A DNA stretch of 64,000 bases from Prochlorococcus sp. AG-409-M05 (lineage in GTDB: Bacteria > Cyanobacteriota > Cyanobacteriia > PCC-6307 > Cyanobiaceae), in the NCBI GenBank assembly GCA_003215435.1, contig QCKJ01000004.1:1-64000 (forward strand), written 5' to 3'. Made by a program: the position numbers and the translations under genes. The stretch's first letter is position 1. Every line of letters begins with the position of its first letter. Of the stretch, positions 1 to 64,000 are shown in pieces. The notes below the pieces were generated by a model, which was given only the letters and a program-made list of their open reading frames with translations, did not search any database and was not told the DNA's origin.

Positions 1-2
1 GT

Positions 3-128
3 AAAGAGCTCGCATCCATATCCGTTTATTTAAATACCGGGATAGTCGCTGTGCTCTTCTCTATTGGCTTTATTGCTGCCGCTGTGCTGTTCGCAGCAAT
101 AACTTTTGTCCTGAAGGCATCAGGCTGA
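3..128 (+). CDS. C-terminal fragment of a small membrane protein (truncated by window start)
   Basis: Open frame from the window edge: KELASISVYLNTGIVAVLFSIGFIAAAVLFAAITFVLKASG*; one hydrophobic segment. Confidence 0.4.
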   Translation, partial: KELASISVYLNTGIVAVLFSIGFIAAAVLFAAITFVLKASG

Positions 129-287
129 TGTAGCAGCCTGCTCTTCTGACTTAAGTGCTCTTAAAAATCTCTTACGCTGGCCACTTCCTTCAATATCAAC
201 ATGCCAACCGCATGCAAGGCGATGGTCAGACTCTTCAAAATCAGGAACTGATTCAATCTTAGAGATTTTTTTAGTTGGCTTTTCCAT
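120..287 (-). CDS. Small conserved-type hypothetical protein (MEKPTKKISKIESVPDFEESDHRLACGWHVDIEGSG...)
   Basis: ORF; internal ATG at 287 preferred over the ORF-track start at 347. Confidence 0.45.
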   Translation of the reverse strand: MEKPTKKISKIESVPDFEESDHRLACGWHVDIEGSGQRKRFLRALKSEEQAATSA

Positions 288-775
288 AGACACAGTAAAC
301 AGCAAGAGAATTTCTAAAATCTGCTTTTGGTCTTGCCATGCTAACAAATGCTAGATATGGCGATTATTTAAACAGAAAGATCTCACTAAGTTTATGGCTT
401 AATGAAAAAGAAGCAAATTCAATACGATTAATCCTTCCTCCTTGAGTTTTTAGTTACATTAAAAATACTAACGCAATTGAATTAATTCACCTCTATTTAA
501 TTTCGAGTAAAGGAATAAAAGCAAAGAGGCAAGATCATAATGATCAAAAGGCAATAAAGGATTTTTATTATGCGAGCCTGCTGAAAAGTATTACTAGGTG
601 ATCCTTGCCATCAAGGTGCCTCTATCCAGGTGAAACGATCAGGAGCAGAGAAGTAACCCTTAGCTAAAATCAAAAGTGAAGATGATGTTCCTTTGAATTC
701 ATAAAGTCTTGATTGCAACAAGCATTTCTTCCTTATGGGATGCTTTGCCCCTCATGGGGACTAATATCAACAAAG

Positions 776-849
776 CGGGGCGTGGCGCAGTTTGGTAGCG
801 CGGGTGCTTTGGGAGCACTAGGTCGCAGGTTCGAATCCTGTCGCCCCGA
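776..849 (+). tRNA. tRNA-Pro(UGG)
   Basis: Acceptor CGGGGCG/CGCCCCG, anticodon loop TTTGGGA (anticodon TGG), T-arm CAGGTTCGAATCCTG. Confidence 0.95.
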
Positions 850-881
850 CTGGCTTTTCGGCGATCTTAAATTGGGACTGG

Positions 882-924
882 GCCCTCATTGGGCCATCCT
901 GAGCGATTGGTTGTGAGGGCTTTC
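882..924 (+). terminator. Possible terminator downstream of tRNA-Pro
   Basis: Inverted repeat GCCCTCA...TGAGGGC followed by TTTCTGTTTC; weak. Confidence 0.3.
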
Positions 925-1101
925 TGTTTCTTCCTGGAATGCACGGAAGAACAAGCTTTCTGATATTGAGATAGCTGCATTCAACGTTCACGCCGCCCAA
1001 GTCCACAACGCTACTTATGCCCAGTGGAGTAATAAGTCGAGAGTGGAAGACTCACTGCAACGGGCGATACGATTTAGAAATCTCACTGATAAAAAAATAA
1101 A

Positions 1102-1473
1102 ATGAGCAATGAGATCACAGCTGAACATGCCAAGAAAGCTCAGGGAGAAGCTGAATGGGCCTATGAGAAGGCAAAGGAAAAGTTCTACTACTCAATGTTG
1201 GAAGTCGTTTTCCTAAGAATCAAAAGTCATCTCAGCGAACAAGGCTTAAAGAAAGTCATGGAGATGGATGAGAGAAGGAATAACAACGAAAACTTGGGGG
1301 TGGAATTTAGTCAAAAGACGTGGGTAGCTTTAGCAGAGTCTTGGGCAAGTGCAGAAGGTCTAGCAATGACCAAAATTGCAGATCTATATGGGCTGGAGAT
1401 AGCTGACTTGGATATGTCTAAGATCTCTCCTTATGAAGAGAAAGATTGTGAGGATGATTGTTCTTGTTGCTAG
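1102..1473 (+). CDS. Hypothetical protein with Cys-rich C-terminus (DCEDDCSCC)
   Basis: ATG-initiated 123 aa ORF, acidic, Cys cluster at the end. Confidence 0.7.
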   Translation: MSNEITAEHAKKAQGEAEWAYEKAKEKFYYSMLEVVFLRIKSHLSEQGLKKVMEMDERRNNNENLGVEFSQKTWVALAESWASAEGLAMTKIADLYGLEIADLDMSKISPYEEKDCEDDCSCC

Positions 1474-1512
1474 ATGATCAACTTACTGAAAGCACGCTAT
1501 AAAAGTTGGGTT

Positions 1513-1581
1513 CATATGTCTTGGGTGCACAGGCTGGTAATACAAGCGCAGCAAGTAGTGGCAGTAGTAAGCGTTTCATTT
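1513..1581 (+). repeat. Degenerate direct repeat copy 1
   Basis: CATATGTCTTGGGTGCACAGGCTGGTAATACAAGC... matches 3230-3298. Confidence 0.6.
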
Positions 1582-1787
1582 ATTTCGAGCTTGGTAAAGA
1601 TCCTTGTAATAACAACATTCATCACCACAAAGAAAATGCGGAGACTTTGATTCTTCTGAAGGGAAATAGGCTCGACCTTCTTTCACTTTTATATTGCGTG
1701 CACCATAGAGCTCAATTAAATTTAGTAATTAGCCTAGAGATGCTAGATAAAAAACACTTTTTTGAATGCTATTGAATTCTGGATCAT

Positions 1788-2552
1788 TCAAGGTGCCTCC
1801 ATTTTATTTTGCACGCTAATTGACTCACTAAACCCTGAAGCAAGTATTCCTGTAGGGATTGCTATAGCTCCAATTCCCATAAGGGATGTTACCGATGCAA
1901 TCGTTTTTCCAAGTGCTGTAACTGGGATTGAGTCGCCATAGCCAACAGCGCTTACGGTTGTAATAGACCACCATAGGCATCTAGGAATAGACCCAAGTAA
2001 TTCTGGTTGAATAGATGACTCCGCAAGATACATAAAAGTGCTGCTGATTAGCAATAGCAATACTGTATAAAAGGTTGATATTTGTAGTTCTTGACTCCTT
2101 GATCTAAGTGCATAGTTAAAGTGAAAAATACTTTGCTTGAATTTTTCATTTCTTCCAATTTTTAGTATTCGAAGTAGACGAATAATTCTTAGAATCTTCA
2201 ATTCGTTGCGAACACCTATAAATGACGGGATGATTGCGATCGCATCTATAATTGCCATTGGCGAAATCATGTAGCGCAAAACACCCTTTACTCCTTTTCC
2301 ATATTTATCTTCAAGAGGTGCCACCCATAAGCGGAAAATGTATTCAATACAAAACAAACCACCAATAATCCAATCTAATAGGTCTATTTGGTCTCCAAAT
2401 TTATAATCGATTGAATTTTCAGTAACTATGACTGCAAAAAAGATCGAAATAAAGATGGTGAGTCCACATATTTTATTGAATAAAGAAGTTCTGCTTCCTG
2501 GAGTTTTGTTCACTATCTGTTCATAGATTCTTAGACGGAGGTCATTCATCAC
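1788..2552 (-). CDS. Voltage-gated potassium channel-like ion transport protein
   Basis: S4-like LKILRIIRLLRILKIGR and selectivity filter TTVSAVGYGDSIP; multiple TM segments. Confidence 0.88.
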   Translation of the reverse strand: MMNDLRLRIYEQIVNKTPGSRTSLFNKICGLTIFISIFFAVIVTENSIDYKFGDQIDLLDWIIGGLFCIEYIFRLWVAPLEDKYGKGVKGVLRYMISPMAIIDAIAIIPSFIGVRNELKILRIIRLLRILKIGRNEKFKQSIFHFNYALRSRSQELQISTFYTVLLLLISSTFMYLAESSIQPELLGSIPRCLWWSITTVSAVGYGDSIPVTALGKTIASVTSLMGIGAIAIPTGILASGFSESISVQNKMEAP

Positions 2553-2765
2553 TACCTAAACGTTTAAACAAGTTTCTCTTAAGTTAGTCAAATCATGCAA
2601 ATGTTCATGCAAGTCAAATAATTCCAACAAAAAGATTGACACAAGTGAATCTGTTGTGTGCTATTTGCCTATAAAAGACTCTAAGTCCAAGCGGTGTTGA
2701 ATTGCACTGAATAGATCCACTGGCGGAGGCATTAAAAGGCCTTTGTCATTTGGTTATAAAGGAGC

Positions 2766-2936
2766 ATGACTGACTTCGTTTGGATAAAGCTTAAGAACCT
2801 TGCTAGAGCTGATGGTCTCAAAAGAATATATTGTCTGGCTATATTTATAAAAAGGTTTGACGGACAAAAACCAAGTTTTGACGCTCCTCGCAGAAAAGGA
2901 TCTAGTCAGAGCCTTCAGTTAGTGTCCGCCACCTAA
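2766..2936 (+). CDS. Possible small basic protein (56 aa)
   Basis: ATG preceded by AAAGGAGC; MTDFVWIKLKNLARADGLKRIYCLAIFIKRFDGQKPSFDAPRRKGSSQSLQLVSAT*; not in the supplied ORF track. Confidence 0.25.
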   Translation: MTDFVWIKLKNLARADGLKRIYCLAIFIKRFDGQKPSFDAPRRKGSSQSLQLVSAT

Positions 2937-3229
2937 GGGCAAGGCAGTAGAGACTCAGACCAGAGATAGGAGTAAGAGAAGGCTTATTATTACAATCTGA
3001 GCTTCTTTTTAGTCTAACCAGCTGCTTTTCCTTCTAAACCTTTAAGGCCTAATAACTTCACCTCTGGCTTTATCTAAGCCAGTTCAATCCCTAAAATTGT
3101 TCTGTTTTTCAGTCTTTATAAAGCAACATTTAGCAGGAACCCTTCATGTAACCGCGTGATGCATCCCTGTCCTTCTCGAACATAAAAATAAATACCCCCC
3201 CCAAGAGAAGAAATCTTTCTCGTAGGATC

Positions 3230-3298
3230 CATATATCTTGGGTGCACAGGTTGGCAATAAAAGCTAATCGATAATAGAAGTTATAAGCATTTCATCTT
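3230..3298 (+). repeat. Degenerate direct repeat copy 2
   Basis: CATATATCTTGGGTGCACAGGTTGGCAATAAAAGC... matches 1513-1581. Confidence 0.6.
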
Positions 3299-3450
3299 TT
3301 CATTATATTTTTGATATAAAAGTAGAAGCTTATTCTGTGAAAGAAACGGAACTGAACATGCGACGATTACTCCTTGCAACGCCGTTGCCCTATATGACCT
3401 TGTTAGATCAGCTTATGCAAAAGATTAAAACAATGTGCTAATTTATATTA

Positions 3451-4638
3451 TTGCAGCATTTATTTATGCAGGGTTTTATATCGGGTTTCAAAGACTTTAC
3501 GAGGCCTTTAAGGCTTTACTATCCTACTGTAATTAGGTTACTCTTGCTAAGAAAGATAATACTTTTAGTTGATTATTTGATCACCTATCGATTAGTAAAG
3601 ATCGGCTTAATAAATAAGATTGAATCTGTAATTGTTCCATGTGATCTAAAATCCAAGATCTACGTATACCCATATTATTTACGAATGCTTGCCGCTAGAA
3701 CATATTCATTAATGAGATCTAAATTATTGCCTGCTAAAAGTCCTAAGCTTAATAATATGAATAATATAGTACTTCAAGGACTTGATAAAGAAGGCCATTG
3801 CAATAAGGCACCATTACAAATACCAATTAAGACCTGTGAGAAAGTAATTAGTTTCTTTTCTAATCAACCTTCATATTTTGGTCATGGTTATGATGCAAGT
3901 GTTGGAGGTAAAAAAGAATCATTAGCATCATTGAAAAGAAATAATCAACCTCTTCCAAAATATATTTCTTATAGTTATGGCGTGCAGTTTAATTGTTTTG
4001 AACTTCTTGATTTGATTATACAGCCGACTATTATCGATATTGCTCATTCCTATTTAGGCTGCATCCCTAAGATCGAATATATAAATACTTTCTGGACTCT
4101 TCCTTCAGATGAAGTGGCTTGGCTTTCAGATTTTCATCGAGATATGGATGATTATCTTTGTCTAACTGTTATAATTAATTGGACTAATACAATTAAAAAT
4201 AATTCTGGAACTAGATATATTAAAGGAACTCATCGCCCATCTCCAGAGCTTACAGTTAAGCTTAAAGATTCCATGGAATTAATCTTCTCAGCTCAAAAGA
4301 TTAATTCATTAACTGATGAGAAGATGTTTGATTTATTTAGAGCTTCTTCTTTTCCTGGCTATCAACAAAATACAAGGTATGAAAATATTTTTTCAAAGCC
4401 TGATGATTATTTAACATCATCAGGGAGACAAGGAACAATTTGTTTTCAAAATAATGAAGGTTTACATTGTGGTCCAAAATTTGAGGGCGAGCGTTTAATC
4501 AGTTGGGTCCGTTATGGAAATTCTGGTGGAGTTCCTGGAAGAACTGTAGACATGCAAGATGTGGCATTTCTACCAGAACACAAAGATATAATCAGGTTAA
4601 ATGAATATGGATTTTTGCTTGAAGAATTATTTTCTTAA
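3451..4638 (+). CDS. Phytanoyl-CoA dioxygenase (PhyH)-like Fe(II)/2-oxoglutarate oxygenase
   Basis: HxD motif in FHRDMDD, distal His in EGLHCG followed by ERLISWVRY; start codon uncertain. Confidence 0.65.
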   Translation: MQHLFMQGFISGFKDFTRPLRLYYPTVIRLLLLRKIILLVDYLITYRLVKIGLINKIESVIVPCDLKSKIYVYPYYLRMLAARTYSLMRSKLLPAKSPKLNNMNNIVLQGLDKEGHCNKAPLQIPIKTCEKVISFFSNQPSYFGHGYDASVGGKKESLASLKRNNQPLPKYISYSYGVQFNCFELLDLIIQPTIIDIAHSYLGCIPKIEYINTFWTLPSDEVAWLSDFHRDMDDYLCLTVIINWTNTIKNNSGTRYIKGTHRPSPELTVKLKDSMELIFSAQKINSLTDEKMFDLFRASSFPGYQQNTRYENIFSKPDDYLTSSGRQGTICFQNNEGLHCGPKFEGERLISWVRYGNSGGVPGRTVDMQDVAFLPEHKDIIRLNEYGFLLEELFS

Positions 4639-4814
4639 CTTTTTACATATTTAAATTTGATATATGAAAACCATATTAATTTGAAAGGATCTGCCAAAAC
4701 TTTGAGTTCCATTTTACGTGCCAGAGATTATTGTAAAGTTGTTCCTCCATAAGCAAGATAGGAAAAGTAAATCTCCAAAAAATTTGCATTTAATCATCAT
4801 GGCAAAGAAATTTG

Positions 4815-4841
4815 GGAGTGGGCAAAAAATTTGCTCACTCC
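4815..4841. other. Strong intergenic hairpin
   Basis: GGAGTGGGCAAA-AAA-TTTGCTCACTCC, 12 bp with a single G:U; no T-run follows on the + strand. Confidence 0.5.
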
Positions 4842-4923
4842 TCTCATGTTCCTAAATGACATCTCATAGATCTGTAGACTTATTGCTATGAGTTAAAACC
4901 TTATTGGTGCTAATAGCTTCCCA

Positions 4924-4979
4924 CGTCCTTTGGAAGAACTAAATCAAGGGTCTAATCGTGTCACCTCGACTGGTTTCTC
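4924..4979 (+). repeat. Degenerate tRNA-Pro 3' fragment A (candidate att remnant)
   Basis: CGTCCTTTGGAAGAACTAAATCAAGGGTCTAATCGTGTCACCTCGACTGGTTTCTC aligns to tRNA-Pro anticodon arm through 3' end plus flank, roughly three quarters identical. Confidence 0.75.
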
Positions 4980-5044
4980 AATCATTAGAGCAAGTACTGC
5001 TATTGATTTACTGCCGAAAAGGTATTGAACAAAAACCTAATTAA

Positions 5045-5317
5045 CTATCCATAAATTTTCGCGACAATCGGACCAGCCTGCTCGTCTGTAAATACTGGAG
5101 TTGTCTCCCACTCCATAAATTCGCCCCAGTCAGCTGCATGCTCATATAAAGATGTTGGATCATCCGTTTCAACTAATATCCAGCCTTCTAAAGACCCTGG
5201 GCCGTGATAACGGCCCAGCATATTTGCCCTGGGGTAAGGAGCTTGCGTCGCTAAGAATTTCCTTGCAGCTTGCTCGTGGTAACCAGTTTTAAATTTCCAG
5301 TGCTGTATGTAGTGCAT
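5045..5317 (-). CDS. DUF3303-like protein
   Basis: MHYIQHWKFKTGYHEQA...GWILVETDDPTSLYEHAADWGEFMEWETTPVFTDEQA. Confidence 0.75.
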   Translation of the reverse strand: MHYIQHWKFKTGYHEQAARKFLATQAPYPRANMLGRYHGPGSLEGWILVETDDPTSLYEHAADWGEFMEWETTPVFTDEQAGPIVAKIYG

Positions 5318-5441
5318 TGATCAAGTTGGTTTTGAACGATTCAACCACAGTTTGCCACTTAGTACATATAGAGGCAAAAGTTATATTGTCAATTAAAGAA
5401 AAAATTTCTAAATCTCTTTTCTTTAGAAGTACCTGGCCAAA

Positions 5442-5467
5442 AGTTCGGATCCTGTCGGTGCTACTGG
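5442..5467 (+). repeat. Degenerate tRNA-Pro 3' fragment B (T-loop to 3' flank)
   Basis: AGTTCGGATCCTGTCGGTGCTACTGG vs GGTTCGAATCCTGTCGCCCCGACTGG. Confidence 0.6.
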
Positions 5468-5571
5468 TTGTTTAAGGGTAAAAATGTAGCAGACAGAAAA
5501 AGAGTATGAAAGCTTTGCTCCTTTCTAATGTTGGATTTTTCTGCTATTCAAAAGTAAGTTGATTTTATCTG

Positions 5572-5799
5572 ATGCTTAGAACAACCGAAAAAAAAGCACT
5601 CACACGTCTCTTCCTTTTGGGAGTGGGGGCTCCAATTGGACTAGATAGGTTTTATGAAGGAGATATGACAGGGGGATTTCTTGCAATTATTGGATTTTTA
5701 CTAGCAGCCATAACTGTTTTTGGATTGTTGATTTGGATTTTCCCTTTCGTTTCAAAAACGTTTAGGTTGCTGAGAGAATTTGAGACCTCGGATGAATAA
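5572..5799 (+). CDS. TM2 domain-containing protein
   Basis: GAPIGLDRFYEGDMTGGFLAIIGFLLAAITVFGLLIWIF two-TM pattern. Confidence 0.75.
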   Translation: MLRTTEKKALTRLFLLGVGAPIGLDRFYEGDMTGGFLAIIGFLLAAITVFGLLIWIFPFVSKTFRLLREFETSDE

Positions 5800-5897
5800 T
5801 GCCTAGAAAGAACTAGCTCATTTATTCGAACGATCTAGGTGAATAGGCCCTATTGAGTTAAAGAAGCAATCACTTGCTAAATAGTCACTAATAGCAT

Positions 5898-6173
5898 TCA
5901 GTTTTTTCTAATTTGTCTATTTTGTGAACTATTCATATCCACTGTTTCCAGTCTGCAATCCTCGGCTTTGGGGAGTTGCAACCAACCACTCGTCCACTTT
6001 GAGTGAGTTTTTAATTCATCCCAAGAGACCCTGATTAGAAGTTCTTTTCTATTAACTGCAAATAGTTCTACCCATCTCTCAGTCCCTTTCCCGCCAAATT
6101 GTTTTAGTTCAAAGTGTCGGTAACCTTCACGCCTTTTTGTAGACGTCCAAGCTTTATTAGGTGGCCACCTCAT
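5898..6173 (-). CDS. Trp-rich small protein, TIGR02450-like
   Basis: RWPPNKAWTSTKRREGYRHFELKQFGGKGTERWVELFAV. Confidence 0.8.
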   Translation of the reverse strand: MRWPPNKAWTSTKRREGYRHFELKQFGGKGTERWVELFAVNRKELLIRVSWDELKTHSKWTSGWLQLPKAEDCRLETVDMNSSQNRQIRKN

Positions 6174-6187
6174 AGTTTTTTAAAAGG

Positions 6188-7156
6188 CTAAGACCTTAAA
6201 CTAACACCTAATAAATGTAAACGATCTAAGGATCTCCTCATTTCTGAATCAAATTCTCGTTGCGAAAGATTATCTAAAGATTCATAAATAGATATTCTTT
6301 TAGAACGGAAAACAAGCCCATGCTGTCTAGCTCTATCGCTTTGATATTCATCACCTGACTCTGGCAAAGAATATGGTACTTCTGACCTGTCTAATCCAGA
6401 ATCCCTAGCAATATTCCACTGTAGAGAGATCTGCTTTTCAGATTTAACTCCATGAAATTCTGCCAGAAGAAGTAAAAACTGGTTAAATCCAATAGGGTCA
6501 GCTGAGACGTTATAAATACCATTTCGATTCAAAATAATACTTTTAACTGCAAAGTCAACTAAATCTCTTACATCTAACAATTGAATCTGCCTCTTTTTAT
6601 CATCAGAAAATACAATTGGTCGGGCGAGATTAGAAATCAGATCTGACCAAAACTTCAATCTTAATGTATGATCGTATGGACCAATTAATATACATGGTCT
6701 GAGAATAAGTAATTGTTTATCAAAAAAAGACCTGTAAATAGATTCACACTTAGATTTATTTAGCGAATAGTTAACGTTAAGGTGTACAGAATCTTGCAAT
6801 TCAGTTTCATTAACAGTAGGGGAGTTTTCATCTATTCTAGGAAAAGAATTCTTGTAGACATATGCCGTAGATAAGAAGCAAGTTTTAGCAATCGAGTCTC
6901 CCAAGACTTGAACAACTGCTTCACTTTGACGAGGTGTATAGCAACAAGTATCTATTAACCAGTCATAATTATTTTTTACAAGTCTAGATAGATCTTCCTT
7001 TTTATTCCTATCTCCCAATACCTCATCAAGTTCTAGATCTTTTTCAATTGGATTAATGCCTCTGTGGAAAACAGTCAATTCATGACCTAATTCAATAAGT
7101 TTTCTAGAAAGCAATTTTCCTTGAAAACGTGTACCACCAATAATTAAAATCTTCAT
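6188..7156 (-). CDS. NAD-dependent epimerase/dehydratase (SDR)
   Basis: N-terminal KILIIGGTRFQGKLLSRKLIELGHELTVFHRG. Confidence 0.85.
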   Translation of the reverse strand: MKILIIGGTRFQGKLLSRKLIELGHELTVFHRGINPIEKDLELDEVLGDRNKKEDLSRLVKNNYDWLIDTCCYTPRQSEAVVQVLGDSIAKTCFLSTAYVYKNSFPRIDENSPTVNETELQDSVHLNVNYSLNKSKCESIYRSFFDKQLLILRPCILIGPYDHTLRLKFWSDLISNLARPIVFSDDKKRQIQLLDVRDLVDFAVKSIILNRNGIYNVSADPIGFNQFLLLLAEFHGVKSEKQISLQWNIARDSGLDRSEVPYSLPESGDEYQSDRARQHGLVFRSKRISIYESLDNLSQREFDSEMRRSLDRLHLLGVSLRS

Positions 7157-7224
7157 AAAGAGAATATGAAAAATGAAGATTCATAATTGAATTCTAATCT
7201 GGCGTATAACATGTCTAAGGAAAA

Positions 7225-7998
7225 TCAAGTGGAGTGGCTAGAGGTATAAGAGAGAACACGTTCTACAACAGATTCACTTTTACCAGCTATTAAGCCATTA
7301 TGAGTTAATCCAGGCTGACCAAAAAATATTTCTTTACCATCAAGATCCTTCAATGTGCCTCCCGCTTCACTTAAAATCAATTTTGGTGCCGCCAAATCCC
7401 AATCTCTAGGATTCATATCTTTAAAAAATAAATCCACAGTGGAGTCTGCAACCCTACATATTTTCAGGCCAATAGAACCAGACTCAATATAAGTAGGTAT
7501 CTTAAAGTCATTTATTAAGCTCTTAACAAACCCACTAGGCACTGGAGAGTTATCTATTATTGAATTGATATTACTATTTTCTGATAACTTTATCTTTATT
7601 CGCCTATCATTATGCCAGGCACCTTCGCCTCTAATAGCAGAAAAATATTCTTGAGTCTCTGGTGCATATATACAGCTTGAAATTACTTGAGAGTTTTGTA
7701 TTAATGCTACTTGACTAACCCAGCCTGAGAAACCTTCAGAATAACTTCTTGTCCCATCAATAGGGTCTATTATTATATATTTAGGATACTGATTGTTATC
7801 TATTTTGTTATCTTCTTCGCTAACAATTGGTAAATCATATGCTTTGGAAAGTTCCTTTATAAGAAATGAATGAGCTATCTTATCTGCATTGGATTTGAAT
7901 TGCTCTCCTTCCCAATACCCCTGGCTTCTCATGCACTGAGGAATTGATAAAAGTTTATCTCCACATTCTGCTAAAATATTCCTAAAGCTTACGTCCAT
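7225..7998 (-). CDS. Inositol monophosphatase / CysQ-like phosphatase family protein
   Basis: EEDN, DPIDGTRSY and DWDLAAPKLILSEAGG motifs. Confidence 0.85.
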   Translation of the reverse strand: MDVSFRNILAECGDKLLSIPQCMRSQGYWEGEQFKSNADKIAHSFLIKELSKAYDLPIVSEEDNKIDNNQYPKYIIIDPIDGTRSYSEGFSGWVSQVALIQNSQVISSCIYAPETQEYFSAIRGEGAWHNDRRIKIKLSENSNINSIIDNSPVPSGFVKSLINDFKIPTYIESGSIGLKICRVADSTVDLFFKDMNPRDWDLAAPKLILSEAGGTLKDLDGKEIFFGQPGLTHNGLIAGKSESVVERVLSYTSSHST

Positions 7999-8000
7999 CT

Positions 8001-9008
8001 TTATAGGATCTTATAATTTTTAAATTGATCTAATGACATAAATTGGTCGGATGTATGTCTAATCATAACCACATTTTCTTCCCAAGAACCAAAACCTTGA
8101 AAATCTTCAGGAGCCAATGCCAATTGTAAAAGTCCGCCAAGCTCATCAAAGCCTGCAGCAATTGTTAGAGTAGTAGATGTACTAAATCGGGGATTTATTT
8201 CAAAAACAACTGGCTTACCGTCCTTATCTAACTTTAACTGGACATTAAATGGACCATTTGCCCTAAAGTTGTCTTGTATAGATTTGCATAAATCGATTAT
8301 TAATTTATTTCTCTCAGTCACAGCAATTTTTGTGACTCCAACCTTTGAAACTATCTTTTTTGGTATCACATCATAGAGTGTACCATCTCTCCAAGCTACA
8401 ACACTAACCGTATATTCATCTCCAGGGATGTAAGGCTGTACAATTAATTCCTCGGTAGAATAAATGCTTGATTTAATAAATTTATTTAGTTCTTCTTCTG
8501 AGTTAACCAAGCCAATCCCCCTACTACCTCGACCTACCCTTGGCTTTAAAAAAAGAGGGTATTTTTTATCAGATTTAATATCAGAGAGAAGAAAAGATCT
8601 AGCACAACTAATTCCAACATTCAAGAGGGCATCCATACATTTAAGTTTATCTAAGCAAATCTTTGTAAAATCTAGCCTTGGCTGTATTACCTTTAATGAA
8701 GGGGTCTCTAATTCTAGAGTTTTTATTAGTTCTTCGTCAACAATACTAATAAGAGCGTCTACAGATTCTTTCTTGCAGATATTGCTTAAAGAATGTAGAA
8801 ATTCAGGAGAGTCTCCTCTAGGTACTAAATAAGATTTGTCAGACAAGTAAAAAGCAGGGGAAAACTTTTGCATATCTACTGTAATTATTCGGGCACCATA
8901 ATTACGTAGAATGGATATCATTCCTGCAGGTGCAGGTCCACCTGCTCCTGTTAACAAGATTGTTCTCCCTTTTAGATCATGTTTAAAGGTATTTTTCATA
9001 TCTAGCAA
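8001..9008 (-). CDS. ATP-grasp domain protein (CarB-like fold)
   Basis: Preceding Rossmann-like ILLTGAGGPAPAGM, PLFLKPRVGRGSRGIGLV, EINPRFSTSTTLTIAAG. Confidence 0.85.
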   Translation of the reverse strand: MLDMKNTFKHDLKGRTILLTGAGGPAPAGMISILRNYGARIITVDMQKFSPAFYLSDKSYLVPRGDSPEFLHSLSNICKKESVDALISIVDEELIKTLELETPSLKVIQPRLDFTKICLDKLKCMDALLNVGISCARSFLLSDIKSDKKYPLFLKPRVGRGSRGIGLVNSEEELNKFIKSSIYSTEELIVQPYIPGDEYTVSVVAWRDGTLYDVIPKKIVSKVGVTKIAVTERNKLIIDLCKSIQDNFRANGPFNVQLKLDKDGKPVVFEINPRFSTSTTLTIAAGFDELGGLLQLALAPEDFQGFGSWEENVVMIRHTSDQFMSLDQFKNYKIL

Positions 9009-9700
9009 ATCTTCCTGACCACTTTAAATGCTTCAACGTATTCTAGATTACAGCTTAGTCCTCTATATTGTGCAATAGTTAAAATTCCTATCTTACTCCT
9101 AGGAAAAGGGAAAGGTCTTTCTTCACTTGAATAAAAGCTCCAAGCCTTTAACTTAATATCCCAAAATTCCTTGATGTCTACAAATATATTTGGTTTAAAT
9201 GTTGTCTCAAATGTCCAAGATCCAGAACATGGAATTTCAAATGTGTATATTTCGTTTGGCGTATATTCTCTATTAGGTCTACAGGCGACCTCAACAGCTT
9301 CATATGTGATTCTATGGTCAATATTTACTTCAGAAGGATTATGGGTTAATAATATATTAGGCCTGAATTTATCAATTTGTAATTCAATCTCTTTTACAAG
9401 CGATAGAAGAGGGTAAGTATCAAATTGAGTGCAAAGTCGTTCTCCGAATACTACGCGATTTATTCCAAGATAGTCGAGAGATCTCTTCGCCGATTTAATT
9501 CGAGTCTGCGTCTGTTTAGCAAACTCGATAGAGTCATATTCACTGATCGGGAACCTAGCTGAAACACCTTCACCTAAAAACATGACCATGACTTCAGCAT
9601 TCTTAGAAAGAGCTTTAGCCAAAGTTCCACCGCAGCCCAAAATCTCATCATCTGGATGAGCGGCAACAACTAAAACTTTTGATCCTTTATAAAAATCCAT
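9002..9700 (-). CDS. PIG-L (LmbE-like) deacetylase family protein
   Basis: VAAHPDDEILGCGGTLAKAL and HNPSEVNIDHRITYEA. Confidence 0.9.
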   Translation of the reverse strand: MDFYKGSKVLVVAAHPDDEILGCGGTLAKALSKNAEVMVMFLGEGVSARFPISEYDSIEFAKQTQTRIKSAKRSLDYLGINRVVFGERLCTQFDTYPLLSLVKEIELQIDKFRPNILLTHNPSEVNIDHRITYEAVEVACRPNREYTPNEIYTFEIPCSGSWTFETTFKPNIFVDIKEFWDIKLKAWSFYSSEERPFPFPRSKIGILTIAQYRGLSCNLEYVEAFKVVRKIC

Positions 9701-10028
9701 AAATAAATTGTAAATACTCCAGAAAGCTCAAATGTACAAGCTTTTGAAAGGTTAACACTAGAAATAAAAGTCCGCATGCCTTATGAGAGATAGTCAACAG
9801 AGAATAGTTAGCTACTCGATTGAGAATAAACAAATATTTTATGTCTAATGTCTAATGGATAACAGCAACAGCCACCTTAAAAAAGAGTATATTCGTTTGC
9901 CTCTATTAATGCTTTGAAAACCAAAAAAGGTTATCATTCAGGTCCGTAATTTTTAGTTACACCTATCAGAGGTTTAAGTCATAGTATTTTTTTCGTTTGA
10001 TTCACTGATTTATTTAACCATACTTGTT

Positions 10029-11057
10029 CTATAAACCTTTTTTTTGGTCTTGTTGTTTTGTGTTGTTTAATTCGCAATTCCGCTTGAAAAATACTGAAGA
10101 TTCTTTATCACCTAGATCTGTTGCTTTTATAAGATCTAAACAAGCCCCATCTTTATCGCCTAAAAGATATCTAGATCTTGCACGATTAACATATGCATTA
10201 ACATACTTGGGATTTAGTTTAATTGCTTTTGTGTAATCAAATATTGAGCCTTGATAATCACCTAGTTCGTTCTTTACAAGGCCACGTTTACTGTAGGCAA
10301 GAGCATTCTGCGGATCAATTTGGATGGCCTTGTTATAGTCAGAGATTTCTCCTTTTAAATCCCCTAGTCTTCTTCCCTTAGTATTGCCCCTATTGATATA
10401 TGCATCAGCACGTTTTGGATTAAATTTGATTGCTTTGCTGAAGTCAAATATAGCTTTCTGGTATTGACCTAGATTGGACTGAGCGATACCACGATTGTAA
10501 TATGCGTTATCATACTTTGAATTAACTTTTGTTGCTTCGGTGTAATCTAATATTGCTCCCTGATAATCACCTAAATCAAACTTAATGTTACCACGGTTGA
10601 AGTAGAATTCAGCACAACTAGAATCAATTTCTATAGCTTTAGTGTAATCATATATTGCCTCTAGGTGATCACCTAATTTAGACTTTGCATTACCTCGGTT
10701 ACTATACGCGCTGGCATAACTTGGATCAATTTCTATTGCCTTATTGTAGTCAGAAATTGCTCCCGCATAATCACCTAATTCAGACTTTGCATTACCTCGA
10801 TTGTTATATGCACTGGGATAAGTTGGACTTATTAGTATTGCCTGACTGAAATCTGATATTGCTCCTTGATAATCTTTAATTCTGCTCTTAAACATTCCAC
10901 GCTTATAGTAGAAAGAATCTTTCAGAGTCTCTATATCTCTTGAGGCGGCAACAACCGGAGATCCCCTAAAAAATGTCTGTTTTAACGTAAGGGGGGGTAA
11001 GCAAAAAGGAGTAATAACAATAACTCCTAAAGCAAAGGTATTACTTCGGATTTTCAT
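10029..11057 (-). CDS. Secreted/anchored TPR repeat protein
   Basis: Multiple 34-aa repeats (AYxNRGxAKxxLGDYxGAIxDYxKAIEIDP), hydrophobic N-terminus. Confidence 0.9.
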   Translation of the reverse strand: MKIRSNTFALGVIVITPFCLPPLTLKQTFFRGSPVVAASRDIETLKDSFYYKRGMFKSRIKDYQGAISDFSQAILISPTYPSAYNNRGNAKSELGDYAGAISDYNKAIEIDPSYASAYSNRGNAKSKLGDHLEAIYDYTKAIEIDSSCAEFYFNRGNIKFDLGDYQGAILDYTEATKVNSKYDNAYYNRGIAQSNLGQYQKAIFDFSKAIKFNPKRADAYINRGNTKGRRLGDLKGEISDYNKAIQIDPQNALAYSKRGLVKNELGDYQGSIFDYTKAIKLNPKYVNAYVNRARSRYLLGDKDGACLDLIKATDLGDKESSVFFKRNCELNNTKQQDQKKGL

Positions 11058-11171
11058 TCGTACAAAGGGGCAACATTCAAAAGTTACTCAAACCATAGTT
11101 TCTTTTCTATAAGGTTCAACCCTAATAATAAAGATTGGGACTATAACCAAGCCAGCTAAGGTAACGGAATC

Positions 11172-11188
11172 CTTTGGGAGCACTAGGT
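11172..11188 (+). repeat. tRNA-Pro fragment C (anticodon arm)
   Basis: CTTTGGGAGCACTAGGT is a 17-nt exact match to tRNA-Pro positions 807-823, same orientation. Confidence 0.75.
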
Positions 11189-11219
11189 GTCAATTATTTG
11201 TTGAGACAGCTCTTTTCAA

Positions 11220-11694
11220 CTAAATCAATTCACTTTGGGCTTTGCTTGGTCGCATTTTGATCGGGTAATCGCGTAGCATTTCGAAGTCGGCAAAATCAAA
11301 ACCTGAACCAACACAACAGCTCATCAATGTATAACCGCCTTCACTGCGAGCGACTTGCCACCATCCTGCTGGGATCATCTAAATAGGATTAGATGAATCC
11401 AATTTCAGATTGATTAATTCGTTTTTCCGGATCAAGTCGCCAGAGAGTTAATGGTGCATCTTGTAAATAAATCCAGATTTCATCATCATCTTTCACTCTA
11501 TGGCAACAACTTCTATCCCCCTCGCCTAGTAAAAGCAAGATCCCAGTGATGTTGTACCTCTTTTGCCTATCAGGACGTTCAACTCTTAGGTGACTACGAC
11601 AAACCTCTCGATACCAACCTCCTTCTGGATGAGGGGATAACTGAAATTGTTCAATCAGCTCAGGAAATTTAATGTTGTTGGAGTGTTCCTTCAT
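11220..11694 (-). pseudogene. DUF985 cupin-like pseudogene
   Basis: N-terminal ORF LIEQFQLSPHPEGGWYREV...DEIWIYL...LDPE; C-terminal homology continues in another frame as LDSSNPI*MIPAGWWQVARSEGGYTLMSCCVGSGFDFADFEMLRD, i.e. one frameshift plus one in-frame TAG. Confidence 0.8.
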
Positions 11695-11887
11695 TAAGCC
11701 ATCGCCAAAGTTGTGACTAGCCCTTCAACAACCTTTAAGAAAGGTCCAAGTGAATTATCAGCAAGGGCAGTGACTTTGAGTGAGGGGGATATCCAAGGCA
11801 TCCTGGTCAACACTACATGACATCTCAATACCTTTTAATGCGTTTTTTATGATCTCATTTTTGTTTATTTATTGCCCAGAGTATCGA

Positions 11888-13294
11888 CTAGAAAGACTCC
11901 TGCAAGATCTTTATTAGTTTCTCTAAGGCTACTTTTCTACTGGCCTTTAGGAGCACAGCATCGCCAGGGCTTAGCCACTCTCTCATGTAAACGCCCGCCT
12001 CTTCCGGTTCACTTACAACTGCAAATTTCCTAACACATCCTGAAACTATCTCTGACATAACTTCAACTTCGGAACCTTGTAGTACTAATACCAGTCCATC
12101 AATTTCTAATTCAACAATTTTCTCAGCAACTTTCTTATGCAATGAAATGCTTTGTTCACCTAGCTCCATCATTTTTCCAAGGACAGCAAAACGTCTTCCA
12201 GGCTGTAGTGCAAGAAGTTCAAGTGCAGCGACAACGGCTTCCGGGGAAGCGTTATATGTCTCATCCATCACAGTTATCCCTCCAACAAGAATCGATTGGC
12301 TACGTCCAGTAGGCATATCAAGCTCTAGTCGGGTCAAACCACTCCAGGGGACGCAAAGCTCCCTGGATACTGCTAGGGCTAACATAAAGTTCTGAGCATT
12401 ATGCCTACCCTTAAGAGGTAAGTTAAAGCTCATTCCCTCTACTTCGAGAAGACCTTTGTTCAAGTCTAATGTTCCTTTTAGATCAGCTTTAGGGGAGAAC
12501 TCATTCTGTCTTTCATCTAAATGAGATTTCTTAATATCAACATCCTCTTCGATTCCTATACGGACAACTCGTCCATTCCAAGTCTTAGAGAGTGCTTGTT
12601 CTAAAAGGAGATCACCTGCAGGGATGATGACTAAGCCAGAAGGATCCATTCCTGCAGTTACTTCACACTTAGCTTTTGAAATTGCTTCACGACTGCCCAG
12701 CAAACCAATGTGAGCTGTCCCTACATTAGTAATTACTGCAACACTTGGCTTCGCGCAGCAAGATAATCTTTCTATCTCTCCTTCCCCCCTCATACCCATT
12801 TCAACAACCACCGATGAGTGATTAGATTGTGTCTTTAGCAATGTGAGGGGAACACCAATATCGTTGTTTTCATTTCCTTTACTAGCCAGTACCTTTCCAT
12901 TTGAAGACAACGCCGACCTAATCAATTCTCTAGTGGTGGTTTTTCCAGAAGAGCCAGTTACAGCAACTACTGGGATATCAAATAAACCACGATGTAATGA
13001 AGCCAGTTGTTGATAGGCCTGAAGAGTGTCCTTCACAATCCAATGGAATAAGCCACTGGGTACATGGTGCTTGCAATTCTTAGAGACAACAGCGGCCAGG
13101 GCTCCACGGTCTAAAGCCTCTCCTAAAAAAGCATGTCCATCGAAGTTTTCACCAATTAAGGGAACGAAAAAATCTCCCTCCTTAAGCTTACGACTATCAG
13201 TACAGACATTACCAACCGTTAGTTCAAGGCAAGATTCGTCTGAAGGCCAAGGGGCCCCCCAAAGTTGATTCAAGTCTCTAAAGAGCAGGCTCAT
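11888..13294 (-). CDS. murF: UDP-N-acetylmuramoyl-tripeptide--D-alanyl-D-alanine ligase
   Basis: VTGSSGKTTTRELI, GNENNDIGVPLTLL, MDETYNASPEAV. Confidence 0.95.
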   Translation of the reverse strand: MSLLFRDLNQLWGAPWPSDESCLELTVGNVCTDSRKLKEGDFFVPLIGENFDGHAFLGEALDRGALAAVVSKNCKHHVPSGLFHWIVKDTLQAYQQLASLHRGLFDIPVVAVTGSSGKTTTRELIRSALSSNGKVLASKGNENNDIGVPLTLLKTQSNHSSVVVEMGMRGEGEIERLSCCAKPSVAVITNVGTAHIGLLGSREAISKAKCEVTAGMDPSGLVIIPAGDLLLEQALSKTWNGRVVRIGIEEDVDIKKSHLDERQNEFSPKADLKGTLDLNKGLLEVEGMSFNLPLKGRHNAQNFMLALAVSRELCVPWSGLTRLELDMPTGRSQSILVGGITVMDETYNASPEAVVAALELLALQPGRRFAVLGKMMELGEQSISLHKKVAEKIVELEIDGLVLVLQGSEVEVMSEIVSGCVRKFAVVSEPEEAGVYMREWLSPGDAVLLKASRKVALEKLIKILQESF

Positions 13295-13301
13295 TAGCTA
13301 A

Positions 13302-14003
13302 TCACCCCCCACCCTCTAGAAGAATCATTCTCTGTCCAATCCTTGCCGATCGAGAAAGGAGCTGTCCAGAGGCATCCATTAGGTGTAATTCGTCATAACC
13401 AAGGTTACTTATATGTAGCTGTAGATCATCTGCTAATGCGATCTTTTTTGGCAAGCTTATTTCCTCCCATGATGACTTCAACTTAAGGCGTACAGCATTG
13501 CCTTCAAGACTTACCTCTGCCGTCTCGAGAAGATTTCCCGGGAACTCAGCTTCTAAAAGGGATACCAACAAAGGATCCGATTCTGCAGGTTTAGTCTCTT
13601 TCCATCTTTCCTCAATAAATTGTGCTTCCTTTTTAGTATCTTTACTGGAGACATGGTCTGAAGTTAATCCTGTACTAATGGATTTAGTATTAGATTCAGG
13701 TACTGTTCGTAAATCAAGTGACTCTGAGGAAATCTCCAGAAAAGATAGCAAGAAAAGAAGTAGGAATAAAGTTAACAATGAGCATGTAATTAAAAAAGGC
13801 CAAAACAGGAATGCCAACCCAGAAGGCCAGAAAGAAGGTCGAGGAAACTCCCCTATGTAATTACGCCGCCAAAGCTCCCTTGATCTCAATCCAATGTCAG
13901 CAAAAATCCCACTGATATCTCTCCTCAATGAACTCCATGGATTTATATATAAAGCAGGTAGACGAGCGGACCTCTTATCGCTGTTTTCAGGAGGGCCATC
14001 CAT
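13302..14003 (-). CDS. Hypothetical membrane protein
   Basis: ORF with central TM segment, between glgA and murF. Confidence 0.7.
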   Translation of the reverse strand: MDGPPENSDKRSARLPALYINPWSSLRRDISGIFADIGLRSRELWRRNYIGEFPRPSFWPSGLAFLFWPFLITCSLLTLFLLLFLLSFLEISSESLDLRTVPESNTKSISTGLTSDHVSSKDTKKEAQFIEERWKETKPAESDPLLVSLLEAEFPGNLLETAEVSLEGNAVRLKLKSSWEEISLPKKIALADDLQLHISNLGYDELHLMDASGQLLSRSARIGQRMILLEGGG

Positions 14004-14096
14004 TTTTTATAAAGCTATTTCTCCCATGAAAAAGAATCGATTTAGATTTAAATGCATAAAAGACATCACAACAAGCCAGTAACTTGGGGCATGATT

Positions 14097-15560
14097 TTAT
14101 ATCTCACCAGCTATAGCCTTTAATGAAGGGTCAGCTGACTGACCCAAAGAAAATTTCTCAACCTCGTCAGAGTCAGGAGATGGCTCTTTTATTCCTAAGA
14201 CATCTTTATACATCAATTCGTACTCGAGCGCCGATCTCTCCCAACTATATTCCTGAGACATTCCTCTTAACTGTAATTTACGCCAACTCTTTTGATGTCT
14301 AAAAGCCTCCCAAGCCCGGACTAATGCTGTGTAAAAATCGATGGGTTCAAATCGATCGAAGCAAAACCCTGTGCCTGTTTCACTTTTTGGATCGTATGGA
14401 ATCACCGTGTCTACAAGACCACCAACTCTGCGGACAATTGGGACTGATCCATACCTCATGGCTAGTAGCTGACTTATTCCACATGGCTCAAATCTACTAG
14501 GCATTAAGAAAGCATCGCTTCCTGCATAGATTAAGCGAGAAAGCTCATCATCAAAGGTCAAGAAAACAGAAAAACGTCCTGGAAATTCTGTTGCCAATTT
14601 CCAAAGAGCAGACTCCAAGTCTCTTTCTCCAGTGCCCAGGACAGCTATTTGTGAATCGGTATAGGCAAGTAAGCGACTGGCCACTTGTACAAGTAGATCT
14701 ACACCTTTCTGATCTACAAGTCTACTTACCATACCTAACAAAAACTTTTCAGAACTTATTTCCAAGCCCATGCGTTCTTGCAATACCTTCTTATTTCGAA
14801 GTCGTCCTGAAAGTTTTTTTGTACTGAAATTAGATGGCAAAGACTTGTCCTGCCTGGGATCCCAAACATCAACATCAATACCATTAAGGATTCCACGAAG
14901 TTTTCCAGAAATGTAATTCAATAATCCATCTTGAGCCTCTCCGTACTCAGTTGTACAAATTTCCCTGGAATAAGTAGGCGATACAGCGTTCACTCGATCT
15001 GCATAAAGGAGTGCGGCAGCCATAGTGTGATCACCATGCATGTACCAAGGACACCAAGTCATCTTCTCGAGTTTCCACCTCCATGGGCCCTTGTACTTGA
15101 GATTATGAATAGTAAATACAGTACTTATTTCAGGGTCCTGATGCATCCAAACAGGGAGCATCCCAGTATGCCAATCATGGCAATGAAGGACTTCTGGCTT
15201 CCAGAAGTTCCATACAAACTCTGCTGTAGCACTTGCAAAAAAAGTGAATCGCCAGTCTTCGTCTTCACCCCCATAAATTCTTTCAGGGTCAAAAACAGGG
15301 TGTCCAACAACGTAGAGAGGCAAGCCATTTTGAGGGTGCTTTGTCTCATAAACAGCAAACTCATTCACCATAGTTTGAGCCCTAAAAACAGGCTCACTGG
15401 GGATATCAAGCAAGCTCCACAACTTGCTATATCCAGGGATAATTACTCTGACGTCATGACCTAACTTTGCAAGTGCTGGTGGCAACGCACCAAGGACGTC
15501 AGCCATGCCGCCAACCTTCACCATTGGCGCACATTCAGCAGCGGCAAAAAGCACGCGCAT
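14097..15560 (-). CDS. glgA: Glycogen synthase
   Basis: [44 protein letters not shown]. Confidence 0.97.
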
Positions 15561-15608
15561 ATCAACTCAGCAAATAAGGCGGTGACTCTAAACGCCAGCG
15601 GGGAAGAA

Positions 15609-16502
15609 TCATGGAAGCCACCCTGAATCAAAGAAATCGGGACTCCGTTTTTCTAGGAAAGCATTCCGCCCTTCTTTTGCCTCATCTGTTCTATAAAAGA
15701 GATGAGTGGCCTGTCCAGCCAATTCTTGTAAACCTGCCATACCATCTGTTTCTGCATTAAAAGCAGCCTTGAGGCACCTAATAGCTGTTGGACTGTGCTG
15801 AAGAATCTCCCTGGCCCATTTCACTCCCTCTTCCTCCAGCTGGTTTAAAGGGACAACCTGATTAACCAAACCCATACTCATGGCCTCCTCCGCTCCATAT
15901 TGGCGACATAAAAACCAAATTTCACGAGCTTTTCTTTGCCCTACAACCCTAGCCAAATAGCCGGAACCAAAACCTCCATCAAAGCTCCCAACTTTTGGCC
16001 CAGTCTGACCAAAGCGGGCGTTATCTGCCGCAAGACTCAGGTCACAAAGGAGATGTAACACTTGTCCGCCACCAATTGCATATCCTGCAACAAGGGCAAT
16101 TACTACCTTGGGCAAGCTCCGAATAATTCTTTGCAAATCCAAAACATTTAAACGAGGCATACCTGCGTGATCTAAATATCCACCGTCCCCACGCACACTC
16201 TGATCGCCTCCTGAACAAAAAGCAAAGCCTCCATCAGAAGCCGGTCCAACACCAGTAAATAAAACCACTCCAACTGTCTTATCATCACGAATTCTTGTAA
16301 ATGCATCACAAAGTTCACTTACAGTTTGGGGCCTGAAAGCATTGCGTTTATCTGGTCGGTTTATTGCAACTCGTGCAATTCCCTCTGAACTTCGGTCAAG
16401 CAAAATGTCCTTATAGTTGCCCCATACTTCCCAATCAAAATTCACCGCACCTGGCAAAACCCTTCTTCTTTGTTTATCAAAAGTATCAAACTCTCCAGGC
16501 AT
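15609..16502 (-). CDS. menB: 1,4-dihydroxy-2-naphthoyl-CoA synthase
   Basis: Crotonase fold; [40 protein letters not shown]. Confidence 0.96.
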
Positions 16503-16507
16503 AGAAA

Positions 16508-18259
16508 TTAAGTCTCAAGTTGATAGTGATGGTTATTTTCTATCAGATATTCAAAAAGGCCTTCTTGAATATCTTTCCGCAGATTCGCATCTCCGACAGC
16601 ATCTGAGCATACTCGTAACAACACTGTTTCAGACTTACCTAACCCCCATTCAAGAGCTAATGGAAGGTCTTCAAGACAGGACACTTGTTTTGTAGGAATT
16701 GAGTGAGCTTCTGCTAAAGCTAATTGATCCACCGATTGAGGCATCGCAAAAAGCTTTTCATACAATAATTCTGAGGGAATATCAATTTTTAAGCGCTGAA
16801 ATATACCACCACCAGAATTATCTATTAAAACAACAACTAAAGGCAGCTTTGAAGAAGAAGCAATCAACCATCCATTGCTGTCATGAAGCAAAGCCAAATC
16901 ACCGGTTACTAAGACAGTCGGTCCCTTACCTCTAGCTACTCCTAATGCAAGAGAGAGCGTCCCATCAATGCCAGAGGCACCACGAAAGCTAAAACAGCGT
17001 CTTGAGAATGCTTCACAGCCTGCATATGAAAGCCAGTCTCTTACAGGACTACTTGCTGATAAGACAAAGGAAGTGCCCTTTGTTGTTAGTTTCGGCAACC
17101 AACGCGCAATAGCAGGCTCAGTTATTGCCCCTTTCAAAGGCAAGCGAGAATCAAGCCAATCCTCGCAAAGTTGATCAAAGGCAATCCATCTCTTCAAGCT
17201 TTTGTGATTCTTCTGAACAGGAAGATCCCTTTCACTAAAAGGGGACTTTCTTTGTATTAACCACCAAGCTTCCAAGCCCTTACTCCACTGAACCGAAAGA
17301 CCTAAAGGGTCGAGTTTACGATCATCTTTTTCTGTGATCAACAACTGTCTGCCTACTAAAGATCTCAACCAACTCTCAAGATTTCTACTTGCAGGCAAAG
17401 GGCCTAATCTCATTATCTGAAGATCTTTTTTCTCAGAAAAAGGACTATTTGTTAAGGCACCTTCCCAACATTTAATTAATCCAAATTGGTTTTGTGGAAC
17501 ACCAGAAAGAGGGTCAGCTAATACTGGCCAATTACTAACCTTCTGCCAATCTCCCAGGGCTTTAAGAAAAGATTGCAATTCATTTTCTGGTCCTCTCCAT
17601 GGACCAGCAATTATCACTCCTGGTAATTCAGGGTTTAGACGAGGGAAATCCTCAAGGCGGATATCTTGTGGTTTCTCCTGAAATGCAACAGAAGCCTGAT
17701 CGGAAGAATTATCCTTATTGAGCAAATGATCCCAAGCGACCTTCTGTTCAGTTTTACTTGGATATAAAGGTTCTTCAAAAGAAAGATTTAAATGAACTGG
17801 GCCTCGGAATAAATGAGCTTGCTGCCAACACTTTTGTGCCAATAAAAGGACATCAGGATCCTTCATAAGATGAAATCCTTCCTTGGAGGCCTCTAGGAAA
17901 TTCCTACAAACTGCCTTTAAAAAATCTTCTTGGTTAACTGTCTGATTGGCTCCACAATTCTTAAGTCTTTGAGGCCTATCTGCTGTAATAAAAATCAGTG
18001 GATAACAAGATCGGTCCGCCTCCACTGCTGCTGGCAAAAGCTCTGCGACAGCCGTACCTGAAGTTGTAATTATTGCAGTTGCATTTCCCGTAGAAGCACT
18101 TTGACCAACCCCAAAAAAAGCTGCTGAGCGTTCGTCTATTGCTGTAATTAAGCTTATAAGGTTGGCTTCCGCCAATAATCCTGCGGCCAATGCCAAAGGT
18201 GCAGATCGACTGCCTGGACAAAGCACAAGGTTTTTCAATCCCCTATTTTGTAAAGCCAA
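16508..18259 (-). CDS. menD: 2-succinyl-5-enolpyruvyl-6-hydroxy-3-cyclohexene-1-carboxylate synthase
   Basis: [31 protein letters not shown]; reading frame extends to about 18340 with no ATG/GTG/TTG. Confidence 0.95.
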
Positions 18260-18371
18260 TAGGAGCTTTAATGAAACATGGAGATTGGTTTGAGCGATGG
18301 ACAGAACACTAACCTCAACTAATACGATCTTTGGATAAAGCTAAAAGGCATAAGCCAGCAACCTTTTTTAA

Positions 18372-18956
18372 ATGGCCTCTAAATCATCTACCCCTGATCC
18401 TTACAAAAGAAGTGGACTAATAAATTTAGTTCTATGGGTAGCAATAGCATTACTTATTAGATGGGTAGTTATAGAACCTAGGTGGATTCCTTCAGGCTCA
18501 ATGCTCCCGACATTGCAACTTCAAGACCGAATTCTTGTAGAAAAAATCAGACCTCGCATAAACCGTCTAAGGAAAGTTCATCTTAAGAGAGGCCGCATGG
18601 TTGTCTTCAGACCACCCAACAAGCTCTTAGCGGAAGGTTACAACCCCAAATCAGCATTAATAAAAAGAGTTATTGGATTACCTGGAGACGAGGTAGAAGT
18701 AAGGGATGGAAAATTATTTGTAAACACTCAGGTCATTATTGAACCATGGAGAAAAGATCCTATCTCCTACACAATGCCTCCTATCACTATCCCCAATGGT
18801 CAACTCTGGGTCCTTGGTGACAATAGAAACAACAGCCTTGATTCTCATTTATGGGGACCTCTGCCTGAAGAGAACGTCATTGGGACGGCTATTTGGAGAT
18901 ACTGGCCTTTATATAAATTTGGTCCGATTCGGTTCCCCACCCATGGATCATCTTGA
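18372..18956 (+). CDS. lepB: Signal peptidase I
   Basis: IPSGSMLPTLQLQDRILVEK; LIKRVIGLPGDEVEV; VLGDNRNNSLDSHLWG. Confidence 0.95.
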   Translation: MASKSSTPDPYKRSGLINLVLWVAIALLIRWVVIEPRWIPSGSMLPTLQLQDRILVEKIRPRINRLRKVHLKRGRMVVFRPPNKLLAEGYNPKSALIKRVIGLPGDEVEVRDGKLFVNTQVIIEPWRKDPISYTMPPITIPNGQLWVLGDNRNNSLDSHLWGPLPEENVIGTAIWRYWPLYKFGPIRFPTHGSS

Positions 18957-19009
18957 GAAATAAGACCTCTTTACGATAAGGTTAATAGGAAGATAGAGAA
19001 ACAACTGGG

Positions 19010-19363
19010 ATGATTAACCCGGAGTTCCTAACCACAGACAATGATGGTGATGGGCCAGAAAGCAATGCTCTCATCCAGTACCTTCAAGAGCAATCACCTG
19101 ATGTTCTTCAACGGGTAGCCAAATCTGCAAGCACAGACATACAAGACATTATTAGACATAATGTTCAGGGATTACTTGGAATGCTCCCAGGTGAACAATT
19201 CGAAGTCAAAGTTACCGCCAACCGAGATAACTTTGCGAGTCTTCTAGCTTCAGCAATGATGACAGGTTATTTTCTACGTCAAATGGAGCAGAGAAAAGAG
19301 CTTGAAGAAACATTTTTCGCTGACGAGTCAATGGCCATTAATCCCGAAGATCTGAATCTCTGA
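19010..19363 (+). CDS. DUF760-like protein
   Basis: ALIQYLQEQSPDVLQRVAKSASTDIQDIIRHNVQGLLGMLP. Confidence 0.8.
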   Translation: MINPEFLTTDNDGDGPESNALIQYLQEQSPDVLQRVAKSASTDIQDIIRHNVQGLLGMLPGEQFEVKVTANRDNFASLLASAMMTGYFLRQMEQRKELEETFFADESMAINPEDLNL

Positions 19364-20555
19364 ACTTCGCCAAAGGGTCTTTAGGAACTACACCCTGTTT
19401 TAAAAGAGTTTTATCAACAGCATCAAGAAAACTGTAGTTCCCCTCTGAGGGTGCCCAATTTCGCTTTTTGATTTGATTCTTTAGTTTTATGGCGCCTCTA
19501 CTAGAGAAAGGAACGGGGGCTGTGAAGTGTGCAGAAACAAGCCACCTCATCCCCCTAAGTCGAGAGATATTTTCTAACCACGAACAAAAACTCTCTTTAG
19601 CACGTGGGAAAACCAACCTTTCAAGAACTGGGGCTATCTGAACAAGAGATTCTCTATTCCCTAAAAGATCTTTAGTAGTAGCCATCCAACCTTCCTCCCA
19701 TTCAAAGGGGAAAACACCGAAATGAGCCGTTGGGCTTCTAAGACCTGGCTTAAAAGAATTTTTAAGCACCTCGAATAATGGAGGAATCTTTAACTTCTCT
19801 GGGCGCAAAAATGAAGCAAATAAAACAAGTCGAGCCCAACCTTTTCGTCTGTTTTCAGGAGAATCTTCTAATAGCTCATCCCCTCGATCTCTTGCATGAA
19901 ATAGCAATGGAGTGGGATCAAAATCAAAGATCTTTGGTGGGTCAGAATTAATAGCCACTAAGGCGTCAGTAACCAAAAGTGCCTTAGAAGGTTTGTGATA
20001 ACAAGCAATCTCTTGGAATCTGCCTAAACCAATATCAATAGGCCCTAGGGAAATCCATTCACAACTTTCTTCATGAGGGAGTCCATCTTTAAGCAATACC
20101 TTTGTCCTTCCAGCAGGGATTCCTATCCAAGAAGAAGGGAAAGGAATTGGAAACGTCCATTGACCAGGACAAACCCATAAATCAGCTTTTGGGAAAGCCC
20201 TTGCAAGGGCTGGCAAAGAGATCTTGTGTTCTAAGCCAGAGGCTGTTGGCAAAACTATTGAAAGGACTGGGCCATACGTACTTACTAACTTATCCAAAGA
20301 ACTTTTTAACTCGTTTGTCGGCGGCAATGGATTAAAAAGCATTAGACCCTGCCCTGTATTTACAACTGTTAATCGGACAGGTACCGCCACGTAATAGAGG
20401 CCTTGAACCTGCTCAAAAGTCCATAATTGTCCCGGGATAATTTCTCTATACAGTGTTCTCTTTTTTCCATAGGGATAAAGCGGCAAAAGTGGCCACCAAG
20501 GCCAAGCCTGATCTTCAGGGGAAAGTTTCTTTAAGGATTGCTGTGAGCCAGTCAT
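19338..20555 (-). CDS. DUF4336-like protein
   Basis: PLYPYGKKRTLYREIIPGQLWTFEQVQGLYYVAVPVRLT. Confidence 0.8.
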   Translation of the reverse strand: MTGSQQSLKKLSPEDQAWPWWPLLPLYPYGKKRTLYREIIPGQLWTFEQVQGLYYVAVPVRLTVVNTGQGLMLFNPLPPTNELKSSLDKLVSTYGPVLSIVLPTASGLEHKISLPALARAFPKADLWVCPGQWTFPIPFPSSWIGIPAGRTKVLLKDGLPHEESCEWISLGPIDIGLGRFQEIACYHKPSKALLVTDALVAINSDPPKIFDFDPTPLLFHARDRGDELLEDSPENRRKGWARLVLFASFLRPEKLKIPPLFEVLKNSFKPGLRSPTAHFGVFPFEWEEGWMATTKDLLGNRESLVQIAPVLERLVFPRAKESFCSWLENISRLRGMRWLVSAHFTAPVPFSSRGAIKLKNQIKKRNWAPSEGNYSFLDAVDKTLLKQGVVPKDPLAKFRDSDLRD

Positions 20556-20561
20556 ATCTAA

Positions 20562-21437
20562 TCAGACATCAAATCTTTGTAACTTCAATATGCCGTATCT
20601 TGGGGCAAAAAGAAAAGCGAATAGAAAAAGTACTGTCTGTACTAGAACAATAGAACCTCCTGTTTCTATATCAGACCAAAAACTAATATATACTCCAAAG
20701 ACACTTGAAAGGGAACTACTTATAACTGCCAATAGTGTCATTCTATCAAAGCGATCTGTCAATAAATATGCTGTAGCGCCTGGAGTTATCAACATTGCTA
20801 CAACAAGAATTATGCCAACTGTTTGTAAACCGGCAACAGCCGCCAAAGACAAAACAGAAAGCAAAAGATAATGTAAAACTCCTGTGTTAATACCTATAGA
20901 TCTAGCATGAGTAGGATCAAAACAATAAAGTAAAAGGTCTCGTCGAAAAAAGACAAGAGTTGCTACAACAATTCCTGAAATAATGATTGTTTGGTGCAAG
21001 TCCCCTACTGAAATACCAAGAGGACTCCCAAAAAGAATATGCATTAAATCGATATTGCTCTTTACTTTTGAAACTAAGACCAGTCCTAACGCAAAGAAAC
21101 CAGTGAAGACAAGACCTATAACTGTGTCTTCTTTTATTCTCGATTTCTGCTTCACAAAACCAATTAAAGCGACTGAGCCTACTCCGAAAACAAAAGCCCC
21201 AATAGAGAATGGCAAACCAAGAGCATATGCAACAACAACTCCTGGCATAACAGCATGCGATACAGCATCTCCCATCAATGCCCAACCCTTAAGAGTCATA
21301 TAACAAGACAAGAGGCCACAAACGCCACCAACCAAAGCACTAACCAATAGAGCTCTTCTCATAAATTCATGACTTAGAGGCTCTAAAAACAAAGATTGGA
21401 AAGAAATAGAACCCAGGGCTTCAAAAGCAAACATCAT
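20562..21437 (-). CDS. Metal (Zn/Mn-type) ABC transporter permease
   Basis: Polytopic ABC-3 family pattern; GWALMGDAVSHAVMPGVVVAY. Confidence 0.92.
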   Translation of the reverse strand: MMFAFEALGSISFQSLFLEPLSHEFMRRALLVSALVGGVCGLLSCYMTLKGWALMGDAVSHAVMPGVVVAYALGLPFSIGAFVFGVGSVALIGFVKQKSRIKEDTVIGLVFTGFFALGLVLVSKVKSNIDLMHILFGSPLGISVGDLHQTIIISGIVVATLVFFRRDLLLYCFDPTHARSIGINTGVLHYLLLSVLSLAAVAGLQTVGIILVVAMLITPGATAYLLTDRFDRMTLLAVISSSLSSVFGVYISFWSDIETGGSIVLVQTVLFLFAFLFAPRYGILKLQRFDV

Positions 21438-22222
21438 CAGTCAGAAGCTATAGGCCCCTTAAGCAGATTGGGTGGTAGTCCACCAAAGGTCATTGTCAAA
21501 TTCTCCGCAGTAAAAACTTCAGAAGTTTTTCCATATGCCAATACAGTTTTGTTGATTAAAACAACCAGATCACAAAAATTTCGAACATGGCTTAGGTCAT
21601 GTGTAGAAACAAGAATTGTTCTTCCCTCTCGACGAAATTGTGAGAAAAGGTCCGCCATAAGTTTCTCAGTACGTACATCAACGCCAGTAAATGGTTCATC
21701 CAACAAAAGGACAGAAGCTCGTTGAGCAATTGCCCTTGCAAGAAATGCTCTTTTTCTTTGCCCCCCAGAAAGAGTCCCTATGGGCCTATGACGTAGATCG
21801 ACAAGATCAACCCGTTCAAGAGAGTGAAGAACAGCTTTCCTATCTGATTCACGTGGAATTCTTAAGAGGTTCATTGCCCCATATCTACCCATCATCACAA
21901 CATCCCAAACGCTTACGGGGAAAGAGCAATCAACCCCCTCACTTTGAGGGACATATGCAACGGCTTGCTCTCTCTGAGCCCTACCAACAGAAACACCATT
22001 AATCCGAATAGTCCCTCTAGAAGGACGGACGAAACCCATAAGAGCCTTAAAGAAAGTCGACTTACCAGCACCATTCATACCAACTAAGCCACAGATCGTC
22101 CCCGAAGACAACTTGAGGCTTGCGTCATAAAGAGCAACTGTTCCGTTGTAATCAACACAAATCTGATCAGCCTCTATTCCAGTTAAGACTTCTTGATGAC
22201 TAGTCATAGAAAATTGATTCAT
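21437..22222 (-). CDS. Metal ABC transporter ATP-binding protein
   Basis: Walker A GMNGAGKST, LSGGQRKR, LLLDEPFTGVD. Confidence 0.95.
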   Translation of the reverse strand: MNQFSMTSHQEVLTGIEADQICVDYNGTVALYDASLKLSSGTICGLVGMNGAGKSTFFKALMGFVRPSRGTIRINGVSVGRAQREQAVAYVPQSEGVDCSFPVSVWDVVMMGRYGAMNLLRIPRESDRKAVLHSLERVDLVDLRHRPIGTLSGGQRKRAFLARAIAQRASVLLLDEPFTGVDVRTEKLMADLFSQFRREGRTILVSTHDLSHVRNFCDLVVLINKTVLAYGKTSEVFTAENLTMTFGGLPPNLLKGPIASD

Positions 22223-22224
22223 TC

Positions 22225-23184
22225 TTAGTCTGCTTGGGAAGTAAGCCCCTTACGGATTAATCGTAAATTGTGACGCTGTAGGTCTAACAGAGTAGGAGCG
22301 GGGCCGTTAGGCCCAGATAATGAATCAACGTAGAAAACACCACCAAATTTTGCACCACTTGCCTTAGCTACTTCACGTTGAGCTTTTGAACTAACAGTAC
22401 TTTCGCAAAAGATAACTGGCAATTGTCGCTCTTTAACTTTATTAATTAACCGCAACATGCGCTTAGGTGTAACCTGGCTCTCAGCGTTAACTGGCCATAA
22501 ATAAGCTTCTTCCATTCCATAGTCTTTAGCAAGATATGAAAAAGCGCCTTCACAAGTCGCAAGAACCCTTCTTCTTGCTGGAATAGACGCCAGTGCACTG
22601 GTCAATTCTATATCAAGTAGTTGAAGTTTTGCCTTGTAATCTTCGGAGTTCTGTTGAAAAACAGGGGCACCCTCAGGATCAAGTTTAGTAAAAGCCTCTA
22701 CTAATCTATCTATATACAATATTGCTCTCTTAGGTGACATCCAGGCATGAGGATTTGGTTTACCTGTATAGACATCTCCTTCGATTAAAAGCGGCTTCAT
22801 ACCTTTAGTTAAAACTGCTGTTGGGATATCACCTGCTGCTGCTATGAATTTCCTAGCCCAAAGTTCAAGGCCCAAGCCATTTTCAATAATCAAGTCGGCA
22901 TTAGAAGCCTTAACCAAATCACTTGGAGTAGGTTGATACCCGTGAATTTCAGCGCCTAATTTTGTGATTGAACGAATCTCTAGTCGATCACCAGCTACAT
23001 TCCTTGCCATATCAGCTAGGACAGTAAATGTTGTAAGGACAAGAGGCTTTTGGTCAATGTCAAAATTTATTGTTTTTCGACTCTGAGGGGAGCCTGCGCA
23101 AGAGAATAAAAAATATATAATTGAGAAGGGAAGAAGGAGATTCAAACACCTAAATTTATAAATTAATTTCAAATTAACGAACAT
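22225..23184 (-). CDS. Metal ABC transporter substrate-binding lipoprotein (ZnuA/MntC type)
   Basis: Lipobox-like LFSCAGS, NPHAWMSPKRAILYIDRL, ITKLGAEIHGYQPTPSD. Confidence 0.92.
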   Translation of the reverse strand: MFVNLKLIYKFRCLNLLLPFSIIYFLFSCAGSPQSRKTINFDIDQKPLVLTTFTVLADMARNVAGDRLEIRSITKLGAEIHGYQPTPSDLVKASNADLIIENGLGLELWARKFIAAAGDIPTAVLTKGMKPLLIEGDVYTGKPNPHAWMSPKRAILYIDRLVEAFTKLDPEGAPVFQQNSEDYKAKLQLLDIELTSALASIPARRRVLATCEGAFSYLAKDYGMEEAYLWPVNAESQVTPKRMLRLINKVKERQLPVIFCESTVSSKAQREVAKASGAKFGGVFYVDSLSGPNGPAPTLLDLQRHNLRLIRKGLTSQAD

Positions 23185-23237
23185 GAATAATTAATGTCAC
23201 TGTTAAGATTAAAATTTTGATAACATCTAATTAAATC

Positions 23238-23259
23238 CTAATTGATAAAAATCAATTAG
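23238..23259. promoter_or_regulatory. Inverted repeat upstream of metal ABC operon
   Basis: CTAATTGAT-AAAA-ATCAATTAG, perfect 9-bp arms, about 54-75 bp upstream of the binding-protein start. Confidence 0.45.
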
Positions 23260-23305
23260 CAGACAATCATCCGTTAATTCTGATTTAAATCTATACCAAG
23301 TCACT

Positions 23306-24673
23306 TCAAATAGCCTCAATTCCATGCGAAGGGCTTAAAGATTGCTTAGTGGTATTAGTTATCCAATCGCTTGCTTGCTTAAGAAACTCAGTCCAATCAA
23401 TTCTTTCTTCCTGAGCTGCTCTAGATACTAATTGAGGTGCTTGTATTTTTAACGCTTCAAGGTCAACTTGATCAACTCCATTATTCAATGCAAGCCAATC
23501 AGCCATAGAGCGACCAACAACCCTTGTCAAATAAGCCGCACTTAAAGCTTGCATTCCTCCTGCTGCCAACCAACTTCCACTATGAAGCTTTGCAAGGCCA
23601 AGAAGAGCCTGACCACTCCACTCAACTAAACCTTGCGCCACAGCAGCTCCAGCCAACTGTCGAGCAACTGCCTGCAAGGTCTCTGGTCGCCAAGAACAAT
23701 CCCAAATTTTTGCCATCTCTTGAACCATTAGGCCATTAACAACTGCCAATGAGAGGAGATCAGTAGAAGGTACAGGGGAAGCAAAAACAGCACCAGCAAC
23801 TAACCACTGACTACGGCTTTGAACACCTCTAAAACGTTCTCTCCGCAAAACCTCCAGATCTGCCTGCCAGGCCATGTGGAGCCTTGAAAGCAATCTTTGG
23901 CGGGTTCGGTCAATATTCTGATTAGGCTGATCAAGTAATCGCCTTACAGGGGTAAATACAGCTCGAGAATCTTCTTCTATTCCGTTCAAGCGCAAAACAC
24001 GATCTGCCCATCTAGAAGGCAATTGAGCCTTAAGGGCTTTTAACTGATCCATCCAAGAGTTTGAATTAGCCCAGCTAACAAGTAGCCAAGAAGGCTGATC
24101 TTCAGGAACATTTTGCAACCAAATCAGATCCACTGCGCTAAGAGGCAATTCCAATGCGTAAAGCAAAACATCCTTCTCAATAAGATCAAATGGCCAAACC
24201 CATGATTCAACATCCTGAGAAAGAGGAGGGGAGAAAAATAATTCATGAGGCTTAGAATCCGCTATACAGGCTTCAATAAGAGGCTTCTCTAGATATTCAT
24301 CCTTAGAGGGACTAACAAGTGCCACAGACTGTGTTCCTGAACGATCAATAGCTGATTGAAGATCCAGAGTTCGATCTTTTTTCAACCCCAAGATCTCAGC
24401 TTCATCTTGAAAATCATCAAATTGATTTAAAACCTCTCTACACCTTTTGATCCATCCCTCAGTTGAGAGAGGAGATTCAAATGTCGGACGAGATGGATTA
24501 GATATCCACCAAATTCCAGCCCCGGCAAAAACAAGGCCGATACCAATACCTGGAACATGTACAACGTCGTTAATCAACCAATTGCCAATGAAAAGTGAAC
24601 CAAAAAGCAAGCCGAAGCGTCCTAAATGGTTTGGCTTACTGGATGAAGCGAAAGGTAGGGCCGGGATCTTCAT
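23306..24673 (-). CDS. YcjF/DUF697-like membrane protein
   Basis: C-terminal LQALSAAYLTRVVGRSMADWLA pattern, two N-terminal TM segments. Confidence 0.75.
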   Translation of the reverse strand: MKIPALPFASSSKPNHLGRFGLLFGSLFIGNWLINDVVHVPGIGIGLVFAGAGIWWISNPSRPTFESPLSTEGWIKRCREVLNQFDDFQDEAEILGLKKDRTLDLQSAIDRSGTQSVALVSPSKDEYLEKPLIEACIADSKPHELFFSPPLSQDVESWVWPFDLIEKDVLLYALELPLSAVDLIWLQNVPEDQPSWLLVSWANSNSWMDQLKALKAQLPSRWADRVLRLNGIEEDSRAVFTPVRRLLDQPNQNIDRTRQRLLSRLHMAWQADLEVLRRERFRGVQSRSQWLVAGAVFASPVPSTDLLSLAVVNGLMVQEMAKIWDCSWRPETLQAVARQLAGAAVAQGLVEWSGQALLGLAKLHSGSWLAAGGMQALSAAYLTRVVGRSMADWLALNNGVDQVDLEALKIQAPQLVSRAAQEERIDWTEFLKQASDWITNTTKQSLSPSHGIEAI

Positions 24674-24859
24674 GGAAAGCCACCGTATTTAGTCTTCTTA
24701 GCTCAGTTATCGCATAAGGCAAATCTTAATTTCATCACTCTATTTGAAATGTTATATCTCTGTTATTTTTCGTGAGATCGACTGCAAAAACAACTGGTTT
24801 GAGCGATTTGCAAGGTGTTTTTAAAGGTAAATTGCTCTAAAGCAGGGGTAATTCAATAT

Positions 24860-24891
24860 CGCAAGTGTGCCGATGATGCGTCACACTTGCG
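24860..24891 (+). promoter_or_regulatory. 5' leader hairpin of RG-rich protein gene
   Basis: CGCAAGTGTG-N12-CACACTTGCG, perfect 10-bp stem ending 22 nt before ATG 24914. Confidence 0.55.
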
Positions 24892-24913
24892 CCTGATTGA
24901 AGCCAGAAAAGAC

Positions 24914-25462
24914 ATGAGCGATTCATACAGCGAACCGCAAAACAATTTCAAAAGAGGCGAGGGCAACCGGGACCGTTCTGGGAGAGGTCGCGGTTATGGA
25001 GGCCGTGATACTGGGGGCTTCCGCATCCGATTAAGCGATAACGAAATGCGCTCAGCAAGAGCGATTCAAGAGGCCTTCAATCTTCGATCAACAGTCGCTG
25101 TCCTTGGTTTTGCAATAAGGACTCTTGGCCAGATGCTAGAGGAAGGCAAGTTATCCGAGTTAATTGAAGAGCAAAGATCACAAGGGGATCGTCGCCTGGA
25201 TCACAACCAGGGGGGGGGGCGCGGAAGAGTCAGTGACGACAGGAATCGGCAGACAAAAGGCTCTAAGCCAAATCCATTTGCTCGACCTGAGAAACCTCAA
25301 CCCCAAAGACAACAAGAAGAGCAGTTAGAAGACCAAGATCAAGCAACTGAAAATCAAGGCAAAGATTTACAATCTCAAAGTGATCAAGAGATCCCCTCTC
25401 AAGAAGACTCAATTAGCAAAGAGAGTCAGGAAAACAAATCCATCTCAGCAGAAGAGGCTTGA
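24914..25462 (+). CDS. RG/Q-rich hypothetical protein
   Basis: MSDSYSEPQNNFKRGEGNRDRSGRGRGYGGRDTGGFRIRLSDNEMRSARAIQEAFNLRS; start chosen at 24914 rather than 24815; G10 run inside. Confidence 0.75.
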   Translation: MSDSYSEPQNNFKRGEGNRDRSGRGRGYGGRDTGGFRIRLSDNEMRSARAIQEAFNLRSTVAVLGFAIRTLGQMLEEGKLSELIEEQRSQGDRRLDHNQGGGRGRVSDDRNRQTKGSKPNPFARPEKPQPQRQQEEQLEDQDQATENQGKDLQSQSDQEIPSQEDSISKESQENKSISAEEA

Positions 25463-25465
25463 CAT

Positions 25466-26479
25466 ATGGGACGCCCAAGGGTTCTCTCAGGGGTCCAACC
25501 TACTGGCGCCTTGCATATTGGCAATTGGATTGGAGCAATAAGTAGCTGGGTACCTTTGCAAGAAAGCCATGACAACTTTCTATGTGTAGTGGATTTGCAT
25601 GCAATTACAGTCCCTCATGACCCAAAGCAGCTCTCAGAAAACACTCTTTCCACAGCTGCTATTTACCTTGCCTGTGGGATCGACCCAAAACTATCCTCAA
25701 TCTTCATTCAAAGCCAAATAAAAGCCCATAGCGAACTGTGTTGGCTACTTAATTGCGTAACCCCTCTGAATTGGCTGGAAAGGATGATCCAGTTCAAAGA
25801 AAAGGCTGTTAAACAAGCCGATAATGTCTCGGTGGGTCTTCTTGATTATCCAGTGCTTATGGCTGCTGACATTTTGCTTTATGACGCAGATTTAGTTCCT
25901 GTTGGTGAAGACCAAAAACAGCACCTTGAACTAGCCCGAAATATTGCTCAACAAAGAATCAATTCTCGATTCGGTAAAGGTCAAAAACCTCTTCTAAAGG
26001 TACCAAAAGGATTAATAAGAAAAGAAGGAGCAAGGGTAATGAGTCTTACTGATGGTCAAAGCAAAATGAGTAAAAGCGATCCAAATGAAGGCAGCAGGAT
26101 AAATCTTTTAGATCCACCTGAACTGATCAATAAGAAAATAAAACGTGCAAAGACAGATACACATATAGGTTTGGAATTTGGGAATATTGACAGACCAGAA
26201 GCAGACAATCTTCTGACAATTTATTCAGTACTCTCTGGTATGGGGAGAGATTCTGTCGCCAAAGAATGCTCAGAGATGGGATGGGGAACCTTTAAACCTC
26301 TTCTAGCCGAAGCAGCCATAGAGGCACTTAAACCAATCCAAAAGCGCTATAAAGATCTTATTAATGATAAAACTGAATTATCCATAGTGCTTGAACAAGG
26401 CCGGGCAAATGCAGAAGTTGTAGCAGAAAAAACCCTTAACCGTGTTCGTTCAGCACTTGGCCTCATAGAGAGAAACTAA
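25466..26479 (+). CDS. trpS: Tryptophanyl-tRNA synthetase
   Basis: [33 protein letters not shown]. Confidence 0.97.
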
Positions 26480-26489
26480 GCGAATCCTC

Positions 26490-28412
26490 ATGCCATTAAT
26501 TACTCTTCCAGACGGAAATCAAAAACAGTTTGAGAACAGTGTAACTGTTATGCAAGTAGCCGAAAGCATTGGTCCTGGGCTAGCAAAAGCAGCCATTGCA
26601 GGTAAAGTCAACGGGGAACTAATTGATACATGCATCCCTATAACTGAAGATGCAAATGTAAGTATAGTTACATCTAAAGAAAAGGAAGGGGTTGAGACAA
26701 TTAGGCATTCATTTGCGCACCTTGTTGGTCATGCTGTAAAGCAACTTTATCCAGACGCAAAAATGGCTATTGGTCCAGTTATTGAAGATGGTTTCTATTA
26801 CGATATCTCCTATAAAAACTCTTTTACCCTGAAGGATTTAGAAGATATCGAGAATCGGATGAATTCATTGATAAAGAAAGATTATGATGTTTTAGTTAAA
26901 GTAGTAACTCATAAAGAAGCTCGAGAAGTATTTCTAAATAGAGATGAGAAGTATAAGCTAGAAATTATTGACGAAATCCCAGAGGATGAGACAATCAAGC
27001 TATATCACCATGAAGAATATGTCGACATGTGCAGGGGGCCTCATGTCCCTAACACTAAGCATCTAAGATCATTCAAGCTACTGAAGGTCTCTGGAGCGTA
27101 TTGGCGAGGCAACTCAAACAACGAAATGCTTCAACGAATTTATGGGACCGCTTGGTCAAACAAGAAGGAACTAAAGGATTACATCCACAAGATAGAAGAG
27201 GCAGAGAAAAGAGATCATAGAAAATTAGCAAAAAAATTATCACTTTTTCATATGCAAGAAGAGGCCCCAGGAATGGTTTTCTGGCATAAGGCTGGATGGG
27301 CAATATATCAAGTTCTCGAGCAATATATCAGGGAAATATTAGTGCTAAATGGTTACTCTGAGATCCGAACTCCTCTGGCAGTTGATAGAACATTATGGGA
27401 GAAATCAGGCCACTGGGAGAAATTTAAAGACGATATGTTTACAACGACTTCTGAATCAAGGGAGTATGCAATTAAGCCGATGAATTGCCCTTGCCACGTA
27501 CAAGTTTTCAATCAAGGGTTAAAGAGCTATAGAGATTTACCCTTAAGGCTTGCTGAATTTGGATCTTGTCATAGGAATGAACCATCAGGGTCTCTGCATG
27601 GTCTGATGCGTGTTCGCAACTTCACCCAGGACGATGCCCATATTTTTTGTACTGAATCTCAAATCCAATCAGAAGTATCAGCCTTTATAGATCTTGTATT
27701 TCAAGTTTACCGTTCATTTGGTTTCGATTCGATCTTAATCAAACTTTCAACTAGGCCAGACAATCGAGTTGGCAGTGACTCAATTTGGGACAAATCTGAA
27801 AAAGCACTCTCTGATGCACTTGATGCTAAGGGTTTAGACTGGGATTTACTCCCTGGAGAGGGTGCCTTTTATGGTCCAAAGATTGAATTTTCCCTAAAAG
27901 ATTGCTTAGGCAGAGTATGGCAATGTGGAACTATTCAGGTTGATTTCTCCATGCCAGAAAGGCTAAATGCATCTTTTATAGACGAAGAGAGTAACAAGAA
28001 GACCCCTGTAATGCTTCATAGAGCAATACTAGGATCATTTGAAAGATTTATTGGAATTCTAATTGAGCACTATGCAGGAAAACTTCCTACTTGGCTATCA
28101 CCAACCCAGGCAATTATCATGGGAATTACTGATAGGAACATAACATCTTGTACAAAAATATATAAACTATTGCTAGCTAAAGGCTACAGGGTTGAATGTG
28201 ACATTCGAAATGAAAAAATTGGTTTTAAGATTCGAGAGCACACTATAAAGAAAATACCTTATATATTAGTCATTGGTGATCAAGAGGAAATGAATTCGGA
28301 AGTTTCAATTCGAACAAGGGATGGAGAAGATCTTGGCAAAATGCCAGTAGAATCATTTATCTCTATTTTAGAAAATGACATTTCAAATAAAGGGGTTAAA
28401 AAGGACCCTTAA
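26490..28412 (+). CDS. thrS: Threonyl-tRNA synthetase
   Basis: TGS domain; [57 protein letters not shown]. Confidence 0.97.
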
Positions 28413-28595
28413 TCTCAAGCGAGATAGAAGTAGCTTTTAACAAGGACTTGTATCAATTTTCTGCATTGAGCTATAAAGCTAATATTTATAAAAGGGATAA
28501 GGTTATCGTTAATGTTTTCAAAAAATCAATGTCATAGAAAAGAATCTGTTTTATATTTTCAATAAATTAATCAACTAGCTTCTACCCTTATAAGA

Positions 28596-29000
28596 ATGAA
28601 CGTGAACGACCAATTAATCCAATCACTATCCGATCTTAATGGTCTTCGTACTGCTCCGGTTCTCTCCTTAAAGCAAGCCGAGAAACTACGCTTCGAGCTT
28701 CAAAACGCCATGTCGGAGGCTGACTGGTTCACGCTAGGTGTCATGGCAGAATCCCCGGATAAAGCCTTATTTGTAGTTCGCACTTTAGAAAGACAATTCT
28801 CATGGCCAATAATGAAGCTAATAGAAAGTCCTAATTATGATGGGCCTGTATACCTAAAAGCAAATCAACAGAGTGGTGAAATACGTATTCGTTCAGAGAA
28901 AGGGCTAGGCCAGGGTTTTCTTATTAGTTCTCACTTTTCCAATCTTGAAAAAGATGGTGAAACCTGGGGGCCTCTTCCTTTAGATCTATTTGCTTACTAA
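28596..29000 (+). CDS. DUF1824-like protein
   Basis: EADWFTLGVMAESPDKALFVVRTLERQFSWP. Confidence 0.75.
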   Translation: MNVNDQLIQSLSDLNGLRTAPVLSLKQAEKLRFELQNAMSEADWFTLGVMAESPDKALFVVRTLERQFSWPIMKLIESPNYDGPVYLKANQQSGEIRIRSEKGLGQGFLISSHFSNLEKDGETWGPLPLDLFAY

Positions 29001-29070
29001 AAGTAAAATAAGACTAGACCATGAAAATGCTAATTGTTGACAACAAGAGCAATCAATCCTTCTATAGATT

Positions 29071-30123
29071 ATGTCTCCACCAATTACTTTACTCGCTGGT
29101 GACCTAGGTGGCACAAAAACAATACTTGCTTTGTACACATGGGATGGAACTCATCTTAGTCAGGCATATAAACAACGGTATTTATCATCTGAATGGCCAA
29201 CACTCCAACCAATGTTGGAGAATTTTCTAGGCAGTATCCCTAGACCTCTTCCACCGCCTGACTATGGTTGTCTTGCTGTGGCAGGAAAAGTAGAAAGGTC
29301 TTCTGTTCTAATTACTAATTTATCTTGGGAACTAAAACAGGAAGATCTTTGCGGTGTTGCTGAGTTAAAGCAACTTGAGTTAATTAATGATTTTAGTGTT
29401 TTAGTATATGGATTACCTTCTCTAAAAGCATGCCAACAAGAATGGTTGCAAAAACCAGTTAATGGAATCAAGCAAGAAGGACCTATCGCGATTATCGGAG
29501 CAGGAACAGGCCTTGGCATGGCTCGGGGGTTTAAAACCCAAGATGGAATTATTTCCCTCCCAAGTGAAGGTGGGCATAAAGAATTTTCTCCAAGATGTAG
29601 AAAAGAGTGGCAGCTCTCTGAGTGGCTAAAAGAGGAGTTAAAAGTCAATAGGCTCTCAGTCGAAAGAATTGTAAGTGGAACAGGCTTAGGACATATTTCA
29701 TGTTGGTTAATACTTCAAAGCCAAGATCAACATCACGCCCTAACGGAAGCAGCCAAGCTCTGGAGGGATAAAAGTAGCAAGAGACCTGACCTTCCATCAT
29801 TAGCTAGCAAGGCAGCCGAAGAGGGAGATCCTTTAATGAAAGAGGCCTTAGAAATATGGCTAAATGCTTATGGTTCTGCCGCAGGAGATTTGGCCTTACA
29901 TGAGTTATCTACTGGAGGCATCTGGATAGCAGGCGGGACAGCATACAAACAATTAAAAGGACTAAAAACAATTTCTTTCCTGGATGGTTTTTGTAACAAG
30001 GGCAGATTCCAAGAATTTTTAAAGCAATTACCAGTAATTGCTTTGATAGATCCAGAAGCAGGTTTATTTAGTGCCGCCTGCAGAGCTCGCATTATTGCCC
30101 AACTAAATGGGAAACTAACTTAA
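29071..30123 (+). CDS. glk: Glucokinase
   Basis: LLAGDLGGTKTILALY; LINDFSVLVYGL; IGAGTGLGMARG. Confidence 0.93.
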   Translation: MSPPITLLAGDLGGTKTILALYTWDGTHLSQAYKQRYLSSEWPTLQPMLENFLGSIPRPLPPPDYGCLAVAGKVERSSVLITNLSWELKQEDLCGVAELKQLELINDFSVLVYGLPSLKACQQEWLQKPVNGIKQEGPIAIIGAGTGLGMARGFKTQDGIISLPSEGGHKEFSPRCRKEWQLSEWLKEELKVNRLSVERIVSGTGLGHISCWLILQSQDQHHALTEAAKLWRDKSSKRPDLPSLASKAAEEGDPLMKEALEIWLNAYGSAAGDLALHELSTGGIWIAGGTAYKQLKGLKTISFLDGFCNKGRFQEFLKQLPVIALIDPEAGLFSAACRARIIAQLNGKLT

Positions 30124-30137
30124 TTAGAGAGTTATGG

Positions 30138-31085
30138 ATGGCGCAGCCGCGCATAGGACAAAAAGTTGTTGTTGACGTCCCGTCCACAACTGCCAATCTT
30201 GGGCCAGGATTCGACTGCCTTGGTGCCGCCCTTGACTTAAACAATCGTTTTTCAATGCAAAGGATTGAAGGCAGTGGCGAACGGTTTGAATTAATTATTG
30301 AAGGACCTGAAGGAAGTCATCTTCGAGGAGGCCCTGAAAACCTTGTATATAGGGCTGCTCAAAGAGTTTGGAAAGCTGCCAATTCTGAGCCTTTCGGCCT
30401 TCAAGCCAAGGTTCGCCTAGCAGTTCCTCCTGCAAGGGGATTAGGTAGCAGCGCGACAGCGATAGTTGCTGGACTAGTAGGAGCCAATGCCCTAATGGGG
30501 TCACCTCTAAGCAAAGAAAAATTGCTAGAACTCGCTATTGATATAGAGGGCCACCCTGACAATGTTGTTCCGTCTCTTCTAGGGGGATTATGCATCACAG
30601 CAAAAGCTCTATCTGAGCGTTGGAGGGTAGTCAGGTGTGAATGGCAAAGTTCCATAAAAGTTGTAGTTGCAATACCCACAATTCGATTAAGCACGAATGA
30701 GGCACGACGTGCTATGCCAAAAGAAATCCCTATCAAGGATGCAGTTATCAATCTAGGTGCCCTGACTTTGCTTCTTCAAGGGCTTCGTACTGGGAACGGA
30801 GATCTAATCGCAGACGGAATGTACGACCGGCTTCATGAGCCATATAGATGGAGGCTAATTAAAGGAGGTCTTGCCGTAAGAAAAGCTGCATTAAATGCAG
30901 GAGCATGGGGCTGTGTAATTAGTGGCGCAGGGCCAAGTCTTTTAGCCCTCTGCCCTGAGGATTATGGGCAAAAAGTTAGCCGAGCAATGCTGAGAGCATG
31001 GGAGGCCGCAGGGGTTGCCAGTAGAGTGCCAGTACTAAATATTGAAGAGAATGGAAGCCGCTGGCGCCCAGAGCCAAATGAGTAG
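30138..31085 (+). CDS. thrB: Homoserine kinase
   Basis: VPSTTANLGPGFDCLGAALDL; PPARGLGSSATAIVAGL. Confidence 0.96.
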   Translation: MAQPRIGQKVVVDVPSTTANLGPGFDCLGAALDLNNRFSMQRIEGSGERFELIIEGPEGSHLRGGPENLVYRAAQRVWKAANSEPFGLQAKVRLAVPPARGLGSSATAIVAGLVGANALMGSPLSKEKLLELAIDIEGHPDNVVPSLLGGLCITAKALSERWRVVRCEWQSSIKVVVAIPTIRLSTNEARRAMPKEIPIKDAVINLGALTLLLQGLRTGNGDLIADGMYDRLHEPYRWRLIKGGLAVRKAALNAGAWGCVISGAGPSLLALCPEDYGQKVSRAMLRAWEAAGVASRVPVLNIEENGSRWRPEPNE

Positions 31086-31138
31086 AAGTACTCATTCATT
31101 TAAAATAAATCTGTTAGGGTCTCTCTGAGTTTCATACC

Positions 31139-32719
31139 GTGATGGACGCCAACATGCCCATATTGGCTTCGACGTCCCCGACAGCAGTCCCTTGGCTTTC
31201 AGTAATTGTGCTTCTACCTATTACTGGAGCACTTCTATTGCCTTTTTTGCCTGAGGGGGAATCAGAGAAACAATCTCAATTGCCAAGGAATTTAGCGATA
31301 TCAATACTTCTAATAGATTTGCTAATAATGCTCTTCGTATTCGGAAGAGTCTTTAACCCCTCCGAGGGAGGGCTCCAACTTGTTGAAAGAGCTAATTGGT
31401 TACCTTTTTTAGGTTTAGAGTGGTCAGTTGGTGCTGATGGGATCTCTGCGCCACTTGTTCTTTTAAGTGGATTAATAACGTTCTTATCAGCAGCTGCAAG
31501 TTGGAAAGTAACCCAGAAAAGCAGGCTTTATTTTGCCCTCTTACTTGTTCAGGCTTCAGCACAAGCATTAGTTTTCTTGTCTCAAGATTTTCTCCTTTTC
31601 TTCCTCGCATGGGAACTAGAACTTGTTCCTGTATATCTTTTAATAGCAATCTGGGGCGGTAAAAGAAGGCTATATGCAGCAACTAAATTCATTCTTTATA
31701 CAGCCCTAGCCTCTTTGTTGATTCTTATCAGTGGACTAGCTCTGGCATTATCAGGTGACAATTTCACCTTGAACATAAGTGAACTAGCTAACAAAAATTA
31801 TGAAGGGAGCTTTGGGATTCTTTGTTATCTAGGGTTCCTTATAGGTTTTGGAGTAAAGCTTCCGATCTTTCCTCTTCACACTTGGCTTCCTGATGCACAT
31901 GGAGAAGCCAATGCACCTGTGTCAATGTTGCTTGCGGGTGTTCTTCTAAAAATGGGTGGATACGCTTTATTACGTTTTAATGTTCAACTTCTTCCTGAAG
32001 CCCACCAAATACTTGCGCCAGCTCTAATTGTTATAGGAATTGTAAACGTAATTTATGGGGCACTTAATGCCTTCGCCCAAGACAATGTAAAGCGTCGAAT
32101 TGCTTGTAGTTCTGTCAGTCATATGGGATTTGTTCTACTTGGAATAGGAGCAATAGACGCTCTTGGAATAAGTGGAGCAATGCTTCAAATGATTAGCCAT
32201 GGACTAATAGCAGCAGCAATGTTTTTCATAACAGGATCTTTTTATGAACGAACTAATACTCTCTCGATACCCAACATGGGTGGCCTAGCAAAAATTTTGC
32301 CAATTACGTTTGCATTCTTCCTGACTAGTTCTCTTGCCTCTCTAGCATTACCAGGCATGAGTGGCTTTATAAGTGAGATTACTGTCTTTCTCGGAATCAC
32401 AAGTCAAAACGACTTCACCTCTATATTTAGAGCAATTACGATAGTGCTGGCAGCAATAGGACTAGTCCTAACACCTGTGTACCTCCTATCAATGTGTAGG
32501 CGAGTCTTCTTCGGGCCAAGGATTCCAGCAGTTTCTCTAACCGAAGACATGAACCCTAGAGAATTAGTAATAGGCCTTAGCTTGTTAGTACCCACTCTTG
32601 CAATAGGTTTCTGGCCAAGAATCGCAATAGACCTTTATGAATCTTCGACAAATCTCTTAGCAGACAAACTCATTACAAATAGCTTGGTTGTTTTGAACCA
32701 AGGCTTAACCTTTGGCTGA
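31139..32719 (+). CDS. ndhD: NAD(P)H-quinone oxidoreductase chain 4
   Basis: Proton-pumping subunit motifs; [38 protein letters not shown]. Confidence 0.95.
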
Positions 32720-34868
32720 AATTACCTCAAACATGGAAAGGAAAGAAGAAGTCCCGAAACTACTTGCAGGAAGGGGACTACCTGATTTCAAATTTATTGG
32801 CCCTGATGAAATAAATCAGCAAATCCCTTCCCTCCTCATGAGGCTAGAGAAGGATCTCTCCTCCCTTGAACTCAGACTAGCTAAAAAACAAAAAGAAGAG
32901 AAAATCATGAGTTGGGAGGAGGTTATGACTCCTCTTCAGCAGATTGGAGAATGTCTTAGATGGAGTTGGGGATGTGTCTCTCATCTCAACAGCGTTTGCA
33001 ATTCAGACAAACTGAGGGAGGCATTTAGAGCCCAACAACCTGAAGTGATTAGGTTTAGCAATCGCCTTGGACAAAGTCAGGTTCTATACAAGGCTTTATG
33101 CCTACTAAAAGATAAACCACTTAATCCTCTTACTCCTGTTCAAGAAAGAATCGTAGAGAAAGAATTGCTTTCAATGAATCACCGTGGTGTAGGGCTAGAT
33201 GAAAACGCGCAGGTGAGCTTCAACTTAACTTGCGAACGGCTGGCAGAACTGTCAACAACCTTTAGTAACAACGTTCTTGATTCCACCAAAGAATGGAGTC
33301 TGTTAATAAAAAACAGATCAGAAGTCTCAGGTCTCCCAACACGTGTACTTGAAGACCTAGCCAATGCAGCTAGAGAGTCTGGTGATCTTTTCGAAGACGG
33401 GGTAAGTCTGGCAAGTCCCGAAAAAGGCCCTTGGAAGGTGGGATTGGACATGCCACGTTATATACCCTTTATGACTCATGCTAAAAATCGTGAGCTTAGA
33501 GAAATTCTCTACAAAGCCTATGTAAGTAGAGCTAGTGAAGGAGATCTAAATAACCAGCCACTAATCGAGGAGATATTGAAGCTAAGGACTCAACAAGCCA
33601 AGTGTCTGGGGTATTCAAACTGGGCAGAACTAAGTCTTGCTAACAAGATGGCTGACAACGTCAAAGCCGTTGACGACTTGCTATATGAATTAAAAGAAGC
33701 CGCATACCCTGTAGCTCAAAAAGAACTAGCCAAAATCAAAGCATGTGCCATAAGAAATGGATTTCCTAGAGATTCTAAATTTGCTCCATGGGATTTAGCC
33801 TTCTGGTCTGAACGTCTACGTCAAGAAGAATTCGAACTTAATCAAGAGGCTCTTAGGCCTTGGTTCCCACTCCCTCAGGTTCTACAAGGCCTCTTTAAGC
33901 TTTGCAATCGCCTCTTCGAAATCTCCATAGAGACTGCTGATGGAGAGGCACCTATCTGGCATGAAGATGTTCGATTCTTCAAGGTACGTGACAAAGATGG
34001 CTCCCCTCTTGCAGCCTTTTACCTAGATCCATTCACTCGTCCTGGAAGTAAGCGAGGTGGAGCATGGATGGATGAATGTATTGTTCGCCATAAGTTAGCT
34101 AGTGGAGAGAATATTGCTCCAGTTGCCTACCTTATTTGCAATCAATCTCGGCCCGTTGGGGAAGTACCAAGCCTGATGAGCTTTGAAGAAGTTGAAACTC
34201 TATTCCATGAATTCGGACATGGGTTACAGCACATGCTAACTACTGTTGATCACCCTCAAGCAGCAGGCATAAATAATGTGGAGTGGGATGCCGTAGAACT
34301 ACCAAGTCAATTCATGGAGAACTGGTGCCTTGAAGAAAAAACGATTCGAGACATAGCTCGTCACTGGCAAACAGGTGAGCCTCTACCAGAGGTAGAGGTT
34401 CAGAAATTAAAGCGAAGCAAAACATTTAATTCTGGCTTAGCAACATTACGACAAGTGCATTTCGCACTTACTGATATCAAATTACATAGCTATTGGAGCT
34501 CCTCATTAGGAATAACTCCCGATGAACTAAGACGTAAGATTGCAACTACTACTACAGTTATATCTCCAATTGAAGAAGATCAGTTTCTTTGCGCCTTCAG
34601 CCATATCTTTGCTGGTGGCTATGCCGCAGGATATTACTCCTACAAGTGGGCCGAAGTCCTTAGTTCCGACGCATTCGGAGCCTTTGAGGAAATAGGCCTA
34701 GATCAAGAAGCAAAAATAAAATCACTTGGAAAATTATTCCGAGAAACAATCTTAAGTGAAGGTGGTAGCCGACCACCAATTGACATCTTTATTTCCTTCA
34801 GAAACCGACCCCCAAATAGTGATGCGTTAATACGACACTCTGGATTAGAAAACACAATCAAACCATAA
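32712..34868 (+). CDS. prlC: M3 family oligopeptidase
   Basis: [16 protein letters not shown] (HEFGH zinc motif); ATG 32733 is an alternative start. Confidence 0.93.
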
Positions 34869-35457
34869 GGATAAATTCCTGTAATATCTTTAAGGACTGC
34901 GGGTTTGAAATCAAACCCTTATGACTGAAAACTGGCATTTCAATCTGTAACCCATCGGAGAGAACAGCCTCCCAACCAGGAAAAACCATCAAGTCCCAAC
35001 GAGTAAAGAAACTAATGCAATCTACATGTTGTAACGCCAACAAATCCGAATTTAATTCTCTTAAAAGAGTACTCCCACGCTTCATTTCAGCCACGCCTGC
35101 AAGAAGAGTAGGGGAAAAGAATTGTGCCGTAAAAGTCCCAGAATGAGGGACCCCAACACTAATAAAACGTCTAGTTCTTAAGCTTCCGCCTAATTGCTGC
35201 AACCAAACCCGACTAATTAAACCTCCCATCGAAAAGCCTAAAAGGTCTATGCAGACTGTGTCATCAAGACTTGCCTCGATCTGACGATCTAACTCCTCCG
35301 CCAAAACTCTTAATGACACCCGACCAAAATCATGGGGTAAATTAGGGGTCAAAATAATTAGATTACTTTTATTCAATTGATTAATCAATCGGCTAAATAT
35401 TTTTGGCGTATCCCATAAACCATGAACCAAAACTAATGGAGGAGGAATAATCATCAA
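34858..35457 (-). CDS. Alpha/beta hydrolase (lipase-like)
   Basis: VHGLWDTPKIF and LLGFSMGGLISRVW. Confidence 0.85.
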   Translation of the reverse strand: MMIIPPPLVLVHGLWDTPKIFSRLINQLNKSNLIILTPNLPHDFGRVSLRVLAEELDRQIEASLDDTVCIDLLGFSMGGLISRVWLQQLGGSLRTRRFISVGVPHSGTFTAQFFSPTLLAGVAEMKRGSTLLRELNSDLLALQHVDCISFFTRWDLMVFPGWEAVLSDGLQIEMPVFSHKGLISNPQSLKILQEFILMV

Positions 35458-35844
35458 CTACTTAGAAATAGGCAAATGACGAAATCTCTCAACAGAAACT
35501 GTTCCATAGAAACCTGAAACAGGTGGATCACATTTACTTAATTTGACTCTCATCGGCACTGAGCCATAGAGGAGCTCAAGACAATTCAATGCTTTTTCAC
35601 AATAATGCTCAATCGTCATGCAGTTTAAAGAGAAGGAAAGTTTCTGAAGTTCTTTTATTGCTAAGCTATAGTCAACGATTGAGTTAATATCATCGTCTTT
35701 AGCTACTTCATCTAGATCAACCCAAATACTAAAATCCAAATCAAACCATTGACCAAGTTCACGCTCACTCTCTAAGACACCAACATGTGCCCATAATTGA
35801 ATACTATTCACATGAATAGCATCTTGTAATAGACAAGTCTTCAT
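35458..35844 (-). CDS. folB: Dihydroneopterin aldolase
   Basis: [41 protein letters not shown]. Confidence 0.9.
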
Positions 35845-37157
35845 AAAGACAAATCCTTATGAGAGAATTGCCTCTCCCCTGATGAAAATTCAGCAGCAAC
35901 ATGACCATTGCCTCGTAACCTATAACGATATGTCACCAAGCCCTCCAATCCGACCGGACCACGTGGAGGCAAAGTTTGGGTACTAATTCCGACCTCGGCG
36001 CCAAAGCCATAACGGAACCCATCAGCAAAACGAGTAGAGCAATTGTGATAGACCCCCGAGCTATCAACCGACCTCAAAAATGTCTCGGCTGTTTTCTTAT
36101 CTTCAGTAACGATTGCCTCAGTATGCCTAGATCCAAATTTCCGAATATGTTCAAGCGCTTCTTGAAGTGTAGAAACAACACGTACTGAGAGAGTTAGATC
36201 AAGATATTCTTTCGACCAATCGTCATCAACAGCAGCTCCTTGAATTCCTAGGGCTTGGGATGCTTTGTCTCCCAGTAAAAAGACCTCTTTATCCTTAAAT
36301 GCTGGGATGGCTAATTGCAAAAAAGTTGCCGCTATTTCCTTATGAAGAAGTAACGTCTCAATCGCATTACAAGCTGCAGGATATTGTGTTTTGCTATCAA
36401 TAGCTACTCGCAACGCCTTATTTAAATCTGCAGCTGCGTCGACATACAAATGGCAAATTCCATCTGCATGTCCAAGCACAGGTATACGGGTATTATCTTG
36501 GATGAAACGGACAAGTTCATTGCTGCCTCGAGGAATTATTAAATCTACTAACCCATCTAACCTCATCAAGGCCAAGCTCTCATTACGCGTAGTTAAAAGA
36601 GCAAGAGAGTTTTCATTAATCTCCGAATTATGAAGTCCCTCTTGAAGGGCCTTCATAATTGCCTGATTTGTAAGGTTTGCTTCACTACCTCCCTTAAGGA
36701 TAGCCCCATTGCCAGATCTTATTGCGAGTGCTGAGATTTGCATAACGGCATCAGGTCGAGCCTCAAAAATCACTCCCAACACACCAAGGGGGACTGTGAT
36801 GCGTTCAAGAACAAGTTCATTGTCAAGCTCCCGATGCAATTGTCTTAAGCCCAAAGGGTCTGGTAATTCGGCAACCTGTCTTATCCCTTCAATTCCTAAA
36901 AGTAGCTTCTTCTCATCAAGTTTAAGCCTTGCCAAGAGAGCAGGCGTTAACCCAGCAGATTGAGCAGTATTCAAGTCTTGTTGATTTGCAGAAACTATTC
37001 TTTCAGAATTTGCCTTCAAAGAGTCAGCCATTAAATAAAGAGCCGCACGTCTCTGCTCATCACTTACTTGAGCAAGATCATTCGCAGCACGACGGACTGA
37101 CCGTGCATTATCAACTAATGAGGAAGAAGGTTCTGGGACAACTTGAGAGTTTTTCAT
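35841..37157 (-). CDS. proA: Glutamate-5-semialdehyde dehydrogenase
   Basis: [47 protein letters not shown]. Confidence 0.97.
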
Positions 37158-37368
37158 TTCATCAAAAGATCGTTTTCATATCATCCCGTCATAACGGGAA
37201 TATGAAAACTAATGTAATTTTTAGAGGTTAAGATGAAAACATAAACACAGTTCAGTATTGAGATTGAAATCTATGCGTTAGCTTTTAGAAATGATTGAAT
37301 GTATCTAAATTGTTTGTTTTTCAAAAAAGCTGTCCCAGCATATGTCTAACTAAAACCCATCTGCCAAT

Positions 37369-40300
37369 TTAAAATCTGAAAAAGACTTGTACTTGACTTT
37401 GCCACTTGCCTTCATTGTCCAAGGCCCCAGCAACCCCAAAGTTAGGATTGAATTGGTATGTTAGAGATCCTTGTGGAGGGATATCTCTACGATTTGGAGT
37501 TGCGATTACTGAAAAATTTAGTCTCTCTGTGACATCAAAGCCCACTTCGGTAACCCATGCCTGTTGAGGAGAGCCCTCGCCAGATGCTGACTCCTGGTTC
37601 TCTAGTTCTGACTCTCTCCTTTTATCCGTAGAATTAGATTCATCAACTACCTCAGGAGAAACATAAGTGGGGTATACGGCTACTTGTAGTCTCTCACTAA
37701 AAGAATCAGTGATTGGTCCTAAGAAAGGAGATAAAATACCTTTACCTAGAACATTAGTGAGGGCTTCTCCTCCAACCCCACCAGCTAATCCTGACAAAGA
37801 GTTCCCGCCGATGAGTTCGAGCAACTGAGAGCGGGGCATAGGGGGTGAACTACTCAATTCAAAGTTTTCCGAAAGACGGTCTGCCGGTCCAGTAGCTTTT
37901 ACAACAACCTTCACTGTTCGGAAACCTCCTACACCTAAACCTCCTGATCCATTGGTGGTAAAAACGCGAGATGACGAAACATTGGCTACATCAGTGAGAC
38001 TTTCAGACATCCGGCTGAACATAGCGACATCAAGATAAGGGACAAGACCTAAAGAAGGAGTAAAAACCGCTACATTTGGAGCACTACGCACTAAGTTGAA
38101 TGTAGTTGTGAACGCATTAACACGACCACTCAGCAATCGTAAAACCCCACTAGGTTGCAATGACTTATCAAGTGAGCCATTCAATTTAATGTATCCTTCT
38201 GTGCGAAAATCAGCAGCCCGAAAACCTGCAACAGAAGGCGAAGTTATATGAAGATCAGGGCCTAGTCTCAACTTGAGATCATTAAAACCAATAGACGACA
38301 ATTTCGGGATAGAAGCCCGAAGCATTTTACTGGTACGACCTTCAACATCCTTACCTAACCAAACCAAAGGTTCTTTAAAGTCCCATTGCTGCTCTGGCCA
38401 CATAACCAAAGGTTCAGACCTCGATTCAACTGAATTACCTACAGTATTTTTCTCCAGGTTATCAATAGCACTAGCCCTAACAAATCCTGGTGGAGAAGGT
38501 GATATGGATCCATCATTTATTGCAAGCTCGCCACCTATTTGAGGGCGAAGAACTGCTCCTTTGATTATCATATTTCCTCCTACTTCCACATCTGCTACAG
38601 GCAACTTAAGTCGAACTTCTGTTAGTTCTACAGATAAAGGTTCTTGTTCAACTAAAGGGCTTAGAAGAGCAATATTTCCTTTGCCAGTAACAGTCCCTTT
38701 AGATCCTATTCGAGCTTTTAGTCGTTGTACTTCTAAACGGTCAAAATCAAAGATCACATTTGAATCCAGATCTTCAACAGTCTGGTCGTAAACATCAAAC
38801 GCGGCATCTCTCACATCGAAGTAGCCATTCAACTGTGGAGCGAGCCGTGTACCCCTGAGATACAGCCTGAGGTCAGACTCTCCATCCTTCCAATTAACAT
38901 CTCCGGCTGTTAATCCAGAGAGAAATAGAAGGCCATCACCATGACTCTCAACCTTAACGTCAATTTTTGCTGAAGGGTCAAGAGGTATTTCTCCAAACAG
39001 AATTAAAGGTTCTTGAGAGGAAGCACTGCGTATAGCAATGTCTAGTTCCCAAACTGATTGTTTTAATCGAACATTCCCTCGCTCAACTATCAAAAGGGTA
39101 TTTGCAATACTTGCATCATCCATTATCAAGTCTGCGGTTACTTCTGGCTGACCTTCACCAAACTTGTATCGACCAGAAGTAAGACCAAACGAACCTTTTA
39201 ACGCATCCGGGATAGGAGCCACTAAAGATAGTAAAGAGAAGGGAAGGCTAAGTATTGAGAATTGTCCCTCACCTCCATAAAGAGGTCCACTAAGAGTGGC
39301 ATGAAAAGGTCGTCCTTTTAAAGCACGTGACCTGTCCTGCCCATTCATCCAAAGGTGTCCCCTTATGTCAAAGGCAAGGTTAAGTCGAGAAATCTCTGGG
39401 CCTTTTAGATCAATATCAGCGTCTATTTCTCCCCGTAGGTTCTTTGGATCAATCATCTCGTCTTTAGAGGTTTGACCCAGTTGTTTGCCTAAAGAAAGCT
39501 TTGAACTCGAAAGAGCCTGTAGCTGATCATCAAGTGAACCGCTAAAAGTATTGATAAAGATTTTACCTAAATCACTAGCCGTTCCAGTGCTGGTGACTAC
39601 AGCCTCGTTAAGGCTAGGAAATTGCAACCCACTAAAAATAAGCCAACGTGGACTTAAGCCTCTGGCCTCTGCTCTAGCCTCTAGAGCCCCACCAACTCGA
39701 CCAAAAGTAGAAAATGAAATTTCTCCAGCGTCAGGAGGAGAAAGCGTCCCATCAATCTTATATTCGTTTTCGAAATAAGTGCCTTGAAGATTAGCTTGTC
39801 TTAACTGTAATCCAATAATACGGGGGGTAGAGACATTGAACTCGCCAGAAACTCTCAAATTCTTAAATGCAACCCTGCCTTTTCCACTTAGTTGACCATA
39901 TATACGCTCATACTCTTGCATAGGAGGAAATGAAACCTCCAAGCCATCTAACTTAAACCGATCAGCCTCCCAAATATAGTCAACCGAATTGCTCACCAGA
40001 GAGGCCAAACCATTCCCTCTAGATATTTTCACTTCCCAAGGGAGCCAATTTCTATCAAACCTTGCAGTTAACTTTCCTGGGATACCAGATTCCACTGAAT
40101 TCATCGTCAAAAGAGAGCCGTCTCCTTGAGGACTTTCAGTTAAAGCACCTTGCCAATCCTCAGGGATTCGAAGACCATTCACCTGAGGGTTATCTACCCT
40201 TATGGCGATGTTAGGTCGCAAATTAAAGAGAGGACCTCTCAACTGACCAGATGCTGTGACAACCCCACCTACTTCAGTCCCAATTAACTCACTAAAGTGA

Positions 40301-41388
40301 ATCAAAGGTGAAGGTCCTAAATTCAAATCAGCTTCCAAGTCACCTACCTTTATTTCACTTGTATTGACTAACAGGGGAAATCCCAAATCGAATTTCAAAT
40401 CTAGGCTTTTTGTTTTTTTAAGTCCAACAAAACCTGACAAAGCGACGTCAATGTTGTTGGGGTTACCTAGGAGTACATCTCCCTCTACTGAGGCAGACCA
40501 AGGTCCATAACTCCATTGCCTCATTTTCAACTTCGCATGATCACCTCTACATCTGATAGTGGCCTTTGAAGAAGAAAGTGAGTTTTTGAAATTGCCTCCC
40601 TGCAAATTCAACCCCGTCAAGGCCATTCTTCCCCTGCAACCAATTTTTCCCTTCTTAAAACTTACTTGCAAGTCACCACCCAGTTCTCCTTGAGTCTTTG
40701 AAGGAAGAGTCAAAGATGGAAAAAGTGATTGAAATGATTCAAGATTTACCTTGTCTACCAGCGCTCTAGCACGTATCTCTTTCCTATCAAAACGACCTCT
40801 ACCCTGCAAGAGAACTCTTCCGCCATGAGGCAATCCAAACTGAAATGATCCGCGAGCTGTTTCTTTTGCGAATTGAAACGCAACCCGGCCAATCGCTTTT
40901 AAATCAATATTATCTGGTTCAAGTTTTACTAATGCAGGCTCTACAACTTTCACTAGAAGATCAGCCTTAGGCAACTCATCCTCTAAAGGTGGAAATAACC
41001 AGTAAGTACCCTTTTCATTTGACTTCAGAGACAATCGTGTTCCGTACAAACCAATAGAAGCGACTGGTCTAAAATTCCTAATGCTTGAAATAGGTGCAAA
41101 ACCAAGCCTTACTTTTGAAAAACTTGCAGTGGATTTGTCATTCTTTGCTGGCGAAAGTTCTGTAGGGCCTATAGCAAAGCCCCAAAATCTCAGCCCTCGG
41201 TAGTTTCCAAGTTTTAAAGGGTGACCCAGTGGAACAGAAAGCTCCTTCTCTAAGCGAGGACGAAAGCGTTCATAAGCAAAGGCGATTAATCTATCTGCAC
41301 ATACCCAAACCAAGCCACCTCCAAAAAGGCAGACTCCCCCTAACAGTTTCCATCGCTTCTTTGCAATGGATCTGATTGCTACTCCCAT
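37369..41388 (-). CDS. TamB-like translocation/assembly module protein
   Basis: 1339 aa, N-terminal TM, beta-rich, C-terminal DUF490-type region LSSSPPMPRSQLLELIGG...VYPTYVSPEV. Confidence 0.9.
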   Translation of the reverse strand: MGVAIRSIAKKRWKLLGGVCLFGGGLVWVCADRLIAFAYERFRPRLEKELSVPLGHPLKLGNYRGLRFWGFAIGPTELSPAKNDKSTASFSKVRLGFAPISSIRNFRPVASIGLYGTRLSLKSNEKGTYWLFPPLEDELPKADLLVKVVEPALVKLEPDNIDLKAIGRVAFQFAKETARGSFQFGLPHGGRVLLQGRGRFDRKEIRARALVDKVNLESFQSLFPSLTLPSKTQGELGGDLQVSFKKGKIGCRGRMALTGLNLQGGNFKNSLSSSKATIRCRGDHAKLKMRQWSYGPWSASVEGDVLLGNPNNIDVALSGFVGLKKTKSLDLKFDLGFPLLVNTSEIKVGDLEADLNLGPSPLIHFSELIGTEVGGVVTASGQLRGPLFNLRPNIAIRVDNPQVNGLRIPEDWQGALTESPQGDGSLLTMNSVESGIPGKLTARFDRNWLPWEVKISRGNGLASLVSNSVDYIWEADRFKLDGLEVSFPPMQEYERIYGQLSGKGRVAFKNLRVSGEFNVSTPRIIGLQLRQANLQGTYFENEYKIDGTLSPPDAGEISFSTFGRVGGALEARAEARGLSPRWLIFSGLQFPSLNEAVVTSTGTASDLGKIFINTFSGSLDDQLQALSSSKLSLGKQLGQTSKDEMIDPKNLRGEIDADIDLKGPEISRLNLAFDIRGHLWMNGQDRSRALKGRPFHATLSGPLYGGEGQFSILSLPFSLLSLVAPIPDALKGSFGLTSGRYKFGEGQPEVTADLIMDDASIANTLLIVERGNVRLKQSVWELDIAIRSASSQEPLILFGEIPLDPSAKIDVKVESHGDGLLFLSGLTAGDVNWKDGESDLRLYLRGTRLAPQLNGYFDVRDAAFDVYDQTVEDLDSNVIFDFDRLEVQRLKARIGSKGTVTGKGNIALLSPLVEQEPLSVELTEVRLKLPVADVEVGGNMIIKGAVLRPQIGGELAINDGSISPSPPGFVRASAIDNLEKNTVGNSVESRSEPLVMWPEQQWDFKEPLVWLGKDVEGRTSKMLRASIPKLSSIGFNDLKLRLGPDLHITSPSVAGFRAADFRTEGYIKLNGSLDKSLQPSGVLRLLSGRVNAFTTTFNLVRSAPNVAVFTPSLGLVPYLDVAMFSRMSESLTDVANVSSSRVFTTNGSGGLGVGGFRTVKVVVKATGPADRLSENFELSSSPPMPRSQLLELIGGNSLSGLAGGVGGEALTNVLGKGILSPFLGPITDSFSERLQVAVYPTYVSPEVVDESNSTDKRRESELENQESASGEGSPQQAWVTEVGFDVTERLNFSVIATPNRRDIPPQGSLTYQFNPNFGVAGALDNEGKWQSQVQVFFRF

Positions 41389-41453
41389 AGCTTTCCCTGA
41401 ACATTCATGGGAGCAATCGAACTATAAGGAGACCATTCAACAAAAGCCAGTCC

Positions 41454-41927
41454 ATGTCCTTACCTGAAACCCTCCAATCGTTAACCACAAAACTGGCTTG
41501 GACCAGCCTCGGGTTAACTCTTATTACCTTGCTTTCATTCATTATCAATTGGTCACAAAGATTCCGGCTTGTTGGCATTACAGGGTTCACTATTCTGCTC
41601 GCAGCAAGTTGTTGGGCCTTTGGAGTGAGTTACACGCCTCCAGTATCAATCGAAGGAGCATTAAATCCACCTATTGTTTTTGATAATGGTGTTGACCTTC
41701 TAATTGCACAAGCCCCGGCTGACTTTCCTGAAGAAGCAATATGGCCCACTTTGAACCAAATCGCAGGGAATATTCGGGGAGGGCGAAACGGTGCTGATGT
41801 TCATGTAAGGCTTAGACAAATTTTGCCTGCAGGAGAAGGAATAAGCCAGCCAGTAATACTTGGAGAAGTGGTAAGAGACTTAAAAAGTGATCGCACAATT
41901 CCAGTAGAGCCAAAAAGTAATGATTAA
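41454..41927 (+). CDS. Ycf51-like protein
   Basis: Two N-terminal TM; SYTPPVSIEGALNPPIVFDNGVDLLIAQAP; start ATG 41454. Confidence 0.82.
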   Translation: MSLPETLQSLTTKLAWTSLGLTLITLLSFIINWSQRFRLVGITGFTILLAASCWAFGVSYTPPVSIEGALNPPIVFDNGVDLLIAQAPADFPEEAIWPTLNQIAGNIRGGRNGADVHVRLRQILPAGEGISQPVILGEVVRDLKSDRTIPVEPKSND

Positions 41928-42324
41928 TTCTTCAAAGATAGAAAAGCTATCAACAAACTTTAGAGACGAGCAAAAACAACTCCTCGAAGCAGGAGTAACC
42001 ACATGGAGGGAACTTAAGGATCTTGAGGACCATAGAATTTACCAACTAGTAAAAGAAGGTCGCTCAACAACACTAAATTTGAAGCGTCTTCGTGGAATCG
42101 CAGAATTGGTTTGCGAAATTGACCTAGCTCCGCAAGATGCCGCTTTATTAATGCATTCGGGCCTTGCAACAATTTCTTCTTTATCAAATGCGACTCCTCA
42201 AGAGATAGTTACTAAAACCGGGAGACTTGAGAGGAAGTTGAAAAATGGTCAAAACCACTTGGTAGGACTTGAAAAGGCAACCCATTGGATCTCAAAAGCA
42301 AAAGCCAGGCAAAAATTGAACTGA
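41920..42324 (+). CDS. DUF4332-like helix-hairpin-helix protein
   Basis: LKRLRGIAELVCEIDLAPQDAALLMHSGLATISSLSNATPQEI. Confidence 0.8.
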   Translation: MINSSKIEKLSTNFRDEQKQLLEAGVTTWRELKDLEDHRIYQLVKEGRSTTLNLKRLRGIAELVCEIDLAPQDAALLMHSGLATISSLSNATPQEIVTKTGRLERKLKNGQNHLVGLEKATHWISKAKARQKLN

Positions 42325-42361
42325 CCCTTGTCACAACATGAATCATCTATAGAGTCCTGAA

Positions 42362-42655
42362 ATGGGTTTGGACCGGGCTGGAGGAACTATGCACGCAATT
42401 ACTGCGCTCATCCTTTTTGCTTTAGGAAGCACTCCAGCTGTAAAAGCCCAATCAACTCTTCTTGAAAGTGTTAAAAGGAATCCTGAAGAAGCAAGAGCCC
42501 TTTGTAGAAGGTTTAAAGACCTAAATTCTAAGGGAATCTCTGCAAGCTCATCTCAAGCAATAAATGAGGTGTCCAGGAAAAAAAATTTAAGTCCAATAGA
42601 TGCTGAGATTTTGTCTACCTATGTAATTGGCCTTAACTGCCCAGATGTGCGCTAA
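42362..42655 (+). CDS. Small hypothetical secreted protein
   Basis: Signal-like N-terminus (ITALILFALGSTPAVKAQ). Confidence 0.6.
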   Translation: MGLDRAGGTMHAITALILFALGSTPAVKAQSTLLESVKRNPEEARALCRRFKDLNSKGISASSSQAINEVSRKKNLSPIDAEILSTYVIGLNCPDVR

Positions 42656-44252
42656 GAATTTAGCAAGTAATAAATCATTAGGCTGGCGAGATGAAGTCTT
42701 AACTCTCCGAGATGGAATAGATCTAACCGCAAGGATATGGAGCCCAAAGGGCAGTGGGCCTTGGCCAGCACTTTTGATGAGACAGCCTTATGGGAGAGAG
42801 ATTGCTTCAACATTGACTTATTGCCACCCCAGTTGGTGGGCAAGTCATGGTTTTTTAGTGGTAGTTCAAGATGTTCGAGGGCAAGGCGACTCTCAAGGCG
42901 TTTTTGCTGGATTCAATCAAGAATCATCAGACACCACCCAGACGCATGCCTGGGTGAGATCGTTGCCTGAGTGCAATGGAAAACTTGGCACTTATGGCTT
43001 CTCATATCAGGGGTTAACACAATTAATCGCAGAGACTGGTACTCACCCACCTGACTGCTTAGCTCCGGCAATGACCGGCATAGACGAGAAAGAACATTGG
43101 TCCTGTGATGGAGGAGCTTATTGGTGGCACCTTGGCCTTTCCTGGGGCCTACAACTGGCTGCCCTAAAAAAACGACGAGATCAAGATTGGGGGGCTTGGG
43201 AAGAAATACGCCTAAGCATCGAAAACGGTAACTACCTCCGAGAAGGGGCTTCCTTATTAGAAAAGCATGATCCAAACGGGATGGAATTGAGATGGTTAAA
43301 GCTTTCTAATCTGACAAGCAATCAAAACTGGACATGCCATAAGCCGTTAAAAAATTGGCTTAAACAACCAATGCTCCTAATTGGTGGTTGGTGGGACCCT
43401 CACCTAAAGGGAATGCTTGAAATATACAAACTTTCTAAAGCCTCAGGTGGCAGTCCCGATCTCCATATTGGTCCTGCCACCCATCTTGAATGGTGGCAAG
43501 AGGTACAAGAACTTCATTTGAATTTCTTCAAAAAATACCTTCTCGAAACCACCGTTCATAAAAAAGAATCACCCACAAAAAACTTATGGAACCTTACGTC
43601 AAAGACCTGGCAAAAGAGCTCTGAGTTAAACGACAACAAAACATCTATAACTCCTATTTGGAGTCTTAAGACAAATGGACTGGCATGCATTAATCCCTCT
43701 GAAGGAATGCTTGATGAAAACAAAAAGGGTCATGGCTCATTCTCTTTAGTACACGATCCTTGGAGGCCTGTACCCAGCAGGGGGGGGCACCTAAGCACTA
43801 ACCCTGGGCCAACCGAAAGAGGAGATTTAGATAATCGTCCTGATGTAGCTGTTTTCACTACTCAACCATTAAAAAGGTTTCTTCAACTAAAGGGATTCCC
43901 AAAATTGCTTGTAACAGCTCATTCTCACCAAACAAGTTTTGACCTATGTGTTGCACTTTCAGTAGTAGATCCAGAGCAAAGAAAGGTCAATCAACTATCT
44001 ACAGGATTTGCCCGAATCCAACATGAGGCACTAAAGCCAATACAGCGAGAAGTACTTTTACAACCAATTTTTGCTGATATAAAACCAGAAGAACACCTAA
44101 GAATTTCAATAGCTGCAGCAGCATGGCCTGCAATTGGGGTCAATCCAGGGCATGAGGGAAGCTCATGTGAAGCCCCTGGACCACATTGCAATGTGGTCAC
44201 GATTGAATTTGTTTTGGTCAATTCTTCCCTAGAGATCAAACCTTTCCCTTAA
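42642..44252 (+). CDS. CocE/NonD family hydrolase
   Basis: GDSQGVFAGFNQESSDTTQTHAWVRSLPECNGKLGTYGFSYQGLTQLIA; start at internal ATG 42642 preferred over ORF-track 42627. Confidence 0.88.
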   Translation, partial: QMCAKNLASNKSLGWRDEVLTLRDGIDLTARIWSPKGSGPWPALLMRQPYGREIASTLTYCHPSWWASHGFLVVVQDVRGQGDSQGVFAGFNQESSDTTQTHAWVRSLPECNGKLGTYGFSYQGLTQLIAETGTHPPDCLAPAMTGIDEKEHWSCDGGAYWWHLGLSWGLQLAALKKRRDQDWGAWEEIRLSIENGNYLREGASLLEKHDPNGMELRWLKLSNLTSNQNWTCHKPLKNWLKQPMLLIGGWWDPHLKGMLEIYKLSKASGGSPDLHIGPATHLEWWQEVQELHLNFFKKYLLETTVHKKESPTKNLWNLTSKTWQKSSELNDNKTSITPIWSLKTNGLACINPSEGMLDENKKGHGSFSLVHDPWRPVPSRGGHLSTNPGPTERGDLDNRPDVAVFTTQPLKRFLQLKGFPKLLVTAHSHQTSFDLCVALSVVDPEQRKVNQLSTGFARIQHEALKPIQREVLLQPIFADIKPEEHLRISIAAAAWPAIGVNPGHEGSSCEAPGPHCNVVTIEFVLVNSSLEIKPFP

Positions 44253-44586
44253 GTAATTATATTTTTAAAATAAGGACTTAAATCCGACTAAGATGTTAGG
44301 GAAGAAGAGTAAACAGAACAAAGGTTAACAAAGGCAGTTAAAGCTTCTTTTATTAGATCAAATTGGCAAACTGCTTTGTTTTTTAGCATCTCAGAGAACT
44401 GATCAAACAAACTCAGTTTCATTAAACTAGTGCTTCCTAGACATTACATCTCCCGACTAAAGACAATTAATTTCGCATCACAAATCCATGAAAAGCTATT
44501 CTAAGTCTTTGTTTAAGAAAATTTGTCTCTCACCAAAACAAAATACCGTTTAAGTTTAGTCTTTAAAATTATCAACCACTTCAATT

Positions 44587-46866
44587 ATGACCACCAGTAT
44601 TTCGCTTGACTGGATGGTTGCAGATGGGAAGAAACTTGCTGAGTGTCGGCATGATCATCCATTTTCCGTTCTAGGCCCTCACCCTTACGAAAACAAATGG
44701 ATTGTGCGGATCTGGATGCCAGAAGCAAATGATCTAGAGCTCTTGGTAGATGGCATTGCTACTCATATGGCCAACCCAAATCATCCTTGGATATTTGAGG
44801 CCCTTCTAGAAAATGATCCAGGGATTAATTATCAGATCAGAGTTACTCGAGGTGGGCATGTCCACACCCAACATGATCCATGGTCATTCCGAGGGGAATG
44901 GATGGGTGAAATTGACAGACACCTTTACGCAGAGGGGAACCACCACCACATCTGGAAAAAGATGGGCGCTCACCTTGTTGATAGAGAAGGAGTCAAGGGT
45001 GTGATGTTCTGTATTTGGGCTCCTAACGCCAAAACTGTTTCTGTACTAGGCAACCTTAACTCTTGGGATGGAAGACATCATCCAATGCAAAAAAGAGATG
45101 GTGGAATTTGGGAGTTATTTATCCCAGGGATGGAAGAAGGTGCTCTCTATAAATATGAAATCCGCTCACAAGATGGTCACTGCTACCAAAAAGCAGATCC
45201 TTATGGCTTCCGCCATGAAGTAAGGCCTGCAAATAGTTCTATTGTTAGTAAATTGGATAATTTTGAATGGCAAGATAAAGACTGGATAACAAAAAGAGAC
45301 AGTAGAGATCCAATAGATCAGCCAATATCTGTATATGAAATGCATCTTGGAAGTTGGCTGCATGGATCAGTGAATGAACCTTTTCTGGAGGAAGATGGAT
45401 CAACTAGGACATCTGTAGCTGCCGCTGACCTAAAGCCAGGAGCACGTCTACTTACTTATAAAGAGCTAGCGCAAAAGTTAATCCCCTATGTAAAAGAAAG
45501 AGGTTTCACACATATTGAGTTAATGCCAATAACTGAGCATCCATTTGATGGCTCTTGGGGGTATCAAGTGACGGGCTGGTATGCCCCAACAAGCAGATAT
45601 GGATCACCTGCTGAATTCAAAGAATTTATTGATGAATGTCACAGAGAAGGTATTGGAATAATTCTTGACTGGGTGCCAGGACACTTCCCTAAAGATAGCC
45701 ATGGATTAGCCTTCTTTGATGGATCTCACCTTTATGAGCATTCTGATCCTCGAATTGGTGAACATAAAGAATGGGGAACACTAATATTCAACTACAGTCG
45801 CAATGAGGTTCGTAATTTCCTTGTTGCGAATTTAATCTACTGGTTTGAACAGTTTCATATAGATGGAATAAGAGTTGATGCAGTCGCATCAATGTTATAT
45901 AGAGATTATCTTCGACCTGATGGCCAATGGCTAGCGAATGAAGAAGGTGGAAGAGAGAATACCGAAGCAGTCCGATTTCTCCAACAAGCAAATCATGTTC
46001 TTTTTCAACACTTTCCAGGTGCACTTTCTATAGCTGAAGAGTCAACAACTTGGCCTATGGTTACTCAACCGACAAACATTGGAGGTCTTGGTTTTAACCT
46101 AAAGTGGAATATGGGTTGGATGCACGATGTCCTTGATTATTTTGAATTTGACCCTTGGTTTAGACAGTTCCATCAAAACAACATAACGTTCTCAATTTGG
46201 TACAACTACACTGAGAATTTTATGCTGGCCCTTAGTCATGATGAGGTGGTTCATGGCAAGAGCCATCTTCTGCATAAAATGCCTGGTGATGATTGGCAAA
46301 AATATGCAAATACTCGAGCATTACTTGCATATATGTGGACTCATCCCGGGAAGAAAACAATCTTCATGGGCATGGAGTTTGGGCAGCGGTCAGAATGGAA
46401 TGTGTGGGGAGATCTTCAATGGGATTTACTAAAATTTGCACCTCACAAAGGTATTCAAAATTTAATTGGAGATCTGAATAAAATATATAAAGAAGAACCT
46501 TCTCTATGGAAAGATGATTTTGACCAATATGGCTTTCAATGGATTGACTGTAACGACACTCAAAACTCAGTCATAAGTTTCATGCGCAGAGACAAAAGTT
46601 CTGACAGTTGGTTGGTAATAGTTGGGAACTTCACACCCCAAACTCATTCCCAATACAAAGTCGGAGTACCTGCAGAAGGGTTTTACGAAGAGATCCTTAA
46701 TACCAATGGGGAAAACTATGGAGGAACAAATCTGGGGAATCTGGGAGGCAAATCTACAGACAAATGGAGCATTCATGGATATGAGCAGTCCCTTAACATC
46801 TGCCTACCCCCACTTAGTGTCCTAATCTTCCGACATGCCCCAAAAAAGGCCCTTAATCTCAAATGA
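44587..46866 (+). CDS. glgB: 1,4-alpha-glucan branching enzyme
   Basis: [51 protein letters not shown]. Confidence 0.97.
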
Positions 46867-46964
46867 AGGTATTTCAAACATGTGACGAAGCTGTCCTCCC
46901 AAGCATGATTATTGCCAGCAAGAGGTTCACGCTCAAGTAAGTTTTCAGAATTCATAACCTCTTA

Positions 46965-48014
46965 ATGAGCGATTCCCTACCCCTATTACTCCGTGCGGCA
47001 CGTGGTGAGTCGGTAGAACGTCCACCTGTTTGGATGATGCGTCAGGCAGGCCGATACATGGAGGTTTATCGCAAACTTCGTGATCAACATCCTAGTTTCA
47101 GAGAGAGATCTGAGAATCCAGATCTCTCTTATGAGATATCTATGCAGCCTTTCAGAGCATTTAAGCCTGATGGAGTAATACTTTTTTCAGACATACTGAC
47201 CCCACTCCCTGGGATGGGGATTGACTTCGACATCGTCGAAAGCAAAGGCCCATTAATTGCGGAACCAATCAGAACTGAAAGTCAAATAAAAGCCTTAAGA
47301 GATTTAGAGCCAAAACAATCTTTGCCATTTGTAGGGGAGGTACTTGAAAGGCTCCGTGAGAGTGTTGGAAATCAAGCAGCTGTTCTTGGCTTCGTAGGAG
47401 CACCATGGACGCTAGCTGCGTATGTAGTTGAGGGGAAAAGCAGCAAAAATTATGCAGTAATTAAATCAATGGCATTTCGAGAACCAGATGTACTTCATAA
47501 ATTGCTCAATCATTTTGCGAAATCAATTGCAAACTACCTTAGATATCAAATTGATTCTGGAGCTCAAGTAGTTCAGATGTTTGATTCCTGGGCAGGTCAA
47601 CTCAGTCCCACCGACTACGACAAATTCGCAGCCCCATATCAGAAACAAGTTGTTGACCTTGTCAAAGAAACCCATCCAGACACTCCAATGATCCTATACA
47701 TATCAGGGAGTGCTGGAGTGCTCGAACGAATGGGGAAAACTGGAGTAGACATAGTTTCTCTTGACTGGACTGTTGACATGGCAGATGGATGCTCTCGACT
47801 ACCTAAGGAAATTGGGATTCAGGGAAATGTCGACCCTGGTATTTTGTTCGGTTCACCTGAAGCCATACGGGAGAGAATTATCGATACAGTCAAAAAAGCT
47901 CATGGGAGGCGTCACATCCTCAACCTTGGCCATGGAATTCTTCCTGGGACTCCTGAGGAGAATGCCAGAGTCTTCTTTGAGACAGGTAAATCTGTGCATA
48001 AATTGACCAACTAG
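46965..48014 (+). CDS. hemE: Uroporphyrinogen decarboxylase
   Basis: [34 protein letters not shown]. Confidence 0.98.
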
Positions 48015-48019
48015 ACCCG

Positions 48020-49045
48020 TTGAGAAGAGAAAGAATCCTCATAACAGGAGCCAGTGGCTGCGTTGGCCAGTACACAGTTTGCTGGCTTCTGAAAAACTCA
48101 GATGCAGAGCTTTTCCTTTGGCTACGAGATCCATCGAAATTGACTGCGATACCACTTCAGGAACCAAGAATTCATCTATTAGTTGGAGATCTCAGAGATA
48201 CAAAGCTTTTTGAAAAAGAACTCTCTACCATTACTAGAGTTATTCATACTGCTACTGCATGGGGAGACCCTAAACGGGCTCATCAAGTAAATATTGTTGC
48301 AGTCAAGAATATGCTTAATTGCCTCGATGATAAGACGATAAAGCAAATCATCTACTTTTCAACAGCAAGCATACTTAACAAGGACCTCAAACCATTACCT
48401 GAAGCCCTCTCCTATGGAACCGAATATATACAGACAAAAGCGCAATGTCTTAAAGAACTTGAAAGGCACCCACTTGCAAAAAAAATAATCGCAGTTTTTC
48501 CCACCCTAGTTTTTGGAGGAAGAATAGACAGCACAGGCCCCTTCCCCACCAGTTATTTAACAGAAGGTTTAATGGAAGCAAGTCGTTGGCTTTGGCTGGC
48601 AAGATGGCTGAGAGTGGATTCAAAATTCCATTTCATTCATGCTGCAGATATCGCTTTTATTTGTGGTCATCTAGCTACTAATCCTCACAAGCCAAACCCA
48701 GAAGCAAATCAAGGTTCGCTAAGGAGGATTGTTTTAGCTCAGCCTTCGATATCTATAAATGAAGCCATTAAAAAGCTTTGCCTTTGGAGGGGGATAAAGC
48801 TCATGCCCGGCATCCCTCTCTGGGGTTGGCTGATAGAAGCTTTAACACAAGTTCTCCCGATAAGAATTAACGATTGGGATCGCTTCAGCATTAAACAGCG
48901 TTACTTCATCCACAATCCAATAACAAACCCAGAGCGTTTCGGAGGCCATAGCCACGCGGCAACTCTTGAAGAGGTCTTGGCCGATTCAGGATTACCAAAA
49001 GTAAGATCTCGCCCAAAAAGAGTTAGAATCGGAGTTAAGAGATAG
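48020..49045 (+). CDS. NAD-dependent epimerase/dehydratase
   Basis: RILITGASGCVGQYTVCWLL; likely TTG start 5 nt after hemE. Confidence 0.85.
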   Translation: MRRERILITGASGCVGQYTVCWLLKNSDAELFLWLRDPSKLTAIPLQEPRIHLLVGDLRDTKLFEKELSTITRVIHTATAWGDPKRAHQVNIVAVKNMLNCLDDKTIKQIIYFSTASILNKDLKPLPEALSYGTEYIQTKAQCLKELERHPLAKKIIAVFPTLVFGGRIDSTGPFPTSYLTEGLMEASRWLWLARWLRVDSKFHFIHAADIAFICGHLATNPHKPNPEANQGSLRRIVLAQPSISINEAIKKLCLWRGIKLMPGIPLWGWLIEALTQVLPIRINDWDRFSIKQRYFIHNPITNPERFGGHSHAATLEEVLADSGLPKVRSRPKRVRIGVKR

Positions 49046-49053
49046 AAATCCTT

Positions 49054-49413
49054 ATGGCTTCATTGTTACGAGCAATTGCAACCACATTCTTTTCACTCCT
49101 TTTATTCCTTGGGATATCAGTTTCTTCTGCCCAAGCGTCGACTGTTGAAGTCAAGCTAGGAACAGATGCGGGCATGCTTGCTTTCGAACCCAGCACCGTA
49201 AATATCAGTGCTGGGGATTCAGTCAAGTTCGTTAACAACAAACTTGCTCCTCATAACGCCGTCTTTGATGGCCGCGAGGATCTAAGTCATCCTGACCTTG
49301 CTTTTGCTCCAGGTGAATCATGGGTTAAGACCTTTGACACCGCAGGAACTTACGAGTTCTATTGTGAGCCTCATAGAGGGGCTGGAATGGTAGGCAAAGT
49401 AGTTGTCAATTAA
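49054..49413 (+). CDS. petE: Plastocyanin
   Basis: Signal peptide, VEVKLGTDAGMLAFEPSTVNISAGD, YEFYCEPHRGAGMVGKVVVN copper ligands. Confidence 0.97.
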   Translation: MASLLRAIATTFFSLLLFLGISVSSAQASTVEVKLGTDAGMLAFEPSTVNISAGDSVKFVNNKLAPHNAVFDGREDLSHPDLAFAPGESWVKTFDTAGTYEFYCEPHRGAGMVGKVVVN

Positions 49414-49447
49414 AAAGACTAGGTATCGGTCTAAGACTAAGCACGAG

Positions 49448-49486
49448 CCAGCTTGGATCACATGGCTGACCCCAAGCTGGTTTTTT
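49448..49486 (+). terminator. Rho-independent terminator after petE
   Basis: CCAGCTTGG...CCAAGCTGG followed by TTTTTT. Confidence 0.9.
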
Positions 49487-49582
49487 ATTGATTAATTTTT
49501 TTTTACCAAAAGTCTTCTTATAAAAGATTGCAAAATCCCCACACTGGAGGGATTATTTATTTGATCTTTTAAAAGCCCGATA

Positions 49583-49807
49583 ATGTCAAGAGAAGGTTTT
49601 TCTGACTTTCTAAAGGCAGCAGAGCACCGTCTGACTTTAAGAGAGCAAGTAAAAAGCTGTAAAAACTACCATGAGATAATTAGTCTTGCTTATAGCTACG
49701 GGTTTCACATAACTCTAGATGATATTCAAAGGGAAAATACCTTTGCAGGAGTTGAGAATTGGTTTAAAACCAGCAAAATAAATCCGATTCGAAACCACTC
49801 CAGATAA
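49583..49807 (+). CDS. Nif11-like small protein
   Basis: MSREGFSDFLKAAEHRLTLREQVKSCKNYHEIISLAYSYGFHITLDDIQ; no GG and no Cys-rich core. Confidence 0.65.
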   Translation: MSREGFSDFLKAAEHRLTLREQVKSCKNYHEIISLAYSYGFHITLDDIQRENTFAGVENWFKTSKINPIRNHSR

Positions 49808-49962
49808 ATAGTCTTTAAAGCTCTCTGAATTAGATTTTCAAAAACAACCTCCCAAGTTCTTCTCATCTGAAGTTGAAGTTGCCGAACATATTAGATCGGT
49901 TTACCTCCTTATTTTTTTAATCAAAGAATGTTAAACAACCTTATTAGATAACTCTTTGATCA

Positions 49963-52554
49963 ATGGAACCCTCGCCTAATCAGTTTACAGATAAAGCTTG
50001 GGAGTCAATAGTTTCATCCCAGGCAATTGCTCAAGGACACAACCACCAACATCTTGAAACTGAGCACCTTCTATTTGCTCTAATAGAGAAAGATGAATTA
50101 ACTAAAAGAATTTTAGAAAAATCAAAATCATCTATAAATTCACTGAAGAGGTCTCTTAAGGAATACTTAAAGCGACAGCCAAAAATGCAGGATCGGCCTG
50201 ATTCTGTTTATCTAGGAAAAGCTCTAACTAAGTCTCTTGAGCGAGCAAAAGACTATGAACAATCCTTCCTAGACCAATACATATCAATAGAGCATCTTTT
50301 ACTCGCATTGTCCGAGGACAAACGATGTTGTCGTGAATTGCTTGAAAAAGAAAATTTAAGTACAGAAAATTTAAACCAAATTATTAAATCCATCCGAGGT
50401 AACCAAAAGGTGACAAACCAAAACTCAGAAGCGAATTATGAATCTCTCAAGAGATATGGAAGGGATCTAACTACTGCTGCACGGAAAGGAGAACTTGATC
50501 CAGTAATAGGGCGCGACGATGAGATTCGACGAACTATTCAGATTCTTAGCAGAAGGACTAAAAACAATCCTGTCCTAATAGGTGATCCTGGCGTAGGGAA
50601 AACAGCAATTGTTGAAGGGTTATCACAAAGAATCATCAATGGAGATGTACCAGCAGCACTTCAGAACCGCCAATTAATTTCTTTAGATATGGGTGCACTA
50701 ATAGCTGGTGCAAAATATCGAGGAGAGTTCGAAGAGCGACTAAAAGCTGTTTTAAAAGAAGTAACTTCATCAAATGGACAAATCATTCTTTTTATTGACG
50801 AAATACATACAGTTGTTGGAGCAGGTGCTACTGGAGGAGCTATGGATGCAAGCAATCTTCTTAAACCCATGCTTGCGAGAGGAGAACTACGTTGTATAGG
50901 GGCAACAACTCTTGATGAGCACCGACAGCATATTGAGAAGGACCCAGCCTTAGAGAGAAGGTTTCAACAAGTCTTCGTTGGGCAACCAACGGTAGAGGAC
51001 ACAATATCTATCCTTAGAGGATTAAAAGAGAGATATGAGGTCCATCATGGTGTTCGCATTGCTGATAATGCTCTTATAGCGGCTGCCTCCCTAAGTAATC
51101 GATATATATCAGACCGTTTCCTACCAGATAAAGCTATTGACCTCGTCGATGAATCTGCAGCAAAATTAAAAATGGAAATAACCTCAAAGCCTGAAGAAGT
51201 TGACGAAATTGACCGGAAGATATTGCAAATACAGATGGAGAAACTATCTCTAGAAAGAGAATCTGATTCTGCCAGTAGAGAGCGCCTTAAGAAATTAGAA
51301 ACTGATTTAAATGTTCTGAAAGTTCAACAAAGAGATCTGTCTTCAAGATGGGAAAAAGAGAAGCGCTCAATAAATAAAATTTCCACCTTGAAAGAGGAGA
51401 TAGAAAAAGTGCAATTGCGTATAGAGCAGGCAAAAAGAGATTACGACCTCAATAAAGCTGCTGAATTGGAATATGGGACACTTAACACCCTCCAAAAAAA
51501 GCTTATAGAGAACGAAGAGTCTCTCGCAAAGGGAGAAAACGCTGACGAAAAATCCCTTTTAAGGGAAGAAGTAACTGAGAACGATATAGCCGAAGTAATT
51601 GCCAAATGGACTGGAATACCTATTTCTAAGTTAGTTCAATCAGAGATGCAAAAATTACTCCATCTCGAGGATGAGCTGCATTTAAGAGTAATTGGTCAAA
51701 CTAAGCCCGTGAAGGCAGTTGCTGATGCGATCCAACGTTCTAGGGCAGGTATGTGTGATCCAAATAGGCCTATCGCAAGCTTCTTATTCCTGGGACCAAC
51801 TGGTGTTGGGAAGACAGAGTTATCAAAAGCTTTGGCAGCACAATTGTTTGATAGTGAGTCTGCAATGGTACGAATGGATATGAGCGAATTCATGGAAAAG
51901 CATACCGTTAGCAGGTTAATAGGAGCACCTCCCGGTTATGTGGGATATGAAGCTGGTGGACAACTCACTGAAGCGATCAGAAAAAGGCCATACTCAGTTA
52001 TCCTTTTTGACGAAGTAGAGAAAGCGCACCCGGATGTATTTAATGTCATGCTACAGATCCTTGACGATGGACGAGTAACAGATGGACAAGGGCGAACTGT
52101 AGACTTCACTAATACAGTTCTTATCCTTACAAGTAATATCGGCAGTCAGTCAATTTTGGAACTTGGTGGAGATGATCGAAAATTCAAAGAGATGGAACGA
52201 CGCGTAAACAATGCATTAAAAGAACAATTCCGGCCAGAGTTTCTTAATCGTTTGGACGAGTCAATTATCTTCCATAGTCTTGTAAAGGAAGAGTTGAGAG
52301 AGATCGTTTCTCTACAACTAAAACGACTAAACCAAAGACTTGCAGAACAAAAGCTAGGCCTTGAATTAACCAGTCAAGCCTCAGATTGGATTGCAAATGC
52401 TGGGTTTGACCCTGTCTATGGAGCGAGACCTCTCAAGCGTGCTATTCAAAGAGAGCTTGAGACACCTATTGCAAAAGCCATCCTAGAGGGGAGGTATTCA
52501 AGTGGAGAGATAGTCCATGTAGATGTGGCAGACGAAAAGATCATCTTGAGCTAG
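49963..52554 (+). CDS. clpB: ClpB-type AAA+ disaggregase
   Basis: Two Walker A sites ([26 protein letters not shown]), middle coiled coil, N-terminal Clp_N. Confidence 0.96.
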
Positions 52555-52560
52555 ACCTTT

Positions 52561-53202
52561 TCAATTCAAAAGCGTTCCGTAGGTCATTGAGAGTCCTATA
52601 CCAATAAGAGCCCCAGCAACAAAAGTCTTGTGATCAAAAGCCTTTTGAACCAACAAAATTCCTGTTGTTATAAGTATCGCCTCACTAAGTAATAAGCCTA
52701 AAAAATAACCAGCCAATGGGGTTGGCTCCGAACCAACCATCAACCCCGCCAGAACATAACCATGCATAACGATAAAAGGAACGATCCATGTTGGACTCAA
52801 TCTCCTAACAAGAACCAACGCTGATACCACTAAACTCAAACCCATAACCATTTCAGAACCTGGAATGGATGGAATGATGAAAGCAAATAAAGATCCAACC
52901 ATCCCAAATCCAAGTAGGGCTGGGATCCATCGAAGAGAAGTTACCAACGCTGTCATCCCAATGGAAGAGAGGAACAAAAGGTGATCAAGTCCCAAGAGGG
53001 GATGAGCCAAGCCACTAACAAAACCCTGGAACAGTGAGAATGGTTCTATTTGTCCTTCCAAAGGATGATGAGCATTTGCTTGCGGCAAAAAAACTGTTAA
53101 TAAGACAGCAATTCCAGCTAAAGCCCATCTAAAAAAAACATGGGGCAAAGCAACTCGATCAGACATGGTTTTCATGAAAAAGCTCTTTTTGGTTAATCTC
53201 AA
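52561..53202 (-). CDS. HupE/UreJ family protein
   Basis: FVSGLAHPLLGLDHLLFLSSIG. Confidence 0.9.
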   Translation of the reverse strand: MRLTKKSFFMKTMSDRVALPHVFFRWALAGIAVLLTVFLPQANAHHPLEGQIEPFSLFQGFVSGLAHPLLGLDHLLFLSSIGMTALVTSLRWIPALLGFGMVGSLFAFIIPSIPGSEMVMGLSLVVSALVLVRRLSPTWIVPFIVMHGYVLAGLMVGSEPTPLAGYFLGLLLSEAILITTGILLVQKAFDHKTFVAGALIGIGLSMTYGTLLN

Positions 53203-53340
53203 TAGGTTTGTTCCTCCATACTATTTATCGAGCTATTCAAAACTAGCCAGATAAATTAGGTGGTTTGACCATATTCTTGCCGAACTAAGCATTCAAAGAA
53301 CCAATCTAGCAATTGAAAAGTTTGTTTTTAGTTAAATCAT

Positions 53341-53847
53341 CTACGGTTTGATTTCGAACCATGAAGGGATTGATCTAAAAGAAGCAGTGTTTTTTTCGTT
53401 CTCATGTGCAAGGACCTGCCAACAACACGTTCGCCGACGATCACGCTCAAGCAAGATCTTATTAGACCATTGCCAAACCAAATTCGCAGTAAATTCCATC
53501 CCAACATTAGGCATAACCCTTAAATCCAAAGCACCTTTCTCATGAAGCTTTTGCCATTCGCTCAAAAGCGGGTCATCAGAATTAACTAGAAATGTATGGT
53601 CAAATTGACTACGCAACTTTTCTTCAAGAGGTCTCAAACTTGAAAAATCAACTACAAACCCAAATTCATCAAGTTTTTTTGCAGCAAACCATAAAGTAAA
53701 GCTTCGACTATACCCATGAACAAAATGACAATGGCCTTTGTGTCTCCACTGCCTATGGCAACAGGGATAGTCAGCAAAGTGCTTACTACAAGAATATTCA
53801 AAAGGAGGCAATGAATCTATGGACATAAAAAGGATCTTTAACAACAC
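53341..53847 (-). CDS. 6-carboxytetrahydropterin synthase / 6-pyruvoyl tetrahydropterin synthase family protein
   Basis: CHFVHGYSRSFTLWFAAKKLDEFGFVVDFSSL, LRSQFDHTFLVNSDDP; start possibly at 53826. Confidence 0.8.
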   Translation of the reverse strand: MLLKILFMSIDSLPPFEYSCSKHFADYPCCHRQWRHKGHCHFVHGYSRSFTLWFAAKKLDEFGFVVDFSSLRPLEEKLRSQFDHTFLVNSDDPLLSEWQKLHEKGALDLRVMPNVGMEFTANLVWQWSNKILLERDRRRTCCWQVLAHENEKNTASFRSIPSWFEIKP

Positions 53848-53888
53848 TAAAAAGGATCCAGGCCTTTACCCTGTTTATCTATTGAACA

Positions 53889-54554
53889 ATGCAATCAGTG
53901 AACTCAACCTTCATCAATAAACTCCGTTTTAACGAAAGCGGCCTTATACCAGCCATAGCGCAAGACTGGCTAGATGGGACAGTACTCATGATGGCCTGGA
54001 TGAACAGATCCGCGATTGAACACACAATTAAAAAAGGTGAAGTCCACTATTGGAGTCGATCAAGAAATGTTCTATGGCATAAGGGCGCTACTAGTGGACA
54101 TACTCAGATACTGAAAGAAATTAGGTACGATTGCGATGCTGATACCATTCTTCTTACTGTAGAGCAGACAGGGTTAGTCTCATGCCATACAGGTGCTAGA
54201 AGCTGTTTCTTCGGGGAAAGCGATAAAGATACTCAAGGAGGAGAACATGCACTGCCACCTCCTTCGGATTCATGCAACACACTCTTTCAAACAATAGAAG
54301 GCCGTAAAGCAAACCCAGAGAAAAATAGTTATACCAATAAATTATTAAATGCTGGAGACAATCAAATCCTCAAAAAAATTGGGGAAGAAAGTGCAGAGTT
54401 TGTCATGGCCTGCAAAGACGAAGATAAAGAGTCCATAGCCAATGAAGCTGCTGATCTGCTTTTTCACATTCAAGTGGCTCTTTCTCACCACAATGTTTCC
54501 TGGAGAGATGTCCTGGGTGTTCTCACTAGCAGAAGAAATGGCCCTAGACGTTAA
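53889..54554 (+). CDS. hisI: Bifunctional phosphoribosyl-AMP cyclohydrolase / phosphoribosyl-ATP pyrophosphatase
   Basis: [49 protein letters not shown]. Confidence 0.96.
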
Positions 54555-54618
54555 AAAGATTTCCAGAAAGTTTTCATGAATGACTAAGAAGAAGCCAGCT
54601 GATCAGTCCATTGCACTT

Positions 54619-55149
54619 TTAATTCAACCCAACTCCTCTTGCCATAAGAGTTGCAAGGAGTGGAATTGTTGCAAAGCCAATTAACTCAATATTAATTATC
54701 AGACCAAGCCTTCTAACCAAAGCCTCGGAGACTTCCGGCAATTCTCCCCTCCTTAAAGGTATTACCCAAAGGATGTAAGTAATTGTTGGATAAAGAGATA
54801 ATGCACCTACTGACAAGAAAACCCCAACTTTTATCCAAAACAGCGGGTTGTGGGTATAGAAATCTGGTCCCTGCCCAAAATACAAAACTCGTAATAACCC
54901 ACTAACAAGTAAAAGCAGTCCTGCTATGCCATAAACGATGTCTGAGGCAACCATATATATCGCCTGCGTTCGATCAGGTGAAGACTTCAATAATTTTCTT
55001 TCAAAAGCTAATGCAGTAAAACAGAGCATAAAGCTCACATAATGGATATAGGCTAGACCAGCAGTTTTTAAAGTCTCACTTGAAGCAATGGTTCCAAACG
55101 GCATGTGAATAAAGCAATGTGGGTTTAACCCTAGCGAAATTGAGTTCAC
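54619..55149 (-). CDS. DUF2214-like membrane protein
   Basis: YIHYVSFMLCFTALAFERKLL; four hydrophobic segments. Confidence 0.78.
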   Translation of the reverse strand: MNSISLGLNPHCFIHMPFGTIASSETLKTAGLAYIHYVSFMLCFTALAFERKLLKSSPDRTQAIYMVASDIVYGIAGLLLLVSGLLRVLYFGQGPDFYTHNPLFWIKVGVFLSVGALSLYPTITYILWVIPLRRGELPEVSEALVRRLGLIINIELIGFATIPLLATLMARGVGLN

Positions 55150-55323
55150 TTGATTTGTCTTCGAATTTGACTTTCTCCATCACAAGCCAAATAAAGAGAT
55201 CAAAAACGGCACCTTGAAAAGGATCTCTGAATAAGGTAAAAAATATAAATTCAGTACTCTTTATTACACGTGCAGAATGTAAACATTTTGGACCTAAGTT
55301 AAATAAGACTGGAGGAACCAAAG

Positions 55324-56247
55324 ATGAGTTCTTTAAGTGCATTCTTAGGTGAAATTGGAAAGCATCAGCTCTTAACCCCCGAACAAGAGCTGACAATGGG
55401 GCGCAAAGTTCAGGCAATGTTGGCTTTAACTAGTCCGTGTCAACTCGCAGGAGGGGAAGGTAAGGCATGTGAATACACAGAAGAGGAACTTCGCACTATT
55501 CGCCTAGGGGAAAAAGCAAAAAACAAGATGATCACCTCAAATCTAAGGCTTGTTGTGAATCTGGCTAAGCGTTATCAAGGAAAAGGCTTGGATCTCCTAG
55601 ACCTAATACAGGAAGGTACTCTTGGACTCACAAGAGCTGTTGAGAAATATGATCCAAAACGAGGGCATCGATTCTCTACATATGCATATTGGTGGATACG
55701 TCAGGGACTAAATAGGGCTCTATCAACTCAAAGTCGCACTATTCGGATCCCTGTCAACGTTAATGAAAAGCTAACCAAACTAAGAGCAGCAAAGTCACGC
55801 TTGATGCAAGCAAATGGAGTTACTCCGACTTCTGAACAACTATCAAACACACTAGATTTAAGTCTAGTAGAAGTTGAAGAATTACTTACTTGTGAATTGC
55901 GTAGTATCACGGTGAGTCTCCAAGGAATAGTCAAGTCCAAGTCTGATCCCAATGAACTTGTAGATATTATTGCTAGTGATGACACTCCACCTATGGAGCT
56001 TGCAGAGATTAATGAGCGAAGTGCATCTGTTTGGGCTTTACTTGAGCAAGCCAACCTTACTCCTAAAGAACAGATGGTAATAAAGTTACGGTTTGGATTA
56101 GATGGATCAAATGAGTGGAGAACTTTAGCTGAAGTTGCTCGCCACATGAATTGCAGCAGGGAATATTCTCGACAAGTTGTTCAGCGAGCCCTTAGGAAAC
56201 TTCGAAGAACAGGTTTCCAGAATGGTTTGTTGGAAAACGAAATGTAA
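55324..56247 (+). CDS. RNA polymerase sigma-70 family factor (group 2)
   Basis: NLRLVVNLAKRYQGKGLDLLDLIQEGTLGLTRAVEKYDPKRGHRFSTYAYWWIRQ. Confidence 0.96.
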   Translation: MSSLSAFLGEIGKHQLLTPEQELTMGRKVQAMLALTSPCQLAGGEGKACEYTEEELRTIRLGEKAKNKMITSNLRLVVNLAKRYQGKGLDLLDLIQEGTLGLTRAVEKYDPKRGHRFSTYAYWWIRQGLNRALSTQSRTIRIPVNVNEKLTKLRAAKSRLMQANGVTPTSEQLSNTLDLSLVEVEELLTCELRSITVSLQGIVKSKSDPNELVDIIASDDTPPMELAEINERSASVWALLEQANLTPKEQMVIKLRFGLDGSNEWRTLAEVARHMNCSREYSRQVVQRALRKLRRTGFQNGLLENEM

Positions 56248-56321
56248 ACACTTTCTAAGAGACAAATCTCCTATAAACACAGACATCTCACAGTAAATAG
56301 TTTTCCTTCGCTTTACGGCTA

Positions 56322-56636
56322 ATGTCCAAATGGACTCCTGAATTTGAGGAAGAGTTGGTACTCCTAATAAAAGACTGGTTAAAAAGTCAAGGGCATACCC
56401 AAGCAGACCTTGGAAGAAGTCTTCAAGCCTCTTCAACTCGAATGCCAGCAATACTGGAGGTACTACAGAAGGAACACCGTTTAGGTGGACTACCAAGAAT
56501 GATTACTAGGCTTTGCGAAATTGAAGCTGAATGGACAAGTACCTCCATGATCATTCATAAAGAGAAAGAACCTCTAGATCCATTTGGCCAATTAGATCTT
56601 TTATTAGAAGAGATTCGTGATGACTGTGAGCAATAG
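56322..56636 (+). CDS. Small hypothetical HTH-like protein
   Basis: GHTQADLGRSLQASSTRMPAILEVLQKE resembles a helix-turn-helix. Confidence 0.65.
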   Translation: MSKWTPEFEEELVLLIKDWLKSQGHTQADLGRSLQASSTRMPAILEVLQKEHRLGGLPRMITRLCEIEAEWTSTSMIIHKEKEPLDPFGQLDLLLEEIRDDCEQ

Positions 56637-56702
56637 TTTCACCTAGGCTTAAAAAATGCTGTCACCAAAAAGATTTCAAACATTATCTCGTCACAATAAA
56701 AA

Positions 56703-57227
56703 TCATTCTGACCAAAGCAAAGACAACCAGGTTGTTCCAGGGGAAGGATCTGTTCTCTCTACTCTGTGTAGGCGATGAGGAGAAAGGTACATGTAGTCAC
56801 CTACGCTTAAATCAAGGTTTTCATCAGGTGATTTAAAACGCAACCTTGCACTCCCCCTCAAAAGAACAAACCATTCATGTTGTGATTGGTTGTACCAACC
56901 CTCAACTGGGCTCTTAGCCGAACAAGAAATAATTAATTCCAATCGCCACTTCTCACCTCCCTTAAGCAATAGTTTTCTTTCCTGCCCTTCTAAAGGGGAC
57001 TTCAATCGAAGCAAATTACTTTTTAAAGGGGTCGAATCCAAATAGGACAATTCCCCCCACCGTCGGCCAATTTCATATCCCCATGATCTGGCTAATTGAA
57101 CAACTTGGTTGTGGTCGGTGCAATCTTTCAAAAGACGACGTCTTTCAGGAAACTCATCTAGGGAGTCCACCATCTGATTTAAATGCTTTACCTTCTCAAG
57201 AAAAAGGTGGAGATCATTTTCAGCCAT
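56703..57227 (-). CDS. Nif11 domain / cupin domain fusion protein
   Basis: N-terminal Nif11-like LHLFLEKVKHLNQMVDSLDEFPERRRLLKDCTDHNQVVQLARSWGYEI; C-terminal cupin HEWFVLLRGSARLRF...LSVGDYMYLSPHRLHRVE. Confidence 0.8.
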   Translation of the reverse strand: MAENDLHLFLEKVKHLNQMVDSLDEFPERRRLLKDCTDHNQVVQLARSWGYEIGRRWGELSYLDSTPLKSNLLRLKSPLEGQERKLLLKGGEKWRLELIISCSAKSPVEGWYNQSQHEWFVLLRGSARLRFKSPDENLDLSVGDYMYLSPHRLHRVERTDPSPGTTWLSLLWSE

Positions 57228-57536
57228 GTACTACCTATATAGGAGAATTCTTGAATCTTTATCATTAGGAAGCAACGTAATACACCATTCTCCAAAGAAA
57301 GGTTTTACATAAAGATCCAGGACATTTTAAGGTGTTGAACCTAAGCCGTCCCATTAGGAGGTTCAGAAAGAGTATTAATTGACAAGTGTTAAGCCTGAAT
57401 TTAAAAACAATGATTTAAGCAGCTATGTCTAGATGATCTAGGGGCTCAAAAAATATTTGGAATCATTTCTAATAGATATTAACTTTGATTTTTCCGTATC
57501 TTATGAGTCAGAATAAAAAAATGTTCTAACTTTTAG

Positions 57537-57914
57537 ATGAATTTTGAGAGTCTAAAAAAGGTTTCACCTAAAAAGTGGCTAAAAAGAAAATTGGCAATTC
57601 TATTGTTGCTAGGCGCTATTTTAACTCCATCCAATCAAGCCTATACCTTAGAAAATAATCCGGGCGAAATACTTTTTATCCAGCACTGTTCAGGGTGTCA
57701 TGTGAATGGAGGCAACATAATTAGGAGAGGTAAAACACTAAAGATTAAAGCCTTAAAAAAATACGGTCTAGACAATCCCGAAGCAATCGCAAAAATTGCT
57801 CGAGAGGGAATTGGGTCAATGTCGGGGTATAAAGAAGCCCTTGGAGAAGGCGGTGATCAACTAGTAGCAAATTGGGTATGGGATCAAGCTCAAAAAGCCT
57901 GGGTCCAAGGATAG
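57537..57914 (+). CDS. Cytochrome c6-like c-type cytochrome
   Basis: Signal-like N-terminus, FIQHCSGCHVNGGNIIRRGKTLKIKALKKYG. Confidence 0.85.
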   Translation: MNFESLKKVSPKKWLKRKLAILLLLGAILTPSNQAYTLENNPGEILFIQHCSGCHVNGGNIIRRGKTLKIKALKKYGLDNPEAIAKIAREGIGSMSGYKEALGEGGDQLVANWVWDQAQKAWVQG

Positions 57915-58159
57915 ATTTTAAAATTAGTCCAGATTTTTTCTTTCCAATAAACGTCTTCTTGCACAAGCTTCTGAACAATATCAATACTTTTCGCTTCAAA
58001 GATTCCGAATACATGGGTATTACATGATGTAGGTCCCAAAGTAATCAATAGTCCATTTTTTTTTAAGTTATCAAGCCTATCTAGATGCTGATCACGAAAA
58101 GGAGTGCGCCTTTCGAGTGCATTTTCGCAATAAGTACCCCAAAGAACAAAACGTGCCAT
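57890..58159 (-). CDS. YciI-like protein
   Basis: RFVLWGTYCENALERRTPFRDQHLDRLDNLKKNGLLITLGPT. Confidence 0.75.
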   Translation of the reverse strand: MARFVLWGTYCENALERRTPFRDQHLDRLDNLKKNGLLITLGPTSCNTHVFGIFEAKSIDIVQKLVQEDVYWKEKIWTNFKIYPWTQAF

Positions 58160-58261
58160 GAAATCTAGATTGAAGTCTTTTTAAGAAATTAGCCCTAAAA
58201 TATTGACACAAAGTGGGCACAAATTGCTATGTTATTAAAGTAAATATTTTATTCATCGATC

Positions 58262-58615
58262 ATGCTAACCGGGAGCGACCTACTTACAAAAGTCAAAGAG
58301 CTTGGTGATGTCAGCAAATCCGATTTGGTTCGTGCTGCTGGATATGTCTCCACAAAGAAAGGTGGTGGTGAGCGTCTGAATTTCACAGCATTCTATGAAG
58401 CTCTACTTGAGGCAAAAGGTGTAAACCTTGGAGAAACTGGCTCAGCAGGAATTGGGAAAGGAGGTCGCAAACTGAGCTATATAGCTACGGTTCAAGGTAA
58501 TGGTAATCTTTTAATAGGAAAAGCTTATACAGCCTTGCTTGACCTTAAGCCAGGTGACAATTTTGAAATCAAGTTAGGGAAGAAGCAAATCAAGCTAATT
58601 CCAGAAGGGGAATAA
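58262..58615 (+). CDS. AbrB family (cyAbrB) transcriptional regulator
   Basis: LTGSDLLTKVKELGDVSKSDLVRAAGYVSTKKGGGERLNFTAFYEALLEAKGV. Confidence 0.93.
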   Translation: MLTGSDLLTKVKELGDVSKSDLVRAAGYVSTKKGGGERLNFTAFYEALLEAKGVNLGETGSAGIGKGGRKLSYIATVQGNGNLLIGKAYTALLDLKPGDNFEIKLGKKQIKLIPEGE

Positions 58616-58684
58616 CTAGTTAGTTGTTTTAATTATATCTTAGCTTGACTGGCAGGTATAAGAAAATTTACAACTTTTTGTTAT

Positions 58685-58730
58685 CTAATAAAAGTCTTGA
58701 AGTTATTATTCAAGACTTTTATTAGTTTTT
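58685..58730. terminator. Bidirectional terminator between cyAbrB gene and trpA
   Basis: Perfect 17-bp stem CTAATAAAAGTCTTGAA-N7-TTCAAGACTTTTATTAG followed by TTTTT. Confidence 0.85.
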
Positions 58731-58768
58731 AATATTGAATCTTTCCATACCCATAAAATAAACTCCTA

Positions 58769-59581
58769 CTAAGTCGACTTAACAAGCTCCTTACAAAATC
58801 GCCCGGCTTCTTCTACTTCTCGTCCAGGGCTTGCAGACGCAATTCTTTTTACAAGTGCGCTACCTACAATTGCACCGTCGCCCCCCCAACTTCTAACTTG
58901 ACTTACTTGTTCCGGTCCTGAGATCCCAAACCCTACAGCTATTGGGTTAGGAGATAATCTCTTCAATTGCTCTACCAATGAGCCAACACGAGCTTCCATC
59001 TGAGCACGTTCACCAGTAACACCAGTAACACTAACCAAATAAGTAAAACCTCTACTGTTTTCAGTTATTCGCTGCATCCTCTGTAAAGGAGTTGTAGGTG
59101 CAACTAAAAGGACAAGGTCTAAGTGTCTCTTTGAAGCAATACTTGAGAGTTTTTCTGCCTCCTCAAGAGGTAAGTCTGGGACAACCAATCCGCTAGCACC
59201 TGCTCTAGCTGCTTCATCACAAAAACGCTCCATCCCAAGGTGAAGTAAAGGATTGCTATAAGTAAAAAGTACAATCGGAATAGTTATTTTCTCTCGCAAA
59301 TTATTCAACATCTCTAAAACACTAGAGGGGGTTGTCCCAGATTTAAGTGCTCGTGCAGCAGAAGCCTGAATTACTGGTCCGTCGGCAAGTGGATCGCTAT
59401 AAGGAATCCCAAGTTCAATAATGTCAGCTCCTGACTCTTGAAGACTTAACAAGATTTTGGCCGAAGTAGATAAGTCTGGGTCACCTGCCATAAAGAAAGG
59501 CATTAAAGCAATACGGCCCTGAGCCCTAACACTTTCAAAGCAACTGCTTAGAGTTGATTTATCAGAGTATTCAGTCTTCAA
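58769..59581 (-). CDS. trpA: Tryptophan synthase alpha chain
   Basis: [35 protein letters not shown]. Confidence 0.97.
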
Positions 59582-59632
59582 GAAATCTCCTTTTTGAATA
59601 TCACTACTTAATAGAAAAGCATATTCTATTTC

Positions 59633-59980
59633 TTATGGGTCTTGAGAGTCACTTAGCAACTCTTTCTCATTAGCAATTTCCTGTATCAACCGAATCTGTT
59701 CTTCATCTGACATTTCATTAAAACGGGATTGGAGTTCTTGCGTGGTTTTGTCCTCATAGATTTTTAAATAACGCTTGCGCTGCTCATTAAAAGTCATGTT
59801 TCCTGTAATTACTCTTAAAAGATAAGATCCAACCCAAATAAACACTCCAAAAATCAATACAGCTTCAGCTGCAATCCCAGCCGAAGCACTATCTAACCCA
59901 AAAACTCTAAAGCCAAAATACCCCAAGCCTCCTAGAAGCAACACCAAGCAACCCAGTTGTATTACATTTGCACGTGTCAA
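59633..59980 (-). CDS. DUF3007-like protein
   Basis: NVIQLGCLVLLLGGLGYFGFRVFGLDSASAGIAAEAVLIFGVFIWVGSYLLRVITGNMTF. Confidence 0.8.
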   Translation of the reverse strand: MTRANVIQLGCLVLLLGGLGYFGFRVFGLDSASAGIAAEAVLIFGVFIWVGSYLLRVITGNMTFNEQRKRYLKIYEDKTTQELQSRFNEMSDEEQIRLIQEIANEKELLSDSQDP

Positions 59981-59984
59981 AAAC

Positions 59985-60194
59985 TTATGCCTCCCCCTGA
60001 CCCTTTAATCGCAAGTTAAGAAAAGGCGCAAAGAGAATCAGACCAGGAAAAAATAGGAATACTAATCCATATAAACCTAGTCGTTCTAGCTTTCCCATAG
60101 TGTGCCAGCGCTTATTTAACCAAAAATAAAGAGCAAGCGGTATAGCAACCAGGTAAAGGAACCCCAAGGAGGCATATGTGGCTAAAAGAAACAT
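59985..60194 (-). CDS. ndhL: NAD(P)H-quinone oxidoreductase subunit L
   Basis: [49 protein letters not shown]. Confidence 0.88.
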
Positions 60195-60295
60195 CGATCA
60201 ATTAAAAATTTGACTGTCAAAGGATAAAGAGACACTATGAAAAGAATACTCATAGAAATCTAAGATGAACTATGGGTAATCGCCCAACAACTGAT

Positions 60296-60381
60296 GGGAG
60301 CATGGCGGAATTGGTAGACGCAGCGGACTTAAAATCCGCAGGTCGTAAAAGGCTGTGGGGGTTCAAGTCCCCCTGCTCCCA
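60296..60381 (+). tRNA. tRNA-Leu(UAA)
   Basis: GGGAGCA/TGCTCCC acceptor, anticodon loop CTTAAAA, long variable arm, GGTTCAAGTCC. Confidence 0.95.
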
Positions 60382-61449
60382 CTAATCATTCTTAACGAGG
60401 CTCCAGTGCAGAGTCTCCCCTGCATGAAATGGGACAAGGCCTTTATCCATAGGCTCAGTAGTTTCCCCTAAGAGTGTATTAGGTACAACTTGATCTTCTC
60501 TGACTAGGGTTATAGAGCCAGAATTAAAAGGCAATCCATAGAAAGCGGCTCCATTTTTACTAGCAAAAGCTTCGAATTTATCTAACGCATTTTCTTGATC
60601 AAAAACCTCTATATAGCTTTCAAGTGCATAGGGAGCATTAAAGATCCCTGCACATCCACAGGAGGTTTCCTTGTCCTTACGTGAATGAGGTGCAGAGTCA
60701 GTACCTAGAAAAAAGCGAGGGTTACCACTGGTAGCCGCCTTACGAAGCGCAAGTCGATGGGTTTCTCTCTTCACCACAGGCAGGCAATAAAAGTCACTCC
60801 TCAACCCCCCAAGGAACATAGCGTTACGGTTTATATGTAAATGATGAGGAGTAATTGTTGCTGCCAATCTTGAAGGACTTGATTCAACAAATTGAACAGC
60901 CTCACGAGTAGTAATGTGCTCAAGGACCACACGTAAGTTGGGATAACGTTTCAGTAAAGGTACTAAATTTCGTTCAATAAAAACTTTCTCCCTATCAAAA
61001 ACATCAACATCTGGCTCAACTGACTCGCCATGCACTAATAATGGCATGTCAATACGCTGCATCGTCTCAAAGAGAGAGTCGATTAAGCGTAAATCACTAA
61101 CTCCCCTTGAGGAGTTTGTTGTTGAATTAAGTGGGTAAAGCTTTGCTGCCGTGAAAATCTCCTCTCTGTATCCATCTTCTAAAACATTAGGGGAAAGATC
61201 GTCCGTCAAATAAGCAGTCATTAACGGGGTAAAGTTGACCCCAACTCCCAGCGAAGAAAGGATCCTTTCCCTGTAGGAGAAGGCCTCTTGAAGAGAATTT
61301 ATTGGTGGAGAAAGATTCGGCATCACAACTGCTCTTCGAAAGATATCTGCAGTGCTTCTCACAACTCTCTTAAGCATATCTCCATCCCTAAGGTGGACAT
61401 GGAAGTCGTCCGGTTGACGTATCGTGATTCTGTCTCTTGAAAGATCCAA
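60382..61449 (-). CDS. pyrC: Dihydroorotase
   Basis: ITIRQPDDFHVHLRDGDML; FFLGTDSAPHSRKDKETSCGCAGIFNAPYALE. Confidence 0.97.
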   Translation of the reverse strand: MDLSRDRITIRQPDDFHVHLRDGDMLKRVVRSTADIFRRAVVMPNLSPPINSLQEAFSYRERILSSLGVGVNFTPLMTAYLTDDLSPNVLEDGYREEIFTAAKLYPLNSTTNSSRGVSDLRLIDSLFETMQRIDMPLLVHGESVEPDVDVFDREKVFIERNLVPLLKRYPNLRVVLEHITTREAVQFVESSPSRLAATITPHHLHINRNAMFLGGLRSDFYCLPVVKRETHRLALRKAATSGNPRFFLGTDSAPHSRKDKETSCGCAGIFNAPYALESYIEVFDQENALDKFEAFASKNGAAFYGLPFNSGSITLVREDQVVPNTLLGETTEPMDKGLVPFHAGETLHWSLVKND

Positions 61450-61737
61450 GGCTATCCGTAATTAAAGGAATTAAAAGTTCATTAGCTTCAAGACTATCGT
61501 GTTATTAAAAAAAGGATTAGTCACAAGAAGTTCATCATATGAACAAGAATCATAAAGTGAGAGGGATTGGTGATGCAAATAAAGAATAAAAAAACAGCCC
61601 CCCTTAACTAGGCAATTCACTAATACTTGCTTCTTTATAAAGATAGGAAGAGTGAAAAAAGCAAAAAAGTAGCTACGGTTGAGATTTACTTGTCGAAAAG
61701 CATTCGGCCAAAGAAAACAACTCCCTAAACCTCTGAG

Positions 61738-62853
61738 GTGCTCATGTCGCCATTCCTACTCTCAATACTGGAAGTAGTCATAGGTATTGGTCTCCTGTTT
61801 GGTGGAGGAGAATTTTTTGTGCAAGGAGCAATAGCTCTATCACTGATTTTTGGTATTCCTCAACTTGTTATAGGTCTTACAGTTGTCTCTCTAGGGACTA
61901 GTGCTCCTGAACTTTTCGTAAGCGTAATATCTGTTCTGAGTGGTTCAGACGAACTGGCAATAAGCAATGTTGTTGGCAGCAACATATTCAATGTAATGGT
62001 TGTACTAGGGAGTAGTGCGCTTATCGTGCCACTAAAGGTCGAAAGTCGACTGGTACGTAGAGATGTCCCCATACTGCTAGCTGTCTCGGCCGCAGTATGG
62101 GGGATGGCTTCAGCTGGTCGGGTGACATGGCAGTCAGGAGTAGCTCTTTTAATTGCACTCGTTATCAACACTGTTTGGGAGGTTCGGACTGCAAGAGAAC
62201 AACCTGAAGAGATGGGGAATGCAGAGCCAGAAATAAACCTAGAGACTGCAAAAAATAGTTGGAGTCAATCTCTAATCAAACTCTTAATAGGGATTATTTT
62301 CCTTGGTTTGGGATCCAACCTTCTAGTAAAAGGTGCAAGCGCAGCCGCAGGCTTACTAGGGGTAAGCGAAGCAGTTATTGGCCTAACAATTGTAGCGGCA
62401 GGAACCTCCATGCCTGAACTGATCACCTCTATAGTTGCAGCATTTAAAGGCCGAACGGATTTAGCAATTGGGAATGTAGTTGGTAGCAGCCTATTGAACC
62501 AACTTCTTGTTCTTGGAAGTTCTGCAATTGTCTCTGGAGGAGAGGGGCTTGAAATACTAGATAATTTGCTTATTAATAGGGACTTGCCAGTAATGGTCCT
62601 CACAACCCTTGCCTGCATGCCAATTTTTTGGACAAAAGGTCGAATAAGCCGAACTGAAGGAGGAGTACTTATTGGCTTATATATTTTCTACATCATCGAC
62701 CAAGTTTTGCCAAAGACATTACCAACTTGGCAAGATGAATTCCGTCTAATTATTCTCTGTGTAATATTACCTGCAGTAATTGGCTTAATCACATTTCAAA
62801 TGATATCTCACTGGAAGCAAATACAAGATAATAAAAAAAGCAATTATTATTAA
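61738..62853 (+). CDS. Calcium/sodium antiporter (CaCA family)
   Basis: Two alpha repeats: LTVVSLGTSAPELFVSV...NVVGSNIFNVMVVLG and LTIVAAGTSMPELITSIVAAFKGRTDLAIGNVVGSSLLNQLLVLG. Confidence 0.95.
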   Translation: MLMSPFLLSILEVVIGIGLLFGGGEFFVQGAIALSLIFGIPQLVIGLTVVSLGTSAPELFVSVISVLSGSDELAISNVVGSNIFNVMVVLGSSALIVPLKVESRLVRRDVPILLAVSAAVWGMASAGRVTWQSGVALLIALVINTVWEVRTAREQPEEMGNAEPEINLETAKNSWSQSLIKLLIGIIFLGLGSNLLVKGASAAAGLLGVSEAVIGLTIVAAGTSMPELITSIVAAFKGRTDLAIGNVVGSSLLNQLLVLGSSAIVSGGEGLEILDNLLINRDLPVMVLTTLACMPIFWTKGRISRTEGGVLIGLYIFYIIDQVLPKTLPTWQDEFRLIILCVILPAVIGLITFQMISHWKQIQDNKKSNYY

Positions 62854-62858
62854 TCTAT

Positions 62859-64000
62859 TCAACTCATAGTCACAAACTCCTCCGCAATAGTGGGGTGCAA
62901 AGCCATTGTTTGATCAAAATCTGACTTCCTGGCTCCCATCTGAAGTGCAATGGCTGCCATTTGGATAATCTCTGCAGAATATTCACCAATCATATGACAT
63001 CCAACAACCTTTTGTGAGCTCTTAATTACAACCAACTTCAACAAACATCTGTTCTCAAGTCTAGAGAAAGCCATTTGCATGGATTTAAACTTTGCCCTAT
63101 AAATCTCCGTCTGATTCAAACCATATCTATCAATAGCCTGTTTTTCTGTTAATCCAACTGTTGCAATCTCTGGGTTGCTAAATACAGCACGCGGAACATT
63201 ATTATAGTCAGGATATCTTGGTTTACTACCAAAGATTCTATCAGCAAAAGCTCTCCCTTCCTCAATAGCCACAGGTGTAAGGTTTATATTATTAGTTACA
63301 TCACCAACGGCAAAGATGTTCTTTATATTTGTGGCCTGGTTGATATCTACAGGGATTTTATTAGACTCTAATTTAATACTAGCTAATTCCAAGCCCAAAT
63401 GAGAAAGAAGTGGCTTACGGCCTGTTGCAAAAAGGACTCCGTCACTATTATGTTTTATTCCATTATCAATAGAAATAGTTAATTCCCCAACAGAGCCTTC
63501 TATTAATCGAATTGTCTGGTTAAGTAGTAGTTGGATTCCTTTTTTCTGCATCCTCTCTTGTAGCTCAGAGGATATCTCCTCATCAAATCCACGTAGCAAT
63601 TTTTCTCCACGTACTATTAAAGTTACATTAACACCTAAGCCATTCAGTATTGAAGCAAATTCACACGCTATAAACCCTCCACCAACAACTATTATATTCT
63701 CTGGGAAAGTTTCTAAATTAAACATATCGTCGCTTACCCACCCTAACTCAGCTCCTGAGACTTCCGGTTTGTGAGGCTGGCTACCAACTGCAATAAGAAT
63801 ATTTTCTGCAAAGATTTTCCTACCATTGTTATCACTAAGGTTGTCTCTTACTAAAACACAATTTTGACTAATAAAGCTCCCCCATCCAATAATCAACTCA
63901 ACTCCTGCATCTTTAAGCAGATCAGTATGGCGTGAATTAAGCCTGTCAACTTCCTTTCTTACATTTGAAAGTAAAGTTTTAGAATCTACAGAAACATTAC
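62859..64000 (-). CDS. Glutathione reductase-like FAD-dependent oxidoreductase (N-terminus beyond window end)
   Basis: ENILIAVGSQPHKPEV, NIIVVGGGFIACEFASILNGLG, HPTIAEEFVT; frame stays open to the window end (NVSVDSKTLLSNVRKEVDRLNSRHTDLLKDAGVELIIG). Confidence 0.93.
   Translation of the reverse strand, partial: NVSVDSKTLLSNVRKEVDRLNSRHTDLLKDAGVELIIGWGSFISQNCVLVRDNLSDNNGRKIFAENILIAVGSQPHKPEVSGAELGWVSDDMFNLETFPENIIVVGGGFIACEFASILNGLGVNVTLIVRGEKLLRGFDEEISSELQERMQKKGIQLLLNQTIRLIEGSVGELTISIDNGIKHNSDGVLFATGRKPLLSHLGLELASIKLESNKIPVDINQATNIKNIFAVGDVTNNINLTPVAIEEGRAFADRIFGSKPRYPDYNNVPRAVFSNPEIATVGLTEKQAIDRYGLNQTEIYRAKFKSMQMAFSRLENRCLLKLVVIKSSQKVVGCHMIGEYSAEIIQMAAIALQMGARKSDFDQTMALHPTIAEEFVTMS

Follow-up and report, generated by a model that had tools for sequence, protein, structure and literature searches.

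Probable layered insertion at tRNA-Pro and later rearrangement in a decayed genomic island of Prochlorococcus sp. AG-409-M05

The tRNA-Pro(UGG) gene of Prochlorococcus sp. AG-409-M05 is followed by a block (0.86-11.19 kb) with a GC content of 36.4%, compared with 41.7% in the rest, and an ORF coverage of approximately 73%. The locus raises the question of whether this block was built by insertions directed to the tRNA gene and whether its far border is original. We analyzed a window of 64,000 nucleotides, the first 64 kb of contig C4 in a draft genome of 1.69 Mb in 32 contigs. The analysis was entirely computational and used contig sequences; the comparison set contained one genome for this genus, and the relatives (G-numbered) all lie outside it. 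An earlier note had proposed that the block is an island carrying three degenerate tRNA-Pro remnants in the same orientation. The tRNA gene and its fragments are as follows.

776-850, forward strand: intact tRNA-Pro(UGG), the putative attachment gene (ARAGORN).
4926-4982, forward strand: R1, a 3' fragment of tRNA-Pro covering positions 30-84, plus flank (profile E-value 3.7e-7).
5420-5457, forward strand, with a weaker match (envelope) to 5477: R2, a 3' fragment covering positions 31-68 (profile E-value 2.6e-4).
11170-11188, forward strand: R3, a truncated fragment covering positions 30/32-48 (profile E-value 2.8e-3; 17/17 bases).

A genome search found the tRNA at 776-850 to be the sole copy with a UGG anticodon in the draft genome. 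The profile HMM combined the tRNA-Pro ends and fragments of 20 relatives with 19 viral sequences and excluded the window sequence. It gave the intact tRNA an E-value of 1.7e-20 in the 64 kb window and found nothing there beyond the tRNA, R1, R2, and R3, the next match having an E-value of 1.7. The three fragments scored 25.7, 16.6, and 13.3 bits, and the best scores in 500 shuffles of the island were 13.4 and 10.9. Five other tRNAs, searched with their 3' parts, had no match in the island. When the tRNA alone was compared by the Smith-Waterman method, with 100 Markov shuffles of the 11 kb region on both strands as background, R1, R2, and R3 scored 32, 25, and 34, respectively; since the shuffle maximum was 26, R1 and R3 are significant singly, and R2 as first described is not.

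The profile also revealed that all three fragments lie on the same strand and have a common 5' edge at tRNA position 30-32, in the anticodon loop. R3 is a truncated piece because its 3' end is absent; as a full-length copy with a gap, it received no support from the profile. That R1-R3 are chance matches is extremely improbable: R2 and R3 are weak individually, but the E-values, the shuffles, the single strand and edge, and the negative results for five other tRNAs argue against chance, which is refuted for R1. The remnants of the earlier note are thus real, with the correction that R2 begins at 5420 rather than 5442. A strict layering with the outermost copy as the oldest was not supported, since the core is 17/17 in R3 and 11/17 there in R2, and R1 is 75% identical overall. 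R3 is truncated, yet its core is the best preserved, which we counted against simple layering.

The same edge recurs outside the island. An exact 37-base core is carried by 20 IMG/VR contigs, 18 of which have the same 5' edge as R1-R3, the remaining two having a fuller tRNA. Just 5' of the match, 13 of the 18 edge-bearing contigs carry a minus-strand gene 403-466 codons long; both proteins of this kind that were tested have the PHROGs label integrase, and Pfam misses both. Because of the shared edge and the adjoining integrase-like gene, these stretches may be read, from layout and homology, as putative attP sites. In relatives, the integrase family is found directly before distal tRNA-Pro fragments in G057, G003 (twice), G038, G114, G129 (twice), G051, G092, G016 (twice), G035, and G121. 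A Pfam search with three of the relatives' family proteins reached Phage_integrase only for G057, below the cut-off. It is established that an element inserting at a tRNA regenerates its target and displaces a fragment, which stays behind (PMC4383910). The order of integrase before fragment is the layout expected when a circle opens beside the integrase gene on insertion in the tRNA.

Similarity to the relatives' elements points to two insert ends and an integrase relic in the island.

851-917, forward strand: putative left end of an inserted element, immediately behind the tRNA (80-90% match to relatives' left ends).
953-1093, forward strand: C-terminal relic of a tyrosine recombinase, 47 residues, with the catalytic Tyr region kept (similarity to relatives' integrases).
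4863-4915, forward strand: putative right end of the element whose insertion produced R1 (aligned in exact register to the corresponding insert end in G078, 77% over 53 bases).

The left end matches those in G030 (behind the fragment at +2070), G035, G121, G128, and G018. Since G030 has this type of flank behind a fragment approximately 2.1 kb from its tRNA, the window represents the state without that insert; in the comparison of uninterrupted sites, the window was the empty state for the 2.1 kb insert of G030, and the reverse case was not seen. The 62 bases 5' of R1 are identical to the right end of the G078 insert at 44 of 62 positions in register, and the same set of insert ends at other offsets reached at most 31 of 62 against this flank. 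The 5' flanks of R2 and R3 had no match among the known insert ends of relatives, which we counted against the interpretation favored below.

The relic matches the integrase of G003 at 62% over 47 amino acids, with similar values for G051, G030, and G129. Its closest DNA match is in G121 (75% over 136 bases, in opposite orientation), where a 15 kb integrase-bearing element has the same left end as the window. The relic is oriented opposite to the intact elements of relatives, and this was likewise counted against the favored interpretation. It had no match in phage records, and no further integrase pieces were found beside R1, R2, or R3. As this relic is the only integrase in the island and no intact gene is present, the island contents can no longer move themselves. 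Of the earlier note's statement that neither a recombinase nor a replication gene is visible, the first part is corrected by the relic and the second is borne out: the Pfam scan of the island ORFs found no replication or other tycheposon hallmark genes and no phage structural or replication genes of the kind expected in a prophage.

The other genes up to the border with murF, most of them cargo, are as follows.

1102-1473, forward strand: accessory 123-aa ORF, recently exchanged (DNA identity to G051).
1788-2552, reverse strand: ion channel gene (Pfam Ion_trans, Ion_trans_2).
3451-4638, forward strand: 395-aa ORF without a Pfam family (ORF and Pfam scan).
5045-5317, reverse strand: DUF3303 gene between R1 and R2 (Pfam PF11746; homologues in relatives' tRNA-Pro regions).
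5898-6173, reverse strand: DUF2389 gene (Pfam PF09493).
6188-9700, reverse strand: cluster encoding an NAD-epimerase, an inositol monophosphatase family protein, an ATP-grasp protein, and a PIG-L deacetylase (Pfam).
10029-11057, reverse strand: TPR-repeat protein gene (Pfam).
11220-11694, reverse strand: Cupin_5 (DUF985) gene, broken into two pieces (Pfam, ORFs).

The stretch 1044-1509 of the window has 94.4% DNA identity to a stretch of G051 located 40 kb behind its tRNA-Pro, despite an identity of only 52% between the MurF proteins of G051 and this genome, which indicates recent exchange. In relatives, the distance from tRNA-Pro to the homologues of the 123-aa ORF, the DUF3303 and DUF2389 genes, and a 75-aa ORF varies, and in G030 the DUF2389 homologue likewise follows a tRNA-Pro fragment. 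The decayed cupin gene that had been noted beside the outermost copy is present as a gene split in two.

Beyond the cupin gene, the island meets the core genome at a junction that differs from that of relatives.

11695-11887, no strand: synteny break, with murF lacking its usual neighbor glmU (relatives' synteny; own glmU on contig C20).
11888-13294, reverse strand: murF, the start of the core run menB-glgA-murF (Pfam, synteny).

The 3' end of murF adjoins glmU in 20/20 relatives, within 40 bp in 19 and at approximately 0.7 kb in G114; here it is followed by the broken cupin gene, then R3 and the island. The genome's own glmU, found as a single copy, lies on C20, where it faces a dienelactone hydrolase gene; C20 extends 11.8 kb beyond glmU and ends in urease genes. 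Since glmU is the neighbor of murF in all 20 relatives and the own glmU is on C20, the junction of murF with the island is apparently secondary. The outermost copy is therefore not the original border with core murF that it had been supposed to be, and strains with an empty site joining tRNA-Pro to murF on the 11.2 kb side are not expected. On the other side, trmFO, a core gene that relatives have as a neighbor upstream of tRNA-Pro, is found 2 kb short of the end of contig C12, which agrees with an order in which C12 precedes C4.

Judged from gene order, the 11.2 kb border is apparently the product of rearrangement or, less likely, of misassembly; the cause of the rearrangement we infer. An assembly or amplification chimera, with the true far end of the island elsewhere, is unlikely. 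The draft is in 32 contigs and the gene order differs from that of all 20 relatives, but the sole glmU found is also not beside murF, its contig runs well past it, and no second murF-glmU copy was found. A single inversion with its ends in the tRNA-Pro island and at murF/glmU would fit the orientation of glmU and the dienelactone hydrolase gene on C20, and close homologues of this hydrolase occur 9-37 kb behind tRNA-Pro in G051, G030, and G049; however, C20 runs on into urease genes, which are sited elsewhere in relatives.

The broken murF-glmU order also bears on a more general alternative, namely that homologous recombination and rearrangement brought in or arranged the whole block within a hypervariable region, the tRNA pieces being duplications formed by such events without site-specific integration. 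The nearly identical segment in G051 would agree with this, as would the regions behind tRNA-Pro in relatives, which have no core genes in common up to 75 kb. Nevertheless, a single 5' edge in the fragments, in relatives, and in viral contigs beside an integrase gene is not expected of general recombination, and we consider this alternative quite improbable.

The fragments, their common edge, the insert end at R1, the integrase relic, and the broken murF-glmU order are present in the assembly. With these features, the island very probably represents layered tRNA-directed insertions at tRNA-Pro that have since decayed and were then cut by rearrangement. In this mechanism, a divergent family of tyrosine recombinases would insert elements at tRNA-Pro(UGG), their attachment site, and would recombine within the part of the tRNA gene from the anticodon loop to the 3' end; each incoming element would restore the tRNA, and the displaced 3' part would be left at its far end. 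We infer this reaction, and with it at least two, probably three, insertions here, of which R1, R2, R3, the left end at 851-917, and the integrase C-terminus at 953-1093 would be the scars. A later chromosome rearrangement would have cut the island and placed murF at its far edge. The original proposal of at least two layered, tRNA-directed integrations, now immobile, is thus upheld by the common edge, by the viral and relatives' integrases at that edge, and by the match of the R1 flank to the G078 end.

The scar-leaving inserts, R1 above all, could possibly have been small recombinase-less cassettes, mobilized in trans by the integrases of phages or of larger elements that share this tRNA as their target; such a reading modifies tRNA-directed insertion rather than opposing it, and we hold it only tentatively. 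The R1 end matches the insert end in G078, and that insert is 2.0 kb long with no integrase. At 36 relatives' loci, we counted 49 intervals between successive tRNA-Pro fragments, 31 of them no longer than 3.1 kb, although these values shift with the cut-offs chosen and with incomplete contigs. Only one of the 31 short intervals overlaps an integrase piece, whereas 16 of the 18 longer ones overlap an integrase-family match (pieces only in G010 and G030). Four small inserts with different genes have a common left end (approximately 64 bp) and a common right end (approximately 170 bp), and these may be non-autonomous cassettes moved in trans. However, the short intervals could be elements shrunken by deletion, and the integrase relic in the window indicates that one or more elements encoded an enzyme of their own. 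A sharp unit length of 2.0 kb, suggested by 10 of the 31 short intervals falling within 1947-2097 bp, depends on the null and is not claimed, because after removal of homologous pairs a uniform null gave a p value of 0.01 and a log-uniform null one of 0.47; the size peak therefore gives the cassettes no robust support.

Remnants of tRNA-Pro in Prochlorococcus islands are said to have been noted already by Coleman and co-workers in 2006, and tycheposons reportedly remodel islands, a feature in which the island in the window is likened to them. The type of island is already known; less familiar are the integrase-less cassettes of relatives with common ends. Like tDNA-directed genomic islands (Islander, PMC4383910), this island is bounded on one side by an intact tRNA and has displaced 3' fragments in the same orientation (R1, R2, and the truncated R3), an integrase relic, and accessory cargo; unlike them, it has three successive fragments, all decayed, lacks an intact integrase, and has a rearranged far border. 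Tycheposons, as outlined in the accounts consulted (Hackl et al. 2023, Cell; via PMC10872708 and PMC10187409), are alike in tRNA insertion, in cargo, and in the divergent tyrosine recombinase of the relatives' elements, whereas the window has only a relic of the recombinase. One of these accounts gives seven tRNAs as insertion sites and a size of 4-200 kb (PMC10872708), and many of the relatives' inserts at tRNA-Pro are smaller than this and without a recombinase. Cyanophages are known to integrate at tRNA genes, P-SS2 at tRNA-Met (PMC2784084) and P-SSP7 and S-TIP37 at tRNA-Leu (PMC8776855). They are alike in that the attP next to the phage integrase repeats part of a host tRNA exactly, and the P-SS2 case also in its pseudo-tRNA copies in a host island (PMC2784084); here, in contrast, the tRNA is tRNA-Pro, the viral contigs are from uncultured viruses, and the integrase family is nearly invisible to Pfam.

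The decayed island can be tied to its maker, as its scars have the att edge that is also seen in relatives' integrase-bearing elements and, beside an integrase, in viral contigs. It is conceivable, if doubtful, that in marine picocyanobacteria small cassettes without a recombinase, conserved at their ends but variable in cargo, accumulate at tRNA-Pro through phage or element integrases acting in trans; R1 might then be a worn example, and this accumulation might, by a loose analogy, be likened to cassette collection by integrons. Through small integrase-less inserts with common ends, phages and larger elements would be able to deliver single genes to these abundant cells.

The island behind the intact tRNA-Pro(UGG) gene carries a repeat of about 55 bases in two copies:

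Window 1533-1587, first copy
Window 3250-3304, second copy

Searches of the relatives revealed 23 more copies among their tRNA-Pro regions and none in the 20 core (murF) regions searched. This repeat may be the island repeat element reportedly described by Coleman et al. 2006. The genome's own glmU lies on another contig:

C20:1-13978, own glmU locus

Here glmU is followed by genes for a dienelactone hydrolase and an SRAP protein, other accessory genes, and then ureC-ureB-ureA, an order that had no counterpart among the relatives checked.

Among the relatives, G093 contained two full copies of tRNA-Pro spaced 1.1 kb apart, and G066 contained several tRNA-Pro fragments approximately 960 kb away from the intact gene. 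The small inserts of G057, G003, G015, and G077 share a right end that contains, at a distance of approximately 170 bp ahead of the fragment, a second tRNA-Pro-like stretch whose anticodon-loop part reads inverted (ctcccaaag, then cactaggtcgc).

The integrase of the tRNA-Pro elements usually directly precedes the distal fragment; however, in G018 and G035 a member of this family was located upstream of the intact tRNA-Pro, at about -1.5 to -0.2 kb. The genome under study has a single Phage_integrase match:

C4:105428-106609, integrase gene

The encoded protein is full-length and distantly related to the tRNA-Pro integrase family, and the 20 kb of surrounding sequence that was examined showed no tRNA.

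Further genes lie behind tRNA-Pro in three relatives (distances from tRNA-Pro):

G129, +1126 and +2868
G051, +2613
G114, +2266

By Pfam, G129 encodes a VapE-like primase/helicase and G051 a capsid protein with a prohead protease; look-alikes occur in G114 and G129. The gene content immediately behind tRNA-Pro in these three genomes is phage-satellite-like.
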